Shown here piece after piece: positions 1-41,867 of a DNA stretch of 41,867 bases. The DNA is from an uncultured Chthonomonas sp. (GTDB lineage Bacteria > Armatimonadota > Chthonomonadetes > Chthonomonadales > CAJBBX01): contig CAISJD010000003.1 in the NCBI GenBank assembly GCA_903885605.1, forward strand, positions 1-41,867, read 5' to 3'. The notes below the pieces were generated by a model that saw only the letters and a list, made by a program, of their open reading frames with translations, made no database searches and was not told the origin of the DNA. How positions within the stretch are numbered: the stretch's first letter is position 1; every line of letters begins with the position of its first letter. The translations under genes were made by a program, and so were the position numbers.

Positions 1-23
1 CGGCGCCGATCCACAATGCTGAG

Positions 24-96
24 TGCCCTGGGTGGGATTCGAACCCACACTAGAGCGATTTTAAGTCGCTTGCCTCTGCCGTTGGGCTACCAGGGC
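24..96 (-). tRNA. tRNA with anticodon UAA (Leu codon UUA), short variable loop
   Basis: On the minus strand a full cloverleaf folds. It has a perfect 7-bp acceptor stem (GCCCTGG/CCAGGGC), a D arm with three firm pairs, a 5-bp anticodon stem (AGCGA/TCGCT) with loop CTTAAAA, a 5-nt variable loop (CTAGT) and a 5-bp T stem (GTGGG/CCCAC) with loop TTCGAAT. The discriminator is A (position 24); no CCA is encoded. U33 places the anticodon UAA at 61-63, which reads the leucine codon UUA, and A73 fits leucine. What is odd is the variable region: bacterial tRNA-Leu is normally class II with a long variable arm, whereas this molecule is class I. Charging identity is therefore uncertain. Confidence 0.9.
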
Positions 97-128
97 GTGG
101 GCGTCGGCGCTCGCCGCCAGGGTGCGGT

Positions 129-157
129 AGTATAGCGGCAGGCCCAAGGGCTGTCAA
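129..157 (-). promoter_or_regulatory. Sigma-70-type promoter of the tRNA gene
   Basis: Read on the minus strand, TTGACA (152-157) is followed by a 17-nt spacer and TATACT (129-134). That is a perfect -35 box, ideal spacing and a one-mismatch -10 box. Transcription would begin near 122, about 26 nt upstream of the tRNA 5' end at 96. Confidence 0.75.
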
Positions 158-195
158 TGCCGACCCGTGCAATCGTTCGCCCGGGCTGTTGCGTA

Positions 196-201
196 TATAA
201 T
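196..201 (+). promoter_or_regulatory. Consensus -10 box upstream of the Cys-rich gene
   Basis: TATAAT at 196-201 is a perfect -10 hexamer in an otherwise very GC-rich stretch, pointing at the gene starting at 275. The expected -35 region (about 173-178, TCGTTC) is poor, so this may need an activator or be weak. The start point would be near 208, leaving a leader of about 67 nt. Confidence 0.4.
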
Positions 202-274
202 GGTGCTACTGCCGGTCGGTGCGGGTCGCCTGCGGCTCGGATCGGCCACACATCCCTACAGGAGTGTCAGCCAA

Positions 275-748
275 ATGATGAAGACGCTTGCAGCGCTGTT
301 GGCCTTCGGCGCCATCTGCACTGCCGCTTACGCGGGTCCCACCACCAAGTCCAAGGCCGCCAAGGACGCCTGCGGCTCCTGCCCGTCGGCCGCCGCCGCC
401 AAGAAGGCGGACTGCGCCCAGTGCCCATCCGCCAAGGCCGATTGCGCTCAGTGCCCGGCCGAAAAGGCCGCCAAGGGCTCCTGCGGCGATTGCCCGTCGG
501 GCTCCGCCGCTTCTTGCCCCGTCAGCGGCGGCAAGCTCACCTCCGTCAAGTGCGGCGAAGGCGCCAAGAAGATCGACATCGCCAAGCTCACCGCCCAGGG
601 CAAGTATGCCGACTACAAGGGCAAGCGCTACTACTGGGCGTGCGACCACTGCGCCAAGGACTTCAAGGCCAACCCCGCCGGTTACGCCAGCCGCCACACC
701 GGCTTCATGGTGAAGACCGCCAAGGTCGGCGCCAAGGCCGCCAACTAG
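275..748 (+). CDS. Exported cysteine-rich YHS-domain protein with CxxCP repeats
   Basis: A 157-residue protein beginning MMKTLAALLAFGA with a Sec signal peptide ending near A20. AGGAG at 260-264 supports the ATG at 275. The mature part carries four CxxCP motifs (C33-P37, C47-P51, C57-P61, C70-P74) separated by Lys/Ala-rich linkers, then C81-P82 and C93. A YHS-like segment follows at about 111-137, recognisable by KGKRYYWACDHC and a following F..NP..Y. YHS domains bind metals or sit on metal-handling proteins, so an extracytoplasmic metal (copper, zinc) scavenging or sensing role is inferred. The repeated CxxCP block is not part of a family I can name. The gene stands alone and is closed by the hairpin at 778. 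Confidence 0.85.
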   Translation: MMKTLAALLAFGAICTAAYAGPTTKSKAAKDACGSCPSAAAAKKADCAQCPSAKADCAQCPAEKAAKGSCGDCPSGSAASCPVSGGKLTSVKCGEGAKKIDIAKLTAQGKYADYKGKRYYWACDHCAKDFKANPAGYASRHTGFMVKTAKVGAKAAN

Positions 749-777
749 GCCTCTGGCCGCTCCAGCCTGAACCCATC

Positions 778-813
778 GCCCAGAACCGGCCCCGCGCCGG
801 TTCTGGGCTTTCT
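778..813 (+). terminator. Hairpin terminator after the Cys-rich gene
   Basis: A perfect 13-bp inverted repeat, GCCCAGAACCGGC (778-790) and GCCGGTTCTGGGC (796-808), encloses a 5-nt loop and is followed by TTTCT. It lies 30 nt after the stop codon at 748 and just before the next gene, so it separates the two transcripts. Confidence 0.8.
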
Positions 814-831
814 GCTATGGGGGAGGCCTCG

Positions 832-2736
832 TTGCTTTCACAAGCCCGATGGATCGCCGCGTTCGTCCTGACGACGGCGCCGGCGGCAGGCCACGCCTCC
901 GCCGCAAGGGAGACGCCCGTGCAGCAGAGCGACCACGCCGCCAAGCGCGACGTCGATACCCACCACCTCTTTACCACGCCCGGCACTCAGGCCCAGTGGA
1001 AGTCCCGGCGCAAGGAACTGCGCAGCCAGTTGATGCTGAACACGGGCCTCTGGCCTGAGCCGAAGCGGACGCCCCTGAAGCCCATCGTCACGGGACACAT
1101 CGAGGGCGACGGGTACACGGTGGAGAGCGTAGCCATCGAGACACTCCCCGGCTTCCGGCTCTGCGGGAGCCTCTACCGGCCTCGGGGCCGCAAGGGGCCA
1201 TTCCCAGCCATCGCCAACCCGCACGGCCACTGGGCCAACGGACGCCTGCAGGTGGAGCCCGACGTGCCCAAAGCCCCGCCGGCGCCCGGCGCCCAGGGCC
1301 AGGGCAAGGCCAACCTTCCCGCCATCGGCGCGAACCTGGCCCGCCAGGGCTTCGTCGTCTTCGCCTACGACATGGTGGGCTACAACGACACCAGCCAGTC
1401 CGACCACAAGCTGGCCGGGTCGCCTGAGGCCTGGCTCCGCGGCGTGAGCCTTCTGGGACTGCAGACGTGGAACAGCCTCCGCGCGGTGGACTACCTCTGC
1501 AGCCTCCCCGACGTCGACAAGGAGCGGATCGGCGCCACGGGAGCCTCGGGCGGCGGTACGCAGACGTTCCTGCTGGCCGCACTGGACGACCGCATCAAGG
1601 TCTCCGTGCCGGTGAACATGGTGAGCGCGCACATGCAGGGCGGTTGCCTCTGCGAGAACGGCCCGGCGCTCCGCATCGGCACGGACAACGTGGAGATCGC
1701 CGCGCTCTTCGCCCCGAAGCCGCAGCTGCTCGTGGCCTGCACGGGGGACTGGACCTCCAACGTACCCACCGAGGAGTGGCCCGCCCTCCGCAGCGTGTAC
1801 GCGCTCTACGGCGCCGCCGACCGCACCGCGTATGTGCAGTTCAACTACGGCCACAACTACAACATCGAGAGCCGCGAGGCCATGTATGCCTGGTTCGGCA
1901 AGTGGCTCCAGGGCGATGAGAACCGCGACCACTTCCGCGAGGCGCCGCTCACCTTCGACACCGCCGCTATGCGCACGTGGCGCACGGGGGTTGCCAAGCC
2001 CACGGCCGGGCCGCAGGGCAATGCCGCTGTGCTGCAGGCGCTCACCGAGCGCTCGGAGGCCCTCGCCCCCGCCCCGCCCACCGACGCGACCGCCCTGGCC
2101 GCCTACCGCAAGCGGATGGCCCCGCCGTTTCGGCGCCTCCTCTCGCTGCCTGAGCCCGCCTCCAGTGCAGCGGGCCGCACGGCCGGAGGTCCGCTGCTGC
2201 TGGTCACGGAGGCCGGCTCGGTCGCCGAGGCCGCCGATGTCGTGGCGGCCATTCGGGCCAAGGGCGCCGGAGCCGCCGCGGAGGTCCTGGACCTGCCCGC
2301 CGTCGCCGCACGCGAGCCCGAGATCTGGGGCGCCTACTCGCTCTGCTACAACCGGACGCCCGCCGCCGAGGCCGCAAGCCGCATCATCCAGGCCGCATCG
2401 GACCTTCGCGCCCATACCGGCAAGCGCGTGCGGGTCGTGGCCCTGCGCGGAGCCGGTCCCGCCGCTCTGCTGGCCCGGGCCGCCTCGCCGGACATCGCCG
2501 AATGCGCGGCGGACGTGGAGGGATGCGACGGCAGCTACGCCTCCGCCCTGCGCGGCTCGTACGTGCCCTGCCTGGAGCAGATCGGCGGCCTGCCGGCGGC
2601 GGTGGCCGCTTCGGGCGGCAAGCTGACCCTGGGCGGCGCACAGGGCCTTGACTGGGTCGACCGCCTGGCGCCGCTCCTCGGCGGGTCGCTGAAGCGAACC
2701 GCCGGACCCCTCACCGCCGCCGACGTGGCGCGGTAG
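832..2736 (+). CDS. Secreted alpha/beta-hydrolase (acetylxylan-esterase/S9-like)
   Basis: A 634-residue hydrolase of the large acetyl-esterase / prolyl-oligopeptidase-like group. I chose the TTG start at 832 because GGGGGAGG (818-825) sits 6 nt upstream and the product then opens with a signal peptide (MLSQARWIAAFVL...HASA). An ATG at 817 in the same frame is the alternative. The expected catalytic residues are visible: nucleophile S239 in GATGASGGGTQ, acid D306 in CTGDWTSN, and H341 in YGHNYN; an HGH element (NPHGHW) probably helps the oxyanion hole. About 230 residues after the hydrolase domain form a second, unassigned Ala-rich domain. It likely removes acyl groups from a polysaccharide outside the cell. 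It ends 3 nt from the convergent DUF4838 gene. Confidence 0.85.
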   Translation: MLSQARWIAAFVLTTAPAAGHASAARETPVQQSDHAAKRDVDTHHLFTTPGTQAQWKSRRKELRSQLMLNTGLWPEPKRTPLKPIVTGHIEGDGYTVESVAIETLPGFRLCGSLYRPRGRKGPFPAIANPHGHWANGRLQVEPDVPKAPPAPGAQGQGKANLPAIGANLARQGFVVFAYDMVGYNDTSQSDHKLAGSPEAWLRGVSLLGLQTWNSLRAVDYLCSLPDVDKERIGATGASGGGTQTFLLAALDDRIKVSVPVNMVSAHMQGGCLCENGPALRIGTDNVEIAALFAPKPQLLVACTGDWTSNVPTEEWPALRSVYALYGAADRTAYVQFNYGHNYNIESREAMYAWFGKWLQGDENRDHFREAPLTFDTAAMRTWRTGVAKPTAGPQGNAAVLQALTERSEALAPAPPTDATALAAYRKRMAPPFRRLLSLPEPASSAAGRTAGGPLLLVTEAGSVAEAADVVAAIRAKGAGAAAEVLDLPAVAAREPEIWGAYSLCYNRTPAAEAASRIIQAASDLRAHTGKRVRVVALRGAGPAALLARAASPDIAECAADVEGCDGSYASALRGSYVPCLEQIGGLPAAVAASGGKLTLGGAQGLDWVDRLAPLLGGSLKRTAGPLTAADVAR

Positions 2737-2739
2737 GCG

Positions 2740-4980
2740 CTACTCCCGAACCAGCACGATCCGGTCGATCCATACGCCCTTGATGCGGCCGGCGTTGTTC
2801 GCAGGCGACGCCCAGACATACGTTCCGGGCGTCGCCTGCACCACACCCAGGTCGACCAGCCGGTAGGCGGCGCCGTCCGCCTCTGCCAGTGTCAGGCTGC
2901 GGCTCGAGATGCCCTTGGCCTCGGAGGACGAGTAGACGCCCAGCGTCACCGCCGTCTCAGCGTCGCCTTCGCCCTCGGCCCGAAGCGCCATGTAGACATG
3001 CACCGGGCCGGTCAGCTCATCGGGGATGGCCGCCTGCACCGCCCACTGGTTGTGGTCCGTGCGCATCCGCGCCGCGCGGCGGTTGGAGGCCGCGGGATCG
3101 TCCACCACATCCACCCACGAGCCGAGGTTGAAGAGGCGCATATCGCCCTCTTGCAGGTCGAACAGCCTGTCCGCGGGGATGCCGGCCAGCGACGGTGGCG
3201 CGGCGGGGGGGTCGGTCAGCATGTCGACCCACGTGTCGAGCCACTGCATGGCGGGCTGCCCCTCGGCGCGGAAGGTGGTCTCGTACCGCTTCGCCGCGTC
3301 GCGCAGGTACCGTACCGCCTCGATGCGCGAGGCCGGCGCGGGAGGCTCGATGCCGCGCTTGGCGCAGGCGGCCATCATGCTCCGATGCTCGGTGGCCCAG
3401 AGGTAGTCCAGCGGGAAGCGCTCGCGCCGGACGCGGGCCGCAAGGACCGGATCCGAGGCCACGGCGCGCTCACCCTCGCCGAAGAGGCGGTAGCCCTCCA
3501 GGACGTGGTCCGGCCCCATGTACCGGTCGCTCTTCCGGCTGGCGTAGGCGGCCTCGACCAGCCGCAGGTAGGCCTGCATGTAGGGCGCCGCCTTGCCGTA
3601 GTAGCCCTGCAGGAACTCACCCTCCAGCTGCGCCTGGTTCCGCGACGGGTCCCAGAGCAGGCGCGCCGTGACCCAGGCGCGCAACCGCTGGAAGCACGAC
3701 GCGGCATTGTACGAATCGCCCTGCACGAAGACGCCCACCGCGTGGTTGGCGGCGAAGAGGCGGATGTTGGGACCGTAGACCGGCAGACAGGGGTTCGGGT
3801 ACCAGTACTCGCCGAACCGGGCGACGTAGGTCCAGATGTAGAGCTCCGGCGAGATGGCCGACCAGGCCTTCAGGTCATCCAGGAAGCCCCGGTTCTTCTC
3901 GTGCGTGAAGGGCAGGCCGTAGTCGCACTCGATGCTGCAGAGGCGGATCACCACGTTCTTGCGCGGCCGGGTCACCCTGGGCGCCTTGCGGGTGTACTGG
4001 TAGGCTAGCGTCTCCACGCGGAAGCCGGGAAACTCCTTCTCGATCCGCTCGGCCACGGCGTTCACGAAACGCACCAGCGGGCCGCTGGGCGAGCCGTCCT
4101 CGGCCTCGATGGCGAGGCACTCGGGGCACTCGCAGCGGCCCAGCCAGTCGTTCTGCGCGATGGAGATGAAGCCCGCGTCGGGTTCCTTGCGGATCCAGGC
4201 CAGCGCGTTCCTGGCCATCTCCTCGACCAGCTCGGGGTTGGTCAGGCAGAGCTGGGCGTAGTCCCAGATCCGCTTCCCCTCGCGCAGGCTGAACCACTCG
4301 GGGTGCGTCCTGGCATAGCGGTCCGGCGGGATCAGCTGGTAAAAGGTGTGGCACCAGCCCAGAATCTGCATATGGCCGCCGAGCTGCGCCGGGACCGGGT
4401 TGAAGTGGCCGTTGACGCGGTTGTGGGCATCCCAAGCGCCGTCGTGGTTGGGCATGTAGAAGTGCGGCTCCCGGCAGACGATGGCGGGCGCGTAGGTAAG
4501 GTCCATCTTCGGGCATGTGATCGTGGAGGCCGCGGGGATCAGTTCGGCGTCCTCGGCCCACCATCGACAGCCTACGGCGCGCTCCAGTAGTTCGCAGGCG
4601 GCGTAGTAGACCCCGCGCGACGCGCCGCCGGTCACGATCAGGTCGCGGCCCGCGGTGCGGAGCACGATCCCGTCGGCGCCCAGCGCTTTGGTGTCGATGC
4701 GAGGCTTGAGGCCCGCCGCCCGCCGCGTGGCGCCGATGTAGATCGCCGGTCCGACCTTGCCGGACGCTCCTTCGGCCACGATGGCCGGCCGAGCGCCGGA
4801 GCCCTTCGCAATGCATCGCTGAAGCTCTGCGGCGGCGCTCGCCTCCGCCGGAGTGGGCTTGGCGGGCGTCACCAGGACCATGCGGGCCTTGCCGCCCTCG
4901 GCGAGGGTATGTGCAGGCCGCGGGGCAGGCGCCCCGGTCAGCGTGGCGAGCGAACAAGCCAACAGCGCGAATGGCGTCAT
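2740..4980 (-). CDS. Secreted DUF4838 protein (glycoside-hydrolase-like)
   Basis: A 746-residue protein with an N-terminal signal peptide (MTPFALLACSLATLTGA). The ATG at 4980 has a strong AGGAGG ribosome site. Residues about 30-140 resemble the N-terminal alpha-glucuronidase/GH20-type accessory fold, including the TGG..RG.YYA.CELLE segment. The central part matches DUF4838: HPEWFSLREGKR, a CxCxxC motif at C283/C285/C288, then FVNAVAERIEKEFPGFRVETLAY and QGDSYNAASCFQRLRAWV. A C-terminal beta-rich region of about 150 residues looks like a carbohydrate-binding module. DUF4838 proteins are common in plant-polysaccharide degraders but their exact reaction is not settled, so only extracellular glycan processing is proposed. 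Confidence 0.85.
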   Translation of the reverse strand: MTPFALLACSLATLTGAPAPRPAHTLAEGGKARMVLVTPAKPTPAEASAAAELQRCIAKGSGARPAIVAEGASGKVGPAIYIGATRRAAGLKPRIDTKALGADGIVLRTAGRDLIVTGGASRGVYYAACELLERAVGCRWWAEDAELIPAASTITCPKMDLTYAPAIVCREPHFYMPNHDGAWDAHNRVNGHFNPVPAQLGGHMQILGWCHTFYQLIPPDRYARTHPEWFSLREGKRIWDYAQLCLTNPELVEEMARNALAWIRKEPDAGFISIAQNDWLGRCECPECLAIEAEDGSPSGPLVRFVNAVAERIEKEFPGFRVETLAYQYTRKAPRVTRPRKNVVIRLCSIECDYGLPFTHEKNRGFLDDLKAWSAISPELYIWTYVARFGEYWYPNPCLPVYGPNIRLFAANHAVGVFVQGDSYNAASCFQRLRAWVTARLLWDPSRNQAQLEGEFLQGYYGKAAPYMQAYLRLVEAAYASRKSDRYMGPDHVLEGYRLFGEGERAVASDPVLAARVRRERFPLDYLWATEHRSMMAACAKRGIEPPAPASRIEAVRYLRDAAKRYETTFRAEGQPAMQWLDTWVDMLTDPPAAPPSLAGIPADRLFDLQEGDMRLFNLGSWVDVVDDPAASNRRAARMRTDHNQWAVQAAIPDELTGPVHVYMALRAEGEGDAETAVTLGVYSSSEAKGISSRSLTLAEADGAAYRLVDLGVVQATPGTYVWASPANNAGRIKGVWIDRIVLVRE

Positions 4981-5065
4981 GGATGCCTCCTGTCGGCGCG
5001 GATCCGCCCGCGCTCGCGCTCAAGTTCGACGCGCGGGCGGCGACCTCCTGCGGTGATGGGCTGGA

Positions 5066-5149
5066 CGCGGACTGACACGGACGCACACGGGCGGCCACCG
5101 ACGGCCACGGACAGAGGCGCAAGAGGGCGGCGGACCGTGTCAGTCCGTG
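5066..5149. repeat. Intergenic inverted repeat enclosing CACGG-rich degenerate repeats
   Basis: GGACTGACACGG (5069-5080) and its exact reverse complement CCGTGTCAGTCC (5135-5146) flank a run of imperfect short units (ACACGGACGC, ACACGGGCGG, CGGCCACGGA). The 54-nt loop is too large for an ordinary terminator. It lies in the 233-bp gap between the divergently transcribed DUF4838 and glycosyltransferase genes. It could be a dispersed intergenic repeat or a paired regulatory site. The rest of the gap shows no gene; TATCCT at 5173-5178 is a possible weak -10 box for the operon starting at 5214. Confidence 0.5.
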
Positions 5150-5213
5150 CCGCTCTCCCTTGCCGCATCCGGTATCCTACCCTTAGCCACACCCGCCCAG
5201 GAGAGGTCGCCGC

Positions 5214-6782
5214 ATGGCCAAGCGCGCCCAGCCGGTCGAAGCCGACCCGTCCCCCGCTCCCGCCAGGAGCGGGGGCTTCGACGCGCCGGCCGCCCTGCTG
5301 ATCCTGGCGCTTGCATGCGCGCACCTGGCATTGGCTCTGCACGTGCCGCCCGCGCCCGACGAGTGCTACTACTGGGAGTGGAGCCGCCGTCCCGCGCTGG
5401 GATACTACGACCAGGGGCCGATGATCGCCTGGCTGATCTGGCTGGGGCGCGCGCTGGCGGGTGACACGCCGCTTGGGCTGCGATTACCCTCCATCGTCGC
5501 CGCGGCGCTCTCTAACGTGCTGGTCTACGCCATCGCACGGCGCATGGCAGGACCCGGCGCAGGTCGACTGGCCGTGCTGATGCTCTCGGCCACGCCGCTG
5601 GCCATGGCAGGCGGCTTCATGGCGACCTACGATGTGCCGCTGGCGCTCTGCTGGCTGGGCTGCATCTGGTTCTCGCTGCTTACGGTGGAGGGCGGGCAGC
5701 GCCGCCACTGGGCCGCGCTGGGCGTGTGCTTCGGGCTCGGGATGCTGAGCAAGCACACCATGGCCCTCTACCCGCTCTGCCTGCTCGGGGCGCTGGCGTC
5801 GTGGCGTCCCGGCCGCTCCTGGCTCACCCGACCGGAGCCCTACCTGGCGCTGGCGCTGGGACTGGCGGTCTACGCGCCGAACCTCGCCTGGCAGCACGGA
5901 CATGGCTGGGCCACGGTCCGGCATCTGGCGCACCTCTCCGGAGCCGTGTCGGACTCGACGGCCGTGCGGCGGATCGGCGACCTGCTGGGCTCCCAGGCCG
6001 GCGTCCTCACGCCGCTGCTCTTCCTCGGCATGCTCTGGGCCTCGATCCGCGCCACAGGCAAGGGGCGCGCCGTCGGGGGCTTCGCATGGCCGCTGGTGGC
6101 CGCCGTGTCGTGGCCCGTGCTGGCCTTCTTCATCCTCATGGCCGCACGCTCCAAGGTGCAGGCGAACTGGCCGCTCTGCGCCTGGCTCTCGCTGGCTCCG
6201 GCCTACGCGGCGCTCGTCGTGCGGTCCGGCGGCAGGGCCCGGGGCTTCGCCGCGACGGCAGTCACCGTAGCGGCCCTCTTGAGCCTCCTCATCGCCTTGC
6301 CGCGGCAACGCGTGCAGGCGGGCATCCGCATACCGTGGAAGTGGGACCAGACCCGCAAGATGCAGGGCGGCCCGCAGATCGCCGCCGCCGTCCAGGCAGT
6401 GCGCCGGGAGATGGGGCGCAGCGGGCGCCGTGTGGCCGTGGCCGGCACGACCTATGACGCTGCCGCGCGGCTGGCCTTCTACCTGCCCGACCAGCCGCGC
6501 ACGGTCTGCCTCTTCCTCGGCACGCGCATCAACGCCTACACCGACTGGAACGCCGAGGGCGGCCTGACGCCGGGCAGCGACGCCGTCGTCCTCGACGGCC
6601 TGCCCGCGTGGGACCCGAACCACCCGAAGCTGCAGCGCATCTTCCGCCGCGTCGAGATGGTGCGCAAGCCCATCCTGGTCATGTACGAGGGCGTCTACCC
6701 GGACCCCGTGGACACGCTCTACATCTACAAGTGCTACGGCTACCGCCCAGACCCACGGTATGAGACGCCCACCTCAGGCTGA
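5214..6782 (+). CDS. Polytopic membrane glycosyltransferase (GT83/PMT-like, ArnT type)
   Basis: A 522-residue integral membrane protein with about ten hydrophobic segments. AGGAGAGG at 5199-5206 fixes the ATG. The first loop carries PPAPDECYYWEWSRRPALG, with D49-E50 the acidic pair that marks polyprenol-phosphate-dependent glycosyltransferases (ArnT, Pmt, GT39/GT83), followed by GYYDQGPMIAW. These enzymes take a sugar from undecaprenyl-phosphate-sugar on the outer face of the membrane and pass it to lipid or protein. The C-terminal part (about 370-522) is a soluble domain outside the membrane. It is the first gene of an operon with the DUF6785-like and ApbE genes (gaps of 6 nt and an overlap), so its acceptor may be a product of the same operon. 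Confidence 0.85.
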   Translation: MAKRAQPVEADPSPAPARSGGFDAPAALLILALACAHLALALHVPPAPDECYYWEWSRRPALGYYDQGPMIAWLIWLGRALAGDTPLGLRLPSIVAAALSNVLVYAIARRMAGPGAGRLAVLMLSATPLAMAGGFMATYDVPLALCWLGCIWFSLLTVEGGQRRHWAALGVCFGLGMLSKHTMALYPLCLLGALASWRPGRSWLTRPEPYLALALGLAVYAPNLAWQHGHGWATVRHLAHLSGAVSDSTAVRRIGDLLGSQAGVLTPLLFLGMLWASIRATGKGRAVGGFAWPLVAAVSWPVLAFFILMAARSKVQANWPLCAWLSLAPAYAALVVRSGGRARGFAATAVTVAALLSLLIALPRQRVQAGIRIPWKWDQTRKMQGGPQIAAAVQAVRREMGRSGRRVAVAGTTYDAAARLAFYLPDQPRTVCLFLGTRINAYTDWNAEGGLTPGSDAVVLDGLPAWDPNHPKLQRIFRRVEMVRKPILVMYEGVYPDPVDTLYIYKCYGYRPDPRYETPTSG

Positions 6783-6788
6783 GGCGCC

Positions 6789-8690
6789 ATGACGCGCCGG
6801 GTACTCGTCATCGCCTTCCTGCTGGCGCCGATCCACGCGCTCTGGATCGTGAAGTCGGAGGTCGTCTGGGCGTTCGTCCACGCCTCGGTGCTATCCGTCT
6901 TCTTCAACGTGGTGGCCACGCTCTTCCTCATCACGCTGGGCAACCTCTGGCTGCGGCGGCGCGCGCCCCGCCTGGCCCTGAGCACGTCGGAACTGGCGGG
7001 GCTCTACATCCTCCTGAGCGCCGCCACAGCCGTCTACGGGCATGACTTCCTGCAGGTGCTGGCCAACATGCTCATCTACCCGTACCGCCAGATGGAGGGC
7101 GGCGGAGCGTGGGTCGGCGCCGTGCGGCAGCACCTGCCCGCCTGGCTCGTGGTGACCGACCCGGCGGAGCTGAAGGCCGTCTGGCTCGGAAGCGCGAGTC
7201 CCTACCGATGGGCCGCGTTGCGAGCCTGGGCCACGCCTCTGGCCGTCTGGCTCGGCTTCATGATGCTGCTCCTCTGGACCATGACCTGCCTCACCACGCT
7301 GCTTCGCCGCCAGTGGACCGAGCACGAGCGCCTCTCCTTCCCGCTGGTGCGCATCCCCACCGAGATGCTGGTGCATACCGACCGCCTGCTCGGCTCGCGC
7401 CTCTTCTGGGCGGGCTTCGCGCTGGCCGCCGGGCTGGACCTCTGGAACGCCGCCGCCACCGTTTGGCCGGCCATCCCCTCCCTGCGCCTGCGGAACGAGC
7501 TGCAGCAGTTCATGACGCAGCGGCCCTGGAGCGACATGGGCTGGACGCCGCTCTGCCTCTACCCCTTCGCCGTGGGCCTCACCTACTTCGTGCCGCTCGA
7601 CCTGGCCTTTGCCTCCTGGTTCTTCTACTGGGTCTGGAAGGCGCAGATGATCGCCCGGTCGGCCGTGGGCATGGAACCCCTGGGCGGCGCCTACATGGGC
7701 GACCAGAGCTCCGGGGCGTGGATCGGCATCGGGCTGGTGGCATTCTGGGGCGCCCGCAAGCACCTGCTCTGGGCCGTGCGGCACGCCTTCAGCCCGCGCT
7801 CGGTGATCGACGACGGCCACGAGCCGCTCCCCTATCGCGGGGCCGTGCTGGGCGGCATCGGCGGGTTCCTGGGCCTCATGGCCTGCGCCCGCGCCATGGG
7901 ACTGAGCCCGGCGGTGGCGGCCCTCTTCCTGGCTCTCTTCTTCGTGCTGGTCACGGCCGCCACGCGGATGCGGGCGGAGCTGGGACCGGCCACGCACGAC
8001 CTCTACTTCTCCGGTCCCGAGCGGATCATGACGACCGCCGCCGGTCCGGGCGCCTTCTCCACGCAGGACATGACCGTCATGTCCCAATTCCACTGGTTCA
8101 CGCGGGACTACCGGAGCAGCGCCATGCCGCACCAGCTGGAGAGCTACAAGCTGGCCGGTGAGGCGGGGCTCTCCACCCGCAGCGTGGTCTGGGCGGTCCT
8201 GCTCATCAGCGCGTGGGCCTTCGCCTGTTGGTTCTGGGCCTACGCGCATGTCATGTACGACCGCGGCGCCATCGTCCGCGTGGCGCAGCCGGGCTCGGGC
8301 TGGACCATGCTGGCCAAGGAGTCGTACACGCGGCTCGACCAGTGGCTCACGGCGGCCAACCGCGGCCCGGACTTCGCCGTGTGGCAGCAGTTCGGCTCCG
8401 GCCTGGGCCTCACGCTGGGCCTGCTGGCCGTCCGTGCGCGGATCGTGGGGTTCCCATTCCACCCCGTGGGCTACGCGCTGGCGGGGTCGTGGACCATGTC
8501 CTGGCTCTGGGGCTCCGTGATGGCCGGCTGGGCGATCAAGGGCGTGCTCATGCGCTACGGCGGGCAGAAGGCCTACCGCACGGCCGCGCCGCTCTTCATC
8601 GGCCTCGTGGTGGGCGAATGCCTGGCGGGAGGGGCGCTCTCCCTCTATGCCGCGCTCACAGACCACGTCACCTACGGGTTTTTCCCGTGA
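6789..8690 (+). CDS. DUF6785/DUF6784-like polytopic membrane protein
   Basis: A 633-residue protein with roughly twelve transmembrane segments spread along its length (for example MTRRVLVIAFLLAPIHALW, and two helices flanking LSTSELAGLYILLSAAT). The architecture and the TSELAGLYILLS and HDLYFSGPERIM regions recall the DUF6785/DUF6784 membrane proteins found in Armatimonadota and Planctomycetota, whose function is unknown. The start lies 6 nt after the glycosyltransferase stop, with GAGG just upstream, and its last bases overlap the GTG of the ApbE gene, so the three genes are co-translated. A transporter-like role is possible, but no substrate signature is seen. DQSSGAW at 7701-7721 superficially resembles the ApbE acceptor motif but lacks the acceptor Thr/Ser. 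Confidence 0.7.
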   Translation: MTRRVLVIAFLLAPIHALWIVKSEVVWAFVHASVLSVFFNVVATLFLITLGNLWLRRRAPRLALSTSELAGLYILLSAATAVYGHDFLQVLANMLIYPYRQMEGGGAWVGAVRQHLPAWLVVTDPAELKAVWLGSASPYRWAALRAWATPLAVWLGFMMLLLWTMTCLTTLLRRQWTEHERLSFPLVRIPTEMLVHTDRLLGSRLFWAGFALAAGLDLWNAAATVWPAIPSLRLRNELQQFMTQRPWSDMGWTPLCLYPFAVGLTYFVPLDLAFASWFFYWVWKAQMIARSAVGMEPLGGAYMGDQSSGAWIGIGLVAFWGARKHLLWAVRHAFSPRSVIDDGHEPLPYRGAVLGGIGGFLGLMACARAMGLSPAVAALFLALFFVLVTAATRMRAELGPATHDLYFSGPERIMTTAAGPGAFSTQDMTVMSQFHWFTRDYRSSAMPHQLESYKLAGEAGLSTRSVVWAVLLISAWAFACWFWAYAHVMYDRGAIVRVAQPGSGWTMLAKESYTRLDQWLTAANRGPDFAVWQQFGSGLGLTLGLLAVRARIVGFPFHPVGYALAGSWTMSWLWGSVMAGWAIKGVLMRYGGQKAYRTAAPLFIGLVVGECLAGGALSLYAALTDHVTYGFFP

Positions 8691-9622
8691 GCCGGGGCGC
8701 GCCTCCCGGCTGCAGCGTCTTCTCGTGCCGGGCCATGGCCACGCAGTTCGATATCGTGCTCTGGGGCGACGCCTTTGAGCGGCTGCAGGCCGCCGCCACC
8801 GAGGCCATGGGCGAGATCGAGGCCGCCGAGCGGCTCCTCAGCGCCTTCGACCCAGCCGGCGAGGTCGCCCAACTGAATGCCCGCGAGAGCCAGGGCCCGG
8901 TGCGCGTGGATCTCCGCGTCTTGCGGCTGCTTCAGCGATGCGTGGCCTATACCGAAGCGACGGGCGGCGCGTTCGACGTGACCGTCGGCCCGCTCATGCG
9001 CGTCTGGGGCTTCCGCGGTGAGCCCGCCGGCGACTGGCCGTCCGCCAGGGCCGCCACGGGTATGGAGAAGCTGGAGATGGACCTCGACGCCGGCACGGTG
9101 ACGTTCGCCTCCGAAGCCGTGCGGCTCGACCTGGGCGCCGTAGGCAAGGGCTACGCCGTGGACGCGGCCATGGACGTGCTGCGCGAGTGCGGCCTGAAGG
9201 GCGCCATGGTCCACGGCGGCACAAGCACCGCCGCCGCCATGGGCGCCACCCCGGACGGCGGGCCGTGGCAGGTGCTGGTCCGCGACCCGAGCCCCGGCGC
9301 CGAGGTTCCCCTGGCCCGCGTAGAGCTTGTCGAGGGCGCCATGTCGGTCTCCGCGCCGCACGGCCGCACGGTCGGAGGCCTGGGGCATGTGATGGACCCC
9401 CGCACGGGCAAGCCCGCCGCCGCCAGCCTCCTGGCGGCCGTGGCGCACCCCTCCGCCGAGGCTACCGATGCCTACTCCACCGCGCTGCTCGTGCTGGGCC
9501 GCGAGGGGCTCCGACGCCTGGGCGAAGTGGAGGGCCTCTCAGCGCTCTGGGCGCCCAGGCTGGCGGCCGGCGGCAGGGCTGTTCGGACGCTGGGCGATGC
9601 GTTCAGGGCGGAGCCCTGCTGA
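8687..9622 (+). CDS. apbE: ApbE-family FAD:protein FMN transferase
   Basis: A 311-residue protein that reads through as ApbE: AMATQFDIVLWG near the N-terminus, LDLGAVGKGYAVD (K154) in the FAD-binding core, VHGGTSTAAAMG, GHVMDPRTGKPA and the metal-binding ATDAYSTALLVLG (residues 259-265 onward). ApbE links FMN covalently to Ser/Thr of partner redox proteins using FAD and Mg2+. The GTG at 8687 overlaps the TGA of the DUF6785-like gene, indicating translational coupling. Unlike typical bacterial ApbE, the N-terminus (VSRGAPPGCSVFSCRAM) shows no signal peptide or lipobox, so this copy may act in the cytoplasm. No obvious flavinylated partner (NqrC/RnfG-type) is encoded in the window. Confidence 0.9.
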   Translation: MSRGAPPGCSVFSCRAMATQFDIVLWGDAFERLQAAATEAMGEIEAAERLLSAFDPAGEVAQLNARESQGPVRVDLRVLRLLQRCVAYTEATGGAFDVTVGPLMRVWGFRGEPAGDWPSARAATGMEKLEMDLDAGTVTFASEAVRLDLGAVGKGYAVDAAMDVLRECGLKGAMVHGGTSTAAAMGATPDGGPWQVLVRDPSPGAEVPLARVELVEGAMSVSAPHGRTVGGLGHVMDPRTGKPAAASLLAAVAHPSAEATDAYSTALLVLGREGLRRLGEVEGLSALWAPRLAAGGRAVRTLGDAFRAEPC

Positions 9623-9763
9623 CGGGACCCTACCGACATTGGTGACACCAACACTAGCCGGGTCAAGGGAGGGTGTGGCCGCTTGCCGGGTTCGCCGGCG
9701 CCGCCCTGCCCGACGCCCGGCTGGTATCATAACAGCGACGCGCCGGGAGGAGCGCCCGCCGAC

Positions 9764-10648
9764 ATGCAAACGCACCGAACCGACCTGAGCATCGCCGGGC
9801 TCCGCCTGGCGCTTGAGACCGAGGCACCGCCGGCCGAACTGGGTGTTGACGAGCGGTACGGCGCCTTCCTTGCTGCCGGTGACGGCGAGCCCGACATCCG
9901 CGTGGCCTGCCGCTTCGGCGAACCCGCGGCGCCGGAGGGCAAGCCGGACTACACCGCCGAGGACATCTGGAGCATGTACGCGGGCGCCGACGGTTCCTGG
10001 ACGGCGGTCATCACCTACCCCTCACCGGACGGGGCTCCACGCCCTCCGGCCCTGCTCTCCATTGACGCCGAGTGGAGCAACGCGGTGCTGACCGAGAAGC
10101 GCGCGCCGGGTCCCTGGAGGTCGGTCATCACCGCGGGCGCGGCCGAGCTGCTGATCCGCACCCGTCTGGTCTTGCACGACGGCCTGGTGATGCACGGAGC
10201 CGCGCTGCAGGTGGGTGAAGCGGCGGTGATCCTGACAGGCCATAGCGGCGCGGGCAAGAGCACACAGGCCATGATCTGGCAGGAGGCCGTCGGCGCGCGC
10301 CCGCTCTGCGATGACCGAGCCGCCATCCGCCCCGACGCCGGGCGCTGGCTCGTCTACGGCACGCCATGGGCGGGCACGGCAGGCATCGCCGTCAACGCCT
10401 GCGCGCCGTTGGCCGCCATCATCGTGCTGGAGCAGCACACCGAGAACGAGATGACGCCACTATCTGCCGCCGAGGCCCTGCCGATGCTGCTGGCTCGCTC
10501 GTTCCTGCCCTACTGGGACGCCGCACTGGTGGGCACAGCCATGGGGTCGGCGCTGAGCATCCTCCAGGGCGTTCCCGTCTACCGCCTGCGTTGCCGGCCC
10601 GAAGCCGCGGCCGCTGATATGGCCTGCGCGAGGCTCGGGCTCCGATGA
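9764..10648 (+). CDS. HprK-like P-loop kinase-fold protein
   Basis: A 294-residue protein. The ATG at 9764 is preferred because GGGAGGAG lies just upstream; an in-frame ATG at 9683 has no such site. The N-terminal half (1-130) is unassigned and beta-rich. The C-terminal half matches the HPr kinase/PEP-carboxykinase-like ATPase core: RLVLHDGLVMHGAALQVG, the P-loop GHSGAGKST (G159-T167) and the acidic pair in LCDDRAAI. True HprK controls catabolite repression, but this protein lacks the HprK N-terminal domain and belongs with HprK-related proteins seen beside surface-polysaccharide or peptide-modification genes. Its stop overlaps the next gene's start (ATGA), tying it to the TagA/WecG glycosyltransferase. 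TATCAT at 9725-9730 is a possible -10 box. Confidence 0.75.
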   Translation: MQTHRTDLSIAGLRLALETEAPPAELGVDERYGAFLAAGDGEPDIRVACRFGEPAAPEGKPDYTAEDIWSMYAGADGSWTAVITYPSPDGAPRPPALLSIDAEWSNAVLTEKRAPGPWRSVITAGAAELLIRTRLVLHDGLVMHGAALQVGEAAVILTGHSGAGKSTQAMIWQEAVGARPLCDDRAAIRPDAGRWLVYGTPWAGTAGIAVNACAPLAAIIVLEQHTENEMTPLSAAEALPMLLARSFLPYWDAALVGTAMGSALSILQGVPVYRLRCRPEAAAADMACARLGLR

Positions 10649-11427
10649 ACAGGTTAGAACAGCAGGGCGCAACCGCAACGCGCGCCGCATCCGGGCAGGT
10701 CGCCGGGTCCCCGCGCAGGTCGTCGCTCTTCGACGTCTGCGTCCATGAGGTGAACCTGGACAGTGCGGTGGAGGCGGTGAACGGCCTCATCGCCCGCGGC
10801 ACGCCGTCGCACGTGGTCACGCTGGACGCCTCGATGTGCGTCACGGCGCGGCGCGATCTGGTGCTCCGGCGCATCATCCAGCAGGCGGAGCTTGTCACAC
10901 CAGACAGCGTCGGCGTCCTCTGGGCGGCCAGGCGTAAGGGCATCGCGCTGACCGACCGCGCCTCCGGCGTGGAGATCTCCGAGCGCCTCTGCGCCGCGTC
11001 GGCAGCACGCGGCACGCGCATCTACTTCCTGGGTTCGGCGCCCGGTGTGGCCGAAGATGCCGCGATCCGCATGCGCGACCGGCACCCCGGATGCAATATC
11101 GTGGGGACCATGCACGGCTACTACGACGCAGTCGAAGAGCGCAACGTACTCCATGCCATCCGCCAGGCCGCGCCTGACGTGCTGCTGGTGGCGTTCGGCA
11201 TCCCGAAGCAGGAGAAGTGGATCGACCAGCACCGCGAGGCGCTGGGGGTGCCGGTGCTGATCGGCGTGGGCGGCAGCTTGGACGTGATGTCGGGCCGCGT
11301 GGAGCGGGCCCCGCACTGGGCCCGCCGGCTGAACGTCGAGTGGCTCTATCGGCTGGCACAGAACCCGAAGAAGATCGGCAAGGCGTTGGCCTTGCCGCGC
11401 TTCGTGTGGATGGCCCTCACCCGCTGA
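10645..11427 (+). CDS. WecG/TagA/CpsF family glycosyltransferase (GT26)
   Basis: A 260-residue enzyme showing the whole GT26 pattern: a region equivalent to the family's TPNAEM as VVTLDASMCVTARRD, LVTPDSVGVLWAARRKG, RIYFLGSAPGVAEDAA, LLVAFGIPKQEKWIDQH, then GVGGSLDVMSGRVERAP and RLNVEWLYRLAQNPKKIGK. GT26 enzymes move ManNAc or a related amino sugar from UDP-sugar to undecaprenyl-PP-GlcNAc-type lipid on the inner membrane face, for teichoic acid, enterobacterial common antigen or capsule. The family's DG in the sugar-binding loop is DS here. It overlaps the HprK-like gene by 4 nt and has no other polysaccharide-assembly gene adjacent. Confidence 0.9.
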   Translation: MNRLEQQGATATRAASGQVAGSPRRSSLFDVCVHEVNLDSAVEAVNGLIARGTPSHVVTLDASMCVTARRDLVLRRIIQQAELVTPDSVGVLWAARRKGIALTDRASGVEISERLCAASAARGTRIYFLGSAPGVAEDAAIRMRDRHPGCNIVGTMHGYYDAVEERNVLHAIRQAAPDVLLVAFGIPKQEKWIDQHREALGVPVLIGVGGSLDVMSGRVERAPHWARRLNVEWLYRLAQNPKKIGKALALPRFVWMALTR

Positions 11428-11431
11428 GGCC

Positions 11432-11932
11432 CTACGGGCGCGGGGGACCTGGCGGCGCCTCGCCCGGCATGCGCGCGCGGCGACGCTTCTGGGACTCTTC
11501 CTTCATCAGGGCGCGCATCCGTTCGAACTGCTCGCGGGTCAGGATTTTGCGCACGCGCTTCTCCGCCGTGGCCTGCAACTGGAGCATTTTCCTCCGTAGC
11601 TCCAAGACGCCCTTTCGGGCGATTTCGGCCTGGCCCTCGTCGATGTCGTAAGCGTCGTATACATCCGATAGCTTGCGGTGGCGCTCGCGCAGGCCGTCGA
11701 AGATGGCGCGCATCTGCTTACCACTATCGTCGAACACTGCCTCGAGTTGGGACTGCTGCTCTCGCGTCATGCCGATCTTCTGGCGTGCGCGCTCCTTGTC
11801 CTCTTCGGAGGGACCGCGGCGCGTGGAGCCGGGCCCACGACTGCGGCCGGGGTCGTCGCCCTGCGCCAGGCAGTGCAGGGGTAGCAGGGCCGTGAGGGCC
11901 AGCGCCGCCCCGGCCGCGGCCCGGGCGATCAC
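11432..11932 (-). CDS. Spy/CpxP-like exported protein with LTxxQ motifs
   Basis: A 166-residue protein with an N-terminal signal peptide (MIARAAAGAALALTALLPLHCLAQ), then a charged all-helical region. MTREQ and LTREQ are the two LTxxQ-type motifs of the Spy/CpxP/ZraP/CnrX superfamily, periplasmic chaperones or metal-sensing regulators that report envelope stress. The tail is Arg/Pro-rich. The start is GTG (11930-11932), overlapping the TGA of the upstream anti-sigma gene by GTGA, so it is the third gene of the sigma/anti-sigma operon and probably modulates the anti-sigma factor. It ends 4 nt from the convergent GT26 gene. Confidence 0.75.
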   Translation of the reverse strand: MIARAAAGAALALTALLPLHCLAQGDDPGRSRGPGSTRRGPSEEDKERARQKIGMTREQQSQLEAVFDDSGKQMRAIFDGLRERHRKLSDVYDAYDIDEGQAEIARKGVLELRRKMLQLQATAEKRVRKILTREQFERMRALMKEESQKRRRARMPGEAPPGPPRP

Positions 11933-12411
11933 TCGCCGTCCCCCGCATAGCCGATGAGGATGGCCTGCCGGGCGCTCCTCGTGGCGCGCATCCCTTCGTA
12001 CCCGGCGTCATCGGCCGGGTCCGGAGCGGGCAGCACGTCGGCGGCCATGCGGACGATGCGCACCTCATCCTCGGGCGCCAGCGTCAGTTCCCGGACAGGC
12101 TCCTGCGGCCGCAGCGAGACGAAGGCCAGGGCGGCTGCCACAGCGCCGGTGAGGGCGAAGGCATACCATGGCCGCGTGGCCGCGCGGTGCGGAGTGGTGG
12201 TGCGTATGCGCTCGTAGAGGTCCGGCCAGAGGTCGGGTGCGGTCGGCTCCGCCCGGAGCGGGGCGAGGCTCTCCAGGAGGGCCTTCTCTTCGCGCAGCAG
12301 GAGGGCGCACCGGGAGCACTTGCCTGTGTGCTCGGCAATGGACTCCGCCAGTTCAGGTCGGCGACCCTGCAGCCAGGCCGCCGAGTTCTTCTCCAAATCC
12401 CTGCAGTTCAT
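11929..12411 (-). CDS. Zinc-finger (ZAS) anti-sigma factor, membrane-anchored
   Basis: A 160-residue protein whose N-terminus carries the zinc-binding anti-sigma signature C3 ... H28-TGK-C32-SR-C35. A single transmembrane helix (about 80-98, WYAFALTGAVAAALAFVSL) follows, then a roughly 60-residue extracytoplasmic tail. In this family the N-terminal domain traps an ECF sigma factor until a signal outside the membrane releases it. The ATG overlaps the TGA of the sigma gene as ATGA (12408-12411), the usual coupling for a sigma/anti-sigma pair. The short outer tail and the neighbouring Spy-like gene suggest sensing of metal or misfolded-protein stress in the envelope. Confidence 0.85.
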   Translation of the reverse strand: MNCRDLEKNSAAWLQGRRPELAESIAEHTGKCSRCALLLREEKALLESLAPLRAEPTAPDLWPDLYERIRTTTPHRAATRPWYAFALTGAVAAALAFVSLRPQEPVRELTLAPEDEVRIVRMAADVLPAPDPADDAGYEGMRATRSARQAILIGYAGDGE

Positions 12412-13088
12412 GGGACCGTCCTTTTGTAGCCGTCTTCCAGCTTCGCCTTGAGCCGCTGCCTGGCGCGTGCCAGGCGTGTCTTGAGCACGGTGTAGGAGAC
12501 GCCGGTGATGGCCTGCATCTCCTCGTAGTCGCGCTCCTCCAGGTAGTAGAGCACGATGAGCATGCGATCGCTCTCGTTCAGCTGATCGATCGCTTCGCGA
12601 ATCTGGCGCGCCTGATCTTCCCTTTCCAGGGTATTCAGGGCGTCAGTCTCCGCGCTGCCCAGGGACCCGCGCTCTAACTGCCGCTCGTCCGGCCATGCCT
12701 CTTGCGGCCGGGCCATCTTGCGGCTGTGCGCATCACGCGCCAGGTTGGCGGCGATGCGGTACAGCCACGTCGAGACCTTGGCCCGGTACTGGAAGCGACC
12801 GGCGTGCTGCCAGGCCTTGGTGAACACATCCATCGCGGCCTCTTCGGCGTCCTCCCGGGACCCGCTCATGCGGTAGAGGAAGCGGAAGATCGGCGCCTGG
12901 TACCTGCGCGTCAGTTCCCGGAGGGCTTGCTGGTCGCCGGAGGCGCAGCAACGCAGCACATCCTCATCGGGGAGGATCTGAAGGTCGCCGACCGACTTGT
13001 CGGTACGCCCCAAGCGCATTAAGCCATCCGACGCGTGCACCGTAGTTCCATATCGCCACGCTAATGGTTGGTCTGTCCAGGGTGCCAT
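12408..13088 (-). CDS. ECF-type RNA polymerase sigma factor
   Basis: An ECF sigma factor with region 2 (DEDVLRCCASGDQQALRELT ... SREDAEEAAMDVFTKAWQHA, KVSTWLYRIAANLARD) and region 4 (LNESDRMLIVLYYLEERDYE, MQAITGVSYTVLKTRLARAR). The start is uncertain. ATG at 13088, with GGTGAG a few nt upstream, gives 226 residues; GTG at 13112 and ATG at 13019 are alternatives, and 13019 still leaves both domains intact. It heads an operon with anti-sigma and Spy-like genes, all joined by 4-nt overlaps, and is divergent from the efflux adaptor/permease genes, which are therefore candidate members of its regulon. Confidence 0.9.
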   Translation of the reverse strand: MAPWTDQPLAWRYGTTVHASDGLMRLGRTDKSVGDLQILPDEDVLRCCASGDQQALRELTRRYQAPIFRFLYRMSGSREDAEEAAMDVFTKAWQHAGRFQYRAKVSTWLYRIAANLARDAHSRKMARPQEAWPDERQLERGSLGSAETDALNTLEREDQARQIREAIDQLNESDRMLIVLYYLEERDYEEMQAITGVSYTVLKTRLARARQRLKAKLEDGYKRTVP

Positions 13089-13131
13089 CACGCTCACCGT
13101 CGCGCCCCGCACTCGCGGAGCCCAGTCTACT

Positions 13132-13203
13132 TGTTGTAGACGGACCCTCGCACCCGCGGAAACACGACACCTAGAGCCGCCCAGAACGGTCTACTATTGT
13201 ACT
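13132..13203. promoter_or_regulatory. Divergent intergenic region with imperfect inverted repeat
   Basis: Between the sigma operon and the efflux genes, TGTTGTAGACGGA (around 13133-13145) and CGGTCTACTATTGTA (around 13187-13201) form the arms of an imperfect inverted repeat about 40 nt apart. The AT-rich arms stand out from the GC-rich surroundings and include TACAAT on the minus strand at 13196-13201. Placement suggests a shared operator or paired promoters. No convincing -35 box was found. Confidence 0.3.
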
Positions 13204-13283
13204 GCCTCGAAACCCGACGCGCCTGAGCGCCGTAGTGCGCCCGAGTCCCAATCCACGCGGCATAGCCGCTCCCCGGGGGTGAC

Positions 13284-14975
13284 ATGAAGCGACTGAAGAT
13301 CGTCCTTGGCTGCCTGGTTCCTCTGGCTCTCGTCGTAGGGGGAAGCTGGTGGGGCATCCGGCGAGTGCTGACGAAGGTGCCCAAACCGCCGGCGACGGCC
13401 ACCGTGACCCGCGGCACTGTGGAGATCAAGGTTACCGAGACCGGGACGATCGAGCCGCTAACCAAGGTGGACGTGAAGTCCAAGGTCGCCGGTCGGATCG
13501 CCTCGATGCTCGTCGACGAGGGCGACCTGGTGGCCGCGGGCCAGCTCCTTGCCGAGATCGACCCCACCGAGATCAACAGCCAGGTCGATCAAATGCGCGC
13601 GCAGCTCGACGGCTCCCGTGCGCGCCTCTCATCGGCGTCCACCGGCGTGCGCTACCAGCGCGAGCAGACCTCAACGGGCGTCAGGGTGGCCGAACAGGCC
13701 GTGGCGTCGGCGCAATCACAAGTGGAAGTGGCCGAGGAAGAGAGCCGGAGCCAACCCAGCCTGACCGAGGCCGATATCCGCCAGGCCGAGGCCTCCCTGC
13801 GGAGCGCCAAGGCCGCCCTGGACCTCCTTCGGGCCGCCACCCAGCCGCAGGCCCTTGTCGCCGCCCAGACCGGCCTGACCGAGGCCCAGACGGCCTCTGC
13901 CAACGCCCAGCGACAGCTGGCTCGGCAGAACCAGCTGCTGGCCAAGGGCTTCGTCGCCCAGCAACAGGTCGATGCCGCAAGCACCGAGGCTGTCGCGGCC
14001 CGTGCACGCCTTGACCAGGCGCAGAAGCGCATCGACGTCATCAAGGAGCAGCAGAGGCTGGAGGTCGCCGACGCCGAGGAGCGCGTGGCCCAATCCGAGG
14101 CCTCGCTGGCCCGCGCACGAGCCGCGCGCACCATGATAAAAGTCAAGGAGCAGCAGCTCGTGGCGGCCCGCGCCGCGCTCCAGCAGGCCAGGGCGCAGTT
14201 GGTCCAGGCCCGGGCGTCGCGCCTACAGGACAGCATGCGCGGCGACGATGTGGCCCAGGCCCGCTCCGGCGTGGACCAGATCCAGAACCAGCTGACCGAG
14301 ATCGAGGTCCGCCAGCGCGATACGCGGCTGGTGGCTCCCATGGCCGGCGTCATCACCCACCGCTACCTTGAGAAAGGCGAGTTGGTCACCTCCGGCGTCA
14401 GCACCTTCTCCAGCGGCACCCCCGTCTTCCAGGTGGCCGACCTATCCACCATGCTGGTGAAAGCGACCGTTAATGAGGTCGACGTGCACAAGGTGCGCCT
14501 CGGCCTGCCCGTGGAAATCCATATCGACGGCGCCCGCGGCGTCACCTTCCAGGGCCGCGTCACCAAGGTGGCTCCGGCGGCATTCGGCGCCACGGACCCG
14601 AACTCGCAGGCCCAGGGCGCAGGCGGCGTGGTCCGATTCTCTGTGCAGGTGACCGTCACAAAGCCAGACCCACGCCTGCGCCCCGGCATGAGCGCTCGCT
14701 GCACCATCATCATGTCTCGGCGAAGCAGCGTGATGCGCCTGCCGTCGGATGCCGTGGAAGGGTCAGGCGACGACGCCTCGGTACAGATCGCCGGCAAGCC
14801 CGACCCGGCCAAACCCGGTCAGCTTACGTACACGAAGCGCAAGGTCCGCGTAGGCCTTCGGGGCGATACCTTCGTTGAGATCCTCTCCGGCATGAAGGAG
14901 GGCGAGAAGGTGAAGCCGGGCATCTTCACGGGCCCGAAACGCCAGGGCGTCGACTTCGGACCCAAGCCCGACTAG
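13284..14975 (+). CDS. HlyD/MacA-like efflux periplasmic adaptor
   Basis: A 563-residue membrane-fusion protein. GGGGGTGAC precedes the ATG, and an N-terminal anchor helix (IVLGCLVPLALVVGGSWWG) follows. The first biotinyl-lipoyl half motif is VKSKVAGRIASMLVDEGDLV. A very long Ala/Gln/Arg-rich coiled coil covers about 95-345, and the second lipoyl half is TRLVAPMAGVITHRYLEKGE. Beta-barrel and membrane-proximal domains close the protein. The hairpin is longer than in MacA or AcrA, so the tunnel may be tall. It is followed 29 nt later by a MacB-like permease. Such adaptors join an inner-membrane transporter to an outer-membrane exit duct, which implies a diderm envelope. Confidence 0.85.
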   Translation: MKRLKIVLGCLVPLALVVGGSWWGIRRVLTKVPKPPATATVTRGTVEIKVTETGTIEPLTKVDVKSKVAGRIASMLVDEGDLVAAGQLLAEIDPTEINSQVDQMRAQLDGSRARLSSASTGVRYQREQTSTGVRVAEQAVASAQSQVEVAEEESRSQPSLTEADIRQAEASLRSAKAALDLLRAATQPQALVAAQTGLTEAQTASANAQRQLARQNQLLAKGFVAQQQVDAASTEAVAARARLDQAQKRIDVIKEQQRLEVADAEERVAQSEASLARARAARTMIKVKEQQLVAARAALQQARAQLVQARASRLQDSMRGDDVAQARSGVDQIQNQLTEIEVRQRDTRLVAPMAGVITHRYLEKGELVTSGVSTFSSGTPVFQVADLSTMLVKATVNEVDVHKVRLGLPVEIHIDGARGVTFQGRVTKVAPAAFGATDPNSQAQGAGGVVRFSVQVTVTKPDPRLRPGMSARCTIIMSRRSSVMRLPSDAVEGSGDDASVQIAGKPDPAKPGQLTYTKRKVRVGLRGDTFVEILSGMKEGEKVKPGIFTGPKRQGVDFGPKPD

Positions 14976-15004
14976 CGGCGGCAAGACCCAGGAGCCACCA
15001 CACC

Positions 15005-16243
15005 GTGAACCTGCTTCGCAGCATCCAGACCGCCCTCGCCAACCTCCGGGCCAACAAGCTCCGGTCGGCGCTCACCATGCTCGGCGTCATCATCGGCGTC
15101 AGCGCGGTGATCGTCATGGTCACCATCGTCGAGGGCGCCCGCTCGAAGGTCGTCAGCGAGTTTGAGCGCCTCGGGTCCAAGCTCATCATCATCGCCTACG
15201 ATCCCGGCAAGGCGCGCCAGGCGAAGGCCACCAACGTGCTCTCCGGCATGCGCATGGACGACGTGCGCGCCATTGCGGAGCAGTGCGACCTGGTGCAGAG
15301 CATGTCCGCCGAGCTACCCACCGGCGAGATGTCGGCTCGGCGGCTGGACAACGAGGTCCAGATCAAGCTGACCGGCGTGGAGCCCGACTTCGAGCGGCTG
15401 CGCAACCTCGAGATTGCCCAGGGCCGCTTCATCACCCGCGAGGACAACGAAACTTGGTCCAAGGGAGTGGTGATCGGCAGCAAGGTCAGGGATCGGCTCT
15501 TCCCCGGCGAGGATGCCCTGGGCAAGGACTTCGAGATCAAGGGCATCTCGGCCTCCGTCATCGGCGTCCTGGCGCCCAAGGGACGCACCGGCGGCGACGA
15601 CCCGGACATGATGGTCCTGGCGCCGATCACCTCAATCCAGAAGCGATTCGCCGGCGTCGAAATCGTGGGCGTCATCTGGGCCCAGCCGCGCGACGCCGAG
15701 ATGGTAGACGCCGCCATGGACCAGGTCTGGGCATGCCTCATGAGGCGGCACAACAACGCCCCGGGCTTCCAGGTAGACAGCCTGGAGAACATCCAGAACG
15801 CCATCAACCGCGTCCTCAGCATCTTCGGGCTGGTGATGGGAGGGATCGCGGGGCTGGCGCTACTCGTGGGCGGCATCGGCATCATGAACATCATGCTGGT
15901 GAGCGTCACTGAGCGAACCCGCGAGATCGGGCTCCGCAAGGCCGTCGGCGCCAAGAAGAAGGATGTGCTGACGCAGTTCCTTATCGAGGCCGCAACGCTC
16001 TCCGGCGCCGGCGGCGTGGTGGGCATCGGCGTGGGGGCCGGCGTGGCCTATGCCATCGGCGCTATCAGCAAGCAGGTGATGACAGGCGGCATGGGCGGCG
16101 ACCCGGGCATCCCGGTCCACCTGCCGATCTGGGCCATGGCGGGCGCATTCGCGTTCTCGGCCTTCGTCGGCGTCTTCTTTGGCCTGTACCCGGCCTATCG
16201 CGCAGCCGGCCTGGACCCCATCGAAGCCCTGCGGCACGAGTAG
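15005..16243 (+). CDS. MacB-like ABC transporter permease (MacB_PCD + FtsX)
   Basis: A 412-residue permease starting at GTG 15005 with AGGAG upstream. The order is typical of MacB/LolC-like proteins: a first helix after LRSIQTALANLRANKLRSAL, then TMLGVIIGVSAVIVMVTIVEG, a large periplasmic core domain (about 45-270), then FtsX helices with GLALLVGGIGIMNIMLVSV and TERTREIGLRKAVGAKKKDV. The protein ends YPAYRAAGLDPIEALRHE. In MacB the ATPase is fused or in the next gene. Here no ATP-binding domain is in the protein and the next gene is an unrelated convergent one, so the ATPase must lie elsewhere. Likely role: mechanotransmission efflux or lipoprotein release with the adjacent adaptor. Confidence 0.9.
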   Translation: MNLLRSIQTALANLRANKLRSALTMLGVIIGVSAVIVMVTIVEGARSKVVSEFERLGSKLIIIAYDPGKARQAKATNVLSGMRMDDVRAIAEQCDLVQSMSAELPTGEMSARRLDNEVQIKLTGVEPDFERLRNLEIAQGRFITREDNETWSKGVVIGSKVRDRLFPGEDALGKDFEIKGISASVIGVLAPKGRTGGDDPDMMVLAPITSIQKRFAGVEIVGVIWAQPRDAEMVDAAMDQVWACLMRRHNNAPGFQVDSLENIQNAINRVLSIFGLVMGGIAGLALLVGGIGIMNIMLVSVTERTREIGLRKAVGAKKKDVLTQFLIEAATLSGAGGVVGIGVGAGVAYAIGAISKQVMTGGMGGDPGIPVHLPIWAMAGAFAFSAFVGVFFGLYPAYRAAGLDPIEALRHE

Positions 16244-16265
16244 CCCCGCTCCCCTCGGGGCTACT
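16239..16265. terminator. Bidirectional hairpin containing both convergent stop codons
   Basis: AGTAGCCCCG (16239-16248) and CGGGGCTACT (16256-16265) form a perfect 10-bp stem with a 7-nt loop. The TAG of the permease (16241-16243) and the TAG of the DUF885 gene (minus strand, 16261-16263) both lie inside the stem. No U-tract follows on either side, so termination strength is uncertain. Confidence 0.6.
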
Positions 16266-17913
16266 GGGTCTCCTCGATGCCGAACCGCCACTGCTCGGGC
16301 GCGTCCTCGATGGGCAACCCGAGCAGCAGCCGTCGCGCCATGGCAACGGGCATGCAGTTGCCGCGCAGGAAGGCATCGTGGAAGGCGCGGTCCGCCCAGC
16401 CCGCCGCCAGCGCCTCGCGGCGGAGCGCCTGCACCTGCCACGCTCCCACCAGGTAGGCACACTGGTAGAGCGGCGGGTAGTCACCCCGGAACGAGCGCCG
16501 CACCTCGGCCTCGGCCGTGCTCGGCTCGTGGCCGACCTTCTGCACGAGCATGGCGATACACTCGTCAGCCGTCATGAGGCCCATGTGGAAGCGGAGCGAA
16601 AAGGCCACGCGGGCGCATCGGTGCGTCCGCCAGAAGAGCATGCCCACCCGCTCCTCCGGCGTAGCCGCGAAGCCGCGGTCCCAGAGCAGCATCTCCCAGT
16701 GGAGCGCCCACCCCTCCGTCCAGAAGGGCGTGCCGAAGAGGCGCCGGTAGGGCCGGCAGCGCCGGGCATAGTAGGCCTGCATATGGTGGCCGGGCACCAG
16801 CTCATGGTGCACCGTGGCCCGGGCGAAGGGGCGGTTGTTGGCTCGCAGGCTCATCAGCTTGTTGTCGTGGTCCATGCCGCTCGTGGGGTACGAGACGCGG
16901 ATCGTGTCGCCTCCCAAGAAGAAGGGATTGGCCTTCTGATCCTCGGCGGTCATCATCTCCATGAGCCAACCGTCGCGGGCCACGGGTGGAACCGTGAGGA
17001 GGTCGCCCTCCTCCACGGTCGCAATGGCCTCAAATGCCAGGTCGCGGATAAGGCCGGGCTGGCTTCCGGGCGGGCCATGGAGGCCCTTCACGCGCTCCAG
17101 TGCGGCGCGGCCGTCTCCGCCCAGCCCCATATCTGAGGCGGCGCGCGACATCTCGCGAACGCACCACTCCATCTCGCGGTCGGCGGCGGCAATGAGCGCC
17201 TCGGGGCTCAGAGGGATCATGGCGTCGTCCAACTGCCTCAGGAGCTCGTCGCGACCCACGGGGTCGCCCACAATGCCGTGGCCCGACGCGGGCTCCGCGA
17301 CGTGGCGCAACGCCTCGGCTTGCTCGGTCAGCGCGGCTTGGAGCTGCTCATGCGGGCGGGCAGTCCACCAGGCCATCACGGGGTCGTAGCCCGCGCGGAA
17401 GTCGTACCAGCTTCGCAGCGCATCGGCCACGGCCATGGCCGCACGAGCGGCCCGGTGCGCAACATGGGGCGCCGGACGGGAGCCATCGCCCTCCAGCGCA
17501 GTCCGGGCGGCGGCCAGGGAAGCGACCGCATCGGACAACAGGCTTGCGTCCCCTTCCGGGTCGGCGGGCTCGTGGCGTCGGCGTGCGTCCTGCAGGCCGA
17601 TGATGGGCGCCAGGCCGGGCAGCAGCGGCTGCATCTCGTTCCACTGCCGGGCCTCCTGCTCGAGATCGCGCCGGCGGGCGGCAACCGTGCGGGAGAGCAG
17701 CACCAGGTCGGCACGGTCATCCGGCGCCTCTGCCTCGGCGAGCAGCCCCGGCAGCCAATCCTGCCAGCGGTCGAGCAGTTCGGTGAACCGGACGCGACCC
17801 CAGGCCGACCAGCGGCCGCCGCCCTGCTGATCAAGGTCGCGCCAGTCCTGGTCGAACCAGCCCACGGCCTCGCCCACCGTGGCGAAGCCCAGCCGCTGCA
17901 GTTCCGTTGCCAT
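16261..17913 (-). CDS. DUF885 family predicted metallopeptidase
   Basis: A 550-residue protein. GGGGAGGG upstream supports the ATG at 17913; longer readings lack a site. It matches DUF885: SYPTSGMDHDNK, then the zinc-type motif HHELVPGHHMQAYY with H370-E371-xxx-G375-H376, FGTPFWTEGWALHWEMLLWD, and a helical C-terminus with RLLLGLPIEDAPEQW. The family is thought to be M32-like carboxypeptidase/zincin-type hydrolases, though substrates are mostly unknown. There is no signal peptide, so it is probably cytoplasmic and may trim peptides. It lies 22 nt downstream of the 820-residue hydrolase gene in the same direction, suggesting a two-gene operon. Confidence 0.85.
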   Translation of the reverse strand: MATELQRLGFATVGEAVGWFDQDWRDLDQQGGGRWSAWGRVRFTELLDRWQDWLPGLLAEAEAPDDRADLVLLSRTVAARRRDLEQEARQWNEMQPLLPGLAPIIGLQDARRRHEPADPEGDASLLSDAVASLAAARTALEGDGSRPAPHVAHRAARAAMAVADALRSWYDFRAGYDPVMAWWTARPHEQLQAALTEQAEALRHVAEPASGHGIVGDPVGRDELLRQLDDAMIPLSPEALIAAADREMEWCVREMSRAASDMGLGGDGRAALERVKGLHGPPGSQPGLIRDLAFEAIATVEEGDLLTVPPVARDGWLMEMMTAEDQKANPFFLGGDTIRVSYPTSGMDHDNKLMSLRANNRPFARATVHHELVPGHHMQAYYARRCRPYRRLFGTPFWTEGWALHWEMLLWDRGFAATPEERVGMLFWRTHRCARVAFSLRFHMGLMTADECIAMLVQKVGHEPSTAEAEVRRSFRGDYPPLYQCAYLVGAWQVQALRREALAAGWADRAFHDAFLRGNCMPVAMARRLLLGLPIEDAPEQWRFGIEETQ

Positions 17914-17935
17914 GCCGCCCTCCCCTGCCCGGACC

Positions 17936-20398
17936 TTACTGGTAGGCGAACTCGCCGCCGCCCACCGACCAGTCATTGCCGAAGAAGCCCGCCGCCCGAA
18001 CACCCGCCACGCCCCTGAGGAGGCTCTCGGCGGACCAGAGCAGGAGGTCCGGCAGGCCCGCGCCGGAGACAAAGATGGGCGCACGGCCCGTGAGCCTCAT
18101 GCCGGCCAAGCCTGTGCCGCCCACCACGGCAACCGAGGCAACCGCCGAGCCCGGCCGGGGCCGCATGAAGAGGCAGGCCAATTCGTCTCCGCTCCAGGTT
18201 CGTCCCTCGAGCGCAGCTGACCCGCGGCGCACCTGCATGGGCGAAGCGGCAAGCAGCGCGGGCCACGCGGCATTGGTGTCGGCGTTCCCGTAGAGGACCA
18301 CGCTCCGGTCGCGGTCACGATCGGCGCGGAACTCGGTATCGGGCATCATGTCCACCGCGCCATTGCCCCGGTACCACCAGGTCTCGACGTCGAAGCGGGC
18401 ACGGGCGAAGGCCCAGGCGTTCTCCTCGGCCGTGCCCTTGGTGCCGTAGACGAGGACGAACCGGTGGTTCCAGGCGTGGCGGAACGGCCCGCAACGCGCG
18501 GGGCCCTTGGCGTCGGCCGGGAGCGGCCCGGCCTGCGACCAGCCGCCGGGGCCCTTCTCCAGCGCCATGGCGGCCGCCCCTGCCGCCACAACGACCTCCT
18601 GCTTGCCGCCGTCGAGGTCAAGCGTCACCTTCTCGCCGGGCGCCATGCCGCCGAGGTCCAGCGTCATGCGCCGGATGTTCTCGGTCGTCCCCACGAAGCG
18701 GCGCACGGCAGGATCACGGCGAATGCGGGCTCGGGCGGGGAGCATCTGCCGCTGCGCCTGCTCGATGGTGAGCCATCGCATGCGGCTGGAGGTCTCGGGG
18801 TTCATGGTGGTGAAATCGACGGATCGCACGGTCTCGGCCGCCGGGATGCTCCGCCTCGCGAAGAGGTCGAAGATCGCCGGCCAGTCGACGCATCCCGCTC
18901 CGGGATCGCTGGCGGCGCCCCACCAGTGGCCCGCGCCGGGCTGCTCGTAGAGCGTGTAGTCCTTGTGGAAACCTGAGAGCTCCTGGGCCATGCGGCGCGC
19001 CTCGGTCACGGGCACGTTGTCATCGGCGTCGCCATGGAGAATGTAGACGCCCAGGTCGCGCAGGTTCGGCGCCAGGGCCAGCGTGTCACCCTCCGCCGAG
19101 GCGCGGCGGAGCATCTCCTCCACGGGCGAGGGGTTATCGAAGCGGGAGCCGCCGCCATAGGAGACGAAGCTCACCCACCCGGCGCTGGGCGCGATGGCCG
19201 CGAACCGATCCGGGTAGGTGACGCCGTTGATCCAGGTGCCGTGGCCGCCCATGCTGTGACCCGTGAGGTAGATGCGCGAGGGATCGGGCTTCACCTCGTT
19301 GCTTGCCAGCCGCAGCACCTCCATGGCGTCCAGTCGTCCCCACTCCTCCCAGTCGAAGCCGTAGGGGCGGCGGTTGGTGGGCGCGGCGAGGTTCGCCCAG
19401 GTCTTGGAGGCGTAGGAATCGGCCTGACCGAGACCCTCTACAGAGGCGCCGTGCAGGGAGAGCACCAGAGCCTGCCGTGGGTTGCTCCGTGCAGGTTGCG
19501 GCGTCGACGGGTTCAGGGCGTAGTACTGCACGCTACCGTCAATCTCGCTGATGAAGGTGATCTTGCGTGTCTGTGCCGGCGTTCGAACCCGAAGCCCGAA
19601 CTCGCACGGGACCGACGGCTTGGGGCCGCCCTCCAGCCTGACCGAAACCTTGACGGAGCCGGAGCCGGAGCCGTTCCAGGCGATATCGAAAGGAACTTTG
19701 CGCGACGAGAAGGGCGGCACCGGGGGCACGGCATGCTGGGTTGAGGAGAGCCCCGCGCCTGACGCGCGCAGAACGGCCCCGCGTAGCCAGTGGTCGGTGG
19801 CGTTAATGACCAGAGCCGCGCCGAGGTGCTTGCCGCGCTTGCCGGCCACCAGGTCGGGCAGCGTCGGGTCCGCGCCATCGACGTAGGCCGGGGCGGCAGG
19901 CGAGCGCAGCGCCACGCGCACCTGCCCTCGAGCGCCCTGCAGCAGCAAGTGGTTGTCGCCCTGCTTCAGCCGCACGGGCGCCTTGAGCCAGCCGAAGCCG
20001 TAGGGATCACCGCCGCGGGGATCGCCGTTGAGGATGGCCATGGAGTGGCCCGAGGCCTCCAGGATGGCCACGCGCTCGGACGGCGACTTGATGCAGAGGT
20101 AGACGTAGCCGCCGGCCATCTCGTCGCCGCCCACGCTCCCGTTCGCCGGGAGGGTGATCTGCTTCCAAGCGCGTTCCCCGCCGGAGGCTCGAGCCACCGT
20201 GGCGCCCTCGGTCGGCGGCCGCCACGTCCCGGTGACGATCTGGTGCATGAGCGCGTCCTGTACGATGGCGTTGCGGCCTGCGCGGCCGATGGGTCCGATG
20301 ACCCAGGCCCTGTCGGGCAGCGGCAACACGTCCTGCGCCGCCGCCCCAACCGCCGACAACACCACAGCCACGACCGCCAGAAGCCGAACACCCCGCAT
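17936..20398 (-). CDS. Secreted alpha/beta-hydrolase with flanking beta-rich domains
   Basis: An 820-residue protein starting at ATG 20398 with a strong GGAGGTGG site and signal peptide (MRGVRLLAVVAVVLSAVGAAAQ). Residues about 25-320 are beta-rich and resemble carbohydrate-binding/Ig-like modules. The hydrolase domain follows: LVLSLHGASVEGLGQADSYA, the nucleophile elbow TGHSMGGHGTW (S382), the acid in HGDADDNVP (D459) and the histidine in GAGHWWG (H491). This fits prolyl-oligopeptidase/PHB-depolymerase-like esterases. A further 300 residues after the catalytic core form an unassigned domain (for example VVLYGNADTNAAWPALLAAS). An extracellular esterase acting on decorated polysaccharide is inferred; a peptidase cannot be excluded. 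Divergent from the GH32 operon. Confidence 0.8.
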   Translation of the reverse strand: MRGVRLLAVVAVVLSAVGAAAQDVLPLPDRAWVIGPIGRAGRNAIVQDALMHQIVTGTWRPPTEGATVARASGGERAWKQITLPANGSVGGDEMAGGYVYLCIKSPSERVAILEASGHSMAILNGDPRGGDPYGFGWLKAPVRLKQGDNHLLLQGARGQVRVALRSPAAPAYVDGADPTLPDLVAGKRGKHLGAALVINATDHWLRGAVLRASGAGLSSTQHAVPPVPPFSSRKVPFDIAWNGSGSGSVKVSVRLEGGPKPSVPCEFGLRVRTPAQTRKITFISEIDGSVQYYALNPSTPQPARSNPRQALVLSLHGASVEGLGQADSYASKTWANLAAPTNRRPYGFDWEEWGRLDAMEVLRLASNEVKPDPSRIYLTGHSMGGHGTWINGVTYPDRFAAIAPSAGWVSFVSYGGGSRFDNPSPVEEMLRRASAEGDTLALAPNLRDLGVYILHGDADDNVPVTEARRMAQELSGFHKDYTLYEQPGAGHWWGAASDPGAGCVDWPAIFDLFARRSIPAAETVRSVDFTTMNPETSSRMRWLTIEQAQRQMLPARARIRRDPAVRRFVGTTENIRRMTLDLGGMAPGEKVTLDLDGGKQEVVVAAGAAAMALEKGPGGWSQAGPLPADAKGPARCGPFRHAWNHRFVLVYGTKGTAEENAWAFARARFDVETWWYRGNGAVDMMPDTEFRADRDRDRSVVLYGNADTNAAWPALLAASPMQVRRGSAALEGRTWSGDELACLFMRPRPGSAVASVAVVGGTGLAGMRLTGRAPIFVSGAGLPDLLLWSAESLLRGVAGVRAAGFFGNDWSVGGGEFAYQ

Positions 20399-20503
20399 AT
20401 GCCACCTCCACACTCGATGCTGACCACAAACCCCGTCCTGATGACCGGCCGGCCACTTCGGCGGTACCCTAACGGACCGGCCAACGGCCCCATGGAGGAT
20501 ACC

Positions 20504-22585
20504 GTGCAGACGCCCGTCTCTCGCGCCCTGGGAGGGCTTGCCATGCTCGCATCGCTGCAGACACCCGCGCCCGGCCAGGCGCCTTACGTACGCGCCTATC
20601 CCGACCTGCGCCCACTGGCCGACAAGACGCTGGTCGCGTGGGTCACGCCCGCCAACCTGACGCAGCGGGGCGGCAGCGTCCTCACGCTGGAGTGCAGCGA
20701 GAGCTTCGACGGCATCGTCCTCGGCGAGTTGAAGCCCGGCGCATGGATGGCCGGCAGCGAGTTGTTCCGCCGCACGCAGACCGACCAGGCCACCTACCCG
20801 GTGGAGCAGGAAGTGGGCAAGGCGCCCATCCGCATGGCCGCTGTCTACAAGGGCGACCATGTAACGCTCTACCGCAACGAGCAGGTGGTGGCTTCGTACC
20901 GCATGGCGAACCCGCCACTGAAGCCCGGCTCCGGCTCGCACGTCCTCATCGGGCTTCGGCACCGGGCGCGGCAGGGCCAGCCGGACAGCGCCTTCGCGGG
21001 CACGGTGGACGAGGCCCGTGTTTATGCCTCCGCCCTCTCACCGGACGAACTAGCGCAGGTGGCGCTCGGCAAGCCCGGCGGCCCCAAGCCGCTGGCGCGC
21101 TGGACCTTCGAGGACGGAAGCTGCCGCGATGCCGAGGGCGCCTTCCCACCCGGCGCACTCCACGGCGGCGCGAAGATCAGCGGCGGAAAGCTGGTCCTTA
21201 ACGGAAAGGACGCCTACATGGCAACGCCTGCGGGCCGCGTCTGGCAGACCGCCTTCCACTACCGCCCGAAGGCAGGCAACTTCGCCGACCCGATCCCCTT
21301 CTACTGGAAGGGCGAGTACCACGTCTTCTACCTGCAGGGCGATGTGGGTCTGGTGCCGTGGCAGCACATCGTCAGCAAGGACCTCGTCCACTGGCGCGAA
21401 CTGCCCACCGCCCTCGTGAGCGACGGCGCGCCGGACAGCCCCGACGGCGGCCACATGTTCACCGGTTCCGTGATGGAGCACGCGGGAACGTTCCACATCT
21501 TCTACACGGGCCACAATCCCGGCAACCCGGCCGCGCTGGAAGTGGTGCGCCACGCCACGAGCAAGGACCTGATCCGCTGGAAGAAGGAGCCGGGCTTCAC
21601 CGTGGGGCCCGATGGCGTCCAGTATGCCAGGAAGCGGTTCCGCAACTGGCGCGACCCCTTCGTGGTCTGGAACCCCGTGGCCCGCAAGTGGTGGATGATC
21701 GTCATCGCCACGGACCCGAAGGACCCCGGCGGCGAGAACGAGTTCGGCCGGGCCGTGCAGGGGCTCCTCAGCTCCGATGACCTCGTCACGTGGAAGGCCG
21801 AGCCGCCCCTGCCCGGCGGCCTGGGCGAGGAGTGCCCGGACCTCTTCGAGATCGGCGGGACCTGGTACCTCCTCGGCGGCGGACGATACGTTTCAGGCCC
21901 GGCGCCGGGTGGCCCCTTCAAGACACCGGCGCATGCGTACATCGACTTCCCCGGCGTCTACGCGGGCAAGCGGATGTTCGACGGCAATCGGCACATCTGG
22001 GTCGGCTGGATGTGGGACGGCCCCAACCAGACCGACGAGGCCGTGGCTGGTCAAGGCGTGCTCAGCTGGGGCGGCTTCATGTGCATGCCCCGTGAGATCA
22101 CCCCCGGCGGCAACGGGGAGCTGTTCTGCCGGCCCGCCGCCGAGATCGTGGCGCTCCACTCGCGCCCCGTAGCCCAGGCCGACCCGGCCAAGCCCGCCGA
22201 GATGGCCCTGACCTCCGACGGCATGGTCGAGTGCGTGGCCCGCGTCGAGCCCGGCGCCGACCTGACGCTGACGCTGCGGGACCAGGGCGACGGCCGGGCC
22301 TACCGCCTCACGGTGGAGCCCGGCAAGGGACGCATCACGCTGGCGACGCCGACGTCGGAGTGGCATCGCGACGGATGCCGCATCGACGCCACGCGCCCCA
22401 TAGGGCTCCGGGTCTTCCTGGACGGCTCCGTGCTCGAGTGCTTCGTGAACGACGCCTACGCCATCAGCCGGCGCGTCTACGACCTGGAGGGCGGCAAGGT
22501 CCGGGTTCAGTCGTCGGGCAAGCTGACGGTCGAGACGCTGCGCCTCATGGGCATCGCCGGAGCGCCGCCCATGGGTACGCCGTAG
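20504..22585 (+). CDS. Secreted LamG-like plus GH32-like glycoside hydrolase
   Basis: About 693 residues. The GTG at 20504 is preferred because GGAGGA lies 3-4 nt upstream; ATG 20492 is an alternative without a site. A signal-like N-terminus precedes a concanavalin/LamG-type module (about 40-215). The five-bladed propeller of GH32 follows: DPIPFYWKGEYHVFYL with D262 in the place of the nucleophile, the RDP motif R383-D384-P385 (NWRDPFVVW), and the EC motif E443-C444 (GEECPDLFEI). The usual WMNDPNG is replaced by NFADPIP, so specificity may differ from invertase or levanase. A C-terminal beta-sandwich (about 560-690) completes the GH32 shape. First gene of a three-gene operon with GH127 and the FGE/lyase fusion. 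Confidence 0.85.
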   Translation: MQTPVSRALGGLAMLASLQTPAPGQAPYVRAYPDLRPLADKTLVAWVTPANLTQRGGSVLTLECSESFDGIVLGELKPGAWMAGSELFRRTQTDQATYPVEQEVGKAPIRMAAVYKGDHVTLYRNEQVVASYRMANPPLKPGSGSHVLIGLRHRARQGQPDSAFAGTVDEARVYASALSPDELAQVALGKPGGPKPLARWTFEDGSCRDAEGAFPPGALHGGAKISGGKLVLNGKDAYMATPAGRVWQTAFHYRPKAGNFADPIPFYWKGEYHVFYLQGDVGLVPWQHIVSKDLVHWRELPTALVSDGAPDSPDGGHMFTGSVMEHAGTFHIFYTGHNPGNPAALEVVRHATSKDLIRWKKEPGFTVGPDGVQYARKRFRNWRDPFVVWNPVARKWWMIVIATDPKDPGGENEFGRAVQGLLSSDDLVTWKAEPPLPGGLGEECPDLFEIGGTWYLLGGGRYVSGPAPGGPFKTPAHAYIDFPGVYAGKRMFDGNRHIWVGWMWDGPNQTDEAVAGQGVLSWGGFMCMPREITPGGNGELFCRPAAEIVALHSRPVAQADPAKPAEMALTSDGMVECVARVEPGADLTLTLRDQGDGRAYRLTVEPGKGRITLATPTSEWHRDGCRIDATRPIGLRVFLDGSVLECFVNDAYAISRRVYDLEGGKVRVQSSGKLTVETLRLMGIAGAPPMGTP

Positions 22586-22607
22586 GGTCAACCTGAGGAG
22601 AACCTGG

Positions 22608-24902
22608 ATGATGATCAGCATGGCTATACTGGCGGCCGTTGCCGCATTGGCCCCGGCCGGCGCCGACGTGAAGCCCGTGGCGCCGTTGGAGGCCCTTCCC
22701 TTCGGCCCGGCGCGGGTGAAGCTCCTCGCCGGGCCCTTCCAGCACGCGCGGGAGCTCGACCGGAAGTACCTTCGCAGCCTCTCTCCTGACCAGCTGCTGC
22801 ATACGTTTCGGCTGAATGCGGGCGTCGCGAGTTCGGCGAAGCCGCTGGGCGGCTGGGAGGCGCCGGAGAGCGAGGTGCGCGGGCACTTCGTGGGACACTA
22901 TCTCTCGGCCTGCGCGCTGCTCATCGCCGCCGACGGCGACCCGGTCCTGCGCCGCAACGCGAACGCGGTGGTGGCCGGGATGGCCCAGTGTCAGGAGCGC
23001 ATGGGGACCGGCTACCTCAGCGCGTTCCCGGACAGCTTCATCGACCGCGTGGACAACCGGCAACCGGTCTGGGCGCCCTGGTACACGCTGCACAAGGTGC
23101 TGGCGGGGCTGATCGATATGCACCGCCTGGCAGGCAGCGGCGAGGCACTCGGCGTGGCGACCCGCTTCGCCGATTGGATCGATCGCCGGTACGCCGCCAT
23201 GCCCGACGAGCGGATGCAGGCCATGCTGGGCAACGAGCACGGCGGCATCTGCGAGGCGCTGATCGAGCTATACGCCGTCACCAGCGAGGCCCGGTACCGC
23301 GCGCTGGCCCTCAGGTTCAACCACGACGCCCTGCTCGATCCCGCGGCCGATGGGCGCGACACGTTGACGGGCCTCCACGCCAACACGCAGGTGCCCAAGT
23401 TCATCGGAGCGGCTCGGGAGTACGAACTGACAGGCGACCCGAAGCTCCGCAAGGCGGCGGCGTTCTTCTGGAACTCGGTGGCCAACGAGCGCTCCTACGT
23501 CATCGGAGGCCACTCCGACGGTGAGATGTTCACGCCCAAGGAGCGGCTGTCGCAGGCCCTCGGCGCCAACACCACCGAGACCTGCAACACCTACAACATG
23601 CTCAAGCTCACCGGCCGGCTGTTCGGCTGGCAGCCCTCGGCCGCGCTGGGCGATTTCACCGAGCGGGCCCTGTTCAACCACATCCTCGCCTCGCAGAACC
23701 CAGAGACGGGCATGATGTGCTACTACGTGCCGCTCCGGAGCGGCTCCCGGAAGGTGTTCAACGAGCCGCTGGACAGCTTCTGGTGCTGTACCGGAACCGG
23801 CGTCGAGAACCATGTCCGCAACCACGAGGGCATCTACTACCAGAGCAGCGCCCACGACGCGCTGTACGTGAACCTGTTCATCGCCTCGGAACTCGACTGG
23901 CGCGACCGGGGCGTGACGCTGACGCAGACAACCCGCTTCCCTGACGAGCCGGGCTCAGCCATTACCTTGCGCTGCACCAAACCCACGGCATTCACGCTCC
24001 GCATCCGCCGCCCGGCATGGTGCCCAGGCTTCGCGGTAAAGCTGAACGGGCGCACGGCCGCCGCGGCGCCGGGTCCGGACGGCTACGCGGCGCTGCGCCG
24101 GACGTGGAAGTCGGGCGACACCGTGCAGGTGTGGTTGCCCATGGCGCTCCGGACCGAGGCGTTTCGCGACAACCCGAACCGGCTCGCCTTCCTCTACGGT
24201 CCCATCGTCCTCTGCGGCACGGCGCAGGCCGAAGGCCTCTACCCGGCGATTGTCACGCCGCCCGCCGAGACCGTACGCCGGTGGAAGCCCGTGCCCGGCA
24301 AGGCTCTGACGTTCGCCTCCGCGCCCGGCGCCTTCCGCATGCCGGGGTCCGACGCGCCGGTGGCGATCACGCTGGCCCCCTTCTTCCGTGAGTACAAGGC
24401 CCGCACCATCGTCTACTGGGACCGCTTCACTGGGGAGCAGTGGCGGGAGCGGGCGGCCGCCTACCGGGCCGAACAGGAGCGGACCCGAGCCCTCGAGGCG
24501 CGCACGGTAGACGCGGTGCGCCCCGGCGAGGAGCAGAACGAGCGCGATCACAGGCTGGTCGGCGTGAACCACAACTCCGGCGATTTCGGGGACCGCAAGT
24601 GGCGCGACGCCCGGGACGGGTGGTTCTCGTACGACCTGAAGGTGCTGCCCGACGTGCCGCAGGACCTGGTCTGCACCTACTGGGGCAGTGATGTCGGCCC
24701 GCGCACGTTCGACATCCTGATCGACGGCAAGCCGCTGGTCACGCAGACGCTCAACCGAAACCGGCCCGATGTCTTCTTCGACGAGACCTATCCCCTGCCG
24801 GCGCAGATGGTCGCGGGCAAGGGGCGCGTCACGGTACGCTTCCAGGCCGGCCCGGGACGCATGGCGGGCGGCCTCTTCGGCCTCCGCATCCTGAAGCGGT
24901 AA
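22608..24902 (+). CDS. GH127 (DUF1680) beta-L-arabinofuranosidase-like enzyme
   Basis: A 764-residue secreted protein (signal MMISMAILAAVAALAPAGA; GAGGAG before the ATG). It shows the GH127 signature residues: TTETCNTYNMLKLTGRLF with E324 and C326, and FWCCTGTGVENH with C393 and C394. These correspond to the Glu and three Cys that bind zinc in characterised GH127, one Cys being the nucleophile. VRGHFVGHYLSACALL and PWYTLHKVLAGLIDMHRLAG are further family blocks of the alpha/alpha barrel. A C-terminal beta-sandwich (about 610-764, with GDRKWRDARDGWFSYDLKV and YWGSD) resembles DUF6805. It should release L-arabinofuranose from arabinan or glycoprotein side chains. Gaps to its operon neighbours are 22 and 11 nt. 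Confidence 0.93.
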   Translation: MMISMAILAAVAALAPAGADVKPVAPLEALPFGPARVKLLAGPFQHARELDRKYLRSLSPDQLLHTFRLNAGVASSAKPLGGWEAPESEVRGHFVGHYLSACALLIAADGDPVLRRNANAVVAGMAQCQERMGTGYLSAFPDSFIDRVDNRQPVWAPWYTLHKVLAGLIDMHRLAGSGEALGVATRFADWIDRRYAAMPDERMQAMLGNEHGGICEALIELYAVTSEARYRALALRFNHDALLDPAADGRDTLTGLHANTQVPKFIGAAREYELTGDPKLRKAAAFFWNSVANERSYVIGGHSDGEMFTPKERLSQALGANTTETCNTYNMLKLTGRLFGWQPSAALGDFTERALFNHILASQNPETGMMCYYVPLRSGSRKVFNEPLDSFWCCTGTGVENHVRNHEGIYYQSSAHDALYVNLFIASELDWRDRGVTLTQTTRFPDEPGSAITLRCTKPTAFTLRIRRPAWCPGFAVKLNGRTAAAAPGPDGYAALRRTWKSGDTVQVWLPMALRTEAFRDNPNRLAFLYGPIVLCGTAQAEGLYPAIVTPPAETVRRWKPVPGKALTFASAPGAFRMPGSDAPVAITLAPFFREYKARTIVYWDRFTGEQWRERAAAYRAEQERTRALEARTVDAVRPGEEQNERDHRLVGVNHNSGDFGDRKWRDARDGWFSYDLKVLPDVPQDLVCTYWGSDVGPRTFDILIDGKPLVTQTLNRNRPDVFFDETYPLPAQMVAGKGRVTVRFQAGPGRMAGGLFGLRILKR

Positions 24903-24913
24903 CGGTACCCGGC

Positions 24914-27900
24914 ATGATGCCTGCCCTCCTGTGTGCGTTGGCGCTGATCACCGCGGCCGGCCCGGCACTGCCGACGGTCGGCGGGCTGTACGACGGCATG
25001 GTGCGCATACCGGGCGGGATCTTCACCATGGGCGCCGAAGCGGCCGACAGCCCGGATGCCTATCAGCGGCATCGGGTGGCCCTGCGCCCATTCTGGATCG
25101 ACCGGTGCGAGGTGACGCAGGCCGAGTACGCTGCCTTCTGCCGCGCGACGGGCCACAAGGCGCCCGTCACGTGGCGCGACGGAGCGCCCCAGCCCAGGCG
25201 GGAGCGGTGGCCCGTCACCAACGTCACCTGGCACGACGCATCGGCCTACGCGGCATGGGCGGGCAAGCGGCTGCCCACCGAGGCGGAGTGGGAGTACGCA
25301 GCCCGATCGGCGGACGGGCGGACCTACCCGTGGGGCGAAGCCGTCCCCAAGGGACTGGCCGCGCTGGAGGACGAACCCAGCCTCGGCGGCGTGGGCAGGT
25401 TCGCGGCGGGCGCCTCTCCGTTCGGCTGCCTCGATATGTGCGGCAACGTCTGGGAGTGGGTCCAGGACTGGTACGGGCCCTACCCCGAGACGGGCCCGCG
25501 TACCGACCGGGCCGCCTCGGCCATGGGGCCCACGGTCTTCTCGCCGCTCTCGATCCATGCCGGCCGCAAGTACAAGGCGCTTCGGGGCGGCGGCGCCATC
25601 GGCTACTACGGCGCACCGAACCTGGGCCGAACCTTCGACCGCGGCCGGGCCGTACCCTACGGCTGCTATGACGGGACGGGGTTCCGCTGCGCGGCGGATG
25701 ACGGTCCGAGCGTGCGGTACGCGGAAGGCTCCGACGCCACCGCACCGGCGCCACGCCGTTCGCCCGGCGCAACGGCCTCGCAACCGGCCGCCACTTCGGT
25801 TCCTCTCACCATCACAGAGGAGGCCGGGGTTCGGCGCGACGGCGAGATCGTCCGCAGCGGCGTGCCCTTCCCGCAGGGGCTACTAAAGCACGCCGATGGG
25901 CTGGCGCTGATCGGGGCCGACCGGAGCCCGGTGGCGCTGCGAGCGTCGGTGACGGACCGGTGGCGCGACGGAAGCGTGCGGTGGGCGCTACTGGAGTTCG
26001 CCGCGAACGTGGGAGCCGGCGCAACCGCCACGGTGCGTCTGAGGACGGACGCCCGCGCGCGCCTCCCAGCGCCGATGCCGCAACCAACCGCCGACCTGCG
26101 AGCGGCACTGGGCGCCGTCCGGTGGCAGATCGCCGCCGACGGCCGGAGCCGGACCGTGCGGCCCCGCCCAGGCAACGCCTCGCCCTATCCCGTCCCCCTC
26201 GGCACGGACGAGCCCCTCTTCCAGCTCGCCTCGCAACAGCGCCTCTGCTCAGCGGACGGCGCGGCCGCCGACATCACGGCCACTCTGACGCGACGCGGGC
26301 CGGCCGCCATGGCCTCGCTGACGGGCTGGCAGATGGAGATGGAGCTACCGGCCGCGCCCATGGCCGCCCTGCTCGGCGGGCCCAACGGCGTCGTGCGGTT
26401 GGCCGGGCCTGCGGCGTCCGGCCTGCGGCTCGAGCAGTCCGACTCGGAGACCAGCCGCCTACGCGCCGCGGGACGACCGGAGGCCGCGTGGACCCGCGCG
26501 CCGGGGTGGATCGCGCTGCGCTGCGGTAGCCGGTGGATCGGCGTCGCCATGGAGGAGTTCTGGCAGCAGGCCCCTGTGATGATCCGGGTCGAGGGGCGCC
26601 GCCTGAGCATCGGCTTCGACGGGAGCCGCAAGGCCTTCGAGGCCGACCGGGGCATCGCCAAAACGCTCCGCTTCCGCATCGCGGCGACGCAGGCGTTCGA
26701 GCCGTGCGTGGCCCGCCTGAAAGCGCACCAGGCGCCGCTCATGGCGGTGGCAGGCCCCGCATGGAACTGCGGCTCGGGGGCGCTGGGCGACCTGGCCCCC
26801 TATGACCTGGACCGCTTCCCCACCTACGAGACCCGCGTGGCCGCCGAAGTCGACCGGTGGATCCGCAAGCGCCCCTACGGGTTCCGCAACTGGGGCGACG
26901 CCTACCTGGGAGGCCCCTACAAGGGCAAGAACGCCTACGCCAACCTTGAGTACGATATTCCGTATGACTTTGCGATGCAGTTCGCGCGGACCGGAAACCT
27001 CCGCGTCCTCAGGGCGGCCGTCGCCGCGGCGCGGCACCAGGCCGACATCGACACGAACCATGAGACCGGCCTACCGTGGAAGCATAGCCCGAGGCACACC
27101 GAGACCGAAGCCGAACTGGGCCACGTCTTCGTGCGCGGCCTCATCGCCTGGTGGCACCTCACCGGCGACCGGCGCGGCCTCGACGTGGCCCACCAGATCG
27201 GCCTGCGCATCGCCGACGACCTGATCCACAACCGCGGCGTGGGCAACGAGCGGCAGATCGGATGGAGCCTCTACGCGCTGACGGCGGTCTACGCCGCCCA
27301 TGGCGACGAGCGCTGCCTTGCGGGCATCCGGGCGCTGATCGACCGCCTCTGGGCCGGTCAGGAGCCCTCGGGCAGGTTCGCCATCCGGTACGACAACCGC
27401 ATCGCCTTCTTCAACGGCCTGGCTATGGCGGGACTGCGGGAAGCCTATGACGCCACGGGCGACGAACGGGCTGCCGCCATGGCGCTACGGCTGGCCGAGC
27501 GCACGCTGGGTTTCCGTCCGGAGTACGCCGGTCGCACCCTGGACAGCCTCGCGTGGGCCTATGACCGCACGGGCGACGCCCGCTTCCTCGACAACGCGGA
27601 GCGCACCTGGGAGACCACGCAGGAGTACCTCGGCACGCGCCAATGGGGACCGGACAGCACGCTCTTCGCCACGCGCTACCTGCCGTTCCTCAAGCGTCTC
27701 GGCATGGCGCCGACCGGCCCAGCGCCCCTGCGCCTCACGCCGGCCCAGTGCGACACGGCCAACGGGCTCCACCTGACGCACCTTGCGCGGCCGACGGCCG
27801 AAGCGGCCATCCTGGACCGGACGGGGCGGCCGTTCCGCGTCGCCGTCATCCGCCACGGTAGCCTGGACGCCGCCTGGTGCAGGCTCACATCAGGCGGACG

Positions 27901-28447
27901 CACGGTAGCCCAGATCCGGTTCGCGCCATCGCCGGACGCGGGTCTGCGCCGGACGGCGCTCGTGCCCGCGGGCAAGCCGGGGCGCATCCTGCGGCTGGCC
28001 CTGACCTCGAAGCAGTCGCAAGGATGGGACATCGTCACCGACAGGGCCATGCCACGCGTCGTCGCCACACGCGACCTCGGCATCCTGGATCGCCTCGTGC
28101 CGACCGTCTTCTGCGCCGCCGTGGGCAGCCGCATCCGCCTGACGCTCAGGGCAAAGGGAGAGGGCTTCCACGGCGCGGTCATCACGCGCCCCGACGGCTC
28201 CATCGCGGCCCTCGGCAGGCGGTTCGTGGACTTCGGCGACAGCGCCGAGTACACCTTCACGGTGGAGGCGCCCGTCCCCGCCGGCCACCGAGGCGGGCTC
28301 TGGCAGCTGGACCTGCAGGATGCCGAGGTCATCGCCGCCGAGGGGCTGGAAGGTCACGCCGCCTGCAGCCGGGCCGCCTGGTTCGCGGTCCCGGCCGCAC
28401 GCGGTGCGCGCTACTCCCGGCAGATCACCCGGAAGCCCACGTTGTAG
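24914..28447 (+). CDS. Secreted fusion: FGE-like domain + PcRGLX/YetA-like (PL26-type) lyase
   Basis: A 1177-residue protein with a signal peptide. Residues about 25-260 are a formylglycine-generating-enzyme/SUMF1 fold: MVRIPGGIFTMG, RLPTEAEWEYAARSADGRTY, GCLDMCGNVWEWVQDWYG, ALRGGGAIGYYG. The FGE catalytic Cys pair expected after GGS is absent (GGGAIGYYGAPNLG), so it is probably a binding module. From about 300 comes an N-terminal RIFT-barrel-like domain (SGVPFPQGLLKH; RWRDGSVRWALLEF near D352), then a beta-sandwich, then an alpha/alpha toroid (NWGDAYLGGPYKGKN, HHE-like DIDTNHETGLPWKHS). This order is that of PcRGLX/YetA exo-rhamnogalacturonan lyase-like proteins. The last 37 nt overlap the convergent cytochrome/FGE gene. 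Third gene of the GH32-GH127 operon. Confidence 0.8.
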   Translation: MMPALLCALALITAAGPALPTVGGLYDGMVRIPGGIFTMGAEAADSPDAYQRHRVALRPFWIDRCEVTQAEYAAFCRATGHKAPVTWRDGAPQPRRERWPVTNVTWHDASAYAAWAGKRLPTEAEWEYAARSADGRTYPWGEAVPKGLAALEDEPSLGGVGRFAAGASPFGCLDMCGNVWEWVQDWYGPYPETGPRTDRAASAMGPTVFSPLSIHAGRKYKALRGGGAIGYYGAPNLGRTFDRGRAVPYGCYDGTGFRCAADDGPSVRYAEGSDATAPAPRRSPGATASQPAATSVPLTITEEAGVRRDGEIVRSGVPFPQGLLKHADGLALIGADRSPVALRASVTDRWRDGSVRWALLEFAANVGAGATATVRLRTDARARLPAPMPQPTADLRAALGAVRWQIAADGRSRTVRPRPGNASPYPVPLGTDEPLFQLASQQRLCSADGAAADITATLTRRGPAAMASLTGWQMEMELPAAPMAALLGGPNGVVRLAGPAASGLRLEQSDSETSRLRAAGRPEAAWTRAPGWIALRCGSRWIGVAMEEFWQQAPVMIRVEGRRLSIGFDGSRKAFEADRGIAKTLRFRIAATQAFEPCVARLKAHQAPLMAVAGPAWNCGSGALGDLAPYDLDRFPTYETRVAAEVDRWIRKRPYGFRNWGDAYLGGPYKGKNAYANLEYDIPYDFAMQFARTGNLRVLRAAVAAARHQADIDTNHETGLPWKHSPRHTETEAELGHVFVRGLIAWWHLTGDRRGLDVAHQIGLRIADDLIHNRGVGNERQIGWSLYALTAVYAAHGDERCLAGIRALIDRLWAGQEPSGRFAIRYDNRIAFFNGLAMAGLREAYDATGDERAAAMALRLAERTLGFRPEYAGRTLDSLAWAYDRTGDARFLDNAERTWETTQEYLGTRQWGPDSTLFATRYLPFLKRLGMAPTGPAPLRLTPAQCDTANGLHLTHLARPTAEAAILDRTGRPFRVAVIRHGSLDAAWCRLTSGGRTVAQIRFAPSPDAGLRRTALVPAGKPGRILRLALTSKQSQGWDIVTDRAMPRVVATRDLGILDRLVPTVFCAAVGSRIRLTLRAKGEGFHGAVITRPDGSIAALGRRFVDFGDSAEYTFTVEAPVPAGHRGGLWQLDLQDAEVIAAEGLEGHAACSRAAWFAVPAARGARYSRQITRKPTL

Positions 28448-31400
28448 ACTGCCTGCCAGGGCGTGTACTGCAGCCGGTACGAGGAGGTGCAGCGGGCCGG
28501 CCGGTCGTACCAGCTCCCGCCGCGCACGACCCGCTCGGCGGATGGGTCCGTGACGGCATCGCCGCCGCCGGGGCGTCGCGTGTAGGCCGAGCGGGTCCAT
28601 TCGGCCACATTGCCGTGCATGTCGCATAGGCCCCACGGGTTTGGCGCGAAGGAGCCGGCATCGGCGGGCAGCAGTGCGCCGTCGCTGAAGCGCGTCTCCT
28701 TCGGCGCCCAGTCGAGCAACGGATCGGGGTTCGGCACGGGCTTGGGATCGATGCCCGCCACGGCAAGTGCGGTGAGGCTCTGGTCGCCCATATTGGCGGC
28801 GCGGCCGAAGTCCGTATCCAGTCCGCCGAACCAGAAGGGTTTGGCGCTCCCGGCTCGGCAGGCGTACTCCCACTGCGTCTCGGTGGGCAGGTCGAACTTC
28901 AGGCCTGTCTTGCGGCTGAGCCACCGGGCGAAGCGATCGGCCTCGGCCCACGTCATGCGGACCGCGGGCTGGCTTGGCCGGTCCATGGGGTAGCCGCGCG
29001 AGGTGTGGTCCTTGTTGTGCATGCCGATGACGCCGTTGTCGTGCCGCGGGTCGAAGCGGGCGTACTGGGCGTTGGTCGTCTCCGTGACGGCCATCCAGAA
29101 GCCCTTCACCACGCGCCGCGCGGTCATGGGGCGCTCGTCCGGCGCTCCGCTGTTGGAGCCCATGACGAAGGCGCCCGGCGGCACGTAGGCCAACCGCAGC
29201 TTCACGCCGCCTCCCAGGTCCACGACGCGCTGGGCCTTGCGTGACGCCTGCCTGCGGGCGGCCACATCGGGTCCGAAGGGCCATCCCGCGGGGTTCGCCG
29301 GGGCCGGAGGCGCGGGCTCCGCGGGCATGGGCGGCACCGGCGGCGAGGCCGGCGCATCGGGCGGCATGGCCTCGTGGTCGATATCCGATCCGCCGTACTT
29401 CCGAGCCAGTTCCATCATTCGGCGGTTGCGCTCGGGTGCGGCGCCGTTCTGCGCGGTCCAGGTACCGTGGCACGGCACGTTCAGGTCGATCCAAGTGTAG
29501 AGGCGGTTCCAGGCCTCCGGCGCCAGCTTGACGCCGTGGTGGCCCTTCTTCAGCATCTGGACCAGCTCGCTGGTGTCGGCGTCCCACTCGCGAGGCCGCT
29601 GCAGATGATAGTCGCTCTCGTTGCCGGGGCGCCGGACGAAGCGGTGCAGGGCCTCGTAAGCCGGGGTGAAGGCGCCTCGGTAGTTCGTGACGGCCGCACG
29701 GGCGCGCAGGTCCGGCCGCCCCGGCGCGCCGTCGTGGCAGCTGACGCAGTAGCGCTGCAGCACGGGAGCCTGCACCTCGCGCTCGAAGCTGAAGCCGCGG
29801 GCCGGGCCGAACCACGGGGCGATCTTGGCCGGGACCATCCCCTCGGGCCGGGGCCGCCTCAGACCGGGCGCGCTGCTCTGCGGCTCGTGGCAGCCCTGGC
29901 AGGTGGCGAACTCGCCGGGCATGGCCGTGTACCAGGAGCGCATGACCTGCAGAGCTTTGCCCTCGGCATCCAGCGGCTGCACCACCAGCGGCAGGTTGGC
30001 CGGCGCGGTGAAGAGGGCCGAACCACGTGCGTTGACCGGCACGGTGCCGAGGATGCGCTTCACGTCCCACGGGCCGTCGATGCCCACGTTCACGTGGCCG
30101 CCCATGCCGCGGTAGCCGTAGTGGTTGGCGTAGATGCGCAGCGACTTCACGGTGCCGCGGGGGACGCCCTTCAGCCCCGGCCCTCGGTAGACATCGGCCA
30201 GGAAAACTGTGGCGGTCTTCTGGGCGACCTTGGCGCGGTCGGGCGTCGCGGGCGGCATGGGCCTGGGCATCACCGGCACGGGTTCCAGCAGGGCGTAGCC
30301 GGGCTCCTCTGCCAGGAGGACGAGATTGTCGAACACGTCGGCGAGGTAGATGCCCCAGGGCCGCCCGGTCGGCTGGCAGGAGACGAGGAAGTACTTGTCG
30401 CTGAGCGGGAAGGGGTGGAGGAACCTGGGCGACACCTGGTCCACCAACTGGTCACGGATGATCGGCTCCACGCGCTTGCCGAAGCCGGGCACACGCTGCA
30501 CCACGCCGGAGGCCTCGTGGCGGCCTCGGGCCGTGTCCAGAACCACCAGCTCGCCCATGCGCGGCACGCCGTGGTGGCCCGAGACGATCACCGTGAGCTT
30601 GCTCGGGTGGCCGGGCACGGGCCGGGCGTAGAAGAGGGAGTTGGGCCAGAAGCTGTTGGAGCCGTACTCCTCCATCTGGTTGGAGCCGTCCGGGTTCATC
30701 TTGAACAGCAACCGCGAGAAGTAGTGCGGCGTGTCGCTGTACTCCCAGCGCGTGTAGATGACCTGGCCGTTGTTCAGCACGCGCGGATACCAGCTGTGGT
30801 CCTGGTCGTAGGTTAACTGCCGCGCCGAGCCCGACTTGGGATCGAGAAGGTAGAGCGAGCCGACCGAGTCGCCGCCGCCCACGCAGGGCACGCCCACGTA
30901 GCAGGCGGTGGAGCAGTAGACGATGCGGCCGTCGGGCAGGTAGGCGCCGCTGTAGTTGTCGACGTCCGGCTCTTCGCCCGCCGTCACCTGCCGCGGCTCG
31001 CCGCCATCAGTGGGCATCTCGAAGAGCTGGAAGCGGCCGTGCGTACCGGGCATGGAGAGGAGCATCCGCCGGGCGTCCCAGTGCGGCTCCAAATCACCCA
31101 CGAAGGCGCCATTCTCGGGCTGGTAGACCACCGACCGAGCGCCCGTGGCGATGGAGAGCCGCTCGATCCGGTTGTCGTAGCCGCGCGCGGGGATGGAGGA
31201 GTTGCCCTGCCAGTTCTGCGGGAGGCCCATCTGCCGCTCGGACCGGCGTACGTAAAGCAGCTTGTCGAACCGGAGCAGCGGGTTGGCCAGCAGGGCCTCG
31301 CGGCGGAGGGCGGCCAGTTCGGCGACGGCGGCATCGCGGCGTCCCTCCGGCGCCTTGCCGATCGCCGCGCAGAGGCTGTCAATCCTGGCAAGATAGGCGG

Positions 31401-32043
31401 CGCCCTTCGGATAGCCCGCGCCATGCTGGGCCATCAGGTCGCGGACGGCGCGGCGCAGGGCCGGCACAGGGAAGCCCGCGACGGCCGAAACGGGATCGAT
31501 GACGTCGCCCGCCGAAGCGTCGCCGTCGAGGCGGAAGAAGAAGCCCGAGCCGCCCGAGATGTTGTAGACCTTCAGCAGGAGCCGGTTCTCCCCGGCCCGA
31601 AGCGGCAGGGCCAGGCTGTCCTGATCCGGCGCGGTCACCCGCGGCACATCGTTGGCCAGCAGGCGCACGCCGTTCAACCAGACCGCCAGGCCGTCATCGC
31701 TGCCGAACCGCGCCGTGACCGTGCGAGCGTCGGGCGACGTGAGGGTCCGCATCAGGTAGGCCGAGCCGTTGTCCGGCAGGCCCAGGTCGTGCGACCGGCC
31801 GTCGGGCAGGTCGCGCTTCACCCACGCGACGCCTGCCACCGGCTCGGAGCACGAAACCGAGCGCTCCGGCCCGAACTCGACGGCGAAGCCCCTTCCCTCC
31901 GTGGGAACGAACGGCCCGGCCACGTACCACGCGCCCATGGTGAGCGTGGGTTTGGGGGCCACGGGGCGCCTCGCGGGCTTGGGCGCCGCAAGCATGGAGA
32001 AGAGGGCGACAGTCGCCGCGATGCAGGCCGAACGAACTAGCAT
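28411..32043 (-). CDS. Secreted HzsA-like/di-haem cytochrome c/FGE-fold fusion protein
   Basis: A 1210-residue exported protein. After a signal peptide, residues about 35-180 form a PA14/CBM-like module. At about 265-690 comes a TolB/WD-type beta-propeller resembling the hydrazine-synthase-alpha (HzsA)-related proteins of Planctomycetota (GLPQNWQGNSSIPARGYDNR; VYRGPGLKGVPRGTVKSLR). Two c-type haem sites follow: CQGCH at 715-719 and CVSCH at 766-770. A Pro/Ala linker (about 900-925) leads to an FGE/SUMF1-like domain (about 940-1210: YVPPGAFVMGSNSG, DLPTETQWEYACRAG, GLCDMHGNVAEWTRSAY, VVRGGSWYDRPARC). Relative to true FGE the first catalytic Cys is D1180 and only C1185 remains. Known HzsA makes hydrazine, but no anammox partners are here, so that function is not implied. 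Role unknown. Confidence 0.85.
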   Translation of the reverse strand: MLVRSACIAATVALFSMLAAPKPARRPVAPKPTLTMGAWYVAGPFVPTEGRGFAVEFGPERSVSCSEPVAGVAWVKRDLPDGRSHDLGLPDNGSAYLMRTLTSPDARTVTARFGSDDGLAVWLNGVRLLANDVPRVTAPDQDSLALPLRAGENRLLLKVYNISGGSGFFFRLDGDASAGDVIDPVSAVAGFPVPALRRAVRDLMAQHGAGYPKGAAYLARIDSLCAAIGKAPEGRRDAAVAELAALRREALLANPLLRFDKLLYVRRSERQMGLPQNWQGNSSIPARGYDNRIERLSIATGARSVVYQPENGAFVGDLEPHWDARRMLLSMPGTHGRFQLFEMPTDGGEPRQVTAGEEPDVDNYSGAYLPDGRIVYCSTACYVGVPCVGGGDSVGSLYLLDPKSGSARQLTYDQDHSWYPRVLNNGQVIYTRWEYSDTPHYFSRLLFKMNPDGSNQMEEYGSNSFWPNSLFYARPVPGHPSKLTVIVSGHHGVPRMGELVVLDTARGRHEASGVVQRVPGFGKRVEPIIRDQLVDQVSPRFLHPFPLSDKYFLVSCQPTGRPWGIYLADVFDNLVLLAEEPGYALLEPVPVMPRPMPPATPDRAKVAQKTATVFLADVYRGPGLKGVPRGTVKSLRIYANHYGYRGMGGHVNVGIDGPWDVKRILGTVPVNARGSALFTAPANLPLVVQPLDAEGKALQVMRSWYTAMPGEFATCQGCHEPQSSAPGLRRPRPEGMVPAKIAPWFGPARGFSFEREVQAPVLQRYCVSCHDGAPGRPDLRARAAVTNYRGAFTPAYEALHRFVRRPGNESDYHLQRPREWDADTSELVQMLKKGHHGVKLAPEAWNRLYTWIDLNVPCHGTWTAQNGAAPERNRRMMELARKYGGSDIDHEAMPPDAPASPPVPPMPAEPAPPAPANPAGWPFGPDVAARRQASRKAQRVVDLGGGVKLRLAYVPPGAFVMGSNSGAPDERPMTARRVVKGFWMAVTETTNAQYARFDPRHDNGVIGMHNKDHTSRGYPMDRPSQPAVRMTWAEADRFARWLSRKTGLKFDLPTETQWEYACRAGSAKPFWFGGLDTDFGRAANMGDQSLTALAVAGIDPKPVPNPDPLLDWAPKETRFSDGALLPADAGSFAPNPWGLCDMHGNVAEWTRSAYTRRPGGGDAVTDPSAERVVRGGSWYDRPARCTSSYRLQYTPWQAVYNVGFRVICRE

Positions 32044-32147
32044 TGAGGGGTACTCCAGCGGTCATGAGGGTCTGCCGCCAAGTTCGCCGCGGGCGGCGCG
32101 TGTTCCTGCCCGAGGCACCGCAAACGCGCCGGAGGTAGAATGCCGCC

Positions 32148-32774
32148 ATGGACCGCGACAACAACCCCCGGCCCTCCTCGATGGCCCGCTACACCCGCCG
32201 CCGCGAGTCGATGCCCGGCGTGCTTGCGGAGCTCATCCGGAAGATGCATAGCGGCGGACGCATACGCGAGGCCATGGCCATGGCCCACTGGGCCGAAGCC
32301 GTGGGGCCACGCGCCGCCCAGTCGTCGCGAGCCGAGCGGGTGCAGAACGGCGTGCTGCATGTCTGCACCAAGAGCGCCGCCTGGTCGCAGGAGTTGTCCC
32401 TCCACAAGGTGCACATCCTGCGGGCCATGAACGAGCGCGTGGGCAAGGGTGTGCTGACGGACATCCGGTTCCGGGCATCGGGCTTCAAAGCCCCGCCGCC
32501 GCCCCCGGAGCCCGAGTTTATCCCCACCGAGCAGGAACTGGCCGCCCATCCCCCGAACCCGGAGGAGGCCGCCGGCATCGCAGCAGCCATCGCCACCATC
32601 GAAGACCCCAAGCGCCGAGCCCGCGTTGCCTCGGCCCTGACGCACCAGATCAACCTCCGCCGCTGGCGCCTCGCCCACGGCTGGCGCGCCTGCCCCATCT
32701 GCAACAGCCTGTACCGAGGCGACGGCAACCGCTGCCAGCTCTGCACCATCACGAGGCGCAAGGCGGGCGGGTAG
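32148..32774 (+). CDS. DUF721 (DciA-like) protein with C-terminal zinc ribbon
   Basis: A 208-residue cytoplasmic protein; GGAGG at about 32130 and the ATG at 32148. The N-terminal half shows the DUF721 pattern: LAELIRKMHSGGRIREAMAM, HWAEAVGPRAAQSSRAERVQ, NGVLHVCTKSAAWSQELSLH. DUF721/DciA proteins load or regulate the replicative helicase DnaB in bacteria lacking DnaC/DnaI. A Pro-rich linker (about 115-130) and a charged helical region separate it from a terminal ribbon CPICNSLYRGDGNRCQLC, which should bind zinc. That ribbon is not part of minimal DciA. It lies alone, divergent from the haem/FGE gene and 15 nt from the convergent RCC1 gene. Confidence 0.75.
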   Translation: MDRDNNPRPSSMARYTRRRESMPGVLAELIRKMHSGGRIREAMAMAHWAEAVGPRAAQSSRAERVQNGVLHVCTKSAAWSQELSLHKVHILRAMNERVGKGVLTDIRFRASGFKAPPPPPEPEFIPTEQELAAHPPNPEEAAGIAAAIATIEDPKRRARVASALTHQINLRRWRLAHGWRACPICNSLYRGDGNRCQLCTITRRKAGG

Positions 32775-32789
32775 CATGGGCAAGATCGA

Positions 32790-34820
32790 CTAAGGCGTCA
32801 CGGTCAGGACCCCGGCACTGCCGTGTGGCATATACCACGGGTCGCCATCGAAGGCTGCCACCATGGGGTGATCCCCGAGCGCGGTCTCGGCTGTCACAGC
32901 GAACAGGTACGAAGCCCGTCCGCCGGATTCTGTCACGGCAGCGCCCAGCACAGTTCCATCGACCGAGAACCGGATCGTGCGGTTCGTGAGCCACGAGTAG
33001 TCGGGCAGCCGCCGCAGGTACGCACGAAGGTAGGTGTTCGCACCACGCTGGGCCGACCGCGACGCTAGCCAGAGGTAGCTCGGGGCCTGATCAACGCCGA
33101 GCGTTGCGGTAGTCGAAGCTGCCCGATAGCCGCCGTCACCTGGCCACTGCACGGTAAGCGACCGCGCACCGGGCCCCTCTCCCTCTAGAGGAACATAGGC
33201 CAGCAACGACCGACCGTTCGGGTTGGTCGCTACCGAGCCGACGACTGTACCATCGACTGCAAAGGTCAGCACCTTGCCCTGCGCCGGTAGGTGCATTGGT
33301 CCCCAATACAGGTACGCCTTCAGAAGAACACTGTCACCGATCTCTCCCGATCGGCTTGGCACCGTGAGGGTAGTGTCCTGCGTAAGAGCCGTCAGCGTTG
33401 CCGATGCCGACGAGGCAGCGTAGTAGACGTCTCCTAGGTGCGTAGCCGCAATGCTGCGTGTGGCAGTTCCCGGGGCAATGGTCCAGTCCAGATAGGCCAT
33501 GCCAGACGGATTGGTTACTGCCGACCCGACATGCGATCCATCGACATTCATCATGACCACGCGGCCCGCTAGCCAGGCCAGGTCGGACACCCGCCGTAGG
33601 TAAGCTCTCATCCGGATCGACTCCGTGATCGTGCCGGTTCGGTCGACGGTATAGAGCGTAGTCGGTGATGGTTGCGGCGGCGCCGGCAGTGATCCACTGT
33701 GCAGGTACCCAGCATCGACTGCGCCCGTGCCGGTGGAGCCGGCGACGGGAACCGGAACCGAACTGCTGGTGGTTCCACCAGTGCCCAACTGGCCCGACGA
33801 GTTCAGGCCCCACGAGCGGACGATCGTATCTGCCCCAAGGGCCATGCTATGCACGTCACCTGCGGCAACCGCGGTACAGGACGGCAACCCCTGCACCTGA
33901 ACGGGCATCCACCTATCAGTTAGCGTGCCGTCGCCGAGTTGGCCGTCGTGGTTGCGGCCCCACGTCCAGACAGAACCGTCAGACAGGAGCGCCATGTTGT
34001 GCAACGCGCCGCCTGAGACCGCAATGACGCCACTTGGAAGAAGAACACGCACGGGCGAGTAGCGGTCCTGGGTTGTGCCGTCACCAATCTGGCCGTAGGT
34101 GTTGGCGCCCCAAGCCCAGAGTGTGCCGTCCGACCTGACCGCTAGCCCATGATGGCCGGTGCCCGAGATGGCGATTATGCCCGTCAGGCCCTGAACCCTC
34201 ACGGGAACCAGCCTGTTGGTACTGGTCCCGTCACCGATGGCGCCACCGAAGCTGCCGCCCCAAGCCCACACTGCGCCGTCTGCAGTAAGCGCGAGGCTGT
34301 GCCAGGCGCCACTGGCAATGGCGACGACATCGGAGAGCCCGGTCACCTTGACCGGTGTGCGCCGCCCCACGGTAGTGCCATCGCCGAGCTGCCCGGTCTC
34401 GTTCCGGCCCCACGCCCAGACCGTACCATCAGCCTTGAGTGCCAGGCTATGCCAGTCACCGCCCCCAACTGCGATGCAGCCAGTGAGGCCCACAACCTGC
34501 CCTGGAGCCCATCGGTCCGCGACTGATCCGTCGCCCAACTGGCCGTGACCATTGCCGCCCCATGTCCATACGGCGCCGTCTGCCCCGAGCGCGAGGGTAT
34601 GGTAGTGTTCGCATGCAATCTGCGTGATCTCAGGAAGGCCGGCCACCTGGACCGGCAAGGTCCGGTTGGTGTTCGTACCGTCGCCCAACTGGCCATAGTA
34701 GTTGTATCCCCATGTAGCAGGTGCTGCGCTCGCAACGGCTTGGATGGATACAGCAAGCACGGCAGCCACCAGCGCAGGGACAACGCCAAACAGAAGCCGA
34801 CCCGTAGACAAGACTGGCAT
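32790..34820 (-). CDS. Secreted RCC1-repeat protein with three Ig-like repeats
   Basis: A 676-residue exported protein; AGGAG precedes the ATG and a signal peptide (VVPALVAAVLAVSIQAVASA) follows. Seven RCC1-type repeats are visible between about 30 and 365, each with a GQLGDGT-like core (YGQLGDGT, HGQLGDGS, TGQLGDGT, GGAIGDGT, YGQIGDGT, DGQLGDGT, SGQLGTGG) and a W.WG turn, giving one seven-bladed propeller. Three tandem Ig/Big-like repeats of about 95 residues follow, each with a FSVDGTVLG-type strand. No catalytic residues are evident. It is probably an adhesion or matrix protein. Codon use is visibly less GC-biased at third positions than in its neighbours, a sign of recent transfer or relaxed selection. 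Confidence 0.85.
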   Translation of the reverse strand: MPVLSTGRLLFGVVPALVAAVLAVSIQAVASAAPATWGYNYYGQLGDGTNTNRTLPVQVAGLPEITQIACEHYHTLALGADGAVWTWGGNGHGQLGDGSVADRWAPGQVVGLTGCIAVGGGDWHSLALKADGTVWAWGRNETGQLGDGTTVGRRTPVKVTGLSDVVAIASGAWHSLALTADGAVWAWGGSFGGAIGDGTSTNRLVPVRVQGLTGIIAISGTGHHGLAVRSDGTLWAWGANTYGQIGDGTTQDRYSPVRVLLPSGVIAVSGGALHNMALLSDGSVWTWGRNHDGQLGDGTLTDRWMPVQVQGLPSCTAVAAGDVHSMALGADTIVRSWGLNSSGQLGTGGTTSSSVPVPVAGSTGTGAVDAGYLHSGSLPAPPQPSPTTLYTVDRTGTITESIRMRAYLRRVSDLAWLAGRVVMMNVDGSHVGSAVTNPSGMAYLDWTIAPGTATRSIAATHLGDVYYAASSASATLTALTQDTTLTVPSRSGEIGDSVLLKAYLYWGPMHLPAQGKVLTFAVDGTVVGSVATNPNGRSLLAYVPLEGEGPGARSLTVQWPGDGGYRAASTTATLGVDQAPSYLWLASRSAQRGANTYLRAYLRRLPDYSWLTNRTIRFSVDGTVLGAAVTESGGRASYLFAVTAETALGDHPMVAAFDGDPWYMPHGSAGVLTVTP

Positions 34821-34834
34821 TGAATACTCCTCGA

Positions 34835-34867
34835 CTTCGACCGGCAGGCTCAGGACCTGCTTCGAAG
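34835..34867. promoter_or_regulatory. Interrupted dyad in the RCC1/GH95 divergent promoter region
   Basis: CTTCGA (34835-34840) pairs with TCGAAG (34862-34867), and inside it GCAGG (34844-34848) pairs with CCTGC (34856-34860). The structure lies just upstream of the RCC1 start codon at 34820. TTGACA occurs on the minus strand at 34870-34875, though no good -10 box follows at the right distance. It could be an operator or a 5'-leader hairpin. Confidence 0.4.
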
Positions 34868-34982
34868 ATTGTCAAACTGCGGTTCGAGCAGCATCCGAGA
34901 CCCTGAGAGCGGATGTACTAAGTGTATCCTAGAAGTCGATCTGGCTAGTGCCTGCCTGGTAGCGCCGAGGAGGTGTGATCCC

Positions 34983-37487
34983 ATGGACTTACTGAACGTC
35001 GCACGTACAGCGGACAGGTTGCTCCGAGCGACGTCGCTGCTCGGCCTTGCGCCGGCCCTTGCGCCTATCGCGGCGCAGGCGGGGCCGCCGCCGGGCGACG
35101 CTCAGGTCGCGGCGAAGGCGCTGGCCGTCGTCGCGCGGCATAGGGGCGTCTGGACAGCCCCGCCGCTCATCATGCCCACGCGCAAGGTGCCGGACGGGCC
35201 GCTCCTGGGCAACGGCGACGTGGGCGTCGCGATCGGCGGCGTGGTGGAGCGCCTGAGGTACTTCGGCCTGGGCGAGGCCGGCGGCGCCAACGTGAACGTG
35301 AAGCCCGTCTCGGTGACCGCATCGCCTGAGCGACACCGGTTCTATATCGCCAAGAACGACTTCTGGAAATCCAAATCCGTCTACCCGAACGCGCACCCCT
35401 GCCCCATCGGCGGCATCGACGTCAGCATCACGGCTCTGGTCAACGGCACGTTCCACGCCGAGCAGCTGCTATCGACCGGCGAGGTGGTCCATACCTTGCG
35501 GGCCACGCAGCGCATGGAGGATCCCCCGCCGTTCACCCGACCCGGCACGACCGTCCGGATGCGCTCGTGGGTGGCGGCCACGGAGAACCTGCTTGTCATC
35601 GAGCTCTCGGTGGACGGCGACCCCGGCGACCTGGACCCCTTCTCGCCCACCAACCTGGTCGGGGTCGACGTCACGCTATGGCCCACGGCAGGCAACGAGG
35701 CCGAGACCGCCACGGGCAACCTGCCGGACGGGACCTGGGCCGTGCGGCGGTTCGTCTCCACGACCGCCTCCGTGGCGCTGGAGCAGAAGCCGTCGCGATG
35801 GACCAGTGAGGCCGCGGTGGCCATGCGCCTGCTCAACCACCACAAGCCGGGACTGCCCTGGAGCCGGGGCGACGGCTGGCCCGCCGACCGCTTCGTGCTG
35901 TCACCCGCCCAACCGATCACCATCGTCGCATCGATCGTGACCAGCGAGGAGTCGAAGGCCCCGCTCTCCGAGGCCAAGCGCCGGGTGGCGGCCCTCGACC
36001 CGGTCCGCATCGCCTCCCTCCGCCAGGCGCACGAGCGGTGGTGGCAGGAGTTCTGGTCGAAGTCCTACGTCGAGATCGGCGACCCGCTGATCGAGCGGTT
36101 CTACTACGGCTCGCTCTACCTCATGGCGTCGTGCAGCCGGAACAACCGGTTCCCGCCCTCGCTCTTCGGGAACTGGACCACGGCTGACGGGCCTTCGTGG
36201 CAGGCCGATTACCACCTGAACTACAACCATCAGGCGCCCTGGTGGGGCGTCTTCTCGGCGAACCATGCGGAACTGGCCGACCCCTACGACACGCCGATCC
36301 TGGAGTACCTGCCCACGGCCAGGGACAATGCGCGCAAGTACCTGAAGGCGCCGGGGGTCTACTACGACGTGGGCATCGGACCGAAGGGGCTCGAGACCGC
36401 CTTCATGCCCGACGGCCACTCCATCCCCGGCGAGGGCAACCGGATGTTCCTGGGCCAGAAGAGCAACGCGGCCTTCGCGGCGGCCAACATGCTGATGCGC
36501 TTCTACCACACCTACGACCTCGCCTATGCGCGCCGGGTCTACCCGTTCCTCAGCGAGACGGCCACGTTCTGGGAGGCCTACCTGAAGCTGGAGAACGGCC
36601 GCTACGTCATCACCAACGACGCGTCCGGCGAGGTGGGCGACGGCGGCAGCGACAAGAACAACTGCCTCTCGCTGGGCCTGGTGCGGATGCTCCTGCGCGG
36701 CATGTTGGACGTGAGCGCGGAACTGGGCATGGACGTGGCGCGGCGGCCGAAGTGGCGCCGGCTGCTGGCCGGGATGAGCGACTTCCCCACCGCGGTCGTC
36801 GACGGCGTCCGGCGCATCCGCGGGGCCGACGGCGGGCCCTCGGCGGCGCGCGTCGGGCCGGGTCGAACCAACACCCGCATCGAGTTCATGGGCATGGTCT
36901 GGCCCTCCTGCGTGATCGGTCTGGGCTCGGATCCCGAGACGCTGACGATGATGCGCGACGACGTGAAGGGCTGGGCCGAGCCGGAGTGGATCGGCCACTT
37001 CAACGGCTTCAGCATGACCTATCCCGGCGCCGTGCGCGTGGGCCACGACCCCGAGGATATCCTCGCGAAGCTGCGCCGGAACCTCACCGAGTGGAGCTTC
37101 CCCAACCTGATGATCTTCAGCGGAGGCGGCGGCATCGAGAACTGCTCCGGCGTGCCCGCCACCATCGACGAGATGCTGCTGCAGAGCCACGAGGGGGTCA
37201 TGCGCCTCTTCCCGGTCTGGCCGAAGAGCCGCGACGCCTCGTTCGGCCGCCTGCGCACCGTCGGCGCCTTCCTGGTGAGCGCCGAGTTGCGCAAGGGCGA
37301 GGTGACCGCTCTGACAGTCGAGAGCGAGAAGGGCCGCGAGTGCATCCTGCAGAACCCCTGGCCGGGCCGAACGGTCAAGCTGACCCGCAACGGCCGTCCA
37401 GCCGAGGCGCTCGCCGGCGACCCGCTACGCATCCGGACGGCAGCAGGCGAACGCATCGCCCTCGCACCGCAAGATGGGGCGAGGTGA
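34983..37487 (+). CDS. Secreted GH95-like glycoside hydrolase
   Basis: An 834-residue protein; AGGAGGTG before the ATG at 34983 is near-perfect. A signal-like N-terminus (ATSLLGLAPALAPIAAQA) precedes the N-terminal beta domain (GPLLGNGDVGVAIGGVVERL). The alpha/alpha toroid carries QADYHLNYNHQAPWWGVFSANH, where N413 and N415 match the paired Asn of GH95. E550 in ASGEVGDGG is a candidate general acid. ENCSGVPATIDEMLLQSHEG corresponds to the GH95 IDGNFG..A.AEMLLQS block, with E719 where the family has Asp. GH95 enzymes release alpha-L-fucose or alpha-L-galactose by inversion. The changed residue suggests altered specificity. It lies at the end of the carbohydrate block and looks monocistronic. 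Confidence 0.8.
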   Translation: MDLLNVARTADRLLRATSLLGLAPALAPIAAQAGPPPGDAQVAAKALAVVARHRGVWTAPPLIMPTRKVPDGPLLGNGDVGVAIGGVVERLRYFGLGEAGGANVNVKPVSVTASPERHRFYIAKNDFWKSKSVYPNAHPCPIGGIDVSITALVNGTFHAEQLLSTGEVVHTLRATQRMEDPPPFTRPGTTVRMRSWVAATENLLVIELSVDGDPGDLDPFSPTNLVGVDVTLWPTAGNEAETATGNLPDGTWAVRRFVSTTASVALEQKPSRWTSEAAVAMRLLNHHKPGLPWSRGDGWPADRFVLSPAQPITIVASIVTSEESKAPLSEAKRRVAALDPVRIASLRQAHERWWQEFWSKSYVEIGDPLIERFYYGSLYLMASCSRNNRFPPSLFGNWTTADGPSWQADYHLNYNHQAPWWGVFSANHAELADPYDTPILEYLPTARDNARKYLKAPGVYYDVGIGPKGLETAFMPDGHSIPGEGNRMFLGQKSNAAFAAANMLMRFYHTYDLAYARRVYPFLSETATFWEAYLKLENGRYVITNDASGEVGDGGSDKNNCLSLGLVRMLLRGMLDVSAELGMDVARRPKWRRLLAGMSDFPTAVVDGVRRIRGADGGPSAARVGPGRTNTRIEFMGMVWPSCVIGLGSDPETLTMMRDDVKGWAEPEWIGHFNGFSMTYPGAVRVGHDPEDILAKLRRNLTEWSFPNLMIFSGGGGIENCSGVPATIDEMLLQSHEGVMRLFPVWPKSRDASFGRLRTVGAFLVSAELRKGEVTALTVESEKGRECILQNPWPGRTVKLTRNGRPAEALAGDPLRIRTAAGERIALAPQDGAR

Positions 37488-37547
37488 GGTGGAGTGGGCG
37501 CGGGAGAGGGCCGCGGATAGCAGGGGGCAGGGGCGGCCACGGGGCAT

Positions 37548-37574
37548 GGGCGGCCACGGGGGGGCCGCCCCTAC
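37548..37574 (-). repeat. REP palindrome downstream of RAYT (left copy)
   Basis: Read on the minus strand, GTAG (37574-37571) is followed by a stem GGGCGGCC, a 7-nt C-rich loop and GGCCGCCC. It has the plan of a REP sequence: a GTAG tetranucleotide next to an imperfect palindrome. The RAYT stop codon TAG is part of this GTAG. A half copy (GGGCGGCCACGGGG, plus strand) repeats at 37531-37544. Confidence 0.75.
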
Positions 37575-38068
37575 GGGTTGATGGGGTTGTCGGCGGTGTA
37601 TTGGCGGATCGCCATCAGGGATGTCTCGTCGCGGATGATGTGTTCGTAGTAGTTGCGCTGCCACAGGCGGCCCTCGAAGGGAGCCCGTCCGGCGTCGCGA
37701 ACGCCATCAATGTACCGTTTGGTCGTGAGCGTCTTAGACCGTTGCACCAGATCGGCCAGCGACCGCGCGGGCCCCGGCGCGTCGGACCCGGCGCCCGTTA
37801 GCACGATGATGCCGTGGAGGTGGCCGGGCATCAGGATGGAAGCGTCCAGTTCCACGCCGGCGTAGTGGTCGGCAAGGCCGTCCCACGCCGCCTGAACCAT
37901 GCGGCCCGCATCGTTCAGCTCCACGCAGTCGCCGGTGAGCCGCCCGAACGGGCCGGCACCGCCTTGCGCCACCAGGGTCACGTAGTAGGCGCCGGCGCTG
38001 CGGTAGTCGTACCCCCGGAGCCGGATGGACCGACGATGACGCCGCGACGGATCAAACACGCCGGCCAC
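37571..38068 (-). CDS. REP-associated tyrosine transposase (RAYT, Y1/IS200-like)
   Basis: A 165-residue HUH-type single-strand transposase-like protein. The GTG start at 38068 is preceded by GGGAGGGG. Key residues are visible: SAGAYYVTLVAQG, the metal-binding HxH in MPGHLHGIIVL (H83, H85), and the catalytic tyrosine in WQRNYYEHIIRDE (Y140 or Y141), ending with QYTADNPINP, close to the family's YI..NP. RAYTs are domesticated relatives of IS200/IS605 transposases that process REP hairpins. Here the gene is flanked by two inverted REPs sharing the GTAG tetranucleotide, one merging with its own stop codon. The length is normal and the frame intact, so it is probably active or was until recently. 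Confidence 0.88.
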   Translation of the reverse strand: MAGVFDPSRRHRRSIRLRGYDYRSAGAYYVTLVAQGGAGPFGRLTGDCVELNDAGRMVQAAWDGLADHYAGVELDASILMPGHLHGIIVLTGAGSDAPGPARSLADLVQRSKTLTTKRYIDGVRDAGRAPFEGRLWQRNYYEHIIRDETSLMAIRQYTADNPINP

Positions 38069-38081
38069 CCCCTCCCTCGCC

Positions 38082-38107
38082 GTAGGGGCGGCCCCCCGTG
38101 GCCGCCC
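38082..38107 (+). repeat. REP palindrome upstream of RAYT (right copy)
   Basis: GTAG (38082-38085), stem GGGCGGCC (38086-38093), loop CCCCGT, stem GGCCGCCC (38100-38107). It is an inverted copy of the REP at 37548-37574, differing only by one base in the loop length. The two GTAG ends face inward toward the RAYT gene, so the unit REP-RAYT-REP spans 37548-38107. Confidence 0.75.
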
Positions 38108-38151
38108 TTGCCGGTTGGATCATATGATAGATGATCTTACAGACCAGTGCG

Positions 38152-38454
38152 TTATCTTTCAACAACGATTATATAACTGTTAACGGCTGACGCGACAACA
38201 GAATGGACCCGCCATCCAGATTCGGCAGCATGGCGCATAGCCTGCGCGATCTCACTACGGCCGAGACTACTGTCGGTAATCGACTGCCCCCTACCACAAT
38301 CGACCACTACCGAGTCGCCGCGGCAGGCCACCACAGCATACTCCTTCGTCGGAGCCCCGCCGGCCGACGCCGGAGTAGCGAACCGTTGCGGCACGACGAA
38401 CGCCAAGACGGCTGCCGCGACCATGGTGACCATCAGCATCTGCAACGCCTTCAT
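38152..38454 (-). CDS. Small exported protein, possibly DUF4177-like
   Basis: A 100-residue protein with a strong GGAGGT site and an N-terminal signal/anchor helix (MLMVTMVAAAVLAFVVP). The mature part (TKEYAVVACRGD ... AAESGWRVHSVVASAVNSYIIVVER) has a beta-start, a helix ending in a GW motif and a final beta strand. That recalls DUF4177-type small domains, but similarity is weak. The last codons (AAC AGT TAT ATA ATC GTT GTT GAA AGA) are AT-rich and unlike the rest of the window, as is the sequence just after the stop. This may mark a junction with foreign DNA next to the RAYT unit. Confidence 0.65.
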   Translation of the reverse strand: MKALQMLMVTMVAAAVLAFVVPQRFATPASAGGAPTKEYAVVACRGDSVVVDCGRGQSITDSSLGRSEIAQAMRHAAESGWRVHSVVASAVNSYIIVVER

Positions 38455-38486
38455 GTGAGACCTCCATTCCGTGAGTCTTGACCAGA

Positions 38487-38526
38487 CCGCCCGTACCCGA
38501 CACCGGGCGGGTTCCCATGTATCATA
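38487..38526 (-). promoter_or_regulatory. Putative -10 box and leader hairpin of the small exported gene
   Basis: On the minus strand TATGAT (38521-38526) is a good -10 hexamer, without a clear -35. Just downstream, CCGCCCG/CGGGCGG (38487-38493 and 38504-38510) form a 7-bp stem with a 10-nt loop in what would be the leader of the gene starting at 38454. Confidence 0.35.
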
Positions 38527-38545
38527 CAGGGCTACCGTGAGAGAG

Positions 38546-38562
38546 TCGGCCCCAGGGGCCGA
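38546..38562. promoter_or_regulatory. 17-nt perfect palindrome, operator candidate
   Basis: TCGGCCCC-A-GGGGCCGA is a perfect 8-bp dyad around one central base. The one-base centre disfavours a hairpin and suits a dimeric repressor site. It lies between the divergent small exported gene (start 38454) and the solute-binding-protein remnant (start 38639), so it may be a leftover operator of a sugar-uptake operon. Confidence 0.4.
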
Positions 38563-38638
38563 TCGAGGGGTCAGTCGCCCAAAAATCGGCCGAGATTCCC
38601 TATAGGACTCCCAGCACCCCCGCGCCGAATACCTAGCC

Positions 38639-38859
38639 ATGGCGCTTCGTTTGCTTCGAAACCTGCTGCTCGTGCTCTTCGCGCCGCTGCTGCTCGCGGC
38701 GGCGGGGCGGGGTGACGTCACCGTTACGGTGCATGACCTGCCGCGGATGTTCATGCTGGTATCGCCAGCAAGGCCGAGACGGCGGTGGTGCAGGCATTCC
38801 TGCGCAAATACCCGCGGGTGCGGCTGAACCGGGCGCCGCGCCCGGAACACGGCGGCGTA
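38639..38859 (+). pseudogene. Frameshifted N-terminal remnant of an ABC sugar-binding protein
   Basis: From ATG 38639 one frame reads a signal peptide (LLRNLLLVLFAPLLLAAAGR) and GDVTVTVHDLPRM. The continuation typical of extracellular solute-binding proteins, AGIASKAETAVVQAFLRKYP followed by RVRLNRAPRPE, is found in a different frame from about 38755 onward. A single-base indel near 38745-38757 explains this. The similarity then stops abruptly at the 3' end of the convergent gene at 38860, so only about 70 of an expected several hundred residues remain. The gene is therefore both frameshifted and truncated. Confidence 0.65.
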
Positions 38860-40170
38860 CTAGTAGAACAAGAACACCCACCAGTTCTTCATGCGCCGGC
38901 CCTGATCGTCCCTGGACTTGTTCTGGTAGCCGGGGACGTTCTGGCGCCAGTAGACGAGCCACTTGCCCATGCAGTCGGGGGCGAGCCTGGCGTAGGGCTC
39001 CAGTGCGGCGTTGGTCCAGGGCTTGGCCAGGTCCCTGCCGCCGGGACCGGAGCCGATGCGCCAATCCTCTATAGTAGATAGGACGGGCTGGGTGTTGGCC
39101 TGGTCGTAGTGGCTTCGGCCGTTGGGCGGGAAGTGGACGTTGCCCGCCGGGGCGGCGTAGGGCTTGAGGGTCCAGCGCTTCTCGCCGTCCTTCACGACGG
39201 CGGTGTCGGGCGCGGGATACTCGATCCCCTTGCCCTGGCCCCAGAGGGCGTAGAACGAGTCGAAGGGCAGGCCGTAGCGCTTGTCCAGGTCGAAGCCGCC
39301 GAACTCGTGGAAGTAGCGCGTGAAGTACGGGATGGCCTGGCTGTGCGCCGTGCCCTCGAAGGAGTGGGCCAGGTTCTCCATGCCGCAGCCGATGCCTCGC
39401 TCGTCGTTCAGGCCATTGATGCGGAGCGATCGGCCGGTCCACTTCTGCTGGCCGTCGCCGCCATTGCCGGCCTGCACCCACTTGCCCGGCACCTTGCGGA
39501 AGCGCTCGTCGTAGACCGGCTTCTCCTCGACGCACTCGAGGCACCGGAAGTCGCCCGACGGCGCGGCGGTGAACCAGACCTCGTGGACGTAGCCCCGGTC
39601 GACCAGCTCATCGAGGCGCAGGAAGCGCTGCGGGTCCTTCGGGTCGCGCACGCCGATGACGGAGGCGAAGGCCTCGCTGAAGAAGCCACCGTAGTCGCAG
39701 TTCAGTTCGTCCTTGGGCGCGTTGGGCTTGCGCGGCGCGGCGGCGCAGTTGCCCTTGCCGGCGCCGGGTTCGCGCGCGTCGACGTAGCGCCAGACGGTGT
39801 AGTCCAGGAAGACCGGAGCCTTCGGGTCCCTATAGCCATGGTAGCGGCTGCTCTCGCGAACCGCGGCGCGAAGCTGCTCGAAGAGCTGCATGGGCTTCTC
39901 GGGCTTGCACTGGTTGGAGAGGTTGATGAGCAGCAGGCGCGGGCGCATGCGTCGGATGCGGTCGTGGTTGGCCGCGATCCAGTCGTCCGAGTTGGCCCGG
40001 CTCCATCGGTTGGGCCATTGGGTGCGATCCGCGGGATCGCGCAGAGGCGCCGGGGTTCCATCGGCGCGGAAGTTGGCCCGCCACGCGTCCGGCGAAGTCT
40101 GCGCCTCAGCGCCGGGCGACGCCGCCAGCACAACCAGAAGTCCCAGCGCCGCCCAGGCTGTTCGTCGCAT
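38860..40170 (-). CDS. Secreted protein of unknown family
   Basis: A 436-residue protein. ATG 40170 with GGGGAG upstream is preferred over ATG 40188; TATACT on the minus strand at 40197-40202 would start transcription near 40190 and also favours it. A clear signal peptide (MRRTAWAALGLLVVLAASPGAEA) is followed by a polar, Trp/Tyr-rich mature protein. Notable segments are DDWIAANHDRIRRMRPRLLL, LINLSNQCKPEKPMQLFEQL, CLECVEEKPVYDERF, GIGCGMENLAHSFEGTAHSQ, YFHEFGGFDLDKRYGLPFDS and CMGKWLVYWRQNVPGYQNKS. I cannot assign it to a family. HSFEGTAHSQAIPYFTRYFHEF is His-rich enough to hint at a metal site. The gene stands alone, divergent from the RNase J gene. Confidence 0.8.
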   Translation of the reverse strand: MRRTAWAALGLLVVLAASPGAEAQTSPDAWRANFRADGTPAPLRDPADRTQWPNRWSRANSDDWIAANHDRIRRMRPRLLLINLSNQCKPEKPMQLFEQLRAAVRESSRYHGYRDPKAPVFLDYTVWRYVDAREPGAGKGNCAAAPRKPNAPKDELNCDYGGFFSEAFASVIGVRDPKDPQRFLRLDELVDRGYVHEVWFTAAPSGDFRCLECVEEKPVYDERFRKVPGKWVQAGNGGDGQQKWTGRSLRINGLNDERGIGCGMENLAHSFEGTAHSQAIPYFTRYFHEFGGFDLDKRYGLPFDSFYALWGQGKGIEYPAPDTAVVKDGEKRWTLKPYAAPAGNVHFPPNGRSHYDQANTQPVLSTIEDWRIGSGPGGRDLAKPWTNAALEPYARLAPDCMGKWLVYWRQNVPGYQNKSRDDQGRRMKNWWVFLFY

Positions 40171-40196
40171 CGCACGCTCCCCTGCCATGATGGCGG

Positions 40197-40202
40197 AGTA
40201 TA
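40197..40202 (-). promoter_or_regulatory. -10 box of the unknown secreted protein gene
   Basis: TATACT on the minus strand, 27 nt upstream of the preferred start codon at 40170. The -35 region around 40220-40225 is poor (CAGCCT). Confidence 0.35.
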
Positions 40203-40295
40203 CCCAGCCGCCCTCGGGCAGGCTGCTCAGGGAGCAGGTACCATGGTTCAGGAGTCGCGGCTTTGCACGTCGGTCGCGCGGGAGGTGTGTAAAGA

Positions 40296-41867
40296 GTGGC
40301 AGAACGCAGCTTGCTGGCCGCCGGACTAGAGATTATCCCGCTGGGCGGGGCCTCGGAGGTGGGCAAGAGCTCCATCTTCGTTCGGTACGGGAACGACGCC
40401 GTGCTGATCGACGCGGGCGTCATCTTCCCCACGGATGAGCACCCGGGCGTCGATCTCATCATCCCCGATTTCTCCTACGTGGCCGCCCACGCAGAGCAGC
40501 TCCGCGCGATCTGCATCACCCACGCGCATGAGGACCACATCGGCGCGCTGCCCTACCTGCTGCGGCAGGTCTCGGCGCCGGTCTACGCCACGCCGCTGAC
40601 GATCGGGATCATCCGCGAGAAGCTGGACGAGCATGGCCTGCTCCAGACCGCGCAGCTTCGAACATGGCTTCCCGGTGAGGCCCTGGAGCTCGGGGCCCTG
40701 ACGGTGGAGCCCATCCGGGTCACCCACTCGATCCCGGACACGGTGAGCCTGGCCATCTTCTCCCCCGCGGGCATCGTGGTCCACACGGGCGACTTCAAGA
40801 TCGACCACACACCGGTGGACGGCAAGCACTTCGACGCCGCGCGCTTCGCGCAGCTAGGCGACGAGGGCGTGATGCTCCTCCTCTCGGACAGCGTGAACGC
40901 GGAACGCAAAGGCTGGGTGCCCAGCGAGCGGGTCGTGGGCAACGCGCTGGACGAGCAGTTCCGGAAGGCCGAGGGCCGCGTGCTGGTGACGACCTTTTCG
41001 TCCAACCTGCATCGCGTGCAGCAGGTCTTCGAGACCGCCGCGCGGTACGGGCGCAGGGTCGCCGTGGCGGGCCGGTCCATGGAGCGGAACATCGGCGTCG
41101 CCCGCGAACTGGGCTACCTGAAGTATGCCGATACCGACCGCGTGAAGATCGAGGAGATGGAGCAGCTGCCCGACCACAAGGTGGCCGTCATCACCACAGG
41201 CAGCCAGGGCGAACCGCTTGCGGCGCTCTCCCGCATGGCCCGCGACGACCACAAGATCAAGATCCGACCCGGCGACACCGTGATCCTCTCCTCCAAGCCG
41301 ATCCCGGGCAATGAAGAGGATGTATGGCGCACCGTCAACCGCCTGATCCGGCGCGGCGCCCATGTGGTCTACGACATGATCACCCCCGTGCACGTCTCCG
41401 GCCACGCGAACCAGGAAGAGCTGAAGCTGATGTTCAACCTGACGCGGCCGCTCTACGCGGCGCCGTTCCACGGCGAACCGCGCATGATGTACGCCTACAC
41501 CGAGATGGTGGCCGGCATGGGCATGGCGCGCGACCGTGTGCTATGGCTTGAGAACGGCGACCGGCTCTTCCTCGACGGCACCACCGCTGAGTTGCTGGAG
41601 CCCATCGGCCCGGCGGCGGGCATCCTGGTGGACGGGCTCAGCGAGGGCGGGGTCAGCGATGTCATCCTGCGCGACCGGCGCCACCTGGGGAGCGAGGGCA
41701 CCGTGGTCGTCACCGTGGGCCTCGACCGAGCCACCGGCGAGATCGTCTACGGACCGGACCTCATCTCCCGCGGCTTCCTGCATCCCGAGGACTCCGAGGA
41801 CATGTTCGACGAGGCCCGCACCAAGGTCACCGAGGCCCTGGAGACGCTGGCCGCCGACGCCGACGAC
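40296..41867 (+). CDS. rnj: Ribonuclease J (3' end outside the window)
   Basis: The first 524 residues of RNase J, starting at GTG 40296 with GGAGG at 40281-40285; the frame is still open at the window edge. The metallo-beta-lactamase core shows IIPLGGASEVGKSS, VLIDAGVIFPTDEHPGVDLI, the zinc motif THAHEDHIGALP (H76, H78, D80, H81), VTHSIPDTVSLAI and VVHTGDFKID. The beta-CASP part shows LLLSDSVNAERKGW, VTTFSSNLHRVQQ, TTGSQGEPLAALSRMA, LSSKPIPGNE and SGHANQEELKLMF. The C-terminal domain has begun. Family members are about 550-560 residues, so roughly 30-40 are missing. It is a 5'-3' exo- and endoribonuclease for mRNA decay and rRNA maturation. The first variable residue of the core, GGASEVGKSS, is GG.gEIGkN in many homologues. 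Confidence 0.95.
   Translation, partial: MAERSLLAAGLEIIPLGGASEVGKSSIFVRYGNDAVLIDAGVIFPTDEHPGVDLIIPDFSYVAAHAEQLRAICITHAHEDHIGALPYLLRQVSAPVYATPLTIGIIREKLDEHGLLQTAQLRTWLPGEALELGALTVEPIRVTHSIPDTVSLAIFSPAGIVVHTGDFKIDHTPVDGKHFDAARFAQLGDEGVMLLLSDSVNAERKGWVPSERVVGNALDEQFRKAEGRVLVTTFSSNLHRVQQVFETAARYGRRVAVAGRSMERNIGVARELGYLKYADTDRVKIEEMEQLPDHKVAVITTGSQGEPLAALSRMARDDHKIKIRPGDTVILSSKPIPGNEEDVWRTVNRLIRRGAHVVYDMITPVHVSGHANQEELKLMFNLTRPLYAAPFHGEPRMMYAYTEMVAGMGMARDRVLWLENGDRLFLDGTTAELLEPIGPAAGILVDGLSEGGVSDVILRDRRHLGSEGTVVVTVGLDRATGEIVYGPDLISRGFLHPEDSEDMFDEARTKVTEALETLAADADD

Follow-up and report, generated by a model that had tools for sequence, protein, structure and literature searches.

The window, by which we mean the whole 41,867-nucleotide stretch of DNA analysed here, comes from an uncultured Chthonomonas sp., which we take to be a soil or water bacterium, and carries on its minus strand a gene with an ATG start (Table 1; the original prediction had given no strand). 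That prediction had read the product as a secreted protein uniting an HzsA-like propeller, two CxxCH haem motifs and an FGE-like domain, and this architecture is borne out by Pfam, by motifs and by the AlphaFold2 fold. HZS_alpha and FGE-sulfatase both score above their Pfam cut-offs, CxxCH occurs nowhere in the protein except at the two tabulated positions, and the propeller is seen in a sub-cut-off TolB match together with an AlphaFold2 model matching HzsA chain 5c2v_A. Secretion, too, appears probable from the signal-peptide-like stretch at the start, as judged by eye. With PF18582 over its gathering score, the HzsA fold and both haem motifs, the protein belongs to the HZS-like alpha family, and we refer to it as the window alpha.

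Table 1. Features of the alpha gene and of its convergent neighbour, with positions in the window
Feature	Position	Strand	Basis or remark
Alpha-type HZS-like haem protein with FGE-like domain	28411..32043	-	1210 aa; ORF, Pfam, predicted structure
Signal-peptide-like N-terminus, residues 1-24	31972..32043	-	Judged from sequence by eye
Jelly-roll domain at the N-terminus, residues 34-176; fold closest to CBM35, PA14 sugar-binding and GH2 N-terminal domains	31516..31944	-	
HzsA/TolB-like beta-propeller, residues 258-617	30193..31272	-	Profile and structure matches
C387	30883..30885	-	Identical in 113/113 relatives; lacking in HzsA
R432-W433-E434-Y435	30739..30750	-	R and Y in 113/113; W in 112/113
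HZS_alpha middle domain, residues 630-720	29884..30156	-	PF18582, E 2e-26
Haem I motif CQGCH, residues 715-719	29887..29901	-	Equivalent to HzsA haem alpha-I, CSGCH
Cytochrome c-like domain of haem II, about residues 745-868	29440..29811	-	
Haem II motif CVSCH, residues 766-770	29734..29748	-	Equivalent to HzsA haem alpha-II
H835	29539..29541	-	113/113; lines up with HzsA H772; predicted to be the other axial ligand of haem II
Pro/Ala-rich linker, residues 893-923	29275..29367	-	Sequence
FGE/PvdO-like domain lacking the FGE cysteine pair, residues 954-1207	28423..29184	-	PF03781, E 1e-40
Convergent neighbour: FGE domain, PcRGLX and GH127-like	24914..28447	+	37 bp overlap with the 3' end of the alpha gene

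The propeller, the middle domain carrying haem I and the cytochrome domain carrying haem II are homologous to those of HzsA (Ca. Kuenenia stuttgartiensis, PDB 5C2V); the resemblance first noticed is thus real and extends over this whole core. The AlphaFold2 model (pLDDT 91) has 5c2v_A as its top structural match (Z 33.8 over 554 residues at 3.1 Å), and a profile built from 50 relatives matches the same chain at E 3.5e-43 with its segments colinear. Both proteins carry their CxxCH motifs in the same order, and haem-motif conservation in orthologues, a check named along with the original prediction, proved complete: all 80 of the FGE-type sequences agree at C715, C718, H719, C766, C769 and H770, and both motifs are kept in 113 of 113 relatives from many phyla, whether the FGE domain is present or absent, and are therefore not due to chance. 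Also shared is the distal His of haem II, HzsA His772 having its counterpart in H835 (offset by a gap in one alignment).

Residues proper to hydrazine synthesis, in contrast, have been lost. Tyr591, the axial ligand of haem alpha-I in HzsA, is S723 in the window alpha, with no Tyr among the residues common in its relatives (HzsA from three anammox-type genomes served as controls for this comparison), and the zinc ligand Cys303 is N463 (N, G or S in relatives); according to PMC12758564, Cys303 is itself not conserved in every anammox bacterium. In place of the missing haem-I Tyr and zinc Cys stands the invariant set C387, R432, W433 and Y435, the last three of which fall at positions occupied by S, V and A in HzsA. 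The NCBIfam equivalog hydrazine_alpha gave 33.2 bits, below its 800-bit cut-off. Hydrazine synthase is, to our knowledge, unique to anammox bacteria, and we rejected an anammox metabolism here on the HZS residues, which are missing.

Compared with HzsA the window alpha also has two extra parts, the N-terminal sugar-binding-type domain and the C-terminal FGE-like domain. The former (pLDDT 84.6) has CBM35 2w3j as its top Foldseek match (E 9.7e-5) and a VIA Z of about 10 to GH2 N-terminal domains. The window's genome holds 18 alphas and one full-length beta-gamma partner (below), most of these alphas bearing swapped lectin or carbohydrate-binding modules (F5/8C, LamG/ConA-like, NPCBM, PL4 CBM-like), and NPCBM, CBM6, CBM35 and F5/8C are among the modules at 48 alpha N-termini. 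Alphas, which number up to 26 per genome, vary chiefly in their attached modules, the commonest being of lectin or carbohydrate-binding type. Such lectin-like modules may reflect targeting to the cell surface instead of the substrate.

As the likely partner we identified a dihaem protein of CCP/MauG fold, an HzsB-HzsC-like fusion whose profile matches HzsB at 5e-44 and HzsC at 8.3e-38 and in which the HzsC C165/D168 loop is deleted; in the window's genome it lies on another contig (G000:C117:27953-29887, E 5.5e-187). Alpha and beta-gamma occur in the same 30 of 150 Rikenellaceae genomes, in 12 each of 61 Armatimonadota genomes (11 in common), and in 21 and 13, respectively, of 119 Planctomycetota genomes (12 with both); Fisher p values for co-occurrence were 3e-32, 3e-10 and 4e-10, not corrected for kinship. 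Among genomes with an FGE-type alpha, 39 of 40 also have beta-gamma. Nine Planctomycetota genomes have alpha yet gave no beta-gamma at E 1e-60, which is only partly explained: G169 is anammox-type with split HzsB and HzsC, and G205 has an anammox-type HzsA in the 6 kb of it that was covered. Overall, a genome with alpha nearly always has beta-gamma as well. Beta-gamma in turn is almost confined to genomes with alphas and often adjoins them (loci L022, L024, L030, L032, L053, L056 and L068), a pairing that extends to gut commensals, and we strongly infer that the two form a complex. That the protein might be an electron-transfer partner for a nearby enzyme had been part of the original prediction; genome-by-genome co-occurrence and adjacency point to beta-gamma as the likely partner, and not to a nearby glycosidase.

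Hydrazine synthase was formerly thought to be without relatives, and its origin has lately been traced to functionally uncharacterised haem proteins. HZS-like homologues outside anammox bacteria have already been reported (Hagglund et al. 2025, PMC12758564; PMC10732223, 2023), the earlier of the two papers suggesting that the enzyme family is broader and acts on further substrates; like ours, these HZS-alpha and fused HZS-beta-gamma homologues are co-located and have lost key HZS residues. PMC12758564 confines the haem II site to its clade I homologues, and even these are without the distal His found in every relative of the window alpha; in the passages of the two papers that were covered, neither an FGE fusion nor carbohydrate-binding modules came up. 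Our literature search found no publication that describes the FGE-fused form or the Parabacteroides distasonis operon discussed below, nor the module swapping and the pattern of many alphas to one beta-gamma; its match for lsrF in Bacteroidales (PMC6080902) was unrelated. HZS relatives make up a large alpha/beta-gamma system, patchy in distribution and tightly paired, that carries sugar-binding-type modules; this suggests what the ancestors of hydrazine synthase may have done.

The description of the surroundings as a carbohydrate locus holds for the window, where GH127, GH32, GH95 and the FGE/PcRGLX/GH127-like protein are neighbours, but not for the 17 other alpha paralogues of the genome, whose neighbours are mixed. 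Conservation of the window's glycosidase neighbours beyond the genus was not found, and we rejected them as conserved partners, since several of the nearest orthologues outside the genus adjoin beta-gamma and other alphas, and given the mixed neighbours of the paralogues. Relatives do have sugar-catabolic operons around their alphas. In P. distasonis, alpha and beta-gamma share one apparent operon with ccsA, DhaK, DhaL, lsrF, an MFS transporter and GH130; this is a testable host, with the whole set in place alongside a cytochrome c assembly gene and a downstream kinase and aldolase. The aldolase of the gut operons matches LsrF, the thiolase of AI-2 catabolism, along its entire length (E 5e-110; above the NCBIfam equivalog cut-off), whereas unlike the AI-2 system these operons pair it with DhaKL instead of LsrK. 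As a universal downstream path LsrF/DhaKL was rejected, being present at only 8-9 of 80 loci, with LsrF absent from the window's genome; there is therefore no single downstream pathway common to all. Cytochrome c assembly genes (Cytochrom_C_asm) are present in the window's genome. Among the 80 loci, GFO/IDH/MocA (15) and sulfatase (9) neighbours were also seen, both of which are common in these phyla.

Our best reading is that the window alpha is an interchangeable glycan-targeting subunit of an HZS-like haem oxidoreductase. That it is an alpha-type subunit of an HZS-like haem complex which forms no hydrazine, its substrate most likely a sugar or glycan, we hold to be somewhat better than an even bet. 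Each alpha would be exported, receive two c-type haems and dock on the shared beta-gamma, as HzsA does on HzsB/HzsC, while its N-terminal jelly-roll, and perhaps also the FGE-like domain, would bind the glycan target. Oxidation would then take place either at haem I, in a pocket that the invariant C387/R432/W433/Y435 form together with the propeller, or at the beta-gamma haem, and electrons would leave for a periplasmic acceptor through haem II and the second haem of gamma. The product, in gut Bacteroidales, would pass to a periplasmic D-lyxose-isomerase-like cupin, the DhaKL kinase and the LsrF-type thiolase/aldolase. The least certain step is the identity of the oxidised substrate as, most likely, a sugar or glycan. 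Modular alphas and beta-gamma together probably constitute an unrecognised haem enzyme complex for sugar or glycan oxidation; the oxidation of glycans by this pair is itself plausible but unproven. The haem-based attack on glycans in the original prediction thus gains from the sugar-binding-type modules and from relatives' sugar-catabolic operons, though the substrate may be a different one. If glycan or sugar oxidation is borne out, it would add a new haem route to bacterial attacks on carbohydrates, anaerobic gut bacteria included. More tentatively, and against our own expectation by some way, many environmental phyla and human gut commensals might share an unrecognised class of extracytoplasmic redox machines, each with one catalytic beta-gamma core and interchangeable glycan-addressed alphas for oxidising different sugars or glycans, as the stock from which hydrazine synthase arose.

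The strongest competitor, to which we give a modest minority chance, is that the alpha is a non-catalytic electron-transfer or receptor protein, binding a glycan or partner and relaying electrons between a catalytic MauG/peroxidase-like beta-gamma and an acceptor. The predicted bis-His coordination of haem II, like that of HzsA alpha-II, would suit a relay, as would the dihaem fold of beta-gamma and its being common to many alphas; haem I, however, sits in the conserved HZS_alpha/propeller region with C387, R432 and Y435, an arrangement more site-like than relay-like, and its HzsA equivalent is a proposed active site (PMC12607021). Nitrogen-oxide or hydroxylamine chemistry akin to hydrazine synthase, such as conversion of NO or NH2OH or N-N or C-N bond formation on an organic substrate, is unlikely: both subunits are homologous to HZS and several operons include a chorismatase/RidA-like gene, but Y591 and C303 of alpha and C165 and D168 of beta-gamma are missing, and modules and operon context are sugar-related. 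Rather less likely still is a peroxide-scavenging or stress protein of a CCP-like system that came to lie near sugar genes by chance; beta-gamma does resemble dihaem cytochrome c peroxidase/MauG, yet the number of alphas per genome, the modules swapped within the window's genome, and the operon with kinase, LsrF-type aldolase and MFS transporter make a general stress role unfit.

For the C-terminal domain, the fold of residues 932-1210 is that of the PvdO/FGE/SUMF2 group (PF03781), with PvdO as top match (Z 30.3) and FGE at Z about 25, whereas fusion to a dihaem core and the lack of the copper-binding Cys pair, present as a pair in 0 of 80 sequences, set the alpha apart, and FGE catalysis was rejected on this latter count. 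The original prediction, that D1180 replaces the first FGE Cys while C1185 remains, is literally right for the window alpha (DRPARC at 1180-1185), and D1180 is conserved in 73 of 80; but C1185 is not a retained catalytic residue, because only 20 of 80 sequences have Cys at that position, against 42 with Ala. Among the matches listed, a phage search gave FGE-domain matches only. That the protein works chiefly as an active formylglycine-generating or PvdO-type enzyme, with the haem part accessory, is very improbable despite the fold match and the database name: the Cys pair is absent, 15 of the window genome's 18 paralogues lack the domain, and it is restricted to a single group in the alpha tree, while the haem core is universal. 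Confirmed glycan or sugar oxidation would also correct that name, since RefSeq-derived records list alphas under no label but 'SUMF1/EgtB/PvdO family nonheme iron enzyme'.

The gene at 28411-32043 (minus strand) encodes a 1210-residue protein, the window alpha, whose parts are tabulated with those of related proteins. The best solved match to its AlphaFold2 model (77 sequences; mean pLDDT 91, pTM 0.83) was hydrazine synthase (HZS) alpha, 5c2v_A (Foldseek E 3.4e-25; Z 33.8, 554 residues, 3.1 A), bearing out the original prediction of an HzsA-like propeller. The predicted domain resembling formylglycine-generating enzyme (FGE) was likewise recovered by Pfam, and in the model this C-terminal domain lies nearest to PvdO (Z 30.3), with FGE near 25. 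The N-terminal domain, folded alone, came closest to CBM35, PA14 sugar-binding and GH2 N-terminal domains, a modest likeness to a common fold (top E 9.7e-5, Z about 10). The convergent neighbor (24914-28447, plus strand), which runs 37 bp into the haem gene at its 3' end, has its own FGE domain, a PcRGLX RIFT-barrel and a GH127-like stretch, and a similar arrangement is retained at two relatives' loci (L019 and L020); also beside the haem gene, 32790-34820 (minus strand) encodes a protein combining an RCC1-repeat propeller and bacterial Ig-like (Big_3_5) domains.

Features of the window alpha, its beta-gamma partner and the modules of own-genome alphas
Feature	Location	Remarks
N-terminus	start of window alpha	signal-peptide-like
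Jelly-roll domain	window alpha, residues 34-176	
Propeller	window alpha, residues 258-617	
HZS_alpha (Pfam)	window alpha, residues 630-720	E 2e-26; C-terminal end holds haem motif CQGCH 715-719
Cytochrome-like domain	window alpha	haem motif CVSCH 766-770
Pro/Ala-rich linker	window alpha, residues 893-923	
FGE-like domain	window alpha, residues 954-1207	E 1e-40
Beta-gamma, window's genome	G000:C117:27953-29887 (locus numbering L108:7968-9890)	directly before an alpha paralogue
F5/8 type C	L108, L114, L123	
LamG/ConA-like	L110, L115, L120, L122	
NPCBM	L113, L117	
Polysaccharide-lyase-4 CBM-like	L116	
DUF7402	L119	

A scan with one genome per species gave 161 relatives, of which 80 were kept; the phyla represented were Planctomycetota, Verrucomicrobiota, Kiritimatiellota, Lentisphaerota, Hydrogenedentota, Sumerlaeota, Armatimonadota and Bacteroidota. 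Both predicted haem sites proved invariant, identical in 80/80 FGE-type sequences and, with paralogues lacking FGE, in 113/113. H835 is equally invariant (113/113); it lines up with H772 of HzsA, the second haem II ligand, and in another alignment, through a gap, H836 takes that place. Three anammox-type genomes supplied HzsA controls, one of which matches the Kuenenia protein in 5C2V. Relative to these controls, the alpha family lacks the haem-I tyrosine Y591 and zinc ligand C303, whereas its C387, R432, Y435 (113/113) and W433 (112/113) are absent from HzsA. None of the 80 has the FGE catalytic cysteine pair; the remnant C1185 noted originally is present in the window alpha but is not a family feature, Cys occurring in just 20 of 80. 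In several paralogues that lack FGE (L010, L012, L015, L016, L024, L027, L032, L043, L046, L063, L081 and L082), a third CxxCH lies close to the C-terminus.

At 15-16 of 80 loci, alpha has a neighbor in which a propeller is joined to a dihaem CCP/MauG-like domain, and because a profile of 14 such neighbors matched both HzsB (5e-44) and HzsC (8.3e-38), we identify it as a fused HzsB-HzsC homologue, beta-gamma. Such fusions are known from Ca. Scalindua and from the homologues described in PMC12758564. Unlike HzsC, beta-gamma lacks the loop with C165 and D168. Just before its first haem motif stand an additional Cys, seven residues ahead, and a Trp (C437 and W441 in L108 numbering), both invariant (15/15), where HzsC has Ser; the third bond to the haem, or its ligand, may thus be of another kind.

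Alpha and beta-gamma occurred in identical genomes in Rikenellaceae (30 each of 150), in most cases lying within some 12 kb of a single contig. Of 61 Armatimonadota genomes, 12 had alpha and 12 beta-gamma, with 11 in common, and of 119 Planctomycetota genomes 21 and 13, with 12 in common, absences being affected by MAG incompleteness. Fisher P values were 3e-32, 3e-10 and 4e-10, respectively, ignoring phylogeny although related genomes are not independent. Among genomes with an FGE-type alpha, 39/40 had beta-gamma. Two Planctomycetota exceptions have anammox-type HzsA, one (G169) with separate HzsB and HzsC. The window's genome has 18 alphas vs. exactly one full-length beta-gamma, with genes at these loci called by a simple codon-usage script.

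Three of those 18 alphas bear FGE (the window's, L110 and L113), and the extra modules recognized on the own-genome alphas are tabulated; L122 has an attached Mala_s_1-like propeller, a family encoded separately beside alpha in Bacteroidota operons. The 48 relatives' N-termini matched NPCBM (7), CBM6 (3), F5/8C (2), F5/8C_2 (2), CBM35 (1) and GDSL (1). Swapping carbohydrate-binding-type modules is typical of glycan-acting proteins.

DhaK, DhaL and an LsrF-type aldolase are among the neighbors in Bacteroidota and at four loci of the PVC group (L029, L030, L064 and L092), as is a cupin with a profile match to D-lyxose/D-mannose isomerase structures (8e-24). The Parabacteroides distasonis order is IclR regulator, beta-gamma, RidA/chorismatase-like, cupin, alpha-FGE, ccsA, p106-like protein, DhaK, DhaL, lsrF, WD40, MFS transporter and GH130. 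This gut commensal operon (L127:8279-23325) lies on NZ_OY725748.1, labeled a plasmid yet carrying mfd, and so may be chromosomal; "nonheme iron enzyme" is the sole annotation given to its alpha. LsrF relatives (L090:7287-8168 and L127:21514-22386) are paired with a DhaKL kinase instead of LsrK, possibly reflecting an LsrF pathway unrelated to AI-2. In the window's genome, cytochrome c assembly genes were found and a search for LsrF was negative. At its L113 locus the FGE-type alpha precedes same-strand 3-keto-disaccharide-hydrolase-type (13062-13709) and GFO/IDH-type (13751-15199) proteins, named from their sequences, the scan having listed families without members; GFO/IDH and sulfatase neighbors of alphas are raw occurrences without background control.

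Around the observed homology, invariance, co-occurrence and module swapping we propose that alpha would be exported, loaded with haem and docked on beta-gamma, with haem I as the site and electrons exiting via haem II and the gamma haem. Haem I is suspected because its HzsA equivalent, haem alpha-I, is a proposed active site, with a tunnel to gamma-I (PMC12607021). Because of the modules and operons, our best guess is sugar or glycan oxidation, other substrates being possible. PMC12758564 and PMC10732223 already cover HZS homologues outside anammox, alpha/beta-gamma co-location and the notion of other substrates; the FGE fusion, sugar-binding modules, many-alpha/one-beta-gamma pattern and gut operon were not found in the accessible papers.

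A FastTree tree built on the core placed all 80 FGE-type proteins in one group (support 100) with phyla intermixed, suggesting that horizontal transfer was repeated and that FGE was fused once. The window alpha was placed with Planctomycetota L021, L022, L024 and L032, in the last three of which beta-gamma adjoins alpha. FGE-like domains similar to residues 942-1210 are also found in phage records (H23-H27), one of them faecal and the others from Microcystis phages. On each of two plasmids of one Aureibacter tunicatorum strain, pAT2 and pAT4 (L128 and L129), an FGE-type alpha is accompanied by a beta-gamma-like cytochrome, the pAT4 pair beside sulfatases and a GH2; such plasmids could serve to move these genes between phyla.
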